Source: Thiomonas delicata
GTDB taxonomy: Bacteria > Pseudomonadota > Gammaproteobacteria > Burkholderiales > Burkholderiaceae_C
Assembly: GCF_900088825.1 (NCBI RefSeq)
Contig: NZ_LT592170.1
Span: 474,972 to 538,971 of the forward strand
DNA: 64,000 nt
Direction of reading: 5' to 3'
Part shown: positions 1 through 64,000 of the stretch, piece by piece
Numbering within the stretch: the first letter of the stretch is position 1
Layout: each line of letters starts with the position of its first letter
Made by a program: the position numbers and the translations under genes
Notes under the pieces: generated by a model
Told to the model about the DNA's origin: nothing
Database searches by the model: none
What the model saw: only the letters and a program-made list of their open reading frames with translations

Positions 1-2091
1 CGGCCAGGGCCGGATGGCGGGCGCGGACGCCGGCTTGGCGCCCGGTGCCTGCGCACGTGCCCGACCTGCGTCCCTGGCCTGCGCCGCGCGCCGCGCGCCA
101 ACGGCAGAAGATGCCGCCGCGCCCGGCGCCGGCATCTTCGCTCCCGGCACGTCGGGCACGCCGTTCTTGCCGCCGGCGTATTGGAATTGAACGGGTTGCG
201 GCTTGACGCCGGAGATCTTCTCGATTTCGGCCTCGCTCGGATACGTCCCCAGCAGGTGATAGTCCACCAGCTTGCGCGCGATGGGCGCGGCCGCCTCGGC
301 TCCCCACCCGGCGTGCTCGACGATCAGCGCCACGCACACGGTGGGATTGTCCGCCGGGGCGAAGACGGTGTACAGCGCGTGGTCCAGCAGATGCCGCGCC
401 AGATCGGACGCGTTGTATTTCTGGTTCTGCCCCACGGTGAACACCTGGGCCGTGCCGGTCTTTCCGGCGCTGGTGTAAGGAGCGTCCTTGAACACGGCGT
501 AGGCGGTGCCGTCGGGCTCGGTGTTCACGGCCACCATGCCGTCGTGAACCACCTGCCACATCGCCGGCGGCGGATCGACCCTTTCGGCCACGCGCAAGGC
601 GGTGGGCTCGAAACGGCGCGACCGCATGTTCTCCACCATCCTGACTATGCGCGGCTTGTAGCGCGTGCCCCGGTTGGCCATGGCGGCCAGGGCGTTGGCC
701 ATCTGGATCGGCGTGAAGCTGTTGTAGCCCTGGCCGATTCCCAGGCTGATGGTCTCGCCCGGATACCAGCGCTGCTGCTCGGGATTCTTGTAGGCGCGGC
801 GCTTCCAGGCCTTGGACGGCAGCAGGCCCCTGGCTTCGTCGGGCAGGTCGATGCCGGTAGGCAGGCCGAAGCCGAACTTGCGCGTGTAGTCGTGCATGCC
901 GTCCACGCCCCAATCGTTGGCCACCATGTAGAAATAGGTGTCGCACGACACCGCGATGGCCTTGTGCATGTCGACCCGGCCGTGGCCGCCGGGCACGTCG
1001 TCGCGGAATTTGTGCTTGCCGAGCATGAAGTAGCCGGGATCGTTCAGCGTGTAGTTCGGCGTGCGGATGCCCAGGGACAGGGCGCCCAGCGCCAGGTAGG
1101 GCTTGTAGGTGGAGCCGGGCGGAAAGGTGCCGCGCAGCACGCGGTTGAGCAGGGGTTTGCGCGGATCCGTGTTGAGCGCGTTCCAGTTCTCGGGATCGAT
1201 GCCCTCGACGAACAGGTTGGGGTCGTAGGTGGGCATGGACACGAAGGCGAGCACCTCGCCGGATCGAGGGTCCATCACCACGCAGGCGCCGGTGCGGTTG
1301 CCGTACAAATCCTCGGCCAGCTTCTGCAGGCGGATGTCGAGCGACAGCACCAGGGTGCTGCCGGGCACCGCGGGAACGCTGCGCAGCCTGCGCACGGGCC
1401 TGCCCACGGCGTTGACCTCCACCTCCTCGAAGCCGGCGATGCCGTGGAGCTGCTCCTCGTATTGCAGCTCCACGCCCGTCTTGCCGATGTGGTCGGTGCC
1501 CTGATAGTTGGAAGCCTCGTCGCTGTCGGCAATCCTGGCCTGCTCGTTCGGCCCGATGCGGCCGATGTAGCCGATGGCGTGACTGGCCAGCGCCCCGAGC
1601 GGGTAGCTGCGGAACAGCCTGGCGCGAACGTCCACGCCGGGGAAGCGAAAGCGCTGCGCGACGAAACGCGCCACCTCGGCATCGGTGAGCTTGTTGCGGA
1701 TCGGCGTGGCCTCGAAGCTGCGGCTCATGCTCAGCAGGTTGCGAAAACGCCGCTCCTCGAATGCCGAAATCGGCAGGATGGAGCGCAGTGCTGCGATGGT
1801 TGCTTCCAGGCCGCGCGTCTTGCTCGGCGTGATTTCCAGGGTGTAGGCCGCGAAGTTGTTGGCCAGCAGAATGCCGTTGCGGTCGAGGATGAGCCCGCGC
1901 GTGGGCACCAGCGGCACGATGGCGATGCGGTTGTCCTGCGCCTGCAGGGAATACTGCCGATGGCGCAGAACCTGCAGCCACAGCCAGCGCCCGATGAGCA
2001 GCGCGAAACTCAGCACCACCACCAGCGCGGCCACGATGAGCCGGCGCCGAAAGCGCTGCAGTTCCCGCTCGACGTTCTTCAGTTCAGCCAT
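1..2091 (-). CDS. mrdA: penicillin-binding protein 2 (C-terminus cut by window edge)
   Basis: Peptidoglycan D,D-transpeptidase of the elongasome, acting in the periplasm from an inner-membrane anchor. The reading frame stays open from the ATG at 2091 to base 1, so 697 residues are visible and the extreme C-terminus lies outside. A membrane segment is seen at about residues 18-40. A PBP dimerisation region follows, then the transpeptidase domain with STYK (Ser about 327), SCD (about 382) and KTGT (Lys about 544), at the spacing known for PBP2. The tail after about residue 640 is Ala/Pro-rich and low complexity. It follows mreD by 113 bp and is the fourth gene of an mreBCD-mrdA operon; rodA is expected beyond the edge. 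Confidence 0.96.
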   Translation of the reverse strand, partial: MAELKNVERELQRFRRRLIVAALVVVLSFALLIGRWLWLQVLRHRQYSLQAQDNRIAIVPLVPTRGLILDRNGILLANNFAAYTLEITPSKTRGLEATIAALRSILPISAFEERRFRNLLSMSRSFEATPIRNKLTDAEVARFVAQRFRFPGVDVRARLFRSYPLGALASHAIGYIGRIGPNEQARIADSDEASNYQGTDHIGKTGVELQYEEQLHGIAGFEEVEVNAVGRPVRRLRSVPAVPGSTLVLSLDIRLQKLAEDLYGNRTGACVVMDPRSGEVLAFVSMPTYDPNLFVEGIDPENWNALNTDPRKPLLNRVLRGTFPPGSTYKPYLALGALSLGIRTPNYTLNDPGYFMLGKHKFRDDVPGGHGRVDMHKAIAVSCDTYFYMVANDWGVDGMHDYTRKFGFGLPTGIDLPDEARGLLPSKAWKRRAYKNPEQQRWYPGETISLGIGQGYNSFTPIQMANALAAMANRGTRYKPRIVRMVENMRSRRFEPTALRVAERVDPPPAMWQVVHDGMVAVNTEPDGTAYAVFKDAPYTSAGKTGTAQVFTVGQNQKYNASDLARHLLDHALYTVFAPADNPTVCVALIVEHAGWGAEAAAPIARKLVDYHLLGTYPSEAEIEKISGVKPQPVQFQYAGGKNGVPDVPGAKMPAPGAAASSAVGARRAAQARDAGRARAQAPGAKPASAPAIRPWP

Positions 2092-2204
2092 GTCGGCACG
2101 TCCTCCGCACCGGCATGCCGGACGCTGCGCGACGCGGCAGGGTTCTCGAAATCGCGTTCACCATGGTTGGTGCCTGGTCATGCGGCGAAGTTCGATGCGG
2201 CGCT

Positions 2205-2792
2205 TCACAGCGGCCGATTCTGGTCCGTGTCGGGTGCACGGCGCTGCGGCGCCAGCAGCAGCCAGCTCAGGCCAGGCCAGAGCAGAGCCTGCAGCACGGG
2301 GGCCAGAAAAAAACTCCATCCGGGGAAACTGCCTCCGGTGGCCATGCGCACGATGAATTCCAGGATTTGCGCTGCGAAGAACAGCGGCAGCACCTGCAAG
2401 GCCTGCTGCGGCAGCGAAAACCACAGCAGCCGCCTGTGCAGCGCCACGGCCAGGAATGCCAGCAGGGTATACGCCAGCGCATGCTCGCCCAGCAGCGCGC
2501 CTTGCTGCACGTCCACCAGCAGGCCGAGCAGGAAGCCCGCCCCGATCCCCACGCGGCGCGGCTGATGCACGGCCCAGAACACCAGCGTGGCAGCGAGAAC
2601 ATCGGGCAGCCAGGGGTGCCGCCCCAACGGCAAGAACTCCACCAGCAAGGCCACCAGCAGACTGCCCCAGATGAACCAGGGCCGCGCCGCAAGCAGCAGC
2701 ACCTCTCCCCGCCCGGCACCCTCGCCGGGTTTCGATCCCGGGGAGCGGCGCGAGGACAGTCGCATACGCATGGAAGACGTGTTCAGGCTCAT
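2205..2792 (-). CDS. mreD: rod shape-determining protein MreD
   Basis: Small inner-membrane component of the MreBCD cell-shape complex, 195 residues when started at MSLNTSS. That ATG overlaps the mreC stop by four bases (ATGA), which indicates translational coupling and decides the start; a longer frame upstream exists but would run inside mreC. The protein has about five hydrophobic segments between residues 35 and 180 and a basic N-terminus. The hydrophobic core includes the WGSLLVALLVEFLPLG and VGIGAGFLLGLLVD segments typical of the family. Confidence 0.93.
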   Translation of the reverse strand: MSLNTSSMRMRLSSRRSPGSKPGEGAGRGEVLLLAARPWFIWGSLLVALLVEFLPLGRHPWLPDVLAATLVFWAVHQPRRVGIGAGFLLGLLVDVQQGALLGEHALAYTLLAFLAVALHRRLLWFSLPQQALQVLPLFFAAQILEFIVRMATGGSFPGWSFFLAPVLQALLWPGLSWLLLAPQRRAPDTDQNRPL

Positions 2793-3700
2793 GGATGCGC
2801 GGGAACGCCGCGCTTGGCTGCGGCGGGCGCCGGCGCCATGGCCAGCGGCGCCAGGGGCTTGAGCACCAGCACGTGGCGCCCCCCGTTGACATGCGCCAGC
2901 GGCGCGCACAACACCCGTGCGAAGGCCGCGTCGGGCCGCCGCTGCACCTCGGTCACGCGGGCCACGGCAAGGCCGGCAGGGTAGATGCCGTCCAGTCCGC
3001 TGGTCACCAGGATGTCTCCCACCCGCACATCGGTGTCGCTCGCCTGCCAGCGCAGTTCCATGCCGCCGGCCGTGGCGTCGGCATCGCCGGCCAGGATGCC
3101 GCGCTGGCCGTCGCGCGCCACCTCGACCGGCACGGCGGAATCGCGGTCGGTGACCAGCGTCACCTGCGAGCTGATCGGATCGACCTGCGTGACCTGGCCG
3201 AGCAGTCCGGTTTCGTCGATCACCGGCGAGCCCAGCGTCACCCCGGCCAGGCTACCGCGGTCGATGAACAACTTGCGCGAGAACGGGTCGCTGGCCTGCG
3301 CCACGATCTCCGCGGCGATGGAATGGATCGGCACGCTCTGCTTGAGCTTGAGCAGCGCGCGCAGGCTGGCATTCTCGCTTTGCAACTGGCTGGCGAGTTC
3401 GGCCTTCAGCGCGAGTTGCACATTGGCCTTGCGCTGGGCGTCGGCGTCCTGCTGCGCCTCGCGCAGCGACTCGAAATAACCGGCCATCGCCCCGAGCGCC
3501 AGGCCCGGCGCTCGCGCGATCTGCACGGCCGGCTCGATCACCGTGGCGATGACCCGGCGCAGCGGGGAAACCAGATGCCAGCGCGCGTCCATCGCCATGA
3601 GCAGCAGCGACAGCGCGGCATAGAACGCCAGCCGCGTGAACGCGGAAGGGCCTTGCCGGAAGAACGGCGGCGGCGTGCGCTCCAGGGTTTGAAAGGCCAT
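2789..3700 (-). CDS. mreC: rod shape-determining protein MreC
   Basis: Periplasmic scaffold of the elongasome that links MreB and PBP2, 303 residues. One membrane segment lies near residues 25-45. A coiled coil (about 65-110, rich in Gln, Ala and Leu) follows, then the beta-rich MreC core with LLGQVTQVDPISSQVTLVTD and the DILVTSGLDGIYPAGL stretch. I start at MAFQTLER; a TTG codon eight residues upstream is possible but has no better ribosome-binding site. The C-terminal tail is Ala/Pro-rich. The gene sits between mreB (109 bp upstream) and mreD (4-bp overlap). Confidence 0.95.
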   Translation of the reverse strand: MAFQTLERTPPPFFRQGPSAFTRLAFYAALSLLLMAMDARWHLVSPLRRVIATVIEPAVQIARAPGLALGAMAGYFESLREAQQDADAQRKANVQLALKAELASQLQSENASLRALLKLKQSVPIHSIAAEIVAQASDPFSRKLFIDRGSLAGVTLGSPVIDETGLLGQVTQVDPISSQVTLVTDRDSAVPVEVARDGQRGILAGDADATAGGMELRWQASDTDVRVGDILVTSGLDGIYPAGLAVARVTEVQRRPDAAFARVLCAPLAHVNGGRHVLVLKPLAPLAMAPAPAAAKRGVPAHP

Positions 3701-3809
3701 GGCGTGGTCGGAGCCTGTCAGCAATACGGCATCTTGCGATGCGGACTCGAACGGTGTTTGGCGTCTTGCCGGCGCACGGCGTGGCGCCGCACGCCACCGC
3801 CCGGCCGAT

Positions 3810-6853
<3,044 letters not shown>

Positions 6854-6855
6854 GC

Positions 6856-8313
<1,458 letters not shown>

Positions 8314-8340
8314 CGGGCGCCTGCGCCGGGAACAACGGCG

Positions 8341-8970
8341 TCAGGGCTGCGCGCCGGGCGCCTGATCCGCCGTCTGGCGTGCCCAAAGCGTCCTGAGGTG
8401 CGGCAATTGCTGCGCGTATTGGGCCCGAATGCGCGCCATCGCCTGCTCCTGCCCGACGATCATGGACTGCTCCTGTTTCGTCAGCAACTTGTTTTCCTCG
8501 AACTTGCTGCGCAACTCCAGCGGATAGTTGCCGCCCGGGTAGAACTGGGCCTCCTGGTCCAGTTCCTTGCGCTGCGCCACCAGGCGCGCCAGCCGCTTGC
8601 GTGCGCTGTCGATGAGCGACCGCGGCGTCTGCAGATCGCTTTGCTGGGCCGCCTCGAAAGCCGCGCGGTCGGGAAAGCGCAGCAACAGGGCACGATCCTC
8701 GCGCTGCTTCTGGCGCTGCAACTCTTGAACCTTGCGCTGCTGTTGCGCGGCGGCCTCCTGCTCCGCGCGCTGCGCCGGCGTCAGGATGAGGCGCCGCACG
8801 CTGCCATCGGGGTTGAGCTCCTTGCCGCCGTAGCGCAGGCATTCGCTGCTGAGATGATCCGTCGTCACCGTCGCCCCGCTCGCCGTGCGGCAGACGAAGA
8901 TTTCGGCCCGCGCCACCACCGGCAGCGACGCCGCCAACAGGGACAGGAACAGGGCACTGCGGAGTTGCAT
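8341..8970 (-). CDS. exported DUF4124-like protein with coiled coil
   Basis: A 209-residue protein of unknown role. Residues 1-22 form a signal peptide ending around VARAE. Residues 23-65 (EIFVCRTASGATVTTDHLSSEC) look like a DUF4124 domain, a small cell-envelope module with two Cys that may pair. The rest is a charged helix rich in Gln, Arg, Ala and Glu (about 67-185), probably coiled coil. I start at MQLRSALF because the signal peptide begins there and an AGGCGA stretch lies upstream; earlier in-frame Met codons would add hydrophilic residues. It converges on gatB with a 27-bp gap. Confidence 0.8.
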   Translation of the reverse strand: MQLRSALFLSLLAASLPVVARAEIFVCRTASGATVTTDHLSSECLRYGGKELNPDGSVRRLILTPAQRAEQEAAAQQQRKVQELQRQKQREDRALLLRFPDRAAFEAAQQSDLQTPRSLIDSARKRLARLVAQRKELDQEAQFYPGGNYPLELRSKFEENKLLTKQEQSMIVGQEQAMARIRAQYAQQLPHLRTLWARQTADQAPGAQP

Positions 8971-9155
8971 CGACCAATCGCCTCGCATCATGGAACCAAC
9001 ATCAAACGTCATGCGGATGGCCCGGTTGACGCTTGCTCGACCGCAGCCGCCTCGAACAGCCGCTATTGCAGCAGAATGCCGCCCACTGCGCACGCCGCGC
9101 CTGCCGGGCACCGATCCGCATAGTCTAGGGCAGCCGGCTTCCTAGAATCCGCCCC

Positions 9156-9965
9156 ATGAACTCCACCCCGCTGCGCATCACCACCCTCAACCTCAACGGC
9201 ATCCGCTCCGCGGCCAGCAAAGGCGTGGACGCCTGGCTGCGTGAACACGCGCGCCCCGATTGGCTGTGCGTGCAGGAACTCAAGGCTCTGGACACCGACA
9301 TGAAACCCGAACTGCGCACCCTCGGCGGGCTGCAGGGCGCGTTCCACCATGCCGAGAAGGCGGGTTACAGCGGCGTCGGCCTGTATTTCCGGCACGAGCC
9401 CGACGCCCTGCGCATCGGCTTCGGCGCCTCCGAATTCGACGCCGAGGGCCGCTATGTGGAAGCGCGCTACCGCCTGCCAGGAGGCATGCAGCTGGCGCTC
9501 GTCTCGGCGTACTTCCCTTCCGGCTCCAGTTCGGAGGAACGTCAGCAGGCCAAGTTCCGCTTCCTCGCCGTGTTCGAGGAGCATCTGAAGGAGCTCAAGG
9601 CGCAGGGCGAGGTGATCCTGTGCGGGGACGTGAACATCGCGCACAAGGAAATCGATCTGAAGAACTGGAAGGGCAACCTCAAGAACAGCGGCTTCCTGCC
9701 CGAGGAACGCGCCTGGATGAGCCATGTGCTCGACGATCTCGGCTATGTCGACGTGTTCCGCGCCCTCAACCCCAACCCGGATCAATACACCTGGTGGAGC
9801 AACCGCGGCCAGGCGCGCGCGAAGAACGTGGGCTGGCGCATCGACTACCACCTCGCCACGCCTGGCGTGGCGGCATTGGCGCAGCGCGGTAGCGAAGCCA
9901 TCTACACCGCCGAGCGTTTTTCCGACCACGCCCCGTTGTCCATCGACTACGCGTTGCCGTTCTGA
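9156..9965 (+). CDS. xth: exodeoxyribonuclease III / AP endonuclease
   Basis: Mg-dependent base-excision-repair nuclease of the ExoIII (EEP) superfamily, 269 residues, cytosolic. Diagnostic residues are present: Asn12 and Asn14 in LNLNGIRSA, Glu41 in CVQELK, Asp158 and Asn160 in GDVNIAH, the TWWSNRGQARAKNVGWRIDY strand near 212-231, and Asp257-His258 in FSDHAPL. The length is normal for the XthA/ExoA group. It stands alone, divergent from the DUF4124 gene, with a 185-bp shared upstream region. Confidence 0.95.
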   Translation: MNSTPLRITTLNLNGIRSAASKGVDAWLREHARPDWLCVQELKALDTDMKPELRTLGGLQGAFHHAEKAGYSGVGLYFRHEPDALRIGFGASEFDAEGRYVEARYRLPGGMQLALVSAYFPSGSSSEERQQAKFRFLAVFEEHLKELKAQGEVILCGDVNIAHKEIDLKNWKGNLKNSGFLPEERAWMSHVLDDLGYVDVFRALNPNPDQYTWWSNRGQARAKNVGWRIDYHLATPGVAALAQRGSEAIYTAERFSDHAPLSIDYALPF

Positions 9966-10114
9966 CGCCAGACCTGCTCTTCCATGATTCGGCCGCAGGC
10001 AGGCGGGTTGCCTCGCCTCGGGCCCGGGCTCGGCACACATCGCGGCGCGGGCTTGCTCAACCCATGCTGCGGTGATGGACAATGGCCGGATTCCCCAGAC
10101 CCGCAGCCATCCCC

Positions 10115-10696
10115 ATGCCCATCGACCCTCTGGATCCGCGCCGCACCGCGCTGCTCATCATGGATGTGCAGCCCGGCATCGTGTCGCTCTACCCCGATGC
10201 GACCGAAACATACTTCACCCGGCTGAGCAAATTAGCCGACGCGGCACGGGTTGCCGGCGTCCATGTCATCTACGTGGTCGTCTCCTTCCGGCCAGGCCAT
10301 CCCGAGATCAACCCCAGAAATCCGGGTTTTTCGCGGGTGAAGGAAGGCGACAGGTTGGTCGATCAGCGCGTGCATGCAAGCGTCGCGCCGCAGCCTGGCG
10401 AAGTCGTTGTCGTCAAGCGCCGGGTTTCGGCTTTCTCGGGTTCCGACCTGGACATCGTCTTGCGCAGCCACGACATCCAGCATCTGATCCTCGCGGGCAT
10501 CGCAACCTCGGGCGTCGTGCTGTCCACGCTGCGCCAGGCGGCCGACGCCGACTACCGCTTGACCGTCCTCGCCGACTGCTGCCTCGACGCCGACGCGGAA
10601 GTTCACGACGTGCTGATCCGCAAGATCTTTCCGCGCCAGGCGACGGTGACGACGGCCGACGCACTCCTTGGCGCACTCCAAGCAAGCCGCACCTGA
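10115..10696 (+). CDS. isochorismatase-family hydrolase lacking the canonical Cys
   Basis: Cysteine-hydrolase-fold protein of 193 residues from MPIDPLDPRRTALLIMDVQ, with Asp in LLIMDVQ and Lys in VVVKRRVSAF as the first two catalytic-type positions. In the third position, normally a Cys, the sequence is GIATSGVVLST, so a Gly replaces the nucleophile, as in EntB-type isochorismatases and in a subgroup of uncharacterised members. An in-frame ATG at 10082 would add 11 residues, but GGACAAT there looks more like a -10 element, so I prefer 10115. The substrate is unknown. Confidence 0.8.
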   Translation: MPIDPLDPRRTALLIMDVQPGIVSLYPDATETYFTRLSKLADAARVAGVHVIYVVVSFRPGHPEINPRNPGFSRVKEGDRLVDQRVHASVAPQPGEVVVVKRRVSAFSGSDLDIVLRSHDIQHLILAGIATSGVVLSTLRQAADADYRLTVLADCCLDADAEVHDVLIRKIFPRQATVTTADALLGALQASRT

Positions 10697-10784
10697 GCAC
10701 AGCGCCGGCATACCCCGGTCCGCGACTTGGCGGGGCGTCGAGGCCATCGGCCCCCTATACACCCCTCGACTCGCAGCCACCCTC

Positions 10785-10820
10785 CGCCGAGCTCCGGCGG
10801 CTAGCCACCGGAGCTCGGCG
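10785..10820. terminator. hairpin between convergent genes
   Basis: A perfect 13-bp stem, CGCCGAGCTCCGG (10785-10797) and its complement (10808-10820), encloses a 10-nt loop. It spans the 3' end of the minus-strand methyltransferase gene, whose last codons lie in the right arm, and follows the plus-strand isochorismatase gene. No T-run follows on either strand, so it could act as a bidirectional stem-loop or 3' stabiliser rather than a textbook intrinsic terminator. Confidence 0.5.
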
Positions 10821-11607
10821 ATTCGGCAACGACCTTACGCGCCGCGTGGAACCCGACCATTCCACCCCAGACGCTTTTTCGACAATGAATTTTCGAAAAT
10901 CCGCACAAACCAAGCACGGCGGATAATTCGTCTGGAGTATAGAAATGATGGATCGCATCGCTGAAATAGGTGCCGCAATTGCGCGCGGCGGCAGAAGATC
11001 CAAAAGCCGCAGCGGTCAAGGCCACGGATATTTTGAGAAAGCGAAGATATAACCACTCGACGATGCGGTGAGTCGGGCGGAGCATGTCGCAGTGATAGAA
11101 CCTGCCGTTGGGTTTGAGCACGCGGTAGATTTCAGGAAAAACCTTGTCGAGTTGCAAATGCCGCGATGCGGCCTGGAGCGTGACCACGTCGAAGGAATTA
11201 TCGGGAAACGGAAGTTCATGCGCGTCGTGGATCACGCTTTCGATCCGTACCTGATTCCGCTTGGCAAGAACCTGCCCCTGTCGTTGCATGTCACGACTGC
11301 GATCGACAGCGGTCACGTGGATGTCAGGTTGTTTCTTGAGCAGGCGAAGACCAAGGTCATTGGTGCCGGCCGCAACATCGAGGACATGATCGCCAGGGTT
11401 CAGAATGATGGAGCGGACGAACTGCCAGACCCATATTTCCCAGACCCCGAGGCTCGCGACGATATTACCTTTCCGATAATAAGTCGGAACATCCTGAAAA
11501 ACCTGAGGGACGCTGTTTTCCCAAATCTCGTAGAAATGCGACCGGCGTGCGTTTTCACGCTCCTGGAACCAATTCATGGGCATTGAGGTCAATGCATTTC
11601 GTTCCAT
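10801..11607 (-). CDS. UbiE/COQ5-like SAM-dependent methyltransferase
   Basis: Class I methyltransferase, 268 residues from MERNALTSMPMNWFQ. That start is favoured by a strong AAGAAGGG ribosome-binding site 8 bases upstream. Motif I is VLDVAAGTNDLGLRLL, the acidic end of strand 2 is VTAVDRSRDM, and HELPFPDNSFDVVTLQAA with YRVLKPNGRFYHCDML follow; this is the UbiE pattern. It is not clearly UbiE itself: YYRKGNIVASLGVWEIWVWQFVRS replaces the usual N-terminal helix. Codon use is more AT-rich than the neighbours, which suggests acquisition. The acceptor substrate cannot be predicted. Confidence 0.75.
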   Translation of the reverse strand: MERNALTSMPMNWFQERENARRSHFYEIWENSVPQVFQDVPTYYRKGNIVASLGVWEIWVWQFVRSIILNPGDHVLDVAAGTNDLGLRLLKKQPDIHVTAVDRSRDMQRQGQVLAKRNQVRIESVIHDAHELPFPDNSFDVVTLQAASRHLQLDKVFPEIYRVLKPNGRFYHCDMLRPTHRIVEWLYLRFLKISVALTAAAFGSSAAARNCGTYFSDAIHHFYTPDELSAVLGLCGFSKIHCRKSVWGGMVGFHAARKVVAESPSSGG

Positions 11608-11856
11608 TCCAAACACCCTTCTTGTTGGCTTTGAAAACCGAATGCCGCGCTCTTCTTGCGGCAGGGCGCATGTTGATAAACGTGGCTGACGCATGTCACC
11701 GCGTATCAAGCGACGTCAAAAACGCTTTTCTTTTGTAGTACTGCGCAGCAAATGCCGGCTTGACGAGGATCAACTGCGGCGGCGACATGGCATTGCCCGC
11801 GGGCAGATGTTGCCCGGGATGGACGAAACCGGCCTTGGACGGTTGATTCTGGGAAC
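11608..11856. other. non-coding low-GC stretch upstream of the methyltransferase
   Basis: This interval holds the upstream region of the minus-strand methyltransferase and sequence of clearly lower GC (for example 11700-11760). Several short frames cross it on both strands, but none has a ribosome-binding site, recognisable motif or Burkholderiales-like codon use. I read it as debris from rearrangement next to the truncated restriction-modification gene. Confidence 0.4.
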
Positions 11857-12315
11857 GTGAAGAAGTCTGGAGTGAGTCCGGTGTGCTGGGCACCTCTTGC
11901 CAACATTCGAGGCCCGATCTCGTCCCCGTCATGGAAGGCGAACGTGAAGTCAGTCCAGCCTGCACGGGTGAGTGCTCCATGCGAGCCAGTCAGGCGCTTG
12001 ATTGACCAGCCCAGTTTCAGAAGCGCGGAAAGGACAAGCCTCGGTAGTCTGTTTCGTCGTGCCCAAAATACTCCGCAACTCGATTCGGTACTTTCAGTGT
12101 TCTACCGATGTCGGCGCGGGTGCGCAGCCGCCCACGGCCGTATCGAATTCGCCAACTTCATCCTGATTGCAGACGCCAACAAAGTTGAGGACAAGACTAT
12201 TGGTTTCAATTTGCGCGCCTGGCAGCAAGTGCGTTTCAACGACACGTTGGATTTGACCCGGAAGCTGGTTGATTCGCTCGAACAGCATTTCGAGTTGAAG
12301 GGGGATGCCCGATGA
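11857..12315 (+). pseudogene. gene remnant; C-terminal fragment of an unrecognised protein
   Basis: A 152-residue frame whose first about 90 residues look like non-coding sequence (Cys/Arg/Ser-rich, no fold). The last about 58 residues (from IEFANFILIADANKVEDK) read like a genuine strand-helix protein end. The segment IGFNLRAWQQVRFNDTLDL followed by an amphipathic helix loosely resembles the C-terminus of TIR-like or nucleoside-deoxyribosyltransferase-like effector domains, but this is only a visual impression. Its stop overlaps the next start (ATGA), and its 3' end supplies that gene's AAGGGGG ribosome-binding site, so the two were probably joined in one transcript. Confidence 0.4.
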
Positions 12316-13490
12316 CGATGGTCCACACTGCCCTGATCGACAAGGAAACCTGGGTGTCGATGAGCGCCGACGTGAAGGGCGACGCCTACGAGGGCCTGCT
12401 GGAGAAGAACGCGCAAGACACCAAGTCCGGCGCGGGCCAGTACTTCACGCCGCGCCCGCTGATCCAGGCGATTGTCGACGCCATGGCGCCCCGGCCCGGC
12501 GAGACCATCTCCGACCCGGCCTGCGGCACCGGCGGCTTTCTGCTGGCGGCCCACGACTATGTGGTGAAGCACTATCCCAACATGACCTCGGCGGAGAAGA
12601 AGAAGCTGCGCGGGGAAAGCTTCAAGGGCTGGGAACTGGTGCAGGCCACCGCCCGGCTGTGCGCGATGAACATGTTGCTGCACGGCATCGGCAGCCAGGA
12701 GTTCGAGCCGATTGCGGTGGGTGATTCGCTGGCCGCCGATCCCGGCGAGCGCTTCGATGTGGTGCTGACCAATCCGCCCTTCGGCAAAAAGAGCAGCACC
12801 ACCATCGTGGGCGAGGAGGGCAAGGTCAGCAAGGAGCGCGACACCGTCGAGCGCGACGACTTCTGGGCCACCACCTCGAACAAGCAGCTCAACTTCGTTC
12901 AGCACGTGAAGACGCTGCTGAAGCAGAACGGCCGCGCCGCCCTGGTGCTGCCGGACAACGTGCTGTTCGAAGGCGGGGCCGGCGAGACCATCCGCCGCAA
13001 ACTGCTGCACGACTGCGACGTCCACACCCTGCTGCGCCTGCCCACCGGCCTGTTCTACGCCCAGGGCGTGAAGGCGAACGTGCTGTTCTTCGACAAGAAG
13101 CCCGCCAGTGAAACCCCGTGGACCCGCAAGCTGTGGATCTACGACCTGCGCACCAACAGGCACTTCACGCTCAAGACCGATCCGCTGAAGCGGGAAGACC
13201 TGGACGAGTTCGTGCGGTGCTACAACCCGGCCAATCGGCACGACCGCAAGCCGACGTGGTCGGCAGACAACCCCGACGGCCGCTGGCGCGCTTACGACTA
13301 CGAAGACCTGATCAAGCGCGACAAGGCCAGCCTGGACATCTTCTGGCTCAAGGACGAGTCGATGTCGGACTCCGACAAGCTGCCGGCGCCGGAAGTGATC
13401 GCGGCGGAGATCGTGGACGATCTGGAAGCGGCGCTGGAGCAATTCCGGCTGATCGCGGCCGATCTTGCCGCGGACGGCGTGGCGGCGTAG
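12312..13490 (+). pseudogene. hsdM: type I restriction-modification methyltransferase HsdM, N-terminally truncated
   Basis: N6-adenine methyltransferase subunit, 392 residues where full-length HsdM has roughly 480-520. The catalytic domain is intact: GQYFTPRPLI, motif I DPACGTGGF (about 68-76), and motif IV NPPFGKKSS (about 154). The N-terminal helical HsdM_N domain of about 100 residues is missing, and the frame begins at VHTALIDKETW, just before the catalytic core. No hsdS or hsdR follows; the next gene is convergent and ends 8 bp away. Without a specificity subunit and N-domain, activity is unlikely, although it retains a good ribosome-binding site and an open frame. Confidence 0.8.
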
Positions 13491-13498
13491 CGCCGCCT

Positions 13499-15088
13499 TC
13501 AGCTTTGCATCGCCATTCTCGGCATACGCTGCGCATGCGACTGGCGCGCCGATGGTTCGGCCTGCGCGTGGCCATGATCCGCCTCGGCTTCGAGCCTGAA
13601 TCCGCGCATGATGTTTTGCAGCAGGCCAGCTTGCTGGTTCATTTCCTCGGCGGTGGCGGCGAGTTCTTCCGAGGCCGAGGCGTTTTGCTGCGTCACCGCA
13701 CTGAGTTGTCCCATGGCCTGGCTGATCTGCTGCATGCCGGTGGCCTGCTCCTCGCTGGCGGCGTTGATCTCCTGCACCAAGTCGCTGGTCTTCGAAATGG
13801 CCGGCACGATCTGCCCCAGCAGGCCGCCGGCCGCTTCCGCTTGCTTGACCGAACTGGAGGCCAGATCGCCGATCTCCTTGGCCGCGACCTGGCTGCGCTC
13901 GGCCAGCTTTCTCACCTCGGCGGCCACCACGGCAAAGCCCTTGCCATGCTCGCCGGCGCGGGCGGCCTCGATGGCCGCGTTGAGCGCCAGCATGTTCGTT
14001 TGATACGCGATGTCGTCGATGATCGAGATGCGCTCGGCGATCGACTGCATGGCCGCCACCGTCTGCTGCACTGCCGCGCCCCCCTCGCGCGCCTGGGACG
14101 AAGCCTGCTGCGCCATGGCGTCGGTGAGACGGGCGTTGTCGGCGTTTTGCTTGATCGAGGCCGTGGCCTGCTCCAGCGTGGCCGAAGTCTCTTCCACCGA
14201 GGCGGCCTGCTCCGAGGCCGACTGCGACAGGCTTTGCGAGGTGCTGGAGACCTGGGTCGAGGCCGAGGACAGGTTGTCGGCGGCGGCGCGCACGGTCGTC
14301 AGCGCACTCAGCAGCTTGGCGCGCATGGTGTACACGGCGTCCATCACGCTGTTGACGGGCACGCCTGAAGACGCGGGGCCGATCGACAGATCGCCGGCGG
14401 CGATCGCCTGTGCCAGGCGTGCCACCTCGGCCGGTTCGCCGCCCAGCTGGCGCGTCAACGAACGGGTGATCCATGTCGCGATGAATATCGCCAGAGCCAG
14501 CGCCGCGAAGCTAAACCCGAACCCCAGCATGCGCGCCGTGCGATAGTCCTGCTCGCTGCTTTCGTAGGCCTTTTGGATCTTCGCATCCTGCAGTGCCGAC
14601 AGGCGTTCGAGATCGCCGCGTATCTGGCTGACGATCGGCAGGTACTGCTGGGTGAAAACGGGAACGGCTTGCAGATAAAGATCCTGCGACATCAACTGAA
14701 TCGCGGCCTCCTGGAATTTGCGCCCCTCCATGAGCAGGGTCTCGACATGCTTGAGCAGATCGGCCGACTGGGCGCTCATGGGCATGGCGCGGAGCTCCAG
14801 CATGATGCGATTCGTGCTTGCGTGATTGGCCTGGAGCACCGCCTTGCGCGCCGCGGACCAATCGCTTTTGAGCATGGTGTCGTACATCGTGCCCGTGCTG
14901 TTTCGAAAGTTGAACTGGATCTGATTCAACAACTTTTCGCGGCGGACGTCCTGGTTGACGATTTCGCGCAGATGGCCGTTGATCCGCGCCATTTGGACGA
15001 TGCCGTAGCCGGCGAGAATCAGCAGCAAGGCCATCAGTGCGCCGAACCCAAGTCCGAGTCGAACGCTCACGCGCAAGTTTTGAAACAT
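13499..15088 (-). CDS. methyl-accepting chemotaxis protein
   Basis: Inner-membrane chemoreceptor, 529 residues from [12 protein letters not shown]. The first membrane segment lies at about 11-33, a periplasmic four-helix-bundle ligand domain at about 35-185, the second membrane segment at about 187-208, then HAMP and the cytoplasmic signalling coiled coil. The hairpin tip is [20 protein letters not shown] followed by [19 protein letters not shown], the region that contacts CheA and CheW. A Glu-rich methylation site is seen in [13 protein letters not shown]. The ligand is unknown. No che genes adjoin it, and its end abuts the truncated hsdM. Confidence 0.93.
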
Positions 15089-15200
15089 GATCAAGCTTCC
15101 ATGTGGGAATCGATGGCTTGATAGTGTCGGCAGTATGTGTGACATCTCGATGTCAGTCACACGAAAGACGCATACCCGGAAGACCCGCACCCGCAAACGG

Positions 15201-16184
15201 CTACAGGAAGGGATGTCTCGTCGGGTCTGTAAATGTCGGGGCGGTTTGCGCGAAGGCGCGGCTCGCCGACAGTTTCTGCTCGCGCTCGCGAACCATGCGG
15301 ACCAAGGCGCTGGCGGGCAACGATAGCGAGGGCTCGTCGCGCATCACCAGCAGCAGTTGGCGGCGGGTGGGCATGCCGGACAGCCGTTTGAGCGCCAGCC
15401 CCATCGATTTCACGTGCGGAACCGCGCCGGCCATCGGCAGGATCCCGATGCCCAGGCCGGCCACGATCATGCGGCAGACTTCGTCGAAACCGCGCACTTG
15501 CACGCGGATTTTCAGCTGCAGGCCCTTGGCATCGGCCGCCGCGGCGATCTGGCGCATCAGCGAAGTCGCGCGGTTCAGGCCGACGATGTCGTGGCGCAGC
15601 ACCTCGTCGATCGGCACCGCGTCGAGGCCCGCCAGCGGATGCGCCGCGGGCAGCACCAGCATCAGTTCGTCGCTGTCGCAGGCCAGGGCCTGTAGATCGC
15701 CGATGGGCGTATTGTTGCCAATGATGCCCAGCTCGGCATTGCCGCGCGCCACCGCGCGGACCACCTCCTCGCTGAGGGCATCCTCCAAGTCGAGCATGAC
15801 CGAAGGGTAGGCCGCCGAATAGAGCGCCAGCAGGTTCGGCAGGAAACCGGTGAAGGCCGAGGTGTTGGCCCAAAGGCGCAGGTGGCCGCCCGCCCCCCTG
15901 TGATAGTCGACCATCGCCACCGACAGCTGCTCGATGCCGGCGACGATGCTGATCGCATAGCGCAGGAAAGTCAGCCCCGGGGCGGTCGGCGTCACGCCCT
16001 TCTTGTTGCGGACCAGCAGCGTGCTGCCAACATGGCTTTCCAGCTCGGCCAGCCGCTTGCTCGCCGCCGGCAGGCTGATTGCCATGTGCTCGGCGCCGAG
16101 CGTCAGGCTGCCCGCCTCGACGGCTGCGACAAACAGCCGCAGAGTCGTCAGGTCGAAGCGAGCCGGGTTGATCGCATGTTCCAT
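15201..16184 (-). CDS. LysR-family regulator of the adjacent catabolic operon
   Basis: 327-residue transcription factor. The winged helix-turn-helix is at about 12-70 ([21 protein letters not shown] then [12 protein letters not shown]), followed by the two-lobed periplasmic-binding-type effector domain (about 98-300). It is divergent from the MFS-CoA-transferase-lyase-hydratase operon. A perfect TTAACCA-A-TGGTTAA palindrome lies ten bases upstream of its own start, so auto-repression and effector-dependent activation of the operon are the likely mode. The effector would be expected to be the substrate or an intermediate of that pathway. Confidence 0.9.
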
Positions 16185-16193
16185 CGAATTGAG

Positions 16194-16208
16194 TTAACCA
16201 ATGGTTAA
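16194..16208. promoter_or_regulatory. LysR-type operator palindrome
   Basis: TTAACCA-A-TGGTTAA is a perfect 15-bp dyad containing the LysR-box pattern T-N11-A. It lies 9 bp before the LysR start codon and about 115 bp before the permease start, the usual position for the recognition-binding site. A second, weaker activation site would be expected between here and the operon promoter. Confidence 0.65.
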
Positions 16209-16322
16209 GGATAGGTCAACCAGTTTCGAATCGACAACGGGGATCTCCCCCTAAGCTTGAACTCGATCGGCGGACGCGGCGACGCCCGGCCGGGATCTGG
16301 CTCAAAGCATAAGGAGGAGACG

Positions 16323-17675
16323 ATGGACGCGAACAAGATGGAGGCGGCGCAGCTCGCCCCGGCACGCTGGAACACCGGGTTGACGGCGATGCATTGGCGA
16401 GTGCTCACCGGGGGATTCCTCGGCTGGGTCTTCGATGGTTATGAGGCGATCGCGCTGGTCATGGTCCTCGTGCCCATGCTGCATTCGCTGCTCGCACCGG
16501 CGCAGCTGGCGTCGTTTCCGGTGTATGCCGGCACGGCCATCGGCATCACGCTGCTGGGCTGGGGGCTGGGCGGGCTGGTGGGCGGGGTGCTGGCCGACTA
16601 CATCGGGCGCAAGCGCATGATGCTGTGGTCGGTGTTCCTGTATGCGATGTTCTCGGGCCTGACCGCGTTCGCCGACAGTTTTGTGATGCTGTGCGCGCTG
16701 CGCTTTCTCACCGGCCTGGCGCTGGGCAGCGAGTGGAGCACGGGCATCTCGCTGCTTGCCGAGACCTGGCCGCAAAACGCGCGCGCCAAGGGCGCCGGTT
16801 TCCTGCAGTCGGGCTTCGGCTGGGGCACGCTGCTGGCCTCGGTGGCGTGGTACGTGCTGTCGAGCACGCATCCGTTGGGCGCGCAGAGCTGGCGCCTGAT
16901 GTTCATCCTCGGCGCGGTGCCGGCGCTGTTCGTGCTGTACCTGCGTCGCGGCATCGACGAGTCGGAGAAGTGGCGCGAGGCGGTGCGCGAGCGCCGTTGG
17001 GGCCCCACCGAGGCCAGCGTGCGCAGCGGCGACAAGACATCGCGGCGGCCATTCTCGCTGGCCCAGCTGTTCCGCGATCCGGTGGCGCGCCGCCGCACCA
17101 TCATCACCACGGTGCTGTCGATCGTCACGACCGTGGGCTGGTGGGCGATCTCGAGTTGGCTGCCCATCTACACCATCGGCCTGGCCAAGGCGCAGGGCCT
17201 GGCCGGCGGCCCGGTGTGGGGCGCGCGGGTATCCATCTCCTACACGGTGGGGGCGATCGTGGCCTACATGATCGCCGGCTTCATCGCCGACGCCATCGGC
17301 CGGCGCGTCTTCATGTTCCTGACCTTCGTCGGCTGCCTGATCACCACGGTCATCACCTACAAGTTCACCCATACGGTGGATGCGATGATGATCGTGGCGC
17401 CGGTCAACGGCTTTTTCACCTTGGGGTGCGCCTATGTGTGGATGGCCATCTACCCGGTCGAGCTGTTCACCTCGACGGTGCGTTCGACCGCCATCAGCGT
17501 GGTGTTCAACGCCGCGCGGCTCATCGCCTGGGTGTTTCCCATCATCGCCGGCACGCTCATCCACTCGTTCGGCGGAATCAGCCAGGCCGCGCTGATCATG
17601 GGCTCGGTCTACGTGCTGGGGCTGGTGCTGCCGTGGATGCTGCCGGAAACGGTGGCGACCGGCCTGCCGGATTGA
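16323..17675 (+). CDS. MFS carboxylate:proton symporter-type permease
   Basis: Inner-membrane transporter, 450 residues. The start at MDANKMEAAQ is fixed by an AAGGAGGAGACG ribosome-binding site. Twelve hydrophobic segments are visible. Segment 1 carries FDGYEAIALVMVLVP, and the loop 2-3 motif GGVLADYIGRKRMM is present, a pattern of the sialate/aromatic-acid:proton symporter groups. The central loop (about 205-245) is basic. As first gene of an operon for CoA-dependent degradation of an organic acid, it probably imports the substrate, perhaps a C5 dicarboxylate such as citraconate, mesaconate or citramalate (inference). Confidence 0.85.
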   Translation: MDANKMEAAQLAPARWNTGLTAMHWRVLTGGFLGWVFDGYEAIALVMVLVPMLHSLLAPAQLASFPVYAGTAIGITLLGWGLGGLVGGVLADYIGRKRMMLWSVFLYAMFSGLTAFADSFVMLCALRFLTGLALGSEWSTGISLLAETWPQNARAKGAGFLQSGFGWGTLLASVAWYVLSSTHPLGAQSWRLMFILGAVPALFVLYLRRGIDESEKWREAVRERRWGPTEASVRSGDKTSRRPFSLAQLFRDPVARRRTIITTVLSIVTTVGWWAISSWLPIYTIGLAKAQGLAGGPVWGARVSISYTVGAIVAYMIAGFIADAIGRRVFMFLTFVGCLITTVITYKFTHTVDAMMIVAPVNGFFTLGCAYVWMAIYPVELFTSTVRSTAISVVFNAARLIAWVFPIIAGTLIHSFGGISQAALIMGSVYVLGLVLPWMLPETVATGLPD

Positions 17676-17781
17676 GCGTTTTGCGTCGGCGGTGCCGACG
17701 CGAACCGTCGATGAACCCTTGGTTGAGCATGCGTCGACGGATCGTCGTTCGACGCGGCTTCTCTCCCGAACACCTTCCATC

Positions 17782-19005
17782 ATGCAAGAACAAACCCTTG
17801 GCGGTGAGACTGACGCGCCCCTGCCCCTGGCTGGGATCCGCGTCGTCGAACTCGGCACGCTGATCGCCGGGCCCTATGCCGCCGCGCTGCTGGCCCAGTT
17901 CGGCGCCGAGGTGATCAAGATCGAGTCGCCCGGGCTCGGCGACCCGCTACGTTCCTGGCGCAAACTGCACCGTGGCACCTCGCTGTGGTGGTACGCGCAA
18001 AGCCGCAACAAGAAATCGCTGACCGTCAACCTCAAGCACGCCGACGGGCAGCGCATCGTGCGTGAGTTGGCGGCCACCGCGGACATCGTGATCGAGAACT
18101 TCCGCCCCGGCACCCTCGAGCAATGGGGCCTGGGCTGGGAGGACCTGCATCGCATCAATCCGTCGCTGATCATGGTGCGAGTGTCCGGTTACGGCCAGAC
18201 AGGTCCGTACAAGGACCGCCCGGGGTTCGCCGCGATCGCCGAGTCCATGGGCGGGCTGCGCTACCTGGTCGGCGAACCCGGGCGCCCGCCGGTGCGTACC
18301 GGCGTGAGCCTGGGCGACACCCTGGCTTCGCTGTACGGGGTGATCGGGGCGATGATGGCCATGCACCATCTGAAGGTCAATGGCGGAAGCGGGCAGTTCA
18401 TCGACGTGGCGTTGTACGAAGCCGTGTTCGGGATCATGGAAAGCCTGATCCCGGAGTATTCCGCCCAGGGCTTCGTGCGCGAGCGCTCCGGCGCCACGCT
18501 GCCGGGTATCGCGCCGTCGAACACGTATCTGTGCCGCGACGGTCGCTATGTGATCATCGCCGGCAACGCCGACAGCATCTACCGCCGGCTGATGCACGCG
18601 ATCGGCCGCGCCGACCTGGCCGACGATCCGCAACTGGCCCGCAACGAGGGCCGCGTGCGCCAGGCCGACTTGCTCGACGAGGCCATCGGCGCGTGGACCG
18701 GCGCTCACGACCTGGAGCACGTGCTGCAGGTGCTGGAAGCGGCCGAGGTGCCGAGCGGGCGCATCTACACCGCGGCCGACATCCATGCCGACGCGCATTA
18801 CCGCGCGCGCGAGATGATCGAGCCCCACACGCTGCCCGGCGGCCAGCAAGTCGACTTTCCCGGCGTCGTGCCCAAGCTGTCGCAGACTCCGGGCCGCACG
18901 CGCTGGCTGGGTCCGGCGTTGGGCGAGCATACCGACCAGATCCTCGAGGAACTGGGTTACGGAGCCCAGGCGCGCGAGCAAATGCGCGCTGGCGGCGCGA
19001 TCTGA
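17782..19005 (+). CDS. class III (CaiB/BaiF) CoA-transferase, candidate succinyl-CoA:citramalate CoA-transferase
   Basis: 407-residue cytosolic enzyme that moves CoA from an acyl-CoA to a carboxylate. It shows the family N-terminus LAGIRVVELGTLIAGPYAAA, then VIKIESPGLGDPLR, NKKSLTVNLKHADG and IVIENFRPGTLEQWGLG. The catalytic Asp is about 179 in VSLGDTLASLYG, and the C-terminal LGEHTDQILEELGY is present. The gene lies between a permease and an HMG-CoA-lyase-type enzyme, and LeuC/LeuD-type genes follow. Together this suggests (R)-citramalate as acceptor, giving (R)-citramalyl-CoA. Related carboxylates such as itaconate remain possible. Confidence 0.82.
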   Translation: MQEQTLGGETDAPLPLAGIRVVELGTLIAGPYAAALLAQFGAEVIKIESPGLGDPLRSWRKLHRGTSLWWYAQSRNKKSLTVNLKHADGQRIVRELAATADIVIENFRPGTLEQWGLGWEDLHRINPSLIMVRVSGYGQTGPYKDRPGFAAIAESMGGLRYLVGEPGRPPVRTGVSLGDTLASLYGVIGAMMAMHHLKVNGGSGQFIDVALYEAVFGIMESLIPEYSAQGFVRERSGATLPGIAPSNTYLCRDGRYVIIAGNADSIYRRLMHAIGRADLADDPQLARNEGRVRQADLLDEAIGAWTGAHDLEHVLQVLEAAEVPSGRIYTAADIHADAHYRAREMIEPHTLPGGQQVDFPGVVPKLSQTPGRTRWLGPALGEHTDQILEELGYGAQAREQMRAGGAI

Positions 19006-19020
19006 AGAAGGGGATCCGAC

Positions 19021-20004
19021 ATGCTGCAAGCAGCCGAGGGCAAACGCCTGTACATCCAGGAAGTATCGGTGCGCGATGGCTTCCAGATCGAGCCGGTGTT
19101 CGTGCCGACCGCCGACAAGATCGCCCTCATCGATCGCCTCTCGCGCAGCGGCCTGGCCAAAATCGAGGTGACGTCGTTTTCCTCGCCGAAGGCGATTCCC
19201 GCGCTGGCCGACGCCGCCGAGGTCATGGCCGGCATCCAGCGCATGCCCGGCGTCGAGTACGCCGCGCTGGTGCCCAACGCCAAAGGCGGCGAACGCGCGC
19301 TGGCCTGCCAGGCCGATGAGCTCAACATCGTGATGTCGGCCAGCGAGAGCCACAACCGCGCCAACCTGCGCATGAGCCGCGAGCAGTCGCTGGCGCAGTT
19401 CGCCGACATCGTCGCGCTGGCGCGCGGGCGCAGCGAGATCAACGCCTCGCTGTCGACCGCTTTCGGCTGCCCGTTCGAGGGCGAGGTCGGCCAGGCCGAG
19501 GTGTTGCGCCTGGTCGAACGCATCGCCGGCCTGGGCATCCGCCGCCTGACCCTGTGCGACACCACCGGCATGGCCCACCCGGCGCAGGTGCAGCAGCTTT
19601 GCGCCGCGGTGATCGCGCGCCACCCGCAGATCATGCTGACCGCGCATTTCCACGACACCCGCGGCATGGGTCTGGCCAACGTGCTGGCCGCGCTCGAGGC
19701 CGGGGTGGATCGTTTCGACGCCTCGCTGGGCGGACTCGGCGGATGCCCCTTCGCGCCGGGCGCCAGCGGCAACGTGTGCACCGAGGACATGGTGCACATG
19801 CTGCAGGCCATGGGCTACGCCACCGGCGTCGACCTTGCGGGGCTGATCGCGTGCTCGCGCACGCTTCCCGGCCTGGTCGGCCACGACGTGCCGGGCCAGG
19901 TGGCCAAGGCCGGTCCGTCGAGCCGGCGCTACCCCCTGCCCGAGGGCGCCGGGCAGCCGCGCCTGGCGGGCGCCGCGCCAGTTTGCGGAGGCGCCGCGGC
20001 ATGA
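19021..20004 (+). CDS. HMG-CoA lyase-family enzyme, candidate (R)-citramalyl-CoA lyase
   Basis: TIM-barrel aldol-type lyase of 327 residues. Family marks are [10 protein letters not shown] (metal Asp), [30 protein letters not shown], the metal-binding His pair in [14 protein letters not shown], and the active-site loop [15 protein letters not shown] with its Cys. The family contains HMG-CoA lyases and also (R)-citramalyl-CoA lyase, which splits the CoA ester to acetyl-CoA and pyruvate. With a CoA-transferase 15 bp upstream and an isopropylmalate-isomerase-type pair downstream, and no leucine-degradation genes near, the citramalyl reaction is the better guess. Its stop overlaps the next start (ATGA). 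Confidence 0.8.
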
Positions 20005-21434
20005 CGGCGCAGACCCTGTTCGACAAGCTCTGGCAGCGGCACCTCGTGCCGCTCGGCGCGGATGCCGACCCCGACGCGCCCAGCCTGCTGTACGTCGACC
20101 GCCACCTGGTGTACGAGGTCACCAGTCCGCAGGCCTTCGAAGGCCTGCGCCTGGGCGGACGCAAGCCCTGGCGCGCCGCCACCGTGCTGGCAACGGCCGA
20201 CCACAACGTGCCGACCACGGCACGCGCGCTTGGCGTGGCCGGCATCAGCGACCCGCTGTCGCGCAGGCAGGTCGAGCAGCTCGGACGCAACTGCGCCGAA
20301 TTCGGCATCACCGAGTTCGGGCTCGGCGATCGGCGCCAGGGCATCATCCACGTCATCGGCCCCGAACAGGGCGCGACCCTGCCGGGCATGACCGTGGTGG
20401 CGGGCGACTCGCACACCAGCACCCACGGCGCGTTCGGCGCGCTGGCCTTCGGCGTCGGCACCTCCGAGGTCGAGCACGTGCTGGCCACGCAGTGCCTGTC
20501 GGTGCGGCGCATGAAGACCATGTTGGTGCGCATCGACCCGGCCCTGCCCTGGGGGATCAGCGCGAAGGACCTGGCGTTGCACATCATCGGGCGCATCGGC
20601 ACCGCCGGCGCGACCGGCCATGCGATCGAGTTCGCCGGCGAGGCCATCTCGCGCTTGTCCATGGAAGGGCGCATGACCCTGTGCAACATGGCCATCGAGG
20701 CCGGGGCCCGCGTCGGCCTGATCGGCGTCGACGCGACCACCATCGACTACCTGACGGGGCGTCCCTACGCCCCGTCAGGGGCGTTGTGGGAACGCGCCGT
20801 CGCCGACTGGCGCGGCCTGCGCAGCGATGCCGGCGCGGCCTTCGATGCGTGCATCGACATCGACGCCAGCCACGTGCGCCCGATGGCCACCTGGGGCACC
20901 TCGCCCGAGATGGTGGTGCCGATCGACGCCCAGGTGCCCGACCCCGCGCTGGAGAGCGACCGCGCGAAAGCCGCGGCCATGACCCGGGCCCTCGAGTACA
21001 TGGGCCTGCAACCCGGCACGCCGATGCGCGACATCGTGCTCGACAAGGTGTTCATCGGTTCGTGCACCAACTCGCGTATCGAGGACCTGCGGGCCGCCGC
21101 CGCGGTGCTGGCTGGTCGCCGCATCGCGCCCAACATCCGCCAGGCGCTGGTCGTGCCCGGCTCCGGGCTGGTCAAGGCGCAGGCCGAGGCCGAGGGCTTG
21201 CACCGGGTGTTTCGCAACGCCGGTTTCGAGTGGCGCGACCCGGGCTGCTCGATGTGCCTGGGCATGAACGACGACCGCCTGCAGCCGGGCGAACGTTGCG
21301 CATCGACCTCGAACCGCAATTTCGAAGGCCGGCAAGGCGCGCTCGGCCGCAGCCACCTGGTCAGCCCTGCGGCGGCGGCGGCGTCCGCGCTGGCCGGCCG
21401 GCTGGCCGCCCCCGACGCCTGGAGCACGCTGTGA
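20001..21434 (+). CDS. LeuC-type hydro-lyase large subunit (3-isopropylmalate dehydratase family)
   Basis: 477-residue [4Fe-4S] aconitase-superfamily subunit. It begins [16 protein letters not shown] and shows [35 protein letters not shown] (Cys about 355) and CSMCLGMN (Cys about 416 and 419); these three Cys bind the cluster. By sequence it would be called leuC. The operon context (permease, CoA-transferase, lyase, no leuB) argues for a catabolic use such as hydrating citraconate to (R)-citramalate, a side activity known for isopropylmalate isomerases. A role in leucine biosynthesis cannot be excluded unless a second leuC exists elsewhere. Confidence 0.85.
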
Positions 21435-22075
21435 TGCAAGCCTTCACTGTGCTCGACGGCCTGGTGATGCCGCTGGACCGCGCGAATGTCGACACCGACG
21501 CGCTGATTCCCAAACAGTTCATCAAGTCCATCGAGCGCACGGGCTTCGGCCCCAACCTGTTCGATGAATGGCGCTACCTCGACCGCGGCGAGCCCGGCCA
21601 GGATCCGGCGCAGCGCCAGCCCAACCCCGACTTCCCGATGAACCAGGCGCGCTACGCCGGGGCCTCGATTCTGCTGGCCAGAGAGAATTTCGGCTGCGGC
21701 TCGAGCCGCGAGCACGCGGTCTGGGCGCTGGACAACGCGGGGTTCCGCGCGGTGATCGCGCCGAGCTTCGCCGACATCTTTTTCGGCAACTGTTTCAAGA
21801 ACGGACTGCTGCCCATCGTGCTCGACGCGGCACGGATCGACGCGCTGTTCCGCCGTGTCGAGGCCCGGCCCGGTTGGCGAATGCGCATCGACCTGCCCGC
21901 GCAGACGCTGACCCTACCCGAGGGGGATGTCTTCCAATTCGCCATCGACGCGCACCGCAAGCAGGCGCTGGTCGAGGGGCTGGACGACATCGCGCGGACC
22001 CTGGCGCAAGCCTCCTATATCCGTGCCTACGAGCAGCGCCGACGCGAGACCGAGCCCTGGCTGTTCCAGACCTGA
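21434..22075 (+). CDS. LeuD-type hydro-lyase small subunit
   Basis: Swivel-domain partner of the preceding LeuC-type protein, 213 residues, the normal LeuD size. It has the N-terminal [18 protein letters not shown] motif, the substrate-loop [14 protein letters not shown] segment, and [20 protein letters not shown]. The start overlaps the large-subunit stop by one base (TGATG), so the two chains are made together as an alpha-beta heterodimer. Its function follows that of the large subunit: hydration/dehydration of a C5-C7 branched dicarboxylate. Confidence 0.86.
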
Positions 22076-22097
22076 TCATCCCACCATCCCCGCGACC

Positions 22098-23210
22098 ATG
22101 AGTCCACTGTTCACCCCGATCCGGCTCGGCGAGCTCGAGCTGGCCAACCGCATTGTCGTCGCCCCGATGTGCCAGTATTCGGCCGACGAGGGTTGTGCCA
22201 CCGACTGGCACCTCATGCACCTGGGCCAGATGGCGATCTCGGGCGCCGGACTGCTGATCCTGGAGGCCACCGCGATCACCGCCGACGGCCGCATCACGCC
22301 GCAGGACTTGGGCCTGTGGAACGACGCCAACGAGCAGGCGCTGCGCCGCGTGCTGCGCGGCGTGCGCCAGCACTCGCCGATGCCCATCGGCATCCAGCTC
22401 TCGCACGCCGGGCGCAAGGCCTCGAGCCGCGCGCCCTGGGATGGCGGTGCGCTGTTGCTGCCGGCCGACGGCGGCTGGGATTGCGTGGCGCCTTCGCCCA
22501 TTCCCCACGGCAGCGGCGAGCCGGCCCCGGTCCAGCTCGATGCCGCCGGCCTGCAGCGCATCCGTCAGGGCTTCGTCGACGCGGCGCAACGTGCGGTACG
22601 CCTCGGGCTGGACCTGATCGAACTGCACGCGGCGCACGGCTACCTGCTGCACCAGTTCCTGTCGCCGCTGTCGAACCAGCGCACCGACGCCTATGGCGGT
22701 TCGCTGGACAACCGCATGCGTTTCGTGCTCGAGGTGTTCGACGCGGTGCGCGGGACGGTGCCCGCGCGCGTGCCTGTGGGCGTGCGCCTGTCCGCCACCG
22801 ACTGGGTGGACGGCGGCTGGGATCCCGAGCAAAGCGTCGCGCTGTGCGCGGCGCTGCGGCAGCGCGGCTGCGCCTTCGCCCACGTATCGAGCGGCGGCGT
22901 GTCACCGCTGCAACGCATCAGCGTGGGTCCGGGCTACCAGGTGGGCCTGGCCGAACACATCCGCCGCCATGTCGACATGCCGGTGGTCGCGGTCGGCCTG
23001 ATCACCGAAGCCGAGCAGGCCGAAGCCGTCATTGCCGACGGCCGCGCCGACCTCGTTGCGTTGGCGCGCGCGATGCTTTATGACCCGCGCTGGCCCTGGC
23101 ACGCCGCGGCGCGCCTGGGCGCACAGACCGTCGCGCCACCGCAGTACTGGCGTTGCCAGCCCGCGGCGCACAAGGCCTTGTTCGGCGCGACCCGCGTCGG
23201 CCAGCGATGA
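22098..23210 (+). CDS. Old Yellow Enzyme-family NADH:flavin oxidoreductase (YqjM/XenA type)
   Basis: FMN-dependent ene-reductase, 370 residues, TIM barrel. It belongs to the YqjM subclass by the early redox Cys in VVAPMCQYSAD (Cys about 25). The HAAHGYLLHQFLSPLSNQRT segment, RTDAYGGSLDNRMRF, a C-terminal FMN-phosphate site (VGLITEAEQAEAVI then GRADLVALARAML) and the terminal Arg-rich end typical of the dimer interface are present. It begins 22 bp after leuD, in the same operon. It probably reduces an activated C=C bond of a pathway substrate or detoxifies an electrophile; the natural substrate is unknown. Confidence 0.9.
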   Translation: MSPLFTPIRLGELELANRIVVAPMCQYSADEGCATDWHLMHLGQMAISGAGLLILEATAITADGRITPQDLGLWNDANEQALRRVLRGVRQHSPMPIGIQLSHAGRKASSRAPWDGGALLLPADGGWDCVAPSPIPHGSGEPAPVQLDAAGLQRIRQGFVDAAQRAVRLGLDLIELHAAHGYLLHQFLSPLSNQRTDAYGGSLDNRMRFVLEVFDAVRGTVPARVPVGVRLSATDWVDGGWDPEQSVALCAALRQRGCAFAHVSSGGVSPLQRISVGPGYQVGLAEHIRRHVDMPVVAVGLITEAEQAEAVIADGRADLVALARAMLYDPRWPWHAAARLGAQTVAPPQYWRCQPAAHKALFGATRVGQR

Positions 23211-23306
23211 GGCGAGTCGCTGGCGCCTAAGCCCCCGCGGCAAGATGGCGGAGGCGGTTTGCCCTGGAGGACCACGGTGCCGCGCCGCAGGTTCTACCAT
23301 CCGGGC

Positions 23307-23912
23307 ATGGACCCGACCACGCCACCCACTTCACCCGAGCGCGAGGGCGCGCGCACGGAAACGCCGGAGCGCACCCGGCTTTCGTCGACGTTTCCTCAAG
23401 AGCGCTCGGCAGACGCGACGGCGCCGCACGACGGCCCTGGAGACATTCTTGGCTGGGAAGATTTTCCTCCCGGCCGGGTGATCGATTGCGGCAGCACCAC
23501 CGTGAGCCGCGAGGCCATACTCGACTTTGCCCGCCAGTTCGATCCGCAGCCGTTTCATGTGGACGAGGCGGCGGCGGGGCATTCCCTGTTCGGCGGCCTC
23601 GTCGCCAGCGGCTGGCACACCTGCGCCATGGCCATGCGCCTGATGTGCGACGCCTACCTGTTGCGCACCACGAGCCAGGGCTCGCCGGGTCTCGACGAGC
23701 TGCGCTGGCTCAAGCCGGTACGCCCGGGGGACGTCCTGCGCTTGCGCATGACGGTGCTCGACGCCCGCCCGATGCGCAGCAAGCCTGATCTCGGCCTGGT
23801 GCAGTCGCATTGGGAATTGTTCAACCAGGACGACGCGGCCGTGCTGAGCATGAAGGGCTGGGCGATGTTCAGGCGCCGCGCGCACGCCATGGCGCAGGAG
23901 CAAACACGGTGA
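23307..23912 (+). CDS. MaoC-like hotdog hydratase with N-terminal extension
   Basis: 201-residue protein. Residues about 62-195 form a MaoC-type hotdog fold (WEDFPPGRVIDCGSTTVSRE, FARQFDPQPFHVDEAAA, FGGLVASGWHTCAMAMRL), with the Asp/His dyad of (R)-specific enoyl-CoA hydratases in FDPQPFHVD. The first about 60 residues are Pro/Glu/Arg-rich and look disordered, which family members usually lack, so the true start might be an internal non-ATG codon. It overlaps the next gene by four bases (GTGA). A role in acyl-CoA hydration within the operon is plausible. Confidence 0.8.
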   Translation: MDPTTPPTSPEREGARTETPERTRLSSTFPQERSADATAPHDGPGDILGWEDFPPGRVIDCGSTTVSREAILDFARQFDPQPFHVDEAAAGHSLFGGLVASGWHTCAMAMRLMCDAYLLRTTSQGSPGLDELRWLKPVRPGDVLRLRMTVLDARPMRSKPDLGLVQSHWELFNQDDAAVLSMKGWAMFRRRAHAMAQEQTR

Positions 23913-24349
23913 GCGTCGGACTGCAATCGCGCATGTGGGTGGCCGCGCAATTCGGGCTGATCGCCGCCATGCTGTTGTGGCCGGCCGACTGGGGCTGGAG
24001 CGGAGCCGGCTTCGCGCTCGGTGCGTTCGCCGTGGCGCTGGTGCTCTGGGTCTTCGCGCACAACCGCCCGGGCAATTTCAACATCCGGCCGGAGCCCAAG
24101 GAGGGCGGACGGCTCGTCACCGGCGGCCCTTACCGCTGGGTGCGGCATCCCATGTACGTGGCTTTGCTGCTGGGCATGGCCGGCGTGGCGGCCATCTCGC
24201 ACGGGCTTGCCCAGGCCCTCTTGTGGATGGCGCTGCTGGTGGTGCTCAATTTCAAGGCGGGCCTCGAAGAGCGTTTGCTGCGCGAGCGCTGGCCCGACTA
24301 CGCAGGCTATTGCGCGCGCACCCGCCGCTTCATCCCCGGCGTGTGGTGA
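23909..24349 (+). CDS. isoprenylcysteine carboxyl methyltransferase-type membrane protein
   Basis: Small integral-membrane methyltransferase (ICMT/PEMT family), 146 residues from a GTG that overlaps the preceding stop; an ATG 24 bp further in (MWVAAQF) is an alternative. Four hydrophobic segments are visible. The C-terminal family signature is clear: NRPGNFNIRPEPKEGG, then LVTGGPYRWVRHPMYVALLL and EERLLRERWPDYAGYCART. The substrate is unknown. Its last 20 bases overlap the convergent EamA gene. Confidence 0.82.
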   Translation: MSVGLQSRMWVAAQFGLIAAMLLWPADWGWSGAGFALGAFAVALVLWVFAHNRPGNFNIRPEPKEGGRLVTGGPYRWVRHPMYVALLLGMAGVAAISHGLAQALLWMALLVVLNFKAGLEERLLRERWPDYAGYCARTRRFIPGVW

Positions 24350-25202
24350 GCCAGGCCGCCGCGGTGAGCAAAAGGCAGGCGGCGCCGACCAAGGGGCCGG
24401 GCCAGCCGACGATCCAGGTTTGCAGCGCCAGCGTGGCCAGCGGCGCCACCAGCGCCAAGGCCGCGAGCGGCCGCGGGCGCTGCGCCGCGCCGGGGGCGAA
24501 CCAGAGCAGGGGCAGCGCCAGCCCGCCCACCAGGATTTGCACGCCGAGCGAAACCAGGCCCGCCCGGCTGGGTTCGAGCAGCCAGTTGTCGCCGGCCACG
24601 ACCGACGCCACCGGAAGGGTCACGGCGGCACCGATGAGTTGGTAGAACATGATTTTTTCGCCGCCGCAGTGCGCCAGGTGCGGGTGGCGTGCCAGCAGCG
24701 CCTCGCGCGACCACAGCAAGCCGGCCGCCAGGGCCCAGAAGGCGCCCCAGCCGTTGGCGAGCAGCAGGCCCAGAAGCACGGCCGCCGCGGCCAGCACGAT
24801 CGCGGCCAGCGAGACGCCCACCCGGCCGCGCTGGACCAGCGCGCGACCCGCGTGCAGGGCCACCAGCGCCCCAAAGGTCAGCACCATGGCGAGGGGCGCG
24901 GAAATCTCGGAGATCGCCAGGTAAAGCAGGCCCAGGCGCGCGCTGAACAACAAGCCCAGCAGTGTGCCGGGGCCCAGGGAATCGTCCTGCGCGAGAACGG
25001 GGACGTTGTGCCAGCGGGTCCATAGCCAGAGCAGGAGCAGCGCCGAGCTGGTCGCCACCGTCGCCTGCAGCAGGGGCGGCACGCTGTTCGCCGCCACCGC
25101 GATGGCCACCGGCTGGGTGGTCCACAGCAGGGCGCTGGCGACTTCGCGCGACCCGGCTCCGGGGGCCGGGGGCAGCGGCAGCGTGGACGTGCCGGCCGTC
25201 AT
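24330..25202 (-). CDS. EamA/DMT-family permease
   Basis: 290-residue membrane protein with about ten hydrophobic helices, in two EamA-like repeats (about 20-140 and 150-288). The second repeat opens with GWGAFWALAAGLLWSREALL. Such proteins export metabolites or amino-acid derivatives, but nothing here identifies the substrate. It is transcribed after, and probably with, the GST gene 42 bp upstream, and its 3' end overlaps the convergent ICMT-type gene by 20 bp, which is unusual and may allow antisense interference. Confidence 0.78.
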   Translation of the reverse strand: MTAGTSTLPLPPAPGAGSREVASALLWTTQPVAIAVAANSVPPLLQATVATSSALLLLWLWTRWHNVPVLAQDDSLGPGTLLGLLFSARLGLLYLAISEISAPLAMVLTFGALVALHAGRALVQRGRVGVSLAAIVLAAAAVLLGLLLANGWGAFWALAAGLLWSREALLARHPHLAHCGGEKIMFYQLIGAAVTLPVASVVAGDNWLLEPSRAGLVSLGVQILVGGLALPLLWFAPGAAQRPRPLAALALVAPLATLALQTWIVGWPGPLVGAACLLLTAAAWLTTRRG

Positions 25203-25244
25203 GGCTGGTGCGCGCCTCGCCCGCTTAGCGGCCGCGCGCCACGC

Positions 25245-25859
25245 TCAAGATTTTTTCGCTTCGCGTTCGGCCGCCAGGGTGGCGGCCACGCCTGGGCGCG
25301 CCTGCATGCGTGCCATATAGGCTTGCAGGGCAGGCCAGGCGGCGAGGTCCGGCCCGACGAACCCGGCCCAGGTCAGGACCGTGTACAGGTAGGCGTCGGC
25401 CACGCTGAAGCCCGAGGGCAGCAGGTAGTCCTGTTTGCCGAGGGTCTGGGCGATGAAGGCGAAACGCTGGCTCAGGCGCTTTTTCTGGGCTTCTTTCACC
25501 GCCTCGGTCGAGTCCGGATTGAACAGCGGGCTGAACTGCTTGTGCAGTTCGGTGGAGATGAAGTTCAGCCACTCCTGCAGGCGGTAGCGCTCCATCGTGC
25601 CGTTGGCCGGAGCCAGGCCGGCCTCGGGCTTGCGATCGGCCAGGTACTGCACGATGGCCGGACCTTCGGTGAGGATGCTGCCGTCGTCGAGCTGCAGCAC
25701 GGGGACATAGCCCTTGGGATTGATGGCGAGGAAATCGCCGCCGCCGTCCATGGCCTTGGTGCGCAGGTCGACCTTGACGGTTTCCACCGGCAGGCCGAGT
25801 TCGGTCAGCACGATGTGCGGGGACAGCGAGCATGCGCCGGGGCTGAAATACAGTTTCAT
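25245..25859 (-). CDS. gst: beta-class glutathione S-transferase
   Basis: 204-residue cytosolic glutathione transferase. The N-terminal thioredoxin-like domain (1-80) begins MKLYFSPGACSLSPHIVL with Cys10, the beta-class residue that can form a mixed disulfide with glutathione. NPKGYVPVLQLDDGSILTEG contains the cis-Pro and the Glu-Gly that bind glutathione. The C-terminal all-helical domain ends in the SVADAYLYTVLTWAGFVG N-capping box. It lies 97 bp downstream of trpE. Confidence 0.93.
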   Translation of the reverse strand: MKLYFSPGACSLSPHIVLTELGLPVETVKVDLRTKAMDGGGDFLAINPKGYVPVLQLDDGSILTEGPAIVQYLADRKPEAGLAPANGTMERYRLQEWLNFISTELHKQFSPLFNPDSTEAVKEAQKKRLSQRFAFIAQTLGKQDYLLPSGFSVADAYLYTVLTWAGFVGPDLAAWPALQAYMARMQARPGVAATLAAEREAKKS

Positions 25860-25956
25860 GTGGAATTCCTTCGAATGGGAGCTGAAGTGTGCAAGGTGCC
25901 GCGGGGCCCCTCACAGCCGATGCTAGCCAGCCCGGCGATTTCTTGCATTGCCCCCG

Positions 25957-27456
25957 CTAGCCGTCCAGCCCTTCCTGCACCAGCTCGGCGGCGCGCAGCA
26001 CGGCGCGGGCCTTGGCCTCGGTTTCGCGCCATTCCATCTCGGGCACCGAATCGGCCACGATGCCGGCGGCGGCCTGCACGTACAGCCAGCCGTCCTTGAG
26101 GATGCCGGTGCGGATGGCGATGGCCAGGTCCATGTCGCCGGCGAAGCTCCAGTAGCCCACCGCGCCGCCGTACAGGCCGCGGCGCGTGGGTTCGAGTTCG
26201 TCGATGACCTCCATCGCCCGGATCTTGGGCGCTCCCGACAAGGTGCCGGCGGGGAAGGTGGCGCGCAGCACGTCGAGCGCCGTGAGTCCGGGCTTGAGCA
26301 GGCCTTCGACATTGCTGACGATGTGCATGACGTGCGAGTAGCGCTCGATCGCGAAGGCCTCGGTCACCTTCACGCTGCCGGTTCGCGCGATGCGTCCCAG
26401 ATCGTTGCGCGCCAGGTCGATGAGCATCAGGTGCTCGGCCCGCTCCTTGGGGTCGGCCAGCAGTTCGCGCTCGTGCTGTGCATCCAGTTCGGCACTGGCG
26501 CCGCGCGGGCGGGTGCCCGCCAGCGGGCGGATCGTGACCTTCTCGCCTTCGGCCGTGGCTTCTTGGCGCACGAGGATTTCCGGCGACGAGCCGACGACCT
26601 GGAAATCGCCGAAGTTGTAGAAATACATGTACGGCGACGGGTTGAGCGAGCGCAGCGCGCGGTACAGCGACAGCGGCGATTGCGTGTAGCGCTTGCGCAG
26701 GCGCTGGCCCACTTGCACCTGCATGAAGTCGCCGGCGGCGATGTACTCCTTGGCCTGCTCCACCGCCTTGATGTAGTCGGCCTTGTCGAAGTCGCGTTCG
26801 GTCGGCGTGACTTGCGAGCTTGCCATCGGCGGGGCGGTGACCGAATAGCGCAGGTGTTCGCGCAGGGCCTGCAGCCGCGCGCGGGCGCGGGCATAGGCCT
26901 CGGGCTGCGCGGGGTCGGCGTAGACGATGAGATACAGCCGCCCCGATAGGTTGTCGATCACCGCCAGCTCTTCGCACAGCAGCAGCAGGATGTCGGGCAG
27001 GTCCAGCGGGTCGGGCCTGGGATGCTTGCGCGCCGAGGCCATCAGGCGCGGTTCGATGTAGCGCGCCGCCTCGTAGCCGAAATAACCGGCCAGCCCACCG
27101 CAAAAGCGCGGCATGCCCGCCGGCAGGGCGACCTTGTAACGCGCGCGGAACGCCTCGATGAAGGCCAGCGGCGGCTGCGCGGACGTTTCCACCACGGCGC
27201 CGTCGCGCAGGACTTGCGTCGTGCCGTTCTTGACCCGCAGCTCGGTGCGTGCGGACAGGCCGATGAAGGAGTAGCGGCCGAAGCGCTCGCCGCCGACGAC
27301 GGACTCCAACAAAAAGGTGTTGCGGCCCCCGCTCGTCGCGTGCGCCAGCTTCAGATACAGCGACAGCGGGGTTTCCAGATCGGCGAAGGCTTCGGAAACG
27401 AGGGCGATGCGGTTGTAACCCTCGCGGGACAGGGCTTGGAATTCGAGTTCGGTCAT
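25957..27456 (-). CDS. trpE: anthranilate synthase component I
   Basis: Chorismate-to-anthranilate synthase subunit, first step of tryptophan synthesis, 499 residues. The N-terminal feedback domain contains LLES (about 49-52) with the downstream Ser63 of the tryptophan-binding motif. The C-terminal chorismate-binding domain has GDFMQVQVGQRL, IRPLAGTRPRGAS, HLMLIDLARNDLGRI, FPAGTLSGAPKIRAMEVID and GDMDLAIAIRTG. trpG, trpD and trpC, usually directly downstream in Burkholderiales, are not here; a GST gene follows. gph, usually upstream, is separated by two inserted genes. Hairpins in the leader suggest attenuation-type control. Confidence 0.96.
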   Translation of the reverse strand: MTELEFQALSREGYNRIALVSEAFADLETPLSLYLKLAHATSGGRNTFLLESVVGGERFGRYSFIGLSARTELRVKNGTTQVLRDGAVVETSAQPPLAFIEAFRARYKVALPAGMPRFCGGLAGYFGYEAARYIEPRLMASARKHPRPDPLDLPDILLLLCEELAVIDNLSGRLYLIVYADPAQPEAYARARARLQALREHLRYSVTAPPMASSQVTPTERDFDKADYIKAVEQAKEYIAAGDFMQVQVGQRLRKRYTQSPLSLYRALRSLNPSPYMYFYNFGDFQVVGSSPEILVRQEATAEGEKVTIRPLAGTRPRGASAELDAQHERELLADPKERAEHLMLIDLARNDLGRIARTGSVKVTEAFAIERYSHVMHIVSNVEGLLKPGLTALDVLRATFPAGTLSGAPKIRAMEVIDELEPTRRGLYGGAVGYWSFAGDMDLAIAIRTGILKDGWLYVQAAAGIVADSVPEMEWRETEAKARAVLRAAELVQEGLDG

Positions 27457-27825
27457 GGCGTGGCGTCTTTTCAGGCGCGGCCTGGGAGGCCGCTTGATTC
27501 ATCCGATTCGGCCGGCGCGATGCCGGCCGCGTGAGAGGGCCGCACCTGCCGCGTCGCGAGAAGCGCGGGGCTCAGCAGGGCGGCGCGAGGCGGGCACAGG
27601 GCCGCCAGGGCCAGGCTCCCCGGTCTGCGGAACCGAAAGCGTGCTTGCGATGGATGAACATGGGGCGGATCAGGATTGCGTGATCGGATCACGACGCGAT
27701 GCGGCACGACTGTAGCAAATCCCTGCGAAACGCCGCCGGAGCTTGCCAGCCGGCGGCATTTATCGGAAACTGAACGACCGTGCTTTTTTGTCGGCACGGA
27801 CCCGAACATCGAGACAGGAGACATC
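27457..27825. promoter_or_regulatory. trpE leader and divergent intergenic region with stem-loops
   Basis: No gene is supported in these 369 bp. In the trpE leader (minus strand) two strong stem-loops precede the start: 27477-27493 (7-bp stem, 3-nt loop) and 27509-27529 (8-bp stem CGGCCGGC, 5-nt loop). I find no Trp-rich leader peptide, so classical ribosome attenuation is not supported. On the other side, GCCGCCGG (27732-27739) pairs with CCGGCGGC (27750-27757) upstream of the chalcone-isomerase-like gene, whose promoter must lie in the remaining about 70 bp. Confidence 0.5.
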
Positions 27826-28431
27826 ATGACCCCATCGCGCCACGGCCTCGCCCTTCGATTCATCCTCTGCCTCATGCTGGCCGGCCTCTTGCCGATCGCG
27901 CATGCCTTCGAGATTCACGGGGTGCAGGTGGACCCCACCCAGCAGCTCGCGGGGAAGACCCTCGTGCTCAACGGCGCCGGCACGCGCTACTTCGTGTTCT
28001 TCAAGGTGTACGTGGCCGCGTTGTACTTGCCGCAGAAAACGGCCAGCGCCCAAGCCGCGCTCGACATGCCCGGCCCGAAGGCCTTGCGCCTGGTGATGCT
28101 GCGCGATATCTCCGGCAAGGAGCTTGGCGACAAGCTCACCGAGGGCATACGGAACAACGTCTCGCCACAGGAATTCTCGGGCTTGATTCCAGGCCTGGCG
28201 CGACTCGGCGGGCTGTTCGCGCAAAAACGCGAACTGAAGTCCGGCGAAACCGTCATGCTGCGCTTCGTGCCCGGGCAAGGCACGACCATCGACATCGATG
28301 GACTCGCCGCCGGAGCGCCCTATGCCGAGCCCGATTTCTTCAACGCCCTGCTCAAGATCTGGCTTGGCAAGGAACCGGCCGATGCGCGATTGAAGCGTGC
28401 GCTGCTCGGCGACGTCGCGCTACGCGACTAG
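27826..28431 (+). CDS. exported chalcone isomerase-like protein (first of tandem pair)
   Basis: 201-residue protein with a signal peptide (residues about 1-27, cleaved near AHAFE). A chalcone-isomerase-fold domain follows: FEIHGVQVDPTQQLAGKTLVLNGAGTR, FFKVYVAALYLPQKT, LVMLRDISGKELGDKLTEG, and MLRFVPGQGTTIDIDG with a C-terminal FFNALLKIWLGKEPAD. The start at MTPSRHG is set by AGGAG 8 bp upstream and the signal peptide. In bacteria this fold is non-catalytic as far as known and may bind fatty acids or other lipids. A divergent homologue follows 208 bp downstream. Confidence 0.8.
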   Translation: MTPSRHGLALRFILCLMLAGLLPIAHAFEIHGVQVDPTQQLAGKTLVLNGAGTRYFVFFKVYVAALYLPQKTASAQAALDMPGPKALRLVMLRDISGKELGDKLTEGIRNNVSPQEFSGLIPGLARLGGLFAQKRELKSGETVMLRFVPGQGTTIDIDGLAAGAPYAEPDFFNALLKIWLGKEPADARLKRALLGDVALRD

Positions 28432-28639
28432 GGTCCGCAGACAGGAAAATGGGGCGGCAGGTGCGGCCCGCGGCCTCCGGATTTTCCCTGAGACGGGGCC
28501 GTGCTCTCCTCTCGGCGAGAGCGCCAAGCTTGCGCTTGCATACAGCTTGTTGCGAAATGGCACGTCAAGCCGGCCGAAGCAATGAATAATCGCCCACTTA
28601 TATAGTTTGTTCCAGCAAGCGCTACTTGAGGAGTCGTCC

Positions 28640-29248
28640 ATGAAAAAACTGTTGCTGGCCGCAGCCCTGGCCACGAGCTTCATCTCCGCCAATGCGAACG
28701 CCGCGATCAAGGTCGGCGGCGTGTCCATCGAGCAGTCGGCCCCGGCTAACGGCGTGCCGCTGTGGATCAACGGCGCGGGCCTGGTGACCCTGGCCGGGCA
28801 CCGTCTGGCGGCGGCCCTGTACGTGCCGCAAAACACCACGTCCAATTCGGACATCATGACCGCACGCATGAAAGAGCTGCGCCTCATCCCGCTCAAGCCC
28901 ATGGGCGGGGCGCAGCTCGGCATGGCCATCGACGCGCTGGTGAAGAAAGGCGTCTCGGCGGCGCAATACAAGCAGTACCAGCCCGATCTGGCCAAGATGC
29001 AGGACATGTTCAAGAGCGTGAAGACCATCGCCGCCGGCGAGACCGTGTCGCTGCGCTTTTTCAGCAAGCAAGGTACCTATGTGATGGTGCCAAGCGGCCT
29101 GAAAATGGCGCCCATCGGCGGCTCCGAGCTGTTCGACAGCATCGCGCGCTCTCTGCCCGCAAGTGTGATCAACAGCGCCGCCGTGCAGCGCCAGAACCAC
29201 CCCACGGCGGATTGCCTGGGCTGCGCCAAGTCTGAAAAGGCCCTGTGA
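28640..29248 (+). CDS. exported chalcone isomerase-like protein (second of tandem pair)
   Basis: 202 residues with a signal peptide (MKKLLLAAALATSFISANANA, cleaved near ANAAI) and the same fold as its upstream neighbour: IKVGGVSIEQSAPANGVPLW, INGAGLVTLAGHRLAAALYVP, MKELRLIPLKPMGGAQLGMA, VSLRFFSKQGTYVMVP. Sequence identity to the first copy is low, so the duplication is old. Near the end PTADCLGCAKSEKAL has a CxxC pair not seen in the first copy. An AGGAG site precedes the ATG. The 208-bp gap before it contains its own likely promoter, including an AT-rich TTATATAG stretch (28599-28606). Confidence 0.78.
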   Translation: MKKLLLAAALATSFISANANAAIKVGGVSIEQSAPANGVPLWINGAGLVTLAGHRLAAALYVPQNTTSNSDIMTARMKELRLIPLKPMGGAQLGMAIDALVKKGVSAAQYKQYQPDLAKMQDMFKSVKTIAAGETVSLRFFSKQGTYVMVPSGLKMAPIGGSELFDSIARSLPASVINSAAVQRQNHPTADCLGCAKSEKAL

Positions 29249-29263
29249 GGTCCGCAGCCGCTG

Positions 29264-29310
29264 GCCCGGCGCGCGCCGGGCTGGTTCCTGGGTCCGCGCC
29301 CCCGGCGCGG
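29264..29310. terminator. double stem-loop between convergent genes
   Basis: Two GC-rich stem-loops lie in the 72-bp gap between the second chalcone-isomerase-like gene and gph, which converge. The first is an 18-bp perfect palindrome (GCCCGGCG and its complement, 29264-29281). The second pairs CCGCGCC (29294-29300) with GGCGCGG (29304-29310). No T-tract follows on the plus strand; bidirectional termination or 3'-end protection is the likely role. Confidence 0.55.
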
Positions 29311-29320
29311 GTCTGAAACT

Positions 29321-30034
29321 TCAGACGTCGCGCTCCAGTTCGAGCTGGTCGAGGCGGTCGAAATACGCGGCGGCCGGCGTGGCGCGTATGGGCTCGCCGT
29401 GGTTGTAGCCGTAGGTGGCCAGCACCACCGCGCAGCCGGCGCCCCTCGCCGCCAGCGCGTCGTTCTGCGAGTCGCCCACCATCAGGGTGTGGGCGGGCTG
29501 CATGTCGATCTGCCGGCAGGTTTCCAGCAGCGGCATGGGGTCGGGTTTCTTGCGCGGGAAGGCGTCGCCGCCGTTGACCACGCGGAAAAAGCCGAGCAGG
29601 CCCTTCAGGCGCAGCAGCTCGCGCGCATAGGCCGTGGGCTTGTTGGTGATGCAGGCCAGGGCGAGGCCGGCGTCGGCCAGGCGCTGCAGGCCCTCGGCCA
29701 CGCCGGGGAACACGTTGGCGTGGTTGCCGTTCACGTCGGCGTAGTGGCGCTGGTAGCTTTCGATGGCTTGCGGGTAGACGGCATCGGCGCGCGCGTCGTC
29801 GAGGTGGATGCGCAGGGTTTGCGCCACCAGGTATTCCGAGCCCTTGCCGATGCGCACTTCCACCTGTTCGCGGCTCACCGCCGGCAGGCCGAACTCGGGC
29901 AGCATGCGGTTGAGCGTGGCGTGGAAATCGCCGAGGGTGTCGACCATGGTGCCGTCGAGGTCGACGATGGCGGCGCGCACCGCGACGCCGGCCACGCGCA
30001 CCGGGGCGTCAAGCCAGGGAGCGCCGGCCGTCAT
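29321..30034 (-). CDS. gph: phosphoglycolate phosphatase
   Basis: HAD-superfamily phosphatase that removes 2-phosphoglycolate arising from DNA repair or oxygenase activity, 237 residues. Motif I is [11 protein letters not shown] (Asp25 nucleophile, Asp27 acid), motif [11 protein letters not shown], motif [14 protein letters not shown], and motif [18 protein letters not shown]. It starts at MTAGAPWLD, overlapping the rpe stop by four bases; a longer frame upstream is inside rpe. The rpe-gph pair is conserved in Burkholderiales. Confidence 0.94.
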
Positions 30035-30729
30035 GGCACGCCGGCCAGATTGGCGCGCATGGCGTCGACCACGGCCTTGTAGTCGGGCTGGCCGAAGATG
30101 GCGCTGCCGGCGACGAAGGTGTCGGCCCCCGCCGCGGCGACCTTGGCGATGTTGTCGGCCTTGATGCCGCCGTCGACTTCGAGCAGGATGTCGCGGCCGC
30201 TCTGGGCCTTGTAGGCGTCGAGCTTCTTGCGCACGATGGCGGTTTTGTGCAGTGCACCTTCGATGAAGCTTTGCCCACCGAAGCCGGGGTTCACACTCAT
30301 GATGAGCACGAGGTCGATGCGGTCCATGACGTAGTCCAGCACGTCCAGCGAGGTGGCGGGGTTGAACACCAGCCCGGCCTTGCAGCCGCTGTCGCGGATG
30401 AGCTGCAGGGTGCGGTCGATGTGCTCGCTGGCTTCGGGGTGGAAGCTGATGATGTCGGCCCCGGCCTTGGCGAACATCGGCACCAGCGCGTCCACCGGCT
30501 TGACCATCAGGTGCACGTCCAGCGGCACGGGGGTGCCGTCGGCCCGCTTGCAATGCGGCTTGAGGCTTTGCGCCACCAGCGGGCCGATGGTCAGGTTGGG
30601 CACGTAATGGTTGTCCATCACGTCGAAATGGATGAAGTCGGCGCCGGCGGCAATGACGTTGCGGACCTCTTCGCCGAGGCGGGCGAAATCGGCCGAGAGA
30701 ATGCTGGGTGCGATGCGGTAGGTTTTCAT
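30031..30729 (-). CDS. rpe: ribulose-phosphate 3-epimerase
   Basis: Pentose-phosphate and Calvin-cycle epimerase interconverting ribulose-5-P and xylulose-5-P, 232 residues, TIM barrel. Metal and catalytic residues appear in [18 protein letters not shown] (His34, Asp36), [22 protein letters not shown] and [13 protein letters not shown]. The start [15 protein letters not shown] is unambiguous. It is the first gene of an rpe-gph operon whose likely -10 (TACAAT on the minus strand, 30740-30745) lies close to the start. Confidence 0.97.
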
Positions 30730-30795
30730 GGTGGGGCCGATTGTAAAAGCCCTGCCGCGCTGTCTGCCGGGCGGCTGTCTACAATCGGCCGCACC
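30730..30795. promoter_or_regulatory. back-to-back promoters for rpe-gph and apaG-gcr-mltA
   Basis: In this 66-bp divergent gap each strand carries a TACAAT hexamer 10-11 bp before the respective start codon: 30740-30745 on the minus strand for rpe and 30780-30785 on the plus strand for apaG. The flanking sequence is repeated on both sides (TACAATCGGCC, then CCACC or GCACC, then ATG). Well-matched -35 boxes are not evident. Such short leaders imply initiation very near the start codons. Confidence 0.45.
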
Positions 30796-31173
30796 ATGGA
30801 GCCCTATCAATTTTCAGTGGCGGTGAAGCCCGAATTCCTGCCCGAGCAATCCGACCCGGGCCAGCGCGTGTGGGCCTATAGCTACAGCGTGAGCATACGC
30901 AACACCGGCAGCGTCGCGGCGCAGCTCATCTCGCGGCACTGGTTCGTCATGGACGAGACCGGCCGCGTCGAGGAGGTGCAGGGCCTCGGGGTGGTGGGCC
31001 ACCAGCCGCTGCTCAAGCCGGGCGAAACCTTCGAATACACGAGCTGGACGCGGTTGAACACGCCATCGGGCAGCATGCGCGGCAGTTATTTCTGCGTGGC
31101 CGAGGACGGCGCCCGGTTCGACGCCCCCATTCCTGAATTCGTTCTCATGCCCCCCGGCATGACCCTGCACTAG
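30796..31173 (+). CDS. apaG: ApaG family protein
   Basis: 125-residue protein with a single immunoglobulin-like ApaG/F-box-associated fold: [61 protein letters not shown] and [20 protein letters not shown] are hallmark segments. The family is linked to Co2+ resistance and Mg2+ efflux phenotypes, and its biochemical role is unsettled. It is the first gene of an apaG-gcr-mltA run, with gcr 6 bp downstream. Confidence 0.95.
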
Positions 31174-31179
31174 ACGCGC

Positions 31180-33309
31180 ATGGCGCCGACCCCAGGAACC
31201 AGCGCCCGCGACCAACTCACGTTCTTGCTGCAGCAGGCCGAGCCGCGTGCGGCCCGGCCCGAGCGCCATCTCTGGCTCATCGCGCTGGTGCAATGGCTGC
31301 GCGCCGGCCCGCAGCCTGTGCTCGACGGCGGGCCGGCGCCCGCGCTGCAGCCGGGCTTGCCGGCGGCGGTCTGGCGCCTGCAGGCCGTGCTCGATGCGCT
31401 GGACGCCGATCCCGGCCGGCGCCGCGCGGTGGCCGCTGTTCTGCAGCGCTTCGTGCTGGACAACGACGCCACCTCGCTGCTGGCCGATTTCGGCTTCACC
31501 TCGCGTCCCGCGTTCTGGTCCGAGTTCGCCGAACGGCTGCGCACCAAGATCATGCCCGCCACGCCGGACACCGGCGACCTGGCTTCCTTGTTCGGGCTTT
31601 TGTTCAACAGCGCGGACGATGCCGACTGGCTGATGGCCCTGCCCGATGCGCAGCTGGCGCGCGTCGTGGCCTTGTTCACGACGCCCGCCGTGCCGGTCGA
31701 AGCGGACGACGTGGCCGGTGCGGCGCCGCCCGTGGACGACATCGCGGCGCACTGGCGCGCCGAGATCGCCGAGGCCATCACCTTCAGTGTCAGCCACGTG
31801 CGCTCGGCCGCCTTCTCGCCGCTCCTGCGCCGGCGCATGCGCGCCACCGGCGACGTCGTGCAGGACGTGGTCACGCCTTTTCGCCAGCTCGCCAGCGCCT
31901 GGGAAGCGACGCAGCGGCACCTGCACCCCGGCGAGCGCACCGCGGGCGCGGCGGATGAAGTCACGCCGCTGACCCAGGAGCTCACGTATTTCCGCGCCCT
32001 GCTGGACGCCTGCATGCAAGCCGTGCGCACCGTGCCCGAGCATCTGGAAGACAACGGCGTGTCGGTGAGCATCGTGTTCGACGCCTGGCAGCTCGAAAGG
32101 CGCATCGCGCGCATCGAAATCCTGCTCGATTGCCTGGTCGGACGCGAGAACGGCCGCGAGCATTTGCGCATGCTGGCGGATTTCGCACGCATCGTGCAGG
32201 GGCGGCGCAGCATCGTCGCCCTGGTGGCGCGCAACACCTCGCTGCTGTCGCGCAAGATCGCCGAGCGCCACGCCGAAACCGGCGAGCACTACATCACCCA
32301 CACCGGGCGCGAGTACGCCGGCATGCTGTGGGCGGCGGCTGGCGGCGGCGCCGTGATGGGCCTCACCACATGGTTCAAGATCGGCATCATCGGCCTGCAC
32401 ATGCCGTCCATGCTCACAGGCCTGTGGGTCGGGCTCAACTATGCCGCCACCTTCGTGCTCATCGCCCTGCTGCACTGGACCATCGCCACCAAGCAGCCGG
32501 CGATGACCGCGCCGGCCATGGCCGACAAGCTCGCCGACCTGTCCGACCGCCGAGCCGCGCAGGCCTTCGTCGACGAGGTGGCCGCCCTCACCCGCTCGCA
32601 GGCCGCGGGCGTGTTCGGCAACGTCGCCCTGGTGTTTCCGGCCGCGCTCGCCTTGGGCCTGGCCGCGCAATGGCTGTTCGGCGCGCCGCTGCTCGACGCC
32701 GCGCACGCCCGCGCCGAACTCGCCTCGCTGTCCCTGCTCGGGCCGACGCCCTTGTTCGCCGTGTTCACCGGCGTGCTGCTGTTCGCCTCCAGCGTGGTGG
32801 CCGGGTGGACCGAGAATGCCTTCGTGCTGCACCGGCTCGACAGCGCCCTGCGCTGGAATCCGCGCATTCGCGCCGTGCTCGGCGCCGAACGCGCGGCGCG
32901 CTGGGCCATCTGGTGGCGCGCCAACATCAGCAGCATGGCGGGCAATATCTCGCTGGGCTTCCTGTTCGGCCTCGTGCCTGAACTGCTCGCCGGCTTCGGT
33001 CTCGGCTTGCAGGTGCGGCACGTCACGCTGTCCACCGGGCTGATGGGGGCCGCGACGGCCACCCTGGGCTGGGGCGTGCTGCACGAGAGCGCGTTCTGGT
33101 GGGCCGTTCCCGGCGTGATCGCCAATGGCCTGCTCAACGTGGTGACGAGTTTCTATCTCGCTTTCCGCCTGGCTCTGCGCGCACGCGGCATCGGCCTGCA
33201 GGACCGCAGGCTGTTGCGCACGGCGCTGCGCAGCCGCCTGCGACGCAACCTGCTGAGCTTCGTCTGGCCGCCGCGTGCCGCGGCGGCGCAAACCGGGGAC
33301 GCGCCCTGA
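31180..33309 (+). CDS. gcr: Gcr / SpecificRecomb-family membrane protein
   Basis: 709-residue protein of the family annotated as site-specific recombinase Gcr. The first about 370 residues are helical and soluble-looking, with HLHPGERTAGAADEVTPLTQEL and EHLRMLADFARIVQGRRSIVALVARN as conserved patches. Residues about 380-700 contain six or more membrane segments (for example AGMLWAAAGGGAVMGLTTWF, SMLTGLWVGLNYAATFVLIALL). No tyrosine- or serine-recombinase catalytic motif is visible, so the name is doubtful and an inner-membrane role is more likely. Its stop overlaps the mltA start by one base. Confidence 0.8.
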   Translation: MAPTPGTSARDQLTFLLQQAEPRAARPERHLWLIALVQWLRAGPQPVLDGGPAPALQPGLPAAVWRLQAVLDALDADPGRRRAVAAVLQRFVLDNDATSLLADFGFTSRPAFWSEFAERLRTKIMPATPDTGDLASLFGLLFNSADDADWLMALPDAQLARVVALFTTPAVPVEADDVAGAAPPVDDIAAHWRAEIAEAITFSVSHVRSAAFSPLLRRRMRATGDVVQDVVTPFRQLASAWEATQRHLHPGERTAGAADEVTPLTQELTYFRALLDACMQAVRTVPEHLEDNGVSVSIVFDAWQLERRIARIEILLDCLVGRENGREHLRMLADFARIVQGRRSIVALVARNTSLLSRKIAERHAETGEHYITHTGREYAGMLWAAAGGGAVMGLTTWFKIGIIGLHMPSMLTGLWVGLNYAATFVLIALLHWTIATKQPAMTAPAMADKLADLSDRRAAQAFVDEVAALTRSQAAGVFGNVALVFPAALALGLAAQWLFGAPLLDAAHARAELASLSLLGPTPLFAVFTGVLLFASSVVAGWTENAFVLHRLDSALRWNPRIRAVLGAERAARWAIWWRANISSMAGNISLGFLFGLVPELLAGFGLGLQVRHVTLSTGLMGAATATLGWGVLHESAFWWAVPGVIANGLLNVVTSFYLAFRLALRARGIGLQDRRLLRTALRSRLRRNLLSFVWPPRAAAAQTGDAP

Positions 33310-34541
33310 TGGACGCCCGCCCGGCGCCGCCCGCCCGCCCCGCACGGCGACGTGCGCCACGGCCGGCCTTGTTGCTGGCGCTGCTGCTGGCGGCGTGCGC
33401 GGCGCCGCCCGTGCCGCCGCCCATGCCGCCCAAGCCGCCGCAGTCCGCGCCACCCGCACCGCCGCCGGCCGTGCCCGGGGCCACGGCGGCGCTGACCGGG
33501 GCCGGCCTGAATCTGCAACCCGCACGTTTCGCCGATCTGCCAGGCTGGGCGGCGGACGATTTTTCCGGCGTCTGGTCCGCATGGCAACGCGACTGCAGCG
33601 CCGGCCTGCCCCAGCTCGCCGCCGCCTGCGCGGCCTCCGGCGCCGTCGCGCCCAACGACGCGGCGGCCCAGCGCGCCTTTTTCGAGCAGTGGTTCCAGCC
33701 CTGGCAGGCCACGGCGAGCACCGGCGCCGAGACCGGGCTCGTCACCGGCTACTACGAGCCCGTGCTGCACGGCTCGCGCACGCGCGCGTGGCCCTACGTG
33801 GTGCCGGTGTACGGCCTGCCTGCCGATCTGGTGGACCGCCCCGGCGCCGACGACGGGGTCACGCGCGGCCGCGTGGTATGGCGCGACGGGCGCAAGGACG
33901 TGCTGCCCTACTGGAGCCGCGCCCAGATCAGCGCCGACCCGCAGGCCCAGGCCGTGCTCGACCGCAACGTGGTGGTGTGGCTCGACAGCGCGGTGGAGGC
34001 CCTCTTCCTGCAGGTGCAGGGCTCGGGGCTGGTGCAGTTGCCGGACGGCGAGACCCTGCGCCTGAGCTATGCCGGCGACAACGGCTGGCCTTACAAATCC
34101 GTGGGCCGCTGGCTGCTCGACCAGGGCGAGCTGCGCGGCACGGTGACCATGCAGATCATCCGCGCCTGGGCGCGCATGCATCCCGAGCGCGTGCAGCAAA
34201 TGCTCGACGCCAACCCGCGCGTGGTGTTCTTCCGCGCCGCCGTGCTGGACCACCCCGAACGCGGCCCCACCGGCGCCATGGGCGTGCCGCTGACCCCGTT
34301 GCGCAGCGTGGCCGTGGACAAGCGCCAGCTCGCCCTCGGCACTCCGCTATGGCTGAGCACCACCGTTGCCGGCCAGCCCTTCGCCCATCTGGTGTTCGCC
34401 CAGGACGTGGGCGGCGCCATCACCGGCAGCCTGCGCGCCGACCTGTTCTTCGGCACCGGGGAAGCCGCCGGGGATGCGGCCGGGCGCATGCAGTCGCCGG
34501 GGCGCATGTGGGTGCTGCTGCCGCGGGGCTCGAGTCGCTGA
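33309..34541 (+). CDS. mltA: membrane-bound lytic murein transglycosylase A
   Basis: Outer-membrane lipoprotein that cleaves glycan strands to 1,6-anhydro products, 410 residues. The signal peptide ends in a lipobox LLAAC (Cys30). A Pro/Ala-rich linker follows to about 65. The MltA barrel domain includes GLVTGYYEPVLHGSRTRAWPYVVP and LDSAVEALFLQVQGSGLVQL, then the 3D domain with GAMGVPLTPLRSVAVD and LVFAQDVGGAITGSLRADLFFGTG, which contains the catalytic Asp. It is the last gene of the apaG-gcr-mltA run and faces the sigma-54 regulator. Confidence 0.95.
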   Translation: MDARPAPPARPARRRAPRPALLLALLLAACAAPPVPPPMPPKPPQSAPPAPPPAVPGATAALTGAGLNLQPARFADLPGWAADDFSGVWSAWQRDCSAGLPQLAAACAASGAVAPNDAAAQRAFFEQWFQPWQATASTGAETGLVTGYYEPVLHGSRTRAWPYVVPVYGLPADLVDRPGADDGVTRGRVVWRDGRKDVLPYWSRAQISADPQAQAVLDRNVVVWLDSAVEALFLQVQGSGLVQLPDGETLRLSYAGDNGWPYKSVGRWLLDQGELRGTVTMQIIRAWARMHPERVQQMLDANPRVVFFRAAVLDHPERGPTGAMGVPLTPLRSVAVDKRQLALGTPLWLSTTVAGQPFAHLVFAQDVGGAITGSLRADLFFGTGEAAGDAAGRMQSPGRMWVLLPRGSSR

Positions 34542-34634
34542 GGGCCGGCTCACGCGGGGTGAAAGCGTGCCGGGATGGGATGCGCGGCAAGGCCCATTGC
34601 GTCAACGGCTCAGGGACGCGGTGCGCGTTTCGGG

Positions 34635-36713
34635 TCAACGAGGCTTCCGGTTCGGCAAGACATGCCGGTAGAGCGTGCTGCGATGCACGCCAAGCAGCCG
34701 CGCGGCCTGGCTGATATTCCCGCTGCACGAGGAAATCGCGGCTTGGATGGCCGATTCCGTCAGGGCGCGCAGCGCCATCGGCGGCGGCGCATCCCCAGCG
34801 GCATCATGCCTGGCGCCGCTGGCGCGCGGCGCCGCCGCGGCGGTCGATGGCGTTGCGTGCCGGCTGTGCCAATCGCGCCGAATGGCCTCGGGGAGATCGG
34901 CGAGTTCGATGCAACTCCCCGGCTCGGCCAAGGCGAGGAGGGTCTGCGTCGTCGCGATGAGCTGCCGCCAGTTGCCCGGCCAGGCGTAAGCCAACAGCGC
35001 ATCCCGAGCTTGCGGGCTGAGCCGGAGACGGCGAGACGGCAACATCGATTGCAGGAGTTCCTCGACGCGGATCCTGGCATCGGACTGTTCGCGCAGGGCC
35101 GGCAATGCGGCCGTGAAATGCTGCAGGCGGTAATACAAGTCTGTTCGGAAACTGCCCTGGGCGGCCATGTTCTGGAGGTCGCAATGGGTTGCGCACATCA
35201 ACACGAAATCCACGGGTTGCTGACGCCCCCCGCCGAGCGCCTTGACTTCATGGTCCTGCAAAACCCGCAGCAGCCGGGCCTGCATCGGCAAAGGCATGTC
35301 ACCGATTTCATCCAGGAATAAGACGCCGCCATGGGCTTGCCGGATGAGCCCCGGCTGACCCTTGCGCCGGGCGCCGGTGAAAGCGCCTTCCTCGTAGCCG
35401 AAGAGCTCGGCCTCGATCAGGCCTTCCGGGACGGCGGCGCAATTGACCGGGACGAAAGGCCCCTGGCGGCGCTGGCTGGCCTGGTGAACCCGCCTTGCAA
35501 AAACCTCCTTTCCGGTGCCCGATTCCCCGAGGATGAGAACCGGGATCCCGCAATCCAGAACGCGTCTCGCGCGCTCGACCAGCGCGTCCCGTTGCGCGTC
35601 CCAGATGATGGGCGGTTCGGAAACCGCCGCCGGGTGTTTCTGCGGCAACCGTTCTTCGGCCGCGGTCGATACGCCGTCTGGCCGTCGGCTTTTGCCGCCG
35701 ACCCAGCCGGAAGCCCAGGAAGCCGAACGCCCCGGACGCGCCAGCCAGGGCTGCAAGCACAACTCGAACCGGTCGCGGTCGGTGCTCGGCAGGGAGCAGA
35801 AGAGGTCGTCGACGAATCGGCCGCGCAACTGTTCGAACGTCATGCCCAAAACGCGCATGGCTGCACGGTTGGCACCGACGATGGTTTCGTTGCGGATCCA
35901 CAGCAAGGCCTCGCGGTGCGAGCCGAGCAACGCCGGGTCGCGGGCAAAACGCAGGAGTTCGGTCTGCGCGGGTCTGTTGTCCAGCGCCATGCGGTATTCG
36001 ATCATCTGCGCCGCCATGCGGACCAGGCCGACGGTCTGGGACTGAATGCAGCGGGGATCGCCCGAAACGTCCAGCACCCCCAGCACCTGCCCGTCCGCGC
36101 CCAGCAGCGGCGCGGCCGTACAGCCCAGGATGCCGTTTTGCTCCATGTAATGCTGGGGGCCGAGGACCGTGACGGGGGAGCTTTCCGTCAAGGCCGTGCC
36201 GATCGCGTTGGTCCCTCGGCGCCGTTCGGACCAATCGACGCCGGGCATCAGGGCCACGCGCTGGGCTTTGTTCATGAAGACGTCCGAGCCCGTGGCGTCG
36301 AGAATCATGCCTTGCGGATCGGCCAGCAACACGACGACGCGCGAGGGCGACAGAGCCTCGGCCAAGGCTTCCAATTCGGGCAGGGCGTGGCGGCGAAGCC
36401 GTCCCTGCGCCTCGCGCCGGCTGAACAACTCGTCCTGCGGCAAAGGCTCGGGGGACTCGCTCGGCCTCGCTGGCAGGGCCGAGCATCGCCGCCACGAACG
36501 CGCGATCCACTCCGGCACGAGTCCTTCAGGATCGTGGCCTTCCTCGAAAAAGCGCTGGCGCGCCAAGTGCAATGCGGTCGAAGCCGGGGCGATCCCCGTG
36601 CTGTCCATGCGTTTGGCCTGGGGCACATCCGTCTCCTGGGTCGGCGCGCCACGCATGAATATGCGGGCTGTCCGTTTTGTTGTGCGCGAAGTGTCGCACC
36701 CTGGATGGTTCAT
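34635..36713 (-). CDS. AcoR-type sigma-54-dependent transcriptional activator
   Basis: 692-residue enhancer-binding protein. A GAF-type sensory region (about 95-260) carries [20 protein letters not shown] and [23 protein letters not shown]-like part is about 270-340. The AAA+ domain has Walker A GESGTGKE (about 393), the sigma-54 contact loop GAFTGA (about 443) and Walker [13 protein letters not shown] Fis-type helix-turn-helix ends the protein ([20 protein letters not shown]). Started at 36713 it has an AGGTGA close upstream; starts at 36656 or 36608 are also possible. It is divergent from an acetaldehyde dehydrogenase, its likely target. Confidence 0.93.
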
Positions 36714-36718
36714 GTCAC

Positions 36719-36748
36719 CTGTCGCAAGACGCGACAGTCCGCTGTCGC
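36719..36748. promoter_or_regulatory. candidate activator-binding sites (CTGTCGC repeats)
   Basis: A perfect inverted repeat CTGTCGC-N5-GCGACAG occupies 36719-36737, and a third CTGTCGC half-site follows at 36742-36748. A degenerate relative (GTGCGCGA-N4-TCGCAC) lies at 36683-36700, inside the putative start of the regulator gene. The repeats lie about 90-120 bp upstream of the -24/-12 element, the normal distance for a sigma-54 enhancer. The TGTCGC/GCGACA dyad fits operators of AcoR-type activators. Confidence 0.65.
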
Positions 36749-36838
36749 GGATGAAGTCACAAGGGGCGGGGGAAAGACTCGGGGTAAAGCCGGATCGGGC
36801 GGCCTAACGTCTTGTCGTGCAAAGAAAAAATTTGTCCC

Positions 36839-36853
36839 TGGCGGCAGGACTGC
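36839..36853 (+). promoter_or_regulatory. candidate sigma-54 (-24/-12) promoter
   Basis: TGGCGGCAGGACTGC keeps the invariant GG-N10-GC spacing of RpoN promoters and lies 90 bp before the aldehyde dehydrogenase start, downstream of the CTGTCGC repeats. A second, poorer candidate starts at 36857 (AGGCACG, then CTGA at the -12 position, lacking the final C). The adjacent gene encodes a sigma-54 activator with a GAFTGA loop, which supports the assignment. Confidence 0.55.
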
Positions 36854-36942
36854 GTCAGGCACGTTTCCTGATAGGGAAGAAGGTGCTGCATGCGCAGTTC
36901 AATCGCAGTTCGGTCCCTTCCCCACACATTCAGGAGATCTCC

Positions 36943-38463
36943 ATGGACATGCTTGAGCCCGGCAAGTTTGGCACCGCCGTCGCCTTCAAAAAGCGTTATG
37001 GCAACTACATCGGCGGCGAATGGGTTGCGCCTGCCGGCGGTCAATACTTCGAGAACATTTCGCCTGTCACGGGCAAGCCTTTTTGCGAGGTTCCGCGCTC
37101 GACGGCGGCCGACATCGACCGCGCGCTCGATGCGGCGCACAAGGCCAAGGGCGCCTGGGGCCGCACATCGCCCACGGATCGCGCGAACATCCTGAACAAG
37201 ATCGCGGATCGCATGGAAGCCAACCTGCCCATGCTCGCGGCCGCGGAAACCTGGGACAACGGCAAACCCATCCGCGAAACCACGCTGGCCGACCTTCCGC
37301 TGGCCATCGACCACTTCCGCTATTTCGCCTCGTGCGTGCGCGCGCAGGAAGGCGGCATCAGCGAGATCGACCATGAGACCTACGCCTACCACTACCACGA
37401 GCCGATCGGCGTCGTCGGGCAGATCATTCCCTGGAATTTCCCGATCCTGATGGCCGTCTGGAAACTGGCGCCGGCGCTGGCGGCGGGCAACTGCGTCGTG
37501 CTCAAGCCCGCCGAGCAAACGCCGGTTTCCATTCTGGTGCTGGTGGAATTGGTGGGCGACTTGCTGCCGGCGGGCGTGCTGAACGTGGTCAACGGCTTCG
37601 GCCTGGAAGCGGGCAAGCCGCTGGCGTCGAGCAGCCGCATCGGCAAGATCGCCTTCACCGGAGAAACCACCACCGGCCGGCTGATCTCGCAGTACGCAAG
37701 CCAGAATCTGATCCCCGTCACGCTGGAACTCGGCGGCAAGTCGCCGAACATCTTCTTCGCCGACGTGATGGACAAGGACGACGGCTACTTCGACAAGGCG
37801 CTCGAAGGCTTTGCGATGTTCGCGCTCAACCAGGGCGAGGTCTGCACCTGCCCTTCCCGCGCGCTGGTCCAGGAATCGATCTACGAGCGTTTCATCGAGC
37901 GGGCGATCAAGCGCGTGGCCGCCATCAAGCAGGGCAGCCCGCTGGAAATGGAAACCATGATCGGCGCGCAGGCGTCGAGCGAGCAGTTGGAGAAAATCCT
38001 GTCCTACCTCGACATCGGCAAGCAGGAGGGAGCCCAGGTCCTGATCGGAGGCGAGCGCAACAAGCTGCCGGGTGAACTGGAAGGCGGGTATTACGTCAAG
38101 CCCACGGTTTTCAAAGGGCACAACAAGATGCGCATTTTCCAGGAGGAGATCTTCGGCCCGGTGCTGTCCGTGACGACCTTCAAGGACGAAGAGGACGCGC
38201 TGGCGATCGCCAATGACACGCTGTACGGCCTGGGCGCCGGGGTCTGGACCCGCGACACGAACCGGGCCTTCCGTATGGGCCGCGGGATACAGGCGGGTCG
38301 TGTCTGGACGAATTGCTACCACCTCTATCCGGCGCACGCCGCATTCGGCGGCTACAAGCAATCGGGCATCGGGCGCGAAAACCACAAGATGATGCTCGAC
38401 CATTACCAGCAAACCAAGAATCTGCTGGTGAGTTACAGCGAAAGCAAGCTGGGCTTCTTCTGA
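36943..38463 (+). CDS. NAD-dependent acetaldehyde dehydrogenase (ExaC/AcoD type)
   Basis: 506-residue cytosolic aldehyde dehydrogenase that oxidises acetaldehyde or similar short aldehydes to acids. It begins [27 protein letters not shown], set by a GGAG site. NAD-binding and catalytic marks are [38 protein letters not shown] (Glu262) and [11 protein letters not shown] (nucleophile Cys301, a second Cys at 303), as in ExaC/AcoD. The N-terminal [10 protein letters not shown] and C-terminal YSESKLGFF are typical of that subgroup. It sits downstream of a sigma-54 promoter and its activator and is followed by a DUF779 gene. Confidence 0.92.
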
Positions 38464-38497
38464 CGGCGGACCCGGATCCCATGCCTGTGCATGCGGG

Positions 38498-38529
38498 CGC
38501 GGGATTCCCGGATGAACCGGGATCCCGCG
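38498..38529 (+). terminator. stem-loop between aldehyde dehydrogenase and DUF779 genes
   Basis: CGCGGGATTCCCGG (38498-38511) pairs with CCGGGATCCCGCG (38517-38529), with a single bulged T and a 5-nt loop. There is no T-run. It covers an upstream Met codon of the DUF779 frame (38512), which argues that translation starts further downstream at 38563. It may reduce read-through or stabilise the upstream message. Confidence 0.5.
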
Positions 38530-38562
38530 CGCATGAACCCCCCTCAAGCGAGCACATTCAAG

Positions 38563-38976
38563 ATGGACACGACCCCCGAATCAGGCGCAGGCAACGTCGA
38601 GCCGCGGACGGTTGAGCAAGTCACGGCAACGCCGGCCGCGCTCGAACTCATCGACAAGCTGAAGACGGCGCATGGCGACCTCATGTTTCATCAGTCGGGC
38701 GGTTGCTGCGATGGCAGCGCGCCGATGTGCTTTGCCGCCGGCGAGTTTGTGCTCGGCGACGCGGATCGACTGCTCGGCCATATCGGCGGCATGCCGTTCT
38801 ACATCGGGCAAGCCCAGTATGCGTACTGGAAGCATACGCAGCTCATCATCGACGTCGTGCCGGGGCGAGGCGGAATGTTTTCGCTCGAGGGATCGACGGG
38901 CTTTCGGTTTCTGACGCGCTCAAGACTGTTTGACGACGCGGAGTGGAGCATTCTGGAGCAGGACGGGCGTGTCTGA
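38563..38976 (+). CDS. DUF779 protein, partner of acetaldehyde dehydrogenase
   Basis: 137-residue protein from MDTTPESG; earlier in-frame Met codons (38512, 38533) would run through a stem-loop and exceed the family length. The core is highly conserved: VTATPAALELIDKLKTAHG, LMFHQSGGCCDGSAPMCF, FYIGQAQYAYWKHTQLIIDV and FSLEGSTGFRFLTRSRLF. The three Cys in GGCCDGSAPMC and the nearby His suggest a metal or redox site. DUF779 genes regularly follow ExaC/AcoD-type dehydrogenases, so a role in that enzyme's activity or in aldehyde handling is likely, but none is proven as far as I know. Confidence 0.85.
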   Translation: MDTTPESGAGNVEPRTVEQVTATPAALELIDKLKTAHGDLMFHQSGGCCDGSAPMCFAAGEFVLGDADRLLGHIGGMPFYIGQAQYAYWKHTQLIIDVVPGRGGMFSLEGSTGFRFLTRSRLFDDAEWSILEQDGRV

Positions 38977-39148
38977 GACGGATTAGGGGCCGCGGCGCAG
39001 AGGCTTGCGTTTTCAATCCCGCCCAGGCCCGTGGGATCGGCGCCACACCGATTCAAGGCTTGTTGAAACAGGTCACATCCGGGCGGGCGTCGATCTGGTG
39101 TAATCGGGAACCACGCTGTTCCATTTCGACACCTTAGAGAGCGCCACG

Positions 39149-39802
39149 ATGCAAACACGTCTGCCCACCCGCCCCGCAGTCCGCAGCGCCAGGCGTCATC
39201 CGGGCGGCCTGCGCCTGGCGGCATGGCTCGGCACGGGGCTGGCCACGTTGCTGCTCGGGGCTTGCGGAAGCACCGTGTCGCTCAACGGGCCGCCGCCGAT
39301 CGTCAATATTCCGATGTCGCCGCAGGTCCAGCCCTCGCCGCCGCCCGCCGCCCCGCAACCCGCGCCGAGCGCGCCGCCGCCTGAGGTGTTCGCCCAGCCG
39401 CTGCAACCCACGCCGGGCATCGCGGTGCAGCCGCTGGGGCCGGAGTCGGCCCCGCTGCCGTCGACTTCGCAGCCCTTGCCCGCGGCCAGCGCGCCGGCTG
39501 CTCCGCCGGCCAGTTCGGCCTCGCCACCGGCCGCGCAAACCCTCATGCCGCCATCGGGCCCGCTTCCCGCCAACGCGGTGCGCTACGTCTGCAATGACGG
39601 CACGTCCTTCGTCGCCACCTTCGGCGACGTGAGCGTGACGCTGTCCACCGCCCTGGGCGTCGTCAAGCTGGAACAAACCGTCGCGGCGGACGGCGCGCGC
39701 TACAAGAACGGCGACCTGCAGGTGTGGTTCAAGGGCCGCCAGGCCACCATCAACAACCTCACACCGGCCGGCAACACGACGTTGTGCGTGGAGCAGCGCT
39801 AG
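39149..39802 (+). CDS. MliC-like lipoprotein with Pro-rich linker
   Basis: 217-residue predicted lipoprotein. The signal peptide ends in lipobox LLLGAC (Cys39). Residues about 48-140 form a Pro/Ala/Ser-rich spacer. The C-terminal domain (about 143-217: VRYVCNDGTSFVATFGDVSVTL, then GARYKNGDLQVWFKGRQATI and a final TLCVEQR) matches the MliC/PliC lysozyme-inhibitor fold, with the two Cys in disulfide positions and the SGARY-like and KG segments in place. An inhibitor of host or predator lysozyme is the family function. The TAG stop is supplied by the left terminal repeat of a MITE-like element. Confidence 0.8.
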   Translation: MQTRLPTRPAVRSARRHPGGLRLAAWLGTGLATLLLGACGSTVSLNGPPPIVNIPMSPQVQPSPPPAAPQPAPSAPPPEVFAQPLQPTPGIAVQPLGPESAPLPSTSQPLPAASAPAAPPASSASPPAAQTLMPPSGPLPANAVRYVCNDGTSFVATFGDVSVTLSTALGVVKLEQTVAADGARYKNGDLQVWFKGRQATINNLTPAGNTTLCVEQR

Positions 39803-39972
39803 GGCCTGTTCACGCCCCGTCTGGGGGCAACCCTTTGGGCCGGGGGTTTGGGCGGCGCACTGCGACGTTGCAGTCCGCTTGTGGTGCAACACACCACGGC
39901 GCGGCCTGCGCCTCGCACTGCATCCGCCCAAACCCCCGGCGCGGATGCAGACAGAGCGTGAACAGGCCCTAG
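39799..39972. mobile_element. MITE-like inverted-repeat element, about 174 bp
   Basis: The ends are a perfect 17-bp inverted repeat: CTAGGGCCTGTTCACGC at 39799-39815 and its complement at 39956-39972. Inside is a second perfect 17-bp inverted repeat: GCCGGGGGTTTGGGCGG at 39839-39855 and its complement at 39924-39940. The element encodes no protein. CTAG at both borders could be a 4-bp target duplication of the YTAR kind made by IS5-group transposases; because CTAG is itself palindromic, the exact ends are ambiguous. It overlaps the last codon and stop of the MliC-like gene, so its transcript would also fold into a strong hairpin that could end transcription. Confidence 0.7.
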
Positions 39973-40191
39973 GTCTTCGGCGGCAAGCCCCGGCAAGGAA
40001 ACACCGGGACCAGTTGGCAAATCCCCGGCGCTCGCACTAGCATCGGCCTTGCTGACGATCAGCCCGCGCCCACAAGGCGCGGAGGCGGTTCGGGGCGCAA
40101 CACGCCTCAGGACCAGACGCACAAACCCCGCAGCCTCGCTGCACCCGGTGGGCCGCATACCCGCATGGCCGCCGATCTGGAGACACGCGCC

Positions 40192-43100
40192 ATGAACGCA
40201 CCCCTGCCCGAAGCCATCCGCCGGGCGCTCGAGACCGTTTCGCTCGACGACAAATACACCCTCGAAACCGGCCGCGCCTTCATGAGCGGCATCCATGCCC
40301 TGGTGCGCCTGCCGATGTTGCAGCGCCAGCGCGACGCCCTCGCCGGGCTCAACACCGCGGGCTTCGTGTCCGGCTACCGCGGCTCGCCGCTGGGCGGCTA
40401 CGACCAGGCGCTGTGGAAGGCCAAGAAGCAGCTGGCGGCGAACAACGTCGTGTTCCAGGCCGGAGTCAACGAGGAGCTGGCCGCCACGGCGCTGTGGGGC
40501 ACGCAGCAACTCGACCTCTACCCCGGGCAGAAGAAGTTCGACGGCGTGTTCGGCATCTGGTACGGCAAGGGACCGGGCGTGGACCGTTGCTCGGACGTGT
40601 TCAAGCACGCCAATATGGCCGGCACCGCGAAGCACGGCGGCGTGATCGCGGTGGCGGGCGACGACCACGTCGCCAAGAGCAGCACCGCGGCGCACCAGAG
40701 CGACCACATTTTCAAGGCCTGCGGTCTGCCGGTGTTCTTTCCCAGCAATGTGCAGGACATTCTCGACCTCGGCCTGCACGCGCTGGCGATGAGCCGGTAT
40801 TCGGGCGTGTGGGCCGGCATGAAGACCATCCAGGAGGTGGTCGAGTCGTCGGCCTCGGTGGACGTGGCGGCCGAGCGCGTGCGCATCGTGCTGCCCACCG
40901 ATTTCGAGATGCCGCAAGGCGGCGTGCACATCCGCTGGCCGGACGACCCGCTTTCCCAGGAGGCGCGGCTGATGGACGTGAAGTGGTACGCCGCGCTGGC
41001 CTATATCCGCGCCAACCGGCTCAACCACACCGTCATCGACAGCCCGCACGCGCGGCTGGGCATCATGGCTTCGGGCAAGGCCTACAACGACACGCGCCAG
41101 GCCCTGGCCGACATGGGGCTGGACGACGCCACCTGCGCGCAGCTCGGCATCCGCCTGCACAAGGTGGCGGTGGTGTGGCCGCTGGAGGCCGCCATCACGC
41201 GCGAGTTCGCCACCGGGCTGCAGGAAATCCTGGTGGTGGAGGAAAAGCGTCAGGTCATCGAGTATCAGCTCAAGGAGGAGCTGTACAACTGGCGCGAGGA
41301 CGTGCGCCCCAACGTCATCGGCAAGTTCGACGAGCGCGCGGGCGACCGCAGCGGCGGCGAGTGGAGCCAGCCCAACCCGGGCGGCAACTGGCTGCTGCCG
41401 GCCAAGGGCGACCTCAGCCCGTCCATCATCGCCAAGGCCATCGCCAGCCGGCTGGAGAAGCTGGGCATCCTGCGCGAGGCTGGGGTGGACCTGCAGCGCC
41501 GGCTGCGCGAGCGGGTGGACATCATCGTCGCCAAGGAGCGCGCGCTGGAGGACATGCCCGTGGGCGAGAAGCGCCCGCCCTGGTTCTGCTCGGGCTGCCC
41601 GCACAACACCAGCACCCGCGTGCCCGAGGGCTCGCGCGGCATGGCCGGCATCGGCTGCCATTACATGGTGGTGTGGATGGACCGCCAGACCGCCACCTTC
41701 AGCCAGATGGGCGGCGAGGGCGTGGCCTGGGTGGGACAGGCGCCGTTCACCAAGGAAAAGCACGTGTTCGCCAACCTGGGCGACGGCACGTACTACCACT
41801 CGGGGCTGCTCGCGATTCGGCAGGCCATTTCGGCCAAGGTCAACATCACCTACAAGATCCTGTTCAACGACGCCGTGGCGATGACCGGCGGTCAGCCGGT
41901 GGAAGGCGGCCTCACCGTGCCGCAGATCACGCGCGAGCTGCAGGCCGAGGGGGTGCGCGAGATCGTCGTCGTCACCGACGAGCCGCAGAAGTACCGGGAC
42001 GTGCATGATCTGGCGCCCGGCGTGACCGTGCATCACCGCGACGAACTCGACGCCATTCAGCTGCGCATCCGCGAGGTGCCGGGCACCACGGTCATCGTCT
42101 ACGACCAGACCTGCGCCACCGAGAAGCGCCGCCGCCGCAAGCGCGGCCTGCTGGCCGACCCGGCCAAGCGCGTGGTCATCAACCCGCTGGTGTGCGAGGG
42201 CTGCGGCGACTGCTCGGAACAATCCAACTGCCTGTCGGTGGAGCCGCTGGAAACCGAATTCGGCCGCAAGCGCACCATCAACCAGAGCACCTGCAACAAG
42301 GACTACTCCTGCCTCAAGGGCTTTTGCCCGAGCTTCGTCACGGTCGAGGGCGGGCAATTGCGCAAACCCAAGGCGCAGGCCGCGACGGACCCTGCCAGCC
42401 TGCCGCCGATCCCGGAACCCGTGGTGCCCGATCCCGTGCGCGCGGACCGCGCCGGCGGCGGCAACTACGGCATCCTGGTGGCCGGTGTGGGCGGCACCGG
42501 GGTCATCACCATCGGCCAACTGCTCGGCGTGGCCGCGCACATCGAAGGCAAGGGCATCGTCACCCAGGACGCCGCGGGGCTGGCGCAAAAAGGCGGCGCG
42601 ACCTGGAGCCACGTGCTCATCGCCGACGCGCCCGAGAACATCCACACCACCCGCGTGGCCATGGCCGAGGCCGAGCTGATCCTGGGCTGCGACCCCATCG
42701 TCGCGGCCGACCGCGAAACCCTCTCGCGCGTGCGCGAGGGCCGCACCTTCGTGGCCCTCAACACCCATGGCACGCCCACGGCCACTTTCGTCCACCAGCC
42801 CGACTGGCAGTTTCCCGGCGCCGCCTGCCGCAGCGCCATCGAGCAGGCGGCCGGACGCGAACAGGTCGCGGGCTTCGACGCCGAGGCCGCCGCCGTGCGT
42901 CTGCTCGGCGACGCGCTGTACGCCAATCCCATGCTGCTGGGTTTTGCCTGGCAGAAAGGCTGGCTGCCGCTAGGACACGCGTCGCTGATGCGGGCCATCG
43001 AACTCAACGCCGTGGCGGTGGACAAGAACAAGGCCGCGTTCGAATGGGGCCGCCGCGCCGCCGCCGATCCGCAGGGCTTTGCCGCGCTGGCCAGCGCCCA

Positions 43101-43809
43101 GCAGGTGATACAAGTCGTCAAGCGTCCTTCGCTGGACGAGCTGGTCAAGCGCCGCGTCGAATTCCTCACTGGCTACCAGAACGCGGCCTATGCGCGGCAG
43201 TACGCGGAGTTGGTGGCGCAGGTGCGCGCCGCCGAGGCGCCGCTGCAGTCCACGCGCCTGAGCGAGGCGGTGGCGCGCCATTTGTTCAAGCTCATGGCGT
43301 ACAAGGACGAATACGAAGTGGCGCGCCTGCACAGCGCCGCCGAATTCGGCGCGCAGATCCAGAGCCAGTTCGAGGGCGACTTCAAGCTGCGCTACCACCT
43401 GGCCCCGCCCTTGCTCGCCAAGCGCAACGCCAAGGGCGAGTTGGTCAAGCGCGAATTCGGATCGTGGATGGGCCAGGTTTTCGCCGTGCTGCGTCACTTC
43501 AAGTTCCTGCGCGGCACCGCGATCGATCCGTTCGGCCGTACCGACGAACGCAAGCAAGAGCGCGCCCTCATCGGTCGTTACCGCGACACCGTGCGCGAGC
43601 TGCTCGGCGGCCTGAATCCGCAGAACCTGGCCCTGGCGGTCCAGATCGCCAGCCTGCCGGAGCGCATCCGTGGTTACGGTCATGTCAAGGCGCGCAACCT
43701 GGCCGAGGTCGAACCGCAATGGGAGATCCTGATGCGGCAGTGGCGCCATGGCGGGGCGGCCGGGACGGGCGCGGGCGGCGGGCAGGCCCGCGTCACCGAG
43801 CTGGCCTGA
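40192..43809 (+). CDS. indolepyruvate ferredoxin oxidoreductase, fused alpha-gamma form
   Basis: 1205-residue 2-oxoacid:acceptor oxidoreductase. The N-terminal half contains a pyrimidine-binding part (FVSGYRGSPLGGYDQALWKAK) and a thiamine-diphosphate part (FANLGDGTYYHSGLLAIRQAI, NDAVAMTGGQPVEGG). Cys motifs for iron-sulfur clusters occur near 467-480 (FCSGCPHNTS) and about 665-715 (VCEGCGDCSEQSNC, CNKDYSCLKGFC). A gamma domain (GILVAGVGGTGVITIGQLLGVA) follows at about 763, then a C-terminal DUF6537-like region. It decarboxylates arylpyruvates or branched 2-oxoacids to acyl-CoA with a ferredoxin-like acceptor, probably in aromatic amino-acid breakdown. I start at MNAPLPEAIRR; a Met 9 codons earlier is possible. 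Confidence 0.92.
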   Translation: MNAPLPEAIRRALETVSLDDKYTLETGRAFMSGIHALVRLPMLQRQRDALAGLNTAGFVSGYRGSPLGGYDQALWKAKKQLAANNVVFQAGVNEELAATALWGTQQLDLYPGQKKFDGVFGIWYGKGPGVDRCSDVFKHANMAGTAKHGGVIAVAGDDHVAKSSTAAHQSDHIFKACGLPVFFPSNVQDILDLGLHALAMSRYSGVWAGMKTIQEVVESSASVDVAAERVRIVLPTDFEMPQGGVHIRWPDDPLSQEARLMDVKWYAALAYIRANRLNHTVIDSPHARLGIMASGKAYNDTRQALADMGLDDATCAQLGIRLHKVAVVWPLEAAITREFATGLQEILVVEEKRQVIEYQLKEELYNWREDVRPNVIGKFDERAGDRSGGEWSQPNPGGNWLLPAKGDLSPSIIAKAIASRLEKLGILREAGVDLQRRLRERVDIIVAKERALEDMPVGEKRPPWFCSGCPHNTSTRVPEGSRGMAGIGCHYMVVWMDRQTATFSQMGGEGVAWVGQAPFTKEKHVFANLGDGTYYHSGLLAIRQAISAKVNITYKILFNDAVAMTGGQPVEGGLTVPQITRELQAEGVREIVVVTDEPQKYRDVHDLAPGVTVHHRDELDAIQLRIREVPGTTVIVYDQTCATEKRRRRKRGLLADPAKRVVINPLVCEGCGDCSEQSNCLSVEPLETEFGRKRTINQSTCNKDYSCLKGFCPSFVTVEGGQLRKPKAQAATDPASLPPIPEPVVPDPVRADRAGGGNYGILVAGVGGTGVITIGQLLGVAAHIEGKGIVTQDAAGLAQKGGATWSHVLIADAPENIHTTRVAMAEAELILGCDPIVAADRETLSRVREGRTFVALNTHGTPTATFVHQPDWQFPGAACRSAIEQAAGREQVAGFDAEAAAVRLLGDALYANPMLLGFAWQKGWLPLGHASLMRAIELNAVAVDKNKAAFEWGRRAAADPQGFAALASAQQVIQVVKRPSLDELVKRRVEFLTGYQNAAYARQYAELVAQVRAAEAPLQSTRLSEAVARHLFKLMAYKDEYEVARLHSAAEFGAQIQSQFEGDFKLRYHLAPPLLAKRNAKGELVKREFGSWMGQVFAVLRHFKFLRGTAIDPFGRTDERKQERALIGRYRDTVRELLGGLNPQNLALAVQIASLPERIRGYGHVKARNLAEVEPQWEILMRQWRHGGAAGTGAGGGQARVTELA

Positions 43810-43847
43810 GCCCAGGCTCGGCAACGGAACGAATTCGCATCGGGCCC

Positions 43848-44192
43848 ATGATTCCTCTCGCACTCAAGGCGCTGCTGGGCGCGGCCGCCGCCGTGCTGAT
43901 CGCCTTGCTGGCGGCCAGCCGCAACTACGTCATTGCCGGGCTGGTGCCGCTGTTTCCCACTTTTGCGCTCATTGCCCATGTGCTGGTCGGGCGCGAGCGC
44001 GGCCCGGCCGCACTCAGGGCCACTGCAGTGTTCGGCCTGTGGGCCATGCTGCCCTATGCGGTGTATTTGGTTGCCGTAGACCTCCTGGCCGAACGACTCC
44101 CGCTGGCCGCGGTCCTGAGCGTTGCCACCCTGGCGTGGCTCTTGAGCGCGGGCCTGCTGATGTTCGTCTGGATGCGATGGCACGGCGCATGA
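43848..44192 (+). CDS. GlpM-like small membrane protein
   Basis: 114 residues, almost entirely hydrophobic, with four predicted membrane helices. The pattern NYVIAGLVPLFPTFALIAHVLVG and ATAVFGLWAMLPYAVYLVAVD matches GlpM, an inner-membrane protein known from pseudomonads, where it affects alginate production; its molecular function is unknown. It follows the indolepyruvate oxidoreductase by 38 bp and may be co-transcribed, with no obvious functional link. Confidence 0.78.
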   Translation: MIPLALKALLGAAAAVLIALLAASRNYVIAGLVPLFPTFALIAHVLVGRERGPAALRATAVFGLWAMLPYAVYLVAVDLLAERLPLAAVLSVATLAWLLSAGLLMFVWMRWHGA

Positions 44193-44338
44193 AGTGAGCC
44201 GCAGACCGGATGCAGCCATGCCGCGTCCCCGACGATTTCGCTGGATATTGCATCCGGATTGGTTACGCTAAGCCTTTGCGCCGGTTATGTCTGTCCACCG
44301 GGTCCATGCGGCCCACCATCGTCCATCCCGCACCCGCC

Positions 44339-44671
44339 ATGCCCGCATCCTGGCTCGCCGCGATCAACGCCGCCCTGCCCTATATCGATTCCATCGCCAA
44401 GATCGCCTTGCCCGCGTTCGGCCAGCGCAAGAGCAGCAGGGAAGCCAACGAAGACACGCATCGCCAACTCGCCGAACTGCAGACGGCCGTGACCCACAAT
44501 GCCGAGCATGTGCGCGAACTGGCCGTGCAACTGCAGGCCGCGCTGTCGGCGCTGGAGCAAGCGGCCGCCGAGGCCGCCGCGGCGCAGCGCCGCCTGCGCC
44601 TGCTGTTGAACGTGGTGGGAGCCTTGGCGTTGCTGGCCGTGGTTCTCGCCGTCTACGCCGCCTGGCGCTGA
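44339..44671 (+). CDS. small coiled-coil, tail-anchored membrane protein
   Basis: 110-residue hypothetical protein from MPASWLAAINAALPYIDSIAK (a Met 11 codons upstream is also possible). Residues about 38-85 form an uninterrupted Ala/Glu/Gln-rich helix, probably coiled coil (ELQTAVTHNAEHVRELAVQL). Residues about 88-108 (LLLNVVGALALLAVVLAVYAA) form a C-terminal membrane segment. No family is recognised. It ends 18 bp before the convergent transglutaminase gene. Confidence 0.65.
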   Translation: MPASWLAAINAALPYIDSIAKIALPAFGQRKSSREANEDTHRQLAELQTAVTHNAEHVRELAVQLQAALSALEQAAAEAAAAQRRLRLLLNVVGALALLAVVLAVYAAWR

Positions 44672-44689
44672 AGCGCAAGGGCAGGTCGT

Positions 44690-45622
44690 TCAGGCGTGGA
44701 GCGGGGTGACGCGCACCGCGACTTCTAGCGTGTGGTCGCCGCCACCGCGAATGACGCCACGCAACGGGGAGATGTCGGCGAAGTCGCGACCTACCGCGAC
44801 GCGTACGTGGTTGAGCGTGGGCTGACGGTCGTTGGTGGGGTCGAACTCGATCCAGCCATGCACCGGACACCACACTTCGACCCAGGCATGCGATGCATCG
44901 GCGCCCAGCAATTGGGTCTCGCCGGGGCTGGGGCGCGAGCGTAGATAGCCGCTGACGTAGCGCGCCGCCAAGCCCATGCCGCGCAGCGCGGAGATCATCA
45001 CATGCGCGTAATCCTGGCACACGCCGTGGCGCAACTCCAGAGCATGGGGCGCGCGCGTATGGGCCTCCGTGCTTTCGGGGTCGTAGGTGAAATCGGCATG
45101 GATGCGGCGCATCAGATCCAGTGCACCTTCCAGCATGGGGCGATTGGGTGTGAAGCTCGGCGCGGCGTAATCCGCCGCGGCGGCGAACACCGGCGAAAAG
45201 TGGCTGCCGAAACTGAATTCGCTCTCGGGCACGTAAGGCTTGCCCGCGCGGTAGGGCAGGAGGTCGCGCACGGTTTCCCATGGGGGGCTGGCGCCACGGT
45301 CGAGCGCGGGCCTTGCGCGCACGCGCACATGGCTCAGGGCGCGAACGGTCAGGGTCTCGTGGGTCGCGTAGAAGGCGAAAAACCGTTGCTTGTTGCCGTA
45401 CACGTCCGTGCGGGAGCCGAGGTGCGCCGGGGTTGGCTCGATCATGCAGTCGTGTTCCACGCAGTGTTGGACAGGCTCGTCGCGCGGATGCAGGTGTGCC
45501 AGATGATTGGCCAATTCGACCGGGGCGCTGTAGGTGTAGGCGGTGATGTGCTCGACGCGGTAGAGCAATCCTTCCGTGTCGGGGGGAAGCGGGGATGCGG
45601 ATATGGGCGGTTTCATGTCCAT
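44690..45622 (-). CDS. transglutaminase-like protein (fifth gene of amidoligase operon)
   Basis: 310 residues. The N-terminal bacterial transglutaminase beta domain is about 20-100 (YRVEHITAYTYSAPVELANHLAHLHPR). The papain-like core carries Cys (about 202) in LRHGVCQDYAHVMISAL, His in DASHAWVEVWCPVHGW and Asp in EFDPTNDRQP, so the triad is complete. Such proteins cleave or form amide bonds, and genes like this typically travel with circularly permuted ATP-grasp and alpha-E genes. It starts 16 bp after the preceding gene's stop and ends the operon. Confidence 0.88.
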   Translation of the reverse strand: MDMKPPISASPLPPDTEGLLYRVEHITAYTYSAPVELANHLAHLHPRDEPVQHCVEHDCMIEPTPAHLGSRTDVYGNKQRFFAFYATHETLTVRALSHVRVRARPALDRGASPPWETVRDLLPYRAGKPYVPESEFSFGSHFSPVFAAAADYAAPSFTPNRPMLEGALDLMRRIHADFTYDPESTEAHTRAPHALELRHGVCQDYAHVMISALRGMGLAARYVSGYLRSRPSPGETQLLGADASHAWVEVWCPVHGWIEFDPTNDRQPTLNHVRVAVGRDFADISPLRGVIRGGGDHTLEVAVRVTPLHA

Positions 45623-45638
45623 CTCAGTGGAGCGGGCC

Positions 45639-48212
45639 TTAATACCCGCCGAGACTGCGATCGGCGCCGCTGACGTGGGCGAAATAGCGTCGTCCGATTT
45701 CGTCGGAGAGCTGCCACGCGGACGTCTTGACCTTGCCGAGAGTGTGCTCCAGGCAGGAGTAGTGGCCGTCGGCGTCTTGGGCGCAGATCTCGGTCAGCAG
45801 CCAGGCGTCGGGATCCGGTGCCAGTGCCAGCAGCACCCCGCATTCGGCGTCGCCACCGGGCAGGCGGACCAGGCGCGCCCGCAGCGTCTGCGCCACCCAA
45901 CCCAATGCCCTTGGGTTTTCACGATCCAGCACCAGCAAGTCCAGCAGCGGCGGTACCTCGAGGCGTTTCTGGTATAGGGCGCGGTAGGTGATGATGCTGT
46001 TGAACAAGCGTAGCAGCAGGTTGAAGCCGCTGTCGGTGTGCACGGCCTTGGTGTCGAAGGCGGTGGTCAGTGCGTCGCCGAGCAGGGACAGGCGCTCGAT
46101 GTGCCGGCCGATGCTGAGCAGGCGCCAGCCGTCGTCACGCGTCATGCGGTCGGTCTGCGCACCTGTAATGGCGCAGAGAATCTCGCTCAGCCGATCCAGC
46201 CCTTGCAAGGCCACGCTGGGTTGCCAGTCCTCGCGATGCGCGGTGTCGCCTGCCGGGAGGATCTCATGCGCGGTGGCGTCGTCGATCCATTTGCGATGCT
46301 CGGAGCCGAGGCGTTCGCGTACTTGGGCTGCGGCATGGCCCAGCGCCTGCAGGTTCTGCACGATGCCCCCGGCATGTCGCCCCGGGCCCAGTCCGCGGAT
46401 GAGCGCGCGCTCGAACAGCTGCGAGTGTTCGGTCAGCGCAGGCGTCTCGGTTTCCACCAGGCCGCTGCGGCGGCACCATTGATCGAGCGCTTCGCAGACC
46501 TCGGGACTGAGGTCGTCGTCGCCCGATAGCGCTTCCAGCGTCAGCCGGGTCAGCAGGATGCTGTGCTCAGCGCGCTCGGTGTAACGCCCGATCCAGAACA
46601 GGTTTTCCGCCGCGCGGCTTGTGACCACCCGGTGGTGCTGTTTGAGATCCTGGGGCTGTATGGGCGCGGGCAGCATGGTGGTGTGATCCACGGCCTCGCC
46701 GGTGATGACCCAGGCGTCCTGGCTGCTGCCGCCGCGCTGCATGGAGACGATATTGCTGCCGGGCGGTGCGGTACGTACCAGACCCCCTGGCAGTACGTGC
46801 CAGCCGCCGCGTCCGTCGGAGAGGGCATAGACCCGCAGCATGGCCGCGCGTGCGCCCATGCGGCCGTCGTTCCAGACAGGGACCTGCGGAAGCGGAAGGT
46901 ATTGTTGCAGCGCGACCTCGGCGGGTTGGGCCTGCACGCGCTTGCGCCAGCTCGGGAGCTGGCCATAGTCGAGGTTGGCGACCACCGCAGCGTCGAAGCC
47001 GCATTCGGTATGCACCGGTTTGACCACCCAGGCGCGCAGGTCTTCGAGCGGGGCATCGCACACGCCAGGCTCGCCACACCACCAGCTCGGCAGCGAGGGT
47101 AGCAACAAGGGTTGGCCAAGCAGACTTTCGCACAGCCGTGGCATGAAGCCGCACAAGGCGGGTGATTCGAGAAAGCCCGCGCCCAGGGCGTTGGCCAGCA
47201 GCACGTTGCCCGCGCGCACGGCCTGCAACAGGCCGGGGATGCCGAGCATGGAATCTGGGCGCAGTTCCAGCGGGTCACAGAAACTGTCGTCGAGGCGACG
47301 CAACACGGTGTGCACGGGCTCCAGGCCGTGCAAGGTCTTGAGGAACAGGCGGTCCTCGCGTACCGTGAGGTCGTTGCCCTCGGCCAGGGTGATGCCGAGA
47401 TAGCGCGCGAGATAAGCCTGCTCGAAATAGGTTTCGCTGTAGGGACCCGGGGTCAGCAGCACGATGCGCCCGCGCGGTCCACCGGGAGACAGGCGCTGCA
47501 GCGTGTCCATCAGCGTCCGGTAACTGGCCGCCAGGCGCTGCACCTTCAGGGCCGAAAAGGCCTCGGGGAACAGTCGCGACACCAGAATGCGGTTTTCCAG
47601 CAGGTAGCCCAGACCGGAGGGTGCCTGCACGCGCTGATTGACCAGGCGCCACTGACCGTCGGGCCCGCGTGCCAGATCGTAGGCGGCGATATGTAGCCAG
47701 ACATCGCCGGGCGGACGGTGCCCGTGCATGGCGCGCAGATAGCCCGGATGGCCCTGCACCAGCGCTGGCGGCAGCAGCCCTTCGCGCAAGGTGCGTTGCG
47801 GGCCGTCGTAGATGTCGGCCATGATGGCGTTGAGCAGCGCCGTGCGCTGCTCAACGCCGGTGGCGATCTCTGCCCAGGTTGCGGCATCGACGATCAGCGG
47901 AAACAGATCGACCGACCAGGCGCGGGTGGGTTGCTTGGGGTCGGCGTAGACGTTGTAGGTGACGCCGTCATCGTGAATCTGCTGCCGCAGCACGGATTCG
48001 CGCGCTGGTAGGCCCTCGAATCCCTCGGGTCCGAGTCGGCGGAAAAACTCCGCCCAGTGTGGCGCCAACGGCCCACCGAGCCCACCTCGGGACACACTGT
48101 CGCGCAGTGCGTCCCAGTGGCCGGGAAGGACCGGTGCGGCCAGATCAGCGGCAAGATCAACCAGCGCATCGGCGGGGTTGGCGGCGGATTCGGAGTGGAA
48201 GAGACTAGCCAT
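45639..48212 (-). CDS. circularly permuted ATP-grasp / alpha-E fusion protein
   Basis: 857 residues combining two modules that are separate genes earlier in the same operon. Residues about 60-520 form the circularly permuted ATP-grasp domain (DGVTYNVYADPKQPTRAWSV, RIVLLTPGPYSETYFEQAYL, RAWVVKPVHTECGFDAAVVA). Residues about 530-857 form an all-helical alpha-E domain (SRAAENLFWIGRYTERAEHS, LLSIGRHIERLSLLGDALTTA). The family is predicted to ligate amino acids or peptides in an ATP-dependent way, making or modifying a peptide-like product. The fusion is a divergent paralogue of the two split genes at 51747-54119. Confidence 0.85.
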   Translation of the reverse strand: MASLFHSESAANPADALVDLAADLAAPVLPGHWDALRDSVSRGGLGGPLAPHWAEFFRRLGPEGFEGLPARESVLRQQIHDDGVTYNVYADPKQPTRAWSVDLFPLIVDAATWAEIATGVEQRTALLNAIMADIYDGPQRTLREGLLPPALVQGHPGYLRAMHGHRPPGDVWLHIAAYDLARGPDGQWRLVNQRVQAPSGLGYLLENRILVSRLFPEAFSALKVQRLAASYRTLMDTLQRLSPGGPRGRIVLLTPGPYSETYFEQAYLARYLGITLAEGNDLTVREDRLFLKTLHGLEPVHTVLRRLDDSFCDPLELRPDSMLGIPGLLQAVRAGNVLLANALGAGFLESPALCGFMPRLCESLLGQPLLLPSLPSWWCGEPGVCDAPLEDLRAWVVKPVHTECGFDAAVVANLDYGQLPSWRKRVQAQPAEVALQQYLPLPQVPVWNDGRMGARAAMLRVYALSDGRGGWHVLPGGLVRTAPPGSNIVSMQRGGSSQDAWVITGEAVDHTTMLPAPIQPQDLKQHHRVVTSRAAENLFWIGRYTERAEHSILLTRLTLEALSGDDDLSPEVCEALDQWCRRSGLVETETPALTEHSQLFERALIRGLGPGRHAGGIVQNLQALGHAAAQVRERLGSEHRKWIDDATAHEILPAGDTAHREDWQPSVALQGLDRLSEILCAITGAQTDRMTRDDGWRLLSIGRHIERLSLLGDALTTAFDTKAVHTDSGFNLLLRLFNSIITYRALYQKRLEVPPLLDLLVLDRENPRALGWVAQTLRARLVRLPGGDAECGVLLALAPDPDAWLLTEICAQDADGHYSCLEHTLGKVKTSAWQLSDEIGRRYFAHVSGADRSLGGY

Positions 48213-48256
48213 GCCGGATTGTTACATCGTCTGACCAGGCGCTCGCTGCGACCGGA

Positions 48257-51200
48257 TCAGACGCCATGCTGGCGCAGATCCAGCGTGAAGGGAAATTCCA
48301 GGCTGGGCTGGGCGGAGGCGGCTAGCATGCGTCCGGGTGTATGGCCTATCTGGAAGAAGCGAGCCAGCCGCCGGCTTTCGGCCTCGTAGGCGTTGATCGG
48401 GAAGGTGTCGTGGCTGAGTCCACCGGGGTGGGCTACGTGGTACTGGCAACCACCGAGCGAACGTTCCATCCAGGTGTCGACGATGTCGAAGGTCAGCGGC
48501 GCATGCACGCCAATGGTGGGGTGCAACGCGGAGGCTGGCCGCCAAGCGCGGTAGCGCACGCCGCAGACATATTCCCCGCTGCGCCCGGTGGGCTGCATGG
48601 GCATAGTCTGACCGTTGACCGTCAGCACGTGGCGGCTGTCGGTTAGGCCGTTGATCTTCACCTCAACCCGCTCCAGCGATGAGTCGACGTAGCGCACCGT
48701 GGTGCCCGCAACGCCCTCCTCGCCCATCACATTCCAGGGCTCCAGCGCCATGCGCACTTCCAGTCGCATGCCGCGCACGGCATACTCGCCCAGCAGCGGG
48801 AAGCGGAAGGTATGGTGCGGCGCGAACCATTGGGGATCGAAGTCGAAGCCGGCGTCGCTCAACTCGGTCAGCACGTCCTCGAAGTCCATCGCAATGAAGG
48901 TGGGGAGCAGGAAGCGGTCGTGCAGCGCTGTGCCCCAGCGTTGAAGCGCCCCGGTGTAAGGTTGTTCCCAGAAGCGCGCGATGAGTGCGCGCAGTAGCAG
49001 CTGCTGCACGACGCTCATGCGCGCGTGCGGCGGCATTTCGAACGCGCGAAGCTCCAGCAGGCCGAGACGTCCGGTGACGGAGTCGGGGTTGTAGAGCTTG
49101 TCAATGCAGAACTCGGCGCGGTGCGTGTTGCCCGTGACGTCGATGAGGATGTTGCGCAGGGTCCGATCGATCAGCCACGGCGGCAGCCATGCGCTCCCGG
49201 CCTCGGTGCCGCGGTTGCGGCGCAATTCGGCCAGCGCGATTTCCAGTTCGTACACTTGGTCGTCGCGCGCCTCGTCTACCCGTGGCGCCTGGCTGGTGGG
49301 GCCGATGAACAAACCACTGAACAGATACGACAGCGAGGGATGATTGTGCCAGTACGCCACCAGGCTGGCCAGCAGATCGGGGCGGCGCAGAAAGGGGCTG
49401 TCTGCGGGCGTGGCGCCGCCGAGCACGATGTGGTTGCCCCCGCCCGTGCCGGTGTGGCGGCCGTCGAGCATGAACTTCTCGGCCCCGAGGCGGGTTTCGA
49501 ACGCTGCCTGGTAGAGGAATTCGGTGTGGTCGACGAGCTCGACCCAGTCGTGCGCCGGATGGATGTTGACCTCGATGACCCCGGGGTCGGGCGTGACTTG
49601 AAGCATGTTCAGGCGCGGGTCGCGCGGTGGCGGATAACCCTCGAGCACCAGTTGCACTTGCAGGCGCTGCGCGGTGGATTCGATCGCGGCGAGCAGTTCC
49701 AGGTAATTCTCCACATGCGTCAGAGGCGGCATGAACACGTAGAGCCTGCCTTCTCGGGCCTCCACGCACACGGCGGTGCGCACCACCCAGGATGCCGACT
49801 CGAGGCGGGCTGGCGAGCGAGCACGATCGATGGCGGCCCTTGCCGTGCCTGACGCGGCTGCGCCATGTGTTGGTGCGTCCAGCTTCTGTCCCTGCACTGC
49901 AATGGTGCCACCTTCGGCATAGCCGCCCCCAATACGGTGCACATCCAAGCCGCTGCCCGGGCCGTATTGCGCACGAATACGCGCCGCAGCGGGAAGCGGC
50001 TGGCGCGGCGCGAAGGGGTCTTGCGGCCACTCGGCCAGGCGGTCACCCTCGGCGGCCCAGGGCAGGGAATCCAGTGGCAGGCGCCAGCCCATGGCCGAAT
50101 CGCCAGGAATCAGGTACATGCGCTCGTCGCGGAAAAACCAGGGCCCAGAGACCCAGCGCGGCCCGGCCAAGCTCGGTGCGCCTAGTTCGGGGTGAAGCGG
50201 AAGCGCGTAGCCGACAGGGGTTTTCAGGCCCTGGTCGAACACCCGTCGAAGCCGGGCGCGTTCGAGCTCGTCGTCCACGTGCGAATCGAAGGGGTCGACG
50301 TTCACCGGCAGGCGACGCTCGCGCCACAGGTAATACCAGGTGTCTTCGAAGCCGGCCTGCACGTGCGCCGGGTTCACGCCCAGCGCGTCGACCAGGGCGA
50401 GCATGAAGGTGTGGGCGTCATCACTGGTGGCGTTGTCCGGCACGCGTTCGTCGGCGAACAGGGCCGGGTCGTGCCAGCATGGCTGTCCGTCACGTCGCCA
50501 GTAGGCGGACAGCGCCCAGCGCGGAAGCTGTTCGCCCGGGTACCACTTGCCTTGGCCGAAGTGCAGAAAACCGCCGGGGCCATAGCGCTTGGCCAAGCGT
50601 TGTATCAGTTCGCCAGCGTAGCCGCGTTTGGTGGGGCCTACGGCATCGGTATTCCATTCCGGTGCGTCGCGGTCGGTCACGGCGACGAAGGTCGGCTCAC
50701 CGCCTTGGGTGAGGCGCACATCGCCCGCTTCCAGATGCTGGTCGACTTGCGCCCCTAGCAGCAGCACGGCCTGCCACTGATCGTCGGTGTAGGGCTTGGT
50801 CACGCGCGGGGACTCGTAGATGCGGGTGACGCCCATGTGGTGGCTGAACTCGACTTCGCACTCGTCTATCAGCCCTTCCACAGGCGCGGCGCTGGATGGC
50901 TGCGGGGTACAGGCCAGTGGAATATGGCCTTCCCCGGCGAGCAGGCCGGAGGTGGGATCCAGGCCGATCCAGCCGGCGCCTGGCAGGTAGACCTCGCACC
51001 AGGCGTGCAAGTCGGTGAAGTCGTGTTCGGCGCCGCCGGGGCCGTCAAGCGATTTCACGTCGGGCGTGAGCTGGATGAGATAGCCAGAGACGAAGCGAGC
51101 GGCCAGGCCCAGGTGGCGCAGCACCTGCACCATCAGCCAGCCAGTGTCGCGGCAGGATCCCGAGCACAATTCCAGCGTCTGCTCCGGGGTCTGCACGCCC

Positions 51201-51691
51201 GGCTCCATGCGAACGAGATAGGCGATGTCGTGCTGCAGGCGCTGATTGACGTCGACCAGGAAGTCGATGGTTCGTCGCGGTGTGATGTCGATGCTGTCGA
51301 GCAGAGCCGCCAACAGTGGCGTGCGGGCGACGGTTGCCAGGTAGGGCGTGAGTTCTCCGCGCAACTCGGCGCTGTAGGCGAAGGGGAACTTCTCGGCCTC
51401 GGGTTCGAGAAAAAAATCGAACGGGTTGTAGACCGACATCTCGGCCACCAGATCGATCGTGATCTGCAGCAAGGTGGTCTTTTCCGGAAACGTCAGTCGT
51501 GCCTGATAGTTGGCAAAAGGGTCCTGTTGCCAATTGATGAAATGCTCGGCCGGGTCGACCCGCTGACTGTAGGACAGAATCGGGGTGCGGCAATGCGGCG
51601 CCGGGCGCAAGCGCACCATGTGCGGCGAGAGATTCACGGGCCTGTCGAAACGGTAGGTGGTGGTGTGGCTGAGGGCGACGTGAAGGGCCAT
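48257..51691 (-). CDS. transglutaminase-DUF2126 protein
   Basis: 1144 residues starting MALHVALSHTTTYRFDRPV, preceded by an AGGTG site. A transglutaminase N-terminal domain is about 1-90. The papain-like core has Cys about 179 (LCSGSCRDTGWLMVQVL), His in HAWCEVYLPGAGW and Asp in LDPTSG. The remaining about 850 residues are the DUF2126 region, with TQGGEPTFVAV, HFGQGKWYPGEQLPRWALS, EVNIHPAHDWVELVDHTEFLY, DGRHTGTGGGNHIVLGG and RTLRNILIDVTGNTHRAEFC. Parts of this region resemble a glutamine-synthetase-like amidoligase in published analyses of the family. It is the third gene in the operon. Confidence 0.87.
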   Translation of the reverse strand: MALHVALSHTTTYRFDRPVNLSPHMVRLRPAPHCRTPILSYSQRVDPAEHFINWQQDPFANYQARLTFPEKTTLLQITIDLVAEMSVYNPFDFFLEPEAEKFPFAYSAELRGELTPYLATVARTPLLAALLDSIDITPRRTIDFLVDVNQRLQHDIAYLVRMEPGVQTPEQTLELCSGSCRDTGWLMVQVLRHLGLAARFVSGYLIQLTPDVKSLDGPGGAEHDFTDLHAWCEVYLPGAGWIGLDPTSGLLAGEGHIPLACTPQPSSAAPVEGLIDECEVEFSHHMGVTRIYESPRVTKPYTDDQWQAVLLLGAQVDQHLEAGDVRLTQGGEPTFVAVTDRDAPEWNTDAVGPTKRGYAGELIQRLAKRYGPGGFLHFGQGKWYPGEQLPRWALSAYWRRDGQPCWHDPALFADERVPDNATSDDAHTFMLALVDALGVNPAHVQAGFEDTWYYLWRERRLPVNVDPFDSHVDDELERARLRRVFDQGLKTPVGYALPLHPELGAPSLAGPRWVSGPWFFRDERMYLIPGDSAMGWRLPLDSLPWAAEGDRLAEWPQDPFAPRQPLPAAARIRAQYGPGSGLDVHRIGGGYAEGGTIAVQGQKLDAPTHGAAASGTARAAIDRARSPARLESASWVVRTAVCVEAREGRLYVFMPPLTHVENYLELLAAIESTAQRLQVQLVLEGYPPPRDPRLNMLQVTPDPGVIEVNIHPAHDWVELVDHTEFLYQAAFETRLGAEKFMLDGRHTGTGGGNHIVLGGATPADSPFLRRPDLLASLVAYWHNHPSLSYLFSGLFIGPTSQAPRVDEARDDQVYELEIALAELRRNRGTEAGSAWLPPWLIDRTLRNILIDVTGNTHRAEFCIDKLYNPDSVTGRLGLLELRAFEMPPHARMSVVQQLLLRALIARFWEQPYTGALQRWGTALHDRFLLPTFIAMDFEDVLTELSDAGFDFDPQWFAPHHTFRFPLLGEYAVRGMRLEVRMALEPWNVMGEEGVAGTTVRYVDSSLERVEVKINGLTDSRHVLTVNGQTMPMQPTGRSGEYVCGVRYRAWRPASALHPTIGVHAPLTFDIVDTWMERSLGGCQYHVAHPGGLSHDTFPINAYEAESRRLARFFQIGHTPGRMLAASAQPSLEFPFTLDLRQHGV

Positions 51692-51746
51692 GGGGCACCT
51701 GTGGAGGGAATCGAGAGGCGGTGAAGCGGGGCTGGCGAGGGCGGCG

Positions 51747-52697
51747 TCAGGCGGCGAGAAAATCCTGGCTGATGCGTTCGCCGAGGTCGTTGATGCGATC
51801 CAGAAAACGCGTGAGCCAGGCGTGCAGTCCGGTGGACATGATCTCGGCCGTGCGCCCGAATTGCAATTCGGCATTGAGCAGGCCGGCTCTGCGCAGGGTT
51901 TCGTGCGAACGCGGGTTAGCCACCGCACGCAGATGGGCCGTGGCCTCCGACATGCACGCGGCAAGCGAGCGCGGCATGTCGGGACGCAAGATGAGCAACT
52001 CGGCCACGCGTTCGGGGGTGATGGCGTCACGGTAGACCTTGCGGTACACCTCGAAGCCCGACACCGAGCGCAGCACGCTGGACCAGTAATAAAAGTCGTA
52101 CTCGTGCACGCGTCCGTTGCCGGAGCCATAGAAATCGGACTGTAGCGCGTGGAACTTCACGTCCAGCAGCCGCGCGGTGTTGTCGGCGCGTTCGAGAAAA
52201 GTGCCGATGCGCAGGAAGTGGAAGGCTTCGTCTTGCAGCAAGGTTCCCGAGGTGACGCCGCGCGAGAGATGCGAGCGGTTTTTCACCCATTCAAAATACT
52301 CGCCTGGATCGCGTTCGAAGCGCCCGTCGAGCAGCGGGCGTTGCGACTCCAGCCAAGTCTGGTTGATGGTTTCCCAGACCTCGGTGGTGATGGTGCCGCG
52401 CACGGCGCGTGCGTTCTCGCGCGCCGCGCGCAGATTGCGCTGGATGGACGAGACGTTGCCCATGTCGCGCACCATGAAGTCGAGCACCTTGCCCGCCTCG
52501 ATTTCGCCGTGCCGCGCGGTGTAGTCGGCGGTAAGTTCGAAGATGCCCAGCAGACCCGTCCAGCCGAGTTGCTCCACCGCACCCGGTTGGGGCAGCAGCG
52601 AGGACTGTTGCTGCACGTCGAGCATGCGTGCGGTGTTTTCCGCCCTCTCGGTGTAGCGGGCCATCCAGAACAGGTGATCGGCGGTGCGGCTGAGCAT
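51747..52697 (-). CDS. alpha-E domain protein
   Basis: 316-residue all-helical protein of the alpha-E family, starting MLSRTADHLFWMARYTERAENTA, the family hallmark, with a second LERADNTARLLDVKFHALQ. Its ATG directly abuts the stop codon of the upstream ATP-grasp gene, so the two are translationally linked and probably form a complex. The conserved Arg and Glu suggest a nucleotide- or peptide-binding role, but no biochemical activity is established. It is second in the operon. Confidence 0.87.
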   Translation of the reverse strand: MLSRTADHLFWMARYTERAENTARMLDVQQQSSLLPQPGAVEQLGWTGLLGIFELTADYTARHGEIEAGKVLDFMVRDMGNVSSIQRNLRAARENARAVRGTITTEVWETINQTWLESQRPLLDGRFERDPGEYFEWVKNRSHLSRGVTSGTLLQDEAFHFLRIGTFLERADNTARLLDVKFHALQSDFYGSGNGRVHEYDFYYWSSVLRSVSGFEVYRKVYRDAITPERVAELLILRPDMPRSLAACMSEATAHLRAVANPRSHETLRRAGLLNAELQFGRTAEIMSTGLHAWLTRFLDRINDLGERISQDFLAA

Positions 52698-54119
52698 CTA
52701 GCGCTCCAAGACCCAGGTGTCTTTGGTCCCGCCGCCCTGCGAGGAGTTGACCACCAGCGAGCCTTCGCCCAGCGCCACGCGGGTCAGCCCGCCCGGCACC
52801 AAGGATACGGACTTGCCCGAGAGCACGAAGGGCCGCAGGTCGATATGGCGTGGCGCGATGCCGGCTTCCACCAGAATGGGGCAGGTCGACAGTGCCAACG
52901 TGGGTTGAGCGATGTAGCGTTCAGGGTGGATTTCGATCTTCTCGGCGAAGTCTGCGATCTCCGCCTTGCTCGCCGCCGGCCCCACCAGCATGCCGTAGCC
53001 GCCCGCGCCGTGCACCTCCTTGACCACCAACTCGGGTAGGTGGTCAAGCACGTAGCGCAAACTCTCGGGTTCGCGGCACAAGTGGGTGGGTACGTTGCTG
53101 AGGAGGGGTTCTTGGCCGAGGTAGAACCGGATCATGTCCGGCACGTAGGGGTAGATGGATTTGTCGTCGGCCACGCCGGTACCGATGGCGTTGGCTAGGT
53201 TGACGTTGCCGGCTCGGTAGGCCTGCATGAGTCCGGGGCAGCCCAGCGTGGATTCGGGGCGGAACGCCAGCGGGTCGAGAAAGTCGTCGTCGACGCGGCG
53301 GTAGATCACGTCCACGCGTTGGGGGCCCTGAGTGGTGCGCATGTAGACGAAATCGTTCTCCACGTACAAGTCTTGGCCTTCCACCAACTCCACACCCATC
53401 TGCTGGGCGAGGAAGGCATGCTCGAAGTAGGCGGAGTTGTACATGCCGGGCGTGAGCACGACCACGGTCGGCTCGTTGAGCGCGGGCGGTGCCACGTCAC
53501 GCAGCTTTTCCAGCAGCAGATCCGGATAGTGCGCCACAGGCGCCACCGCGTGACGCGCGAACAGGTTGGGGAACAAACGCATCATCATGCGGCGGTTTTC
53601 CAGCATATAGCTCACGCCTGATGGCACGCGCAGGTTGTCTTCCAGCACGTAGAACTCGCCCTTGCCCTCGGCGCTCTCCGCGCGCACCACGTCAACGCCC
53701 GCGATATGCGCATACACCTGCTGGGGCAGGGTGACGCCATGCATCTGAGGCCGGTATTGCGCGTTGTCGAGCACCTGGTCGGGAGGGACCTTGCCGGCAC
53801 GCAGGATGTCCTGGTCGTGATAAATGTCGTGCAGGAAGTGGTTGAGCGCCGTGACGCGCTGCTTGAGCCCGGCTTCCAGGTGTCGCCATTCGTCGGACGG
53901 GATGATGCGCGGAATCATGTCGAACGGAATCAGCCGCTCGGTTCCGGCGTCGTCGCCGTACACGGCGAAGGTGATGCCCACGCGGCGGAAAATGAGCTCG
54001 GCCTCCTCGCGCTTGGCTTGCAGCGCAGAAGGCGGCTGTTGCTCCAGCCATTGCGCATAGCCCGCGTAGTGGGCTCGCACGGCGTGATCGGCCGTATGCA
54101 TTTCGTCGTAGTGGTGCAT
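52698..54119 (-). CDS. circularly permuted ATP-grasp type 2 protein
   Basis: 473-residue putative amidoligase, first gene of the five-gene operon. It shows the family segments GITFAVYGDDAGTERLIPFDMIP, FYVLEDNLRVPSGVSYMLENR, VVLTPGMYNSAYFEHAFLAQQM and LVEGQDLYVENDFVYM, plus PELVVKEVHGAGGYGMLVGP, which holds the ATP-binding Lys and Gly-rich loop. The reaction is expected to be ATP-dependent ligation of an amino or amine group to a carboxylate, with substrates unknown. A 213-bp non-coding gap separates it from priA and probably holds the operon promoter. Confidence 0.87.
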   Translation of the reverse strand: MHHYDEMHTADHAVRAHYAGYAQWLEQQPPSALQAKREEAELIFRRVGITFAVYGDDAGTERLIPFDMIPRIIPSDEWRHLEAGLKQRVTALNHFLHDIYHDQDILRAGKVPPDQVLDNAQYRPQMHGVTLPQQVYAHIAGVDVVRAESAEGKGEFYVLEDNLRVPSGVSYMLENRRMMMRLFPNLFARHAVAPVAHYPDLLLEKLRDVAPPALNEPTVVVLTPGMYNSAYFEHAFLAQQMGVELVEGQDLYVENDFVYMRTTQGPQRVDVIYRRVDDDFLDPLAFRPESTLGCPGLMQAYRAGNVNLANAIGTGVADDKSIYPYVPDMIRFYLGQEPLLSNVPTHLCREPESLRYVLDHLPELVVKEVHGAGGYGMLVGPAASKAEIADFAEKIEIHPERYIAQPTLALSTCPILVEAGIAPRHIDLRPFVLSGKSVSLVPGGLTRVALGEGSLVVNSSQGGGTKDTWVLER

Positions 54120-54332
54120 GGTTCTCGCTCAAGGCCGGCAAAGGCGTCGGTTCTGGACGGTTCCAGCTTGCTTTGCAAAAAACAGGCCAATGTTCGCCCG
54201 GTAGGCATGACGGAGGGTCTGCCTTTTGCTTTTTGTTCGACCATCGGTTGTGACAGAGCGCCGTGATACTCGGCCCGCAAGGCCTTCAAGCGTTCGGCCC
54301 CATCGCCGTTGCCGCACGTGCTGATGTGTGTG

Positions 54333-56621
54333 TCAGAATTCGGTCGGATCGACGTCAATGGCCCAGCGCACCCGGGCCTTGGCCTGCACCAAGGCGCTAT
54401 GCCAGATGGTCAGGAAGTCTTGCAGCATGCTGCGGTTGGGGCCTTCGACCAGGATGTGCTGGCGATGCATGCCGGCCAGGCGCGCCAGGCTGGCCGGCAC
54501 CGGCGGGTAGACCATCAGGCCGGCCTCGCGGGCCGGCTGCGCGGCCAGTTCGGCGGCCTGGGCGAGAAAGGCTTCCAGCACCTCGGGCTTCTTGTGCTCG
54601 GCGCGCAGCAGGGCCTGGAAGGAAAACGGCGGCATGCCGGCGCGCCGGCGCTCGATCAGCTCCTGCGCGGCAAAGCCGGGGTAGTCGTGCGCCACCAGGG
54701 CGCGGTAGAGCATGTGTTCAGGGTAGGCGGTCTGCACCAGCATCGCGGGTGCCGTCCCGCCCTCGGCGGCGTCGGCCCGCCCCGCCCGGCCGGCGGCCTG
54801 CATGAGTTGGGCGAACAGGCGCTCGGGGGCGCGCAGGTCGTGCGTGAACAGCCCGGCGTCCGGGTTGAGCGCGGCCACCAGGGTCACGCGCTGGAAGTCG
54901 TGGCCCTTGGTGATCATCTGCGTGCCGACGAGGATGTCCACCTCGCCCGCGTGCATTTGCGCGAAGCCGCTTTGCGCCGCGCCCTTGCGCCGGGCTGTAT
55001 CGGCGTCGATGCGGGCGATGCGCGCCTGCGGGAACAGTTCGGCCAGTGCCTCCTCCGCGCGCTGTGTGCCGCGTCCCAGCGGCTGCAGGTCGAGGCTGCC
55101 GCATTCGGGGCAGGCGCGCGGGATCGCGGCGCGGTGGCCGCAGTGATGGCAGCGCAGGCTGCGGTCGGTGCGGTGGTAGACCAAGTGGGCATCGCAGTGC
55201 GGGCAGTCCGACAGCCAGCCGCAGTCCGGGCAACGGATCACCGGGGCGTAGCCGCGCCGATTGAGGAACAGCAGGCTTTGCTCGCCGCGTGCCAGGCGCG
55301 CGGCGATGGCCTCGTGCAGCGCCTGACCGATCAGCCCGCCGGCCCGCAGCAGGGGGTCCTGCCCGGCGTGCAGCAGGCGCACTTCGGGCATGCTGCCGCT
55401 GGCGCGGGCGGGCAGTTCCAGCAAGCGGTAGCGGCCGCGCTGCGCGGCGCGCCAGCTTTCCAGCGACGGCGTCGCCGATCCCAGCACCACCGGGATGTCG
55501 CGCTGGCGTGCGCGCCACACCGCGAGGTCGCGCGCCGAATAGCGCGCGCCTTCCTGCTGCTTGTAGGAGGCATCGTGTTCCTCGTCGACCACGATGAGGG
55601 CCAGGTTTGGCAGCGAGGCCAGCGCCGCCAGGCGCGTGCCCAGCACGATGCGCGCCCGGCCGCTGTGCGCGGCAAGCCAATGGTCGAAGCGCTCGGCCTC
55701 GGCCAGGCCGCTGTGCAGCACGGCGAGCATCGCGTCTGGAAAGCGCGCGGCGAAGCGCTGCACGAGCTGGGGCGTGAGGTTGATCTCCGGCGTGAGCACC
55801 AGCACCTGCGCTTGCGGATTGCGGGCCAGCGCATGCTGGGCCAGATGCAGGTAGACCTCGGTCTTGCCGCTGCCGGTGACGCCGAACAGCAGGAAGGGCG
55901 CGTAGCCGCGCGCCGCGCGCACGGCTTCGACGGCGGCCTGTTGCGCAGCTTGCAGAACGGGCGGACGGGCCGGCGCGCCGGGCTGTTCGGCAGCGCGGCA
56001 AGGCTCGGGCACGCGTTCGACCCAGCCCTGCATCTCCCACGCGCGCAGCTGAGCCGCGGCCTTCGGGTGCAGTGCGCGCGCGGCCTGGACGGACAAGCGG
56101 GGAGGCGCGCCTTGATCCATGGCCGAGCTTGAGTCAGCCGGCCGTGCCGGGTGGAGTCCGAGCGCCCCGGCCAGGCGCCACAAGGCGGCGTGGCGGGACG
56201 ACAGGGTCCGCGGCATTTGCTCCCGCCCGGCCGGTGTGAGGCGAAAGGCCGTGCCGGCCTGGCGTTGTCGCCAGTCGGCTACGCGCTTGGCGACGGCCGC
56301 GGCGCCGCGCTCGCGCAGCCAGGTCGGCAGCGCCGCGGCCATCAGTTCGCCCAACGGGCGCTGGTAGTAGCCGGCGGCGAACCGCAGCAAGTCCAGCCAG
56401 TCGCTTCCAAGCGGCGGCAGGGCGTCGAACACGCCCTCCAGCGGCCGCAGGGCCGAGGCGGCGGTTGCCGAATCCCCTTGCGCCGGGCCCAGCACCACGC
56501 CGCAAACGGTTTGCCGGCCTAAGGGGGCGCGCACCAGGCTACCGGGCGGTAGGGGCTCGGCATGCAGGTAATCCAGGGCGTCCCAGAGCGGGGCATCCAC
56601 CGCGACGCGGAGCAGGGTCAT
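54333..56621 (-). CDS. priA: primosomal replication helicase PriA
   Basis: 762-residue 3'-5' superfamily 2 helicase that restarts collapsed replication forks. The N-terminal 3'-DNA-binding domain begins MTLLRVAVDAPLWDALDYL. The helicase core has Walker A LLFGVTGSGKTEVYLHL (about 246) and DEEH in VVDEEHDASYKQQEG (about 343). The Zn-binding insert has eight Cys (about 464-515: CPDCGWLSDCPHC, CHHC, CPEC), and motif VI-type QMITKGHDFQRVTLVAALNPD with AGRAGR closes the core. It is slightly longer than E. coli PriA. The intergenic segment upstream of its start contains DnaA-box-like repeats. Confidence 0.96.
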   Translation of the reverse strand: MTLLRVAVDAPLWDALDYLHAEPLPPGSLVRAPLGRQTVCGVVLGPAQGDSATAASALRPLEGVFDALPPLGSDWLDLLRFAAGYYQRPLGELMAAALPTWLRERGAAAVAKRVADWRQRQAGTAFRLTPAGREQMPRTLSSRHAALWRLAGALGLHPARPADSSSAMDQGAPPRLSVQAARALHPKAAAQLRAWEMQGWVERVPEPCRAAEQPGAPARPPVLQAAQQAAVEAVRAARGYAPFLLFGVTGSGKTEVYLHLAQHALARNPQAQVLVLTPEINLTPQLVQRFAARFPDAMLAVLHSGLAEAERFDHWLAAHSGRARIVLGTRLAALASLPNLALIVVDEEHDASYKQQEGARYSARDLAVWRARQRDIPVVLGSATPSLESWRAAQRGRYRLLELPARASGSMPEVRLLHAGQDPLLRAGGLIGQALHEAIAARLARGEQSLLFLNRRGYAPVIRCPDCGWLSDCPHCDAHLVYHRTDRSLRCHHCGHRAAIPRACPECGSLDLQPLGRGTQRAEEALAELFPQARIARIDADTARRKGAAQSGFAQMHAGEVDILVGTQMITKGHDFQRVTLVAALNPDAGLFTHDLRAPERLFAQLMQAAGRAGRADAAEGGTAPAMLVQTAYPEHMLYRALVAHDYPGFAAQELIERRRAGMPPFSFQALLRAEHKKPEVLEAFLAQAAELAAQPAREAGLMVYPPVPASLARLAGMHRQHILVEGPNRSMLQDFLTIWHSALVQAKARVRWAIDVDPTEF

Positions 56622-56771
56622 GGTCGGGTTGCGGGACGCGGGCTTCGATCATTCTGAGCAGGGTTTTCCATGACGAGCAGGCGCATCGTTGAAGGTTAAG
56701 TGAGCGTTGACTCGCTTGGCCTGTGCGGATTTTTCAATGCCATTCACGTTTGCACAGATGTCAAGCCGGCC

Positions 56772-56959
56772 TGTGAATAACTTTGTGCATAGTTGGCTGC
56801 CGGCACCAATTCAACCCTGTGGATAATCATGTGTATAGAATTTAAGAATCCATTAGACTTCGCTAATAATCCTTAAATATCAACAAGTTGAGGTTGGTAT
56901 CTTCATGTTCTGCCTGTGATTTGCTTGCTGCGGTGCATGAGGTCGAGAAGTGTGCATAA
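56772..56959. other. candidate origin of replication (DnaA-box cluster and AT-rich stretch)
   Basis: The 429-bp non-coding gap between priA and hemE (56622-57050) holds five DnaA-box-like 9-mers, all in one orientation: TGTGAATAA (56772-56780), TGTGCATAG (56784-56792), TGTGGATAA (56818-56826, the perfect complement of TTATCCACA), TGTGTATAG (56830-56838) and TGTGCATAA (56951-56959). The block 56838-56885 between the fourth and fifth boxes is strongly AT-rich, as for an unwinding element. hemE flanks oriC in Caulobacter and Rickettsia. No dnaA gene is in the window, so a DnaA-titration or DnaA-regulated site is an alternative. Confidence 0.55.
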
Positions 56960-57050
56960 GCATGCACCGAGCTTGACATCTGGCCCCGATTCGGATGCGG
57001 GGGACCCGGCCCGGCACGCCCCGGGTCGCGCCTCGCACCGCGGCGTCGCG

Positions 57051-58139
57051 TCAGCGGTGCAGACCGCGGCTATGGCGATGCACGGCTTCGACCAGCGCCG
57101 CGACATGCTCCGCAGGCGTGAACTGGGAAATGCCGTGCCCGAGATTGAACACATGGCCGACCGCTTCCCCGGGCGCGATGGGGCCGAAGCTGTCGAGCAC
57201 GGCGCGCGCCTGTTCGGCCACTTGCTGCGGCGGCGCGAACAGGATGCTGGGGTCGAGATTACCCTGCAGCGCCACGCGGTGGCCGACCTGGGCGCGCGCC
57301 TGCCCGAGGTTCACGGTCCAGTCCACGCCGAGCGCGTCCGCGCCGCTGTGGCTCATGGCGTCCAGCCACAATCCGCCGCCCTTGGTGAACAGAATGACCG
57401 GCACCTTGCGGCCTTCGTGCTCGCGCTTGAGCTGGGCGATGACGCGGCGGCTGTAGGCCAGGGAGAATTCCTGGAACGCGCCGTCGGCCAGCGTGCCGCC
57501 CCAGGAGTCGAACACCATCGCCGCTTGCGCGCCGGCGTCGATCTGGGCGTTGAGATAGGCGGCCACGGCATCGGCGTTGACCGCCAGGATGCGGTGCATC
57601 AAATCCGGGCGCGAATACAGCAGGGTCTTGGTGGCGCGCCAGTCGTCGCTGCCGCGGCCTTCCACCATGTAGCAGGCCAGGGTCCAGGGGCTGCCGGAAA
57701 AACCGATCAGCGGCACGCGCTGGGTGCCATCCTGCACCAGGGCGCGGCGAATCTGGGCCACGGCGTCGAACACGTAGCGCAGCTGGTTCAGGTCCGGCAC
57801 GCGCAGGGCGAGGATGTCGGCTTCGGTGCGCAGCGGGCGCTCGAAGCGTGGCCCTTCGCCGGCCTCGAAGCGCAGCTCCAGGCCCATGGCGTCGGGCACG
57901 GTGAGGATGTCCGAGAACAAGATGGCCGCGTCGAGCGGGAAGCGATCGAGCGGTTGCAGCGTGACTTCGGTGGCGAAATCGGGGTTCTGCGCCAGCCCCA
58001 GGAAACTGCCGGCGCGCGCGCGGGTGGCGTTGTACTCAGGCAGGTAGCGCCCGGCCTGGCGCATCAGCCACAGGGGGGTGTAGTCGGTGGGCTGGCGCAG
58101 CAGGGCGCGTAGAAAAGTGTCGTTGGCGAGGGCGGTCAT
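57051..58139 (-). CDS. hemE: uroporphyrinogen decarboxylase
   Basis: Haem-pathway enzyme that removes four carboxyl groups from uroporphyrinogen III, 362 residues, cofactor-free TIM barrel. It starts [17 protein letters not shown] with the substrate-binding [14 protein letters not shown] signature, then [19 protein letters not shown] (catalytic Asp), [27 protein letters not shown] and [11 protein letters not shown]. The C-terminal [20 protein letters not shown] is also typical. Much longer in-frame extensions upstream are antisense artefacts of the neighbouring gene. Confidence 0.97.
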
Positions 58140-58192
58140 CCGGCTATTGTCGCAAACCGCCGCTGCCGCGCCGCGGGGTCGTGCAAGCCGCG

Positions 58193-58819
58193 TCAGGCGC
58201 GCAGGCGGTTGAGCGATTGCAGCTCGTATTGCACGCGCACGCGCGAGTCGTTGATCTTGGCCAGCGTGTCCTCGATGCCCTTGACCGCGCGCCCGGCCGC
58301 GGGGGCGTACCAGTAGTGCGTGGTCACCGTGGCGTTGGGCGTGGTGTAGCGGCCCAGCAGGCGCAGGGTTTTGAAGGTTCCGGCGGGAACCTGCACGATG
58401 TCCTCGGCCTCCACCGTCACGTCCACCCCGATCTGCGCGTGCAGCTCCCATTCCGGCTGGCTTTGCGTGATGGTTTGCGCCCAGGCCTCGCCCGGGCTCA
58501 TGGGAAAGCGGAACTGCGGAAAGGCCGGGGTGTAGGTGATGGCTTCGCCGGGCACCATCTCGCGCGAGAGCAGGTCGAACTGGTCGCTGTAAATGTTCTT
58601 CAGCCAGGGCGTGTCGGCGGCGTCGCCGTTTTTGACTTCGATCTGGATCCGCCCCGCGTCGAGCATGGCCACCACGCGGCTGCGCATGAGCAGGCCGGCG
58701 TCCTTGGCGTCGCTGTCGTCCAGCGTGCGGGTGAGGAACAGCCATTCGTCGCCGACGCGGATGTCGGGTTTGGGCAGCTTGCCGAATGCTGCGGCGAGGC
58801 TCGGCGTGGTGGTGTTCAT
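58193..58819 (-). CDS. conserved hypothetical protein, unrecognised
   Basis: 208 residues from [18 protein letters not shown] (a Met 6 codons earlier is possible). No signal peptide or membrane segment is seen. The protein looks beta-rich with alternating charged and aromatic residues: [51 protein letters not shown] and [18 protein letters not shown]. The VPAGTFKT and [13 protein letters not shown] segments recall the DUF3108-like / lipoprotein-localisation type of beta-barrel, but I cannot assign it. It ends 53 bp before hemE and may share its transcript. Confidence 0.7.
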
Positions 58820-58876
58820 GGTTCGGGGCGTGGGCATGCAGACGCAAGCATAGCTGCTGCGCGCGTGAACCGGCCC

Positions 58877-58897
58877 TAACGCAACTGGGTTGCGATA
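58877..58897. promoter_or_regulatory. candidate Zur operator
   Basis: TAACGCAAC-TGG-GTTGCGATA is a 21-bp near-palindrome (inner CGCAAC/GTTGCG perfect, one mismatch in the outer arms) about 80 bp upstream of the zinc-binding protein gene. Size and position fit a Fur/Zur-family operator, and the operon's last gene encodes a Fur-family repressor, so autoregulation of zinc uptake is the natural reading. Confidence 0.55.
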
Positions 58898-58975
58898 AAT
58901 CTTCCGGCGCGGGTACGATGCCGCTTGCGGGCCAAGCGGCCTGCCCCACGCGACCAACCCTCGATTCAATCCTCC

Positions 58976-59857
58976 ATGCGCAAGAACATCGCGGTTGCAG
59001 CCGGCCTCTGGCTGGCCGGCGCCCTGCTCGCCCTGGCCCAGGCGGCACCCATTGCGGTGGTGGCCGCCGAGAGCACCTACGGCGTGATCGCCGAGGCAAT
59101 CGGCGGGCCGTACGTGCGGGTCACCAGCATCATCCGCAACCCCAATGTCGATCCGCACCAGTTCGAGGCCTCACCGGCCACGGCGCGCACGGTGGCGCGG
59201 GCCGCCATCGTCGTGATGAACGGCCTGGGCTATGACGACTGGATGCGCAAGCTGCTCGCCGCCAACCCCGCGCCCGGGCGCGCGGTGGTCGTCGCTGCCG
59301 CGCTTGCGCCCGCGCTGGTGATGGCCGATCGCAATCCGCATCTGTTCTACGACCCGCGGGTGGGCAACCTCGTCGCGTCGGGGCTGGCGGCGCTGCTTGC
59401 GAAGCGGGACCCGGCTCACGCCGCCGACTTCGCGCGCAATCTGCAGACCTTCGAGCAAGGCACCCTGCAGGTCGAGACGGCCGCGCGGCGCCTGTCGGCC
59501 CAGCATCCAAAACTGGCGGTGACCGCCACCGAGCCGGTGTACGGCTACATGCTGCGCCTGCTGGGCTGGCGCAGCGCGGGCGAGGCCTTCCAGTTCAACG
59601 TGATGAACGGCACCGAGCCCTCGCCGAGCGTGGTCGCGCGCTACCAGGACGCCCTGCGACAGCGCCGCGTCGCGCTGCTGATCTACAACAAGCAGGTCAG
59701 CGAGCCCCTCACCCAGCGCATGCGCGACATCGCCCGCCAGGCGGGGGTGCCCACGGTGGGCGTGGATGAATTCGTGCCGCCCGGCACCGGCTATGCGGCC
59801 TGGTTGCTCGACTCGCTGCAGGCGGTGCGGCAGGCCCTGGCGAAGGGTGCGCGATGA
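58976..59857 (+). CDS. ZnuA-type metal ABC transporter substrate-binding protein
   Basis: 293-residue periplasmic cluster A-I metal-binding protein. The signal peptide ([23 protein letters not shown]) is cleaved near residue 24. Likely metal ligands are His61 in [11 protein letters not shown] and His122 in [11 protein letters not shown], with further acidic residues near the C-terminus ([10 protein letters not shown]). The His-rich loop of many zinc-specific ZnuA proteins is absent, so manganese or a mixed specificity is possible. The adjacent Zur-like regulator and the His-rich end of the ATPase favour zinc. Its stop overlaps the ATPase start (ATGA). Confidence 0.85.
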
Positions 59858-60714
59858 ACGGGCAACCACAACCCGAGACCTGGGCCGTCGAAGCCAGCGC
59901 ACTGCGCTGCATGCGCGGCGACCGCGCCGTCATCACGGGGCTGGACCTGCGCATCGCCGAGGGCAGCCTGGTCGGCGTGTTCGGCAGCAACGGTTCGGGC
60001 AAGACCACCCTGCTGCAGACGCTGGCGGGCATCCTGGGCGAAGGTGGCGGCACCCTGCGCCTGCTCGGGCGGCCGCTGGCACAGGCGCGCACCGAGGTGG
60101 GCTATGTGGCGCAGGCCGTGCCCGAGGGCGCGTATGGGGGCATCGACGCGCGCAGTTTCGTCGGCGCGGCTTGGCGCGGCGAGCGCTGGGGCCTGGGCTG
60201 GCGCGACGCCGCGCCGCGCACGCAGGCGGTGGATGCCGCGCTGCAAAGCGTGGACGCCTCGCATCTGGCGGGCCGGCCGATGGAGGCGCTGTCCGGCGGC
60301 GAGCGCCAGCGCGTGTGCATCGCCCAGGCGCTGGTCAATCCGGTGCGGCTGTTGCTGCTGGACGAGCCGCTGTCCAACCTCGACCCGCGCGCGCAGCAAG
60401 GCGTGTTGGAACTGGTGCGGCGGCTCTGCCGCGAACAGGCCCTGACCGTGCTGCTCACCGCGCACGACATCAACCCCCTGCTGCCGGTGATGGACCGGGT
60501 GCTGTACCTGGCGGCCGGGCGCGGGCGCATCGGCACGGTGGACGAGGTCGTCAACGCCGCGTCGCTCTCCGAGCTCTACGGCCTGCCGATGGCGGTGGCG
60601 CGGCACGACGGCTATGTGTTCATCCATCCCGCGCGCGGTTTCATGCCCGAGGTGTCGCCGCACTGCGGCCACGGCCACGACCATGCGCACGACCCCCTCG
60701 GGGGGGCGCGATGA
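59854..60714 (+). CDS. ZnuC-type metal ABC transporter ATPase
   Basis: 286-residue ABC ATPase energising metal uptake. Walker A is GSNGSGKT (about 44-51), the signature is LSGGERQRVCIAQAL, Walker B is LLLLDEPLSNLD, followed by the H-loop LTAHDINPLLP. The C-terminus ends in SPHCGHGHDHAHD, a His cluster likely to bind zinc. The start overlaps the upstream gene, and its stop overlaps the permease start (ATGA), so the operon is tightly coupled. Confidence 0.92.
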   Translation: MNGQPQPETWAVEASALRCMRGDRAVITGLDLRIAEGSLVGVFGSNGSGKTTLLQTLAGILGEGGGTLRLLGRPLAQARTEVGYVAQAVPEGAYGGIDARSFVGAAWRGERWGLGWRDAAPRTQAVDAALQSVDASHLAGRPMEALSGGERQRVCIAQALVNPVRLLLLDEPLSNLDPRAQQGVLELVRRLCREQALTVLLTAHDINPLLPVMDRVLYLAAGRGRIGTVDEVVNAASLSELYGLPMAVARHDGYVFIHPARGFMPEVSPHCGHGHDHAHDPLGGAR

Positions 60715-61526
60715 TCCTCGGCCTCGAATACGGTTTCATGCGCCACGCCCTGCTGGCCGGCAGCAGCATCGCCGTGGCCAGCGCGGCCGTGGGCTATTTC
60801 GTCACCTTGCGGCGCCAGGCCTTCGCCGCGCACGCGCTGTCGCATGTCGGCTTCACCGGCGCGGCGGGTGCCATCCTGCTGGGCTTGAGCCCGTATCTGG
60901 GGTTGTTCGCCTTCACCGTGAGCACCGGCATCGGCCTGTCGCTGGCCGGTGCGCGGCTGCGCCAGCGCGACATCGGCATCGGCATGGTGCTCATGTTCGC
61001 GCTCGGCCTGGGCGTGTTGTTCCTCAACCTCTACACCGCCAACGCCCAGGCGGCGATGAGCATCCTGTTCGGCAGCATCGTGGGCATCACGGCATGGCAG
61101 GCGGGTTTGTCGGTGGCGGTGGCGTTGGCCTGCCTGCTGGCGCTGGCCGCCATCTTCCGGCCGTTGTGCCTGGCCAGCGTCAATCCCGAGGCGGCGCGTG
61201 CGCGCGGCGTGCCGGTGGGGCTGCTCGACCTGTTGTTCCTCGGCCTGGTGGCCGTGACGGTGGCCATCGCCGTGCCGGTGATCGGCGCATTGCTCATCTT
61301 CGCCTTTCTCATCGGTCCGGCGGCCGCGGCCCAGGCCCTGGCGCGCAGCCTGGGGCGCGGCGTGCTGCTGGCCATGTTGCTGGGCCTGCTGCTGACCTGG
61401 GCGGGGCTGGCGGCGGCCTACTACATCGGCTATCCGGCCAGCACCTGGATCGCCTCGCTCAGTTTCGCGCTGTACGTCGCGGCGCATGTCGCGGGCAAAG
61501 GCCGTGGTCAAGGCGCGCCGAATTGA
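60711..61526 (+). CDS. ZnuB-type metal ABC transporter permease
   Basis: 271-residue inner-membrane permease of the ABC-3 family. About eight hydrophobic helices are seen from MILGLEYGFMRHALLAGSSI, with FVTLRRQAFAAHALSHVGFTGAAG as the conserved cytoplasmic loop (ATPase contact) and VNPEAARARGVPVGLLDLLF later. Its last 41 bases overlap the start of the Fur-family gene, an unusually long overlap that implies coupled expression of transporter and regulator. Confidence 0.92.
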   Translation: MILGLEYGFMRHALLAGSSIAVASAAVGYFVTLRRQAFAAHALSHVGFTGAAGAILLGLSPYLGLFAFTVSTGIGLSLAGARLRQRDIGIGMVLMFALGLGVLFLNLYTANAQAAMSILFGSIVGITAWQAGLSVAVALACLLALAAIFRPLCLASVNPEAARARGVPVGLLDLLFLGLVAVTVAIAVPVIGALLIFAFLIGPAAAAQALARSLGRGVLLAMLLGLLLTWAGLAAAYYIGYPASTWIASLSFALYVAAHVAGKGRGQGAPN

Positions 61527-61953
61527 GTCGGCCGACTTGCTGCGCGCGCATGGGCTGCGCGCGACGCCGGCGGCGCTGGCCGTGCTCGCCACGCTCGATG
61601 CCAGCTCGGCGCCCCTGACGCACGAGGCCATCGCCGCCCGCCTGCCGCAGACCACGCCCGTGGCCCGGATCGACCGGGTCACGCTGTACCGGGTGCTCGA
61701 GCGCATGACTCGTTGCGGCCTGTTGCACCGCTTTCAGGGGCAGGACCGCATCTGGCGCTTCGCCCTCGGCGCCGAGGGCGGACTGGCCGGCATGTTCGAG
61801 TGCACCCGCTGCCACAGCGTCGCGCCGCTTCCCGGCGACCCCGCGCTTCCCGGCCTGCTCGCCCAGGTTCAGCGCAAGTTGCGCGACCAGGGCCTGGAGG
61901 GCATGGCCGCGGAACTGACCGTGCATGGCCTTTGCAAGGGCTGCAGGACTTGA
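61486..61953 (+). CDS. zur: Fur-family transcriptional regulator (probable Zur)
   Basis: 155-residue metalloregulator. The winged helix is about 15-90 (LLRAHGLRATPAALAVLATL, RIDRVTLYRVLERMTRCGLL). The dimerisation and metal domain has CTRCHSVAPLP (structural zinc pair) and the second pair CKGC near the C-terminus. It is the last gene of the zinc-type ABC operon, within a 41-bp overlap, and a Fur-type palindrome precedes the operon, so zinc-responsive repression is likely. A shorter start (MTRCGLL) would lose the DNA-binding domain. Confidence 0.85.
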   Translation: MSRAKAVVKARRIESADLLRAHGLRATPAALAVLATLDASSAPLTHEAIAARLPQTTPVARIDRVTLYRVLERMTRCGLLHRFQGQDRIWRFALGAEGGLAGMFECTRCHSVAPLPGDPALPGLLAQVQRKLRDQGLEGMAAELTVHGLCKGCRT

Positions 61954-61954
61954 G

Positions 61955-62116
61955 TCAAAGATGGCCGGCCGCGGTGCCCGCCAGCCACGACACCACGCTG
62001 GCCATCAGAAAGACCAGGAACTTGGTGTTGGTCTCCAGTCCCAGGTTCTCGAACAGGCGCTTGAAGCCCCAGACCGCAAAAGGGTAGGACACGAAAGAAA
62101 CGACCAGGCCGAACAT
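61955..62116 (-). CDS. small two-helix membrane protein
   Basis: A 53-residue frame from ATG (MFGLVVSFVSYPFAVWGFKR); a TTG start at 62161 would give 68 residues. Two hydrophobic segments (FGLVVSFVSYPFAVWGF and FLVFLMASVVSWLAGTAAG) are joined by a short charged loop with FENLGLETNTK. It fills the gap between the regulator gene and the convergent LysR gene. No family is recognised; the plausible membrane topology is the only support. Confidence 0.45.
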   Translation of the reverse strand: MFGLVVSFVSYPFAVWGFKRLFENLGLETNTKFLVFLMASVVSWLAGTAAGHL

Positions 62117-62200
62117 GGCGACGCGCTTGCGGGATGGGGTGATGGTGCGGATTATGAGCAAGCCGTCCGAGCCAGGCTGTGTGCGCCTGTAACAGCGCGT

Positions 62201-63157
62201 TCAGGCGCTTCGGGCGGCCACGGCGGGGGGCGTGACCGCCAGCGCTGCGCGCGACCAGGGCCACTGCGCCGGATTGGCGAAGCAGTCCTTCAGGTAGTCG
62301 ATCCACAATCGCTGGCGCAGCGGCATGTGCTTGCGCTGCGCGAACACGATATGGATGCCCACCGGCGGCGCGGCGAAATCGGCCAGCACTTCCACCAGCC
62401 GGCCGGCGGCCAGATCCTCTCCCACTTCCCACATCGAGCGCCAGGCCAGACCATGGCCCTCCAGGCACCATTGATGCAGAACCGCGCCGTCGGTGCAGTC
62501 CAGCGCGCCGCTGACGCGCAGGTGCAGGGGTTCGCCGTCGACCTGGAACACCCAGCCGCGCGGCTGGCTGGCCACCGACGAATAGGGCAGGCAGCGATGG
62601 CGCTGGAGATCCTGCGGATTTTGCGGCGCGCCGTGGCGGCGGATATAGGCGGGCGAGGCCACGCAGGCGCGGCGGCTTTCCCCCAGGCGCACGCTGACCA
62701 GCGACGAATCGGCCAGCGCGCCCACGCGCACGGCGCAGTCGTAGCCCTCGTTGACCAGATCGACCAGGCGGTCCGTCAGGTCGAGCGACAGCGTGACCTC
62801 CGGGTTGCGCTGCAGGAATTCCGGCACCAGCGGCGCCACATGTTTGCGGCCGAACCCGGCCGGGGCGGTGATGCGCAGGTGGCCGCTCGCCTTGACCCCG
62901 CCCGCGGTGACGCTGGATTCGGCGCTTTGCAGCTCCGCCAGCAGCCGCTGGCAGTCCTCCAGGAAGGAAACGCCCTCGTGCGTGAGGGTGATGCGGCGGG
63001 TGGTCCGCACCAGCAGCTTGACGCCCAGGCGCGCTTCGAGCGCGTCGATGCGCCGGCCGATGATGGCTGGGGCCACCCCTTCGGCATGCGCCGCGGCGGT
63101 CAGGCTGCCCCGGTTGGCCACGGCGACGAAGGTTTCCATCTGTTTGAGGCGATCCAC
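62201..63157 (-). CDS. LysR-family regulator, divergent from malate synthase
   Basis: 318-residue regulator starting at a GTG (VDRLKQMETFVAVANRG) with TGGAG 8 bp upstream; a TTG nine codons earlier is possible. The helix-turn-helix is about 3-60 (MRGSLTAAAHAEG-type helix with IIGRRIDALEARLGVKLLVRTT). The effector domain contains LRITAPAGFGRKHVAPLVP and VNEGYDCAVRVGAL, the CrgA/AaeR-like subgroup. It shares a 283-bp control region with aceB and may regulate it, which is inference from position. Confidence 0.88.
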   Translation of the reverse strand: MDRLKQMETFVAVANRGSLTAAAHAEGVAPAIIGRRIDALEARLGVKLLVRTTRRITLTHEGVSFLEDCQRLLAELQSAESSVTAGGVKASGHLRITAPAGFGRKHVAPLVPEFLQRNPEVTLSLDLTDRLVDLVNEGYDCAVRVGALADSSLVSVRLGESRRACVASPAYIRRHGAPQNPQDLQRHRCLPYSSVASQPRGWVFQVDGEPLHLRVSGALDCTDGAVLHQWCLEGHGLAWRSMWEVGEDLAAGRLVEVLADFAAPPVGIHIVFAQRKHMPLRQRLWIDYLKDCFANPAQWPWSRAALAVTPPAVAARSA

Positions 63158-63440
63158 GGAATCTCCAGGGCTGGTCCAGACCAAACCGGCATTTAGCTAG
63201 TGTATTAAAGACGAATTTGGCTTTATTACATGCATGCATGTCAATAGTGATTTGCCCCGGGTTGGCGGCCGCGCGGCCCCAAGGGTCGCGATTCCTCCTA
63301 AACTTTGCAGTGCAACATCGGCGCGACGTTTTTTCCCATGCGCTGCCCTTGCCGCGAGGCTGGGCCGAGCAGGGATGGCGTTTCGGTGATTACCGCGCCG
63401 CACAATTCCAGACATCGACTGCAATTTCCAGGAGAACCGC
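63158..63440. promoter_or_regulatory. divergent LysR / aceB control region
   Basis: No gene is seen in these 283 bp. The LysR-proximal part is AT-rich and includes a perfect 14-bp palindrome ACATGCATGCATGT (63228-63241) and a dyad TAAAG-N10-CTTTA (about 63206-63225), both reasonable operator candidates. The aceB start at 63441 is preceded by an AGGAG site. I could not assign -35/-10 boxes with confidence. Confidence 0.45.
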
Positions 63441-64000
63441 ATGAAGGCTAGCGATCTGCCACAGGGCATCCGCATCACCGCTTCACACAAGCCCGCGTTC
63501 GACATCGTCCTGACGCCCGAGGCACTGGGTTTCGTGGCGCAATTGCACCGTGCCTTTGAACCGCGCCGCCAGGAATTGCTCGCCGCGCGCGTGGCGCGCA
63601 CCAAACGCCTGGACGCGGGCGAAAAGCCGGACTTCCTGCCGGAAACGAAGGCCATTCGCGAAGGCGACTGGACCATCGCCCCGCTGCCCAAGGCGCTGGA
63701 GCGCCGCCGCGTCGAAATCACCGGGCCGGTCGACCGCAAGATGGTCATCAACGCCTTCAACTCCGGCGCCGACAGCTATATGGCCGACTTCGAGGACGCC
63801 AACACCCCGGACTGGGACAATCAGATCCAGGGCCAGATCAATCTCTACGAAGCCGTGCGGCGCACGATCAGCCTGGAGCAGAACGGCAAGACCTACCGGC
63901 TCAACGACGCCATCGCCACCCTGCAGGTACGCCCCCGCGGCTGGCATCTGGACGAGAAGCACATGCAGGTGGACGGTCAGCGCGTCAGCGGCGCGCTGTT
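63441..64000 (+). CDS. aceB: malate synthase A (N-terminal part, cut by window edge)
   Basis: Glyoxylate-cycle enzyme condensing acetyl-CoA with glyoxylate. The first 186 residues are in the window, starting [20 protein letters not shown] after AGGAG, and the frame is open to the last base. Family segments present are [61 protein letters not shown] and [21 protein letters not shown]. The length is consistent with the about 530-residue A form rather than the 720-residue G form. A LysR gene is divergent; isocitrate lyase is not in view. Confidence 0.95.

Follow-up and report, generated by a model that had tools for sequence, protein, structure and literature searches.

Chromosomal origins adjacent to hemE are best described in alphaproteobacteria. 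Cori of Caulobacter crescentus, located beside hemE, contains five DnaA boxes, one IHF site and a 40-bp AT-rich region, and the origins of Rickettsia and Wolbachia are also hemE-linked (PMC1914354; PMC numbers here and below are cited for the accessible part of each account), in line with the hemE linkage noted in a preliminary description of the locus studied here. Outside this group, the left half of E. coli oriC (gidA-mioC) combines DnaA boxes, an IHF site and an unwinding region, while the E. coli control locus datA contains one IHF site and DnaA boxes whose spacing to the IHF site matters (PMC10380432).

For betaproteobacteria, the preliminary description held that oriC is usually next to dnaA. 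This agrees with Cupriavidus necator NH9, in which dnaA and three boxes lie at the putative chromosome 1 origin (PMC6379261), but less well with Cupriavidus metallidurans CH34 or Ralstonia pickettii 12D. In CH34, the skew transition is located ∼90 kb from dnaA, beside 213 nt that contain three perfect DnaA boxes (flanking genes unnamed in the accessible account); one perfect and three weaker boxes precede dnaA, and another four weak ones are found at 3.71 Mb (PMC2864759). For chromosome 1 of R. pickettii 12D, DoriC/Ori-Finder predicts an oriC with three DnaA boxes beside hemE and close to the minimum of the GC disparity; a second candidate, at dnaA, is 291 kb distant (PMC4403523). Linkage to hemE in betaproteobacteria is therefore not new in print, and this is the only such account found in a literature search outside subscription papers and DoriC. 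The exact c1 origin of Burkholderia cenocepacia was called unclear (PMC4948915), a Thiomonas gene map starts from an origin at THI0001, with no detail in the accessible part of the account (PMC2829063), and it was cautioned that not every DoriC site is the true origin (PMC13342612).

Here we examine a hemE-priA spacer in a Thiomonas-like genome of 3.84 Mb in 54 contigs (G000). The window is the whole 64,000-nt stretch analysed (C4:474972-538971). The label "Thiomonas-like" rests on the titles of the nearest PriA relatives, namely Thiomonas species and other Burkholderiales from the named collection, with at most 76% identity in the best segment. The spacer (Table 1), at 531.6-532.0 kb of contig C4, exactly fills the gap between the priA start (56621) and the stop of hemE (57051). 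Both genes are encoded on the minus strand, and the module within the spacer faces the hemE 3' end. The preliminary description had presented it as non-coding and AT-rich, with five DnaA boxes on one strand within 188 bp, one of them perfect, and an AT-rich block. These features are all recovered: GC makes up 53.6% of the spacer and 27.1% of the block, compared to 67.7% of the window, both flanking genes match curated models, and a scan for boxes (at most one mismatch to TTATNCACA) finds all five. They are arranged as two 12-bp-spaced doublets (56772/56784 and 56818/56830) and a single box (56951). One is identical to the perfect E. coli box, three match TTATNCACA, and the box closest to priA lies ∼150 bp from its start codon.

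Table 1. Features of the hemE-priA spacer and its flanking genes (positions in the window)
Feature	Position	Strand	Remarks
priA, primosomal protein N', replication restart helicase, 762 aa	54333..56621	-	NF004067 E 1.5e-275; TIGR00595 E 3e-165, both above cut-off
hemE-priA spacer, whole module inside	56622..57050	.	429 bp, non-coding
DnaA box, second doublet	56772..56780	-	TTATTCACA; within conserved core CACAAAGTTATNCACA
DnaA box, second doublet	56784..56792	-	CTATGCACA, 1 mismatch
DnaA box, first doublet	56818..56826	-	TTATCCACA, perfect; 12 bp from partner
DnaA box, first doublet	56830..56838	-	CTATACACA, 1 mismatch
AT-rich block, candidate DUE	56838..56885	.	27.1% GC
IHF-type site, perfect WATCAANNNNTTR	56878..56890	+	TATCAACAAGTTG; 110 bp from core box
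DnaA box 1, single, hemE side	56951..56959	-	TTATGCACA; position conserved in relatives
hemE, uroporphyrinogen decarboxylase, 362 aa	57051..58139	-	TIGR01464 E 6e-121

The clustering of boxes is exceptional for this genome. Among 5000 first-order Markov copies of the spacer, four contained four boxes, and none contained five boxes or three perfect ones. The scan allowing one mismatch covered 1,016,629 bases of the same contig (it spans 430-800 kb save 1,034 bases; 74% of the genome lies outside it) and recovered 145 boxes, for which a simple Poisson sum gives 3e-6 expected clusters of five in 188 bp. No other 300-bp stretch contained three, so that the spacer has the intergenic cluster of at least three boxes expected of an oriC, and the scanned 1.017 Mb has no second one. 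Exact matches to TTWTNCACA number 56 genome-wide, versus 48 for a reversed-pattern control, indicating that boxes lack overall enrichment in the genome, and the spacer is the sole place genome-wide with three exact matches within 1 kb. Five further TTATCCACA sites (C4:170944, C4:946761, C5:3816, C5:211596 and C5:369663) are each located 208 bp beyond DnaA-model matches of identical score, and probably mark copies of a single insertion sequence that encodes an AAA+ helper.

A perfect IHF-type site (consensus as quoted in PMC10380432), overlooked in the preliminary description, lies at the edge of the AT-rich block. By nearest-neighbour energies, 56823-56902 is the least stable 80-bp segment (-91.3 kcal/mol) in 1.01 Mb sampled, and in 50-bp windows of the same scan the block is one of the four least stable loci. 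The corresponding 80-bp values for the rpmH-dnaA spacer (-108.2 kcal/mol) and the parS-bearing spacer upstream of gidA (-106.2 kcal/mol) are ordinary. The medians over relatives are close, at -101.8 for hemE-priA (n=72) and -105.5 for rpmH-dnaA (n=32, own spacer counted twice). Judging from its base composition and its place within the least stable 80 bp, the 27% GC block next to the boxes may be the easily unwound element expected of an oriC.

The order of the module (box, IHF site, ∼110 bp, core AAGTTATNCACA) is conserved in relatives. We compared 72 spacers (71 relatives and our own), the relatives being drawn from 80 loci, of which eight lacked a hemE match and one was cut. A perfect IHF site is present in 52 of these and absent in 20, against 1.2 expected from dinucleotide shuffles, while the strict core CACA[AG]A[GC]TT[AG]TNCACA is present in 61, and the other 11 carry a variant ending AGTTATCCACA. 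The 42 spacers containing both strict motifs have the first box 69, 77 or 78 bp ahead of the IHF site, and an IHF-core distance of 110-112 bp in 40 cases and 121 bp in two, a fixed spacing as expected of a datA-type locus. Since the spacer sequences are related, these counts do not represent independent events.

Compared with the systems above, the module resembles the Cori type in adjoining hemE and in combining DnaA boxes with an IHF-type site, but lies at the hemE 3' end and is flanked on the other side by priA rather than COG1806 or COG1253; Cori is also marked by CtrA sites. It shares with the R. pickettii 12D site its betaproteobacterial host and its position beside hemE, but the 12D site is a prediction only, and the accessible part of PMC4403523 gives no IHF site, geometry, wider conservation or second flanking gene. 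The module has the same three elements as the left half of E. coli oriC, with different neighbour genes and with its IHF site across the AT block from the doublets. The likeness to datA lies in the IHF site and its spacing to the boxes; unlike datA, which is found by glyV-X-Y and queG, the module is located beside priA and contains a strongly unstable block. No datA- or DARS-like locus in betaproteobacteria was found in the accessible literature (outside subscription papers and DoriC).

A search for the array in related genomes, as proposed in the preliminary description, was positive. All 26 close (Thiomonas-like) relatives with a readable spacer have at least three boxes (3-6 each, four in 17), while the 45 more distant relatives mostly have two (31/45), the first often being TTATCCCCA (one mismatch), which restricts the five-box state to near kin. 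The array of a Thiomonas-like genome in two contigs (G337), whose dnaA and priA are separated by ∼90 kb, is nearly identical to that of the window, and another genome of the same genus (G325) has four boxes without a strict IHF site. In a second set of 30 priA loci, 27 gave a spacer, each with at least one box (just one in L182).

More broadly, the CACARAGTTATNCACA pattern occurs, at any position, in 153 of 300 genomes of the order. Among 25 order genomes, chosen for having a pattern hit and mostly long contigs, the exact core pattern is found within 1 kb upstream of a PriA match in 11, from six families, and elsewhere in 14. In four genomes (G238, G249, G219 and G268), priA is 1.15-1.85 Mb from dnaA, and hemE adjoins the module in all four. 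The complete set of TTATGCACA, IHF site and TTATCCACA is present in the first three (1.19-1.85 Mb), while G268 (1.15 Mb) lacks a consensus first box.

Variant arrangements were also observed. Within one family of the order, the hemE-priA spacers of L147 (G007) and L148 (G141) contain the module twice, while L151 (G239) and L152 (G209) carry a like array upstream of hemE, as in hemE-linked alphaproteobacterial origins. At L316 (G319:C1:1789200-1790700), upstream of priA and without a hemE match, two IHF-type sites are paired with boxes (TTATCCACA and TTGTCCACA) at a distance of 110 bp each, which makes a doubled module; the rpmH-dnaA spacer of this genome has no box.

The preliminary description had suggested skew analysis, together with the location of dnaA and rpmH, as a check on the origin, and its outcome is divided: the module (531.7 kb) lies within the skew transition zone of the genome (about 490-683 kb on C4), but this zone also includes dnaA (654.9 kb, 123 kb from the module) and has two near-equal minima, one of them beside dnaA. 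We used GC3 skew, computed over the third codon positions of genes called heuristically and corrected for gene strand. The corrected skew has its global minimum at 490-513 kb, 19-42 kb from the module, a local maximum at ∼589 kb, and a second minimum at 647 kb, 115 kb from the module; the 520-531 kb segment to the left of the module already has mostly right-arm skew. KOPS-like octamers (plus/minus strand) number +4/-27 in 330-520 kb, +8/-4 in 520-588 kb, +1/-8 in 588-650 kb, +2/-2 in 650-678 kb and +18/-9 in 678-832 kb, with a cumulative minimum at 645 kb (-30), versus -27 at 519 kb. The global GC3 minimum and the KOPS bias in 330-520 kb count in favor of an origin at the module, while the minima at 647 kb (GC3) and 645 kb (KOPS), and the restriction of the five-box state to near kin, count against it.

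The skew between the two sites is complicated by an accessory stretch (G000:C4:581.9-641 kb) encoding transposases, amidohydrolases, a porin, catabolic enzymes, GGDEF/EAL proteins and a NiFe hydrogenase, whose skew from ∼588 kb on is opposite to that of the surroundings. Transposase genes at 581.9, 583.9 and 585.4 kb coincide with the skew turn at 582-589 kb, which an insertion or inversion would explain, and the segment (∼582-640 kb) was probably acquired or inverted; no transposase was found among four ORFs examined at its far end. An ALIL pseudoknot (RF01497), which we take to be a frameshift element of IS3-type sequences, is present on the minus strand at L104:2946-3062 (about 574.9 kb on C4). 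With 575-652 kb dropped, the bootstrap changepoint falls at 442-519 kb (5-95%), compared to 439-655 kb with all genes kept, when 29% of replicates fall at 620-690 kb. Dropping the stretch thus favors the hemE-priA side, with room left for both the module and dnaA; the module itself is outside both the 442-519 kb interval and the 490-513 kb minimum.

The dnaA gene (C4:653334-654740, minus strand) lies beside dnaN and gyrB, and its spacer to rpmH has one box in our genome, as in G325 and G337. In 28 other relatives, this spacer has two boxes in 21 cases, three in six and none in one, with at most one perfect box (29 dnaA loci came from one batch, in which three lacked rpmH; L229 and L232 start at dnaA). 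In aligned relatives the boxes flank the apparent dnaA promoter, and this arrangement of mostly two boxes suggests that they serve dnaA autoregulation. The single box here disfavors rpmH-dnaA as the origin, while the skew keeps it a candidate. The spacer upstream of gidA (C4:682214-682742) was also considered. It contains two parS-like palindromes at 682.3 and 682.6 kb (G000:C4:682274-682659), with gidB and parB (genes named by eye) beyond gidA, but no box with at most one mismatch. No dif-like site was found with an E. coli-like query at up to three mismatches. In another genome (G390), a further origin candidate is present 14.5 kb from dnaA, upstream of minC/minD (by eye), and consists of four boxes (three perfect) in 32% GC DNA, with an IHF-type site ∼65 bp before them (L229:14537-14824, C1).

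The position of the module relative to the skew flip was also examined in relatives. Plain GC skew on 12-20 kb samples is noisy, and gene-corrected skew of four relatives is no cleaner; G312, G354 and G390 yielded no readable flip. In G306, sampled KOPS octamers number +7/-13 to the left of dnaA (1.52 Mb), +34/-10 between dnaA and priA, and +17/-6 beyond priA (2.07 Mb), placing the flip at dnaA, 0.55 Mb from the module. Plain GC skew is consistent with this, while the gene-corrected version is noisy, and ∼0.7 kb upstream of its dnaA match there are five boxes, of which one is perfect. G238 was read by the plus-strand density of the KOPS motif GGGCAGGGC among the matches listed, which number four in 0-0.6 Mb, 12 in 0.6-1.0 Mb, seven in 1.0-1.3 Mb and 60 in 1.38-2.98 Mb (20 of them to the left of the module at 1.847 Mb), with 14 in 2.98-4.19 Mb and a total of 97. 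These densities, for the matches listed, put the flip at about 0.6 Mb, away from both dnaA (0) and the module. The lack of minus-strand matches in 1.2-2.98 Mb, among those listed, fits this flip but may be a listing effect. The complete module of G238 appears to sit well inside one arm, less surely than it lies off the flip in G306.

We favor the interpretation of the hemE-priA spacer as the chromosomal oriC of this Thiomonas-like genome, and give it about an even chance. The head-to-tail doublets near priA and the single box near hemE would be DnaA-binding sites flanking an IHF-induced bend, and helicase would be loaded, ahead of firing, where the AT-rich block next to the doublets melts. This interpretation accommodates the oriC-like anatomy, the IHF-type site, the conserved boxes, the location in the skew zone and the box-poor rpmH-dnaA spacer. 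The strongest point in its favor is that an origin is expected within 490-683 kb, where the module is the sole box cluster. What it fits poorly are the two near-equal minima in the skew and, as the strongest counterpoint, relatives that retain the module away from the flip, clearly in G306 and less surely in G238. An origin function of the homologous site in relatives would have corroborated it, and these two genomes came out against that. The module is therefore conserved even where it is probably not the origin, and seems to serve a non-origin role in these two genomes, unless their origin moved recently.

Such a role would be that of a DnaA-control locus of the datA/DARS type, in which the IHF bend would let the flanking DnaA molecules interact and change nucleotide state, or in which the boxes would titrate DnaA, with the origin located elsewhere. 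We consider this doubtful for the present genome. In its favor, the IHF-type site lies between DnaA boxes at a fixed spacing, as in minimal datA (PMC10380432), the full set is retained in three genomes with priA 1.19-1.85 Mb from dnaA, and the module lies away from the flip in G306 and, probably, G238. It does leave the skew transition zone of our genome without another box cluster to act as origin, the distance from module to dnaA varies widely between genomes, and the layout differs from the inverted DARS core. The association with priA could instead reflect a DnaA/IHF-controlled promoter region, whose nucleoprotein complex would tie priA transcription to the replication state. The exact core close upstream of PriA in 11 of the 25 order genomes, and the hemE-module-priA order in the four genomes with priA far from dnaA, point in this direction, but the pattern is elsewhere in the other 14, the like array of L151 and L152 is upstream of hemE, L147 and L148 have two copies, and a ∼200-bp array centred on an IHF site and an unstable block exceeds the needs of an operator; we regard this as unlikely. 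A pair of origins, at the module and near dnaA, with forks meeting in between, would produce a W-shaped skew, and the minima at 490-513 and 647 kb with a maximum at ∼589 kb, near the 593-kb midpoint of the two sites, have this form. Because the turn coincides with transposase genes, the four relatives sampled have no convincing W, and the rpmH-dnaA spacer has one box, it is very unlikely. Least probable of all is a relic, i.e. an ancestral origin or chance cluster with no present function: the ambiguous skew is compatible with it, nothing supports it directly, and relatives from several families retain both the sequence and the spacing.

In a further reading, a DnaA-IHF module joined to priA throughout Burkholderiales would act as a DnaA-control locus in most of the order, while the Thiomonas line would have added box doublets to it and recruited it as chromosomal origin, origin and control locus then being two states of one DNA module. 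This joint proposal is tentative, and we hold it to be rather improbable as a whole. The new elements here are the association of an IHF-phased module with priA, the breadth of its distribution and its occurrence away from the skew flip. A conserved DnaA-control site beside priA was not described in the literature accessible to our search (outside subscription papers).

The site at which replication starts in Burkholderiales is not fully settled, and the hemE-priA module offers one defined target of 430 bp. If it is the origin, then hemE linkage of oriC would span the alpha- and betaproteobacteria. If it is not, then many Burkholderiales would hold a conserved DnaA-control site beside the replication-restart gene priA.
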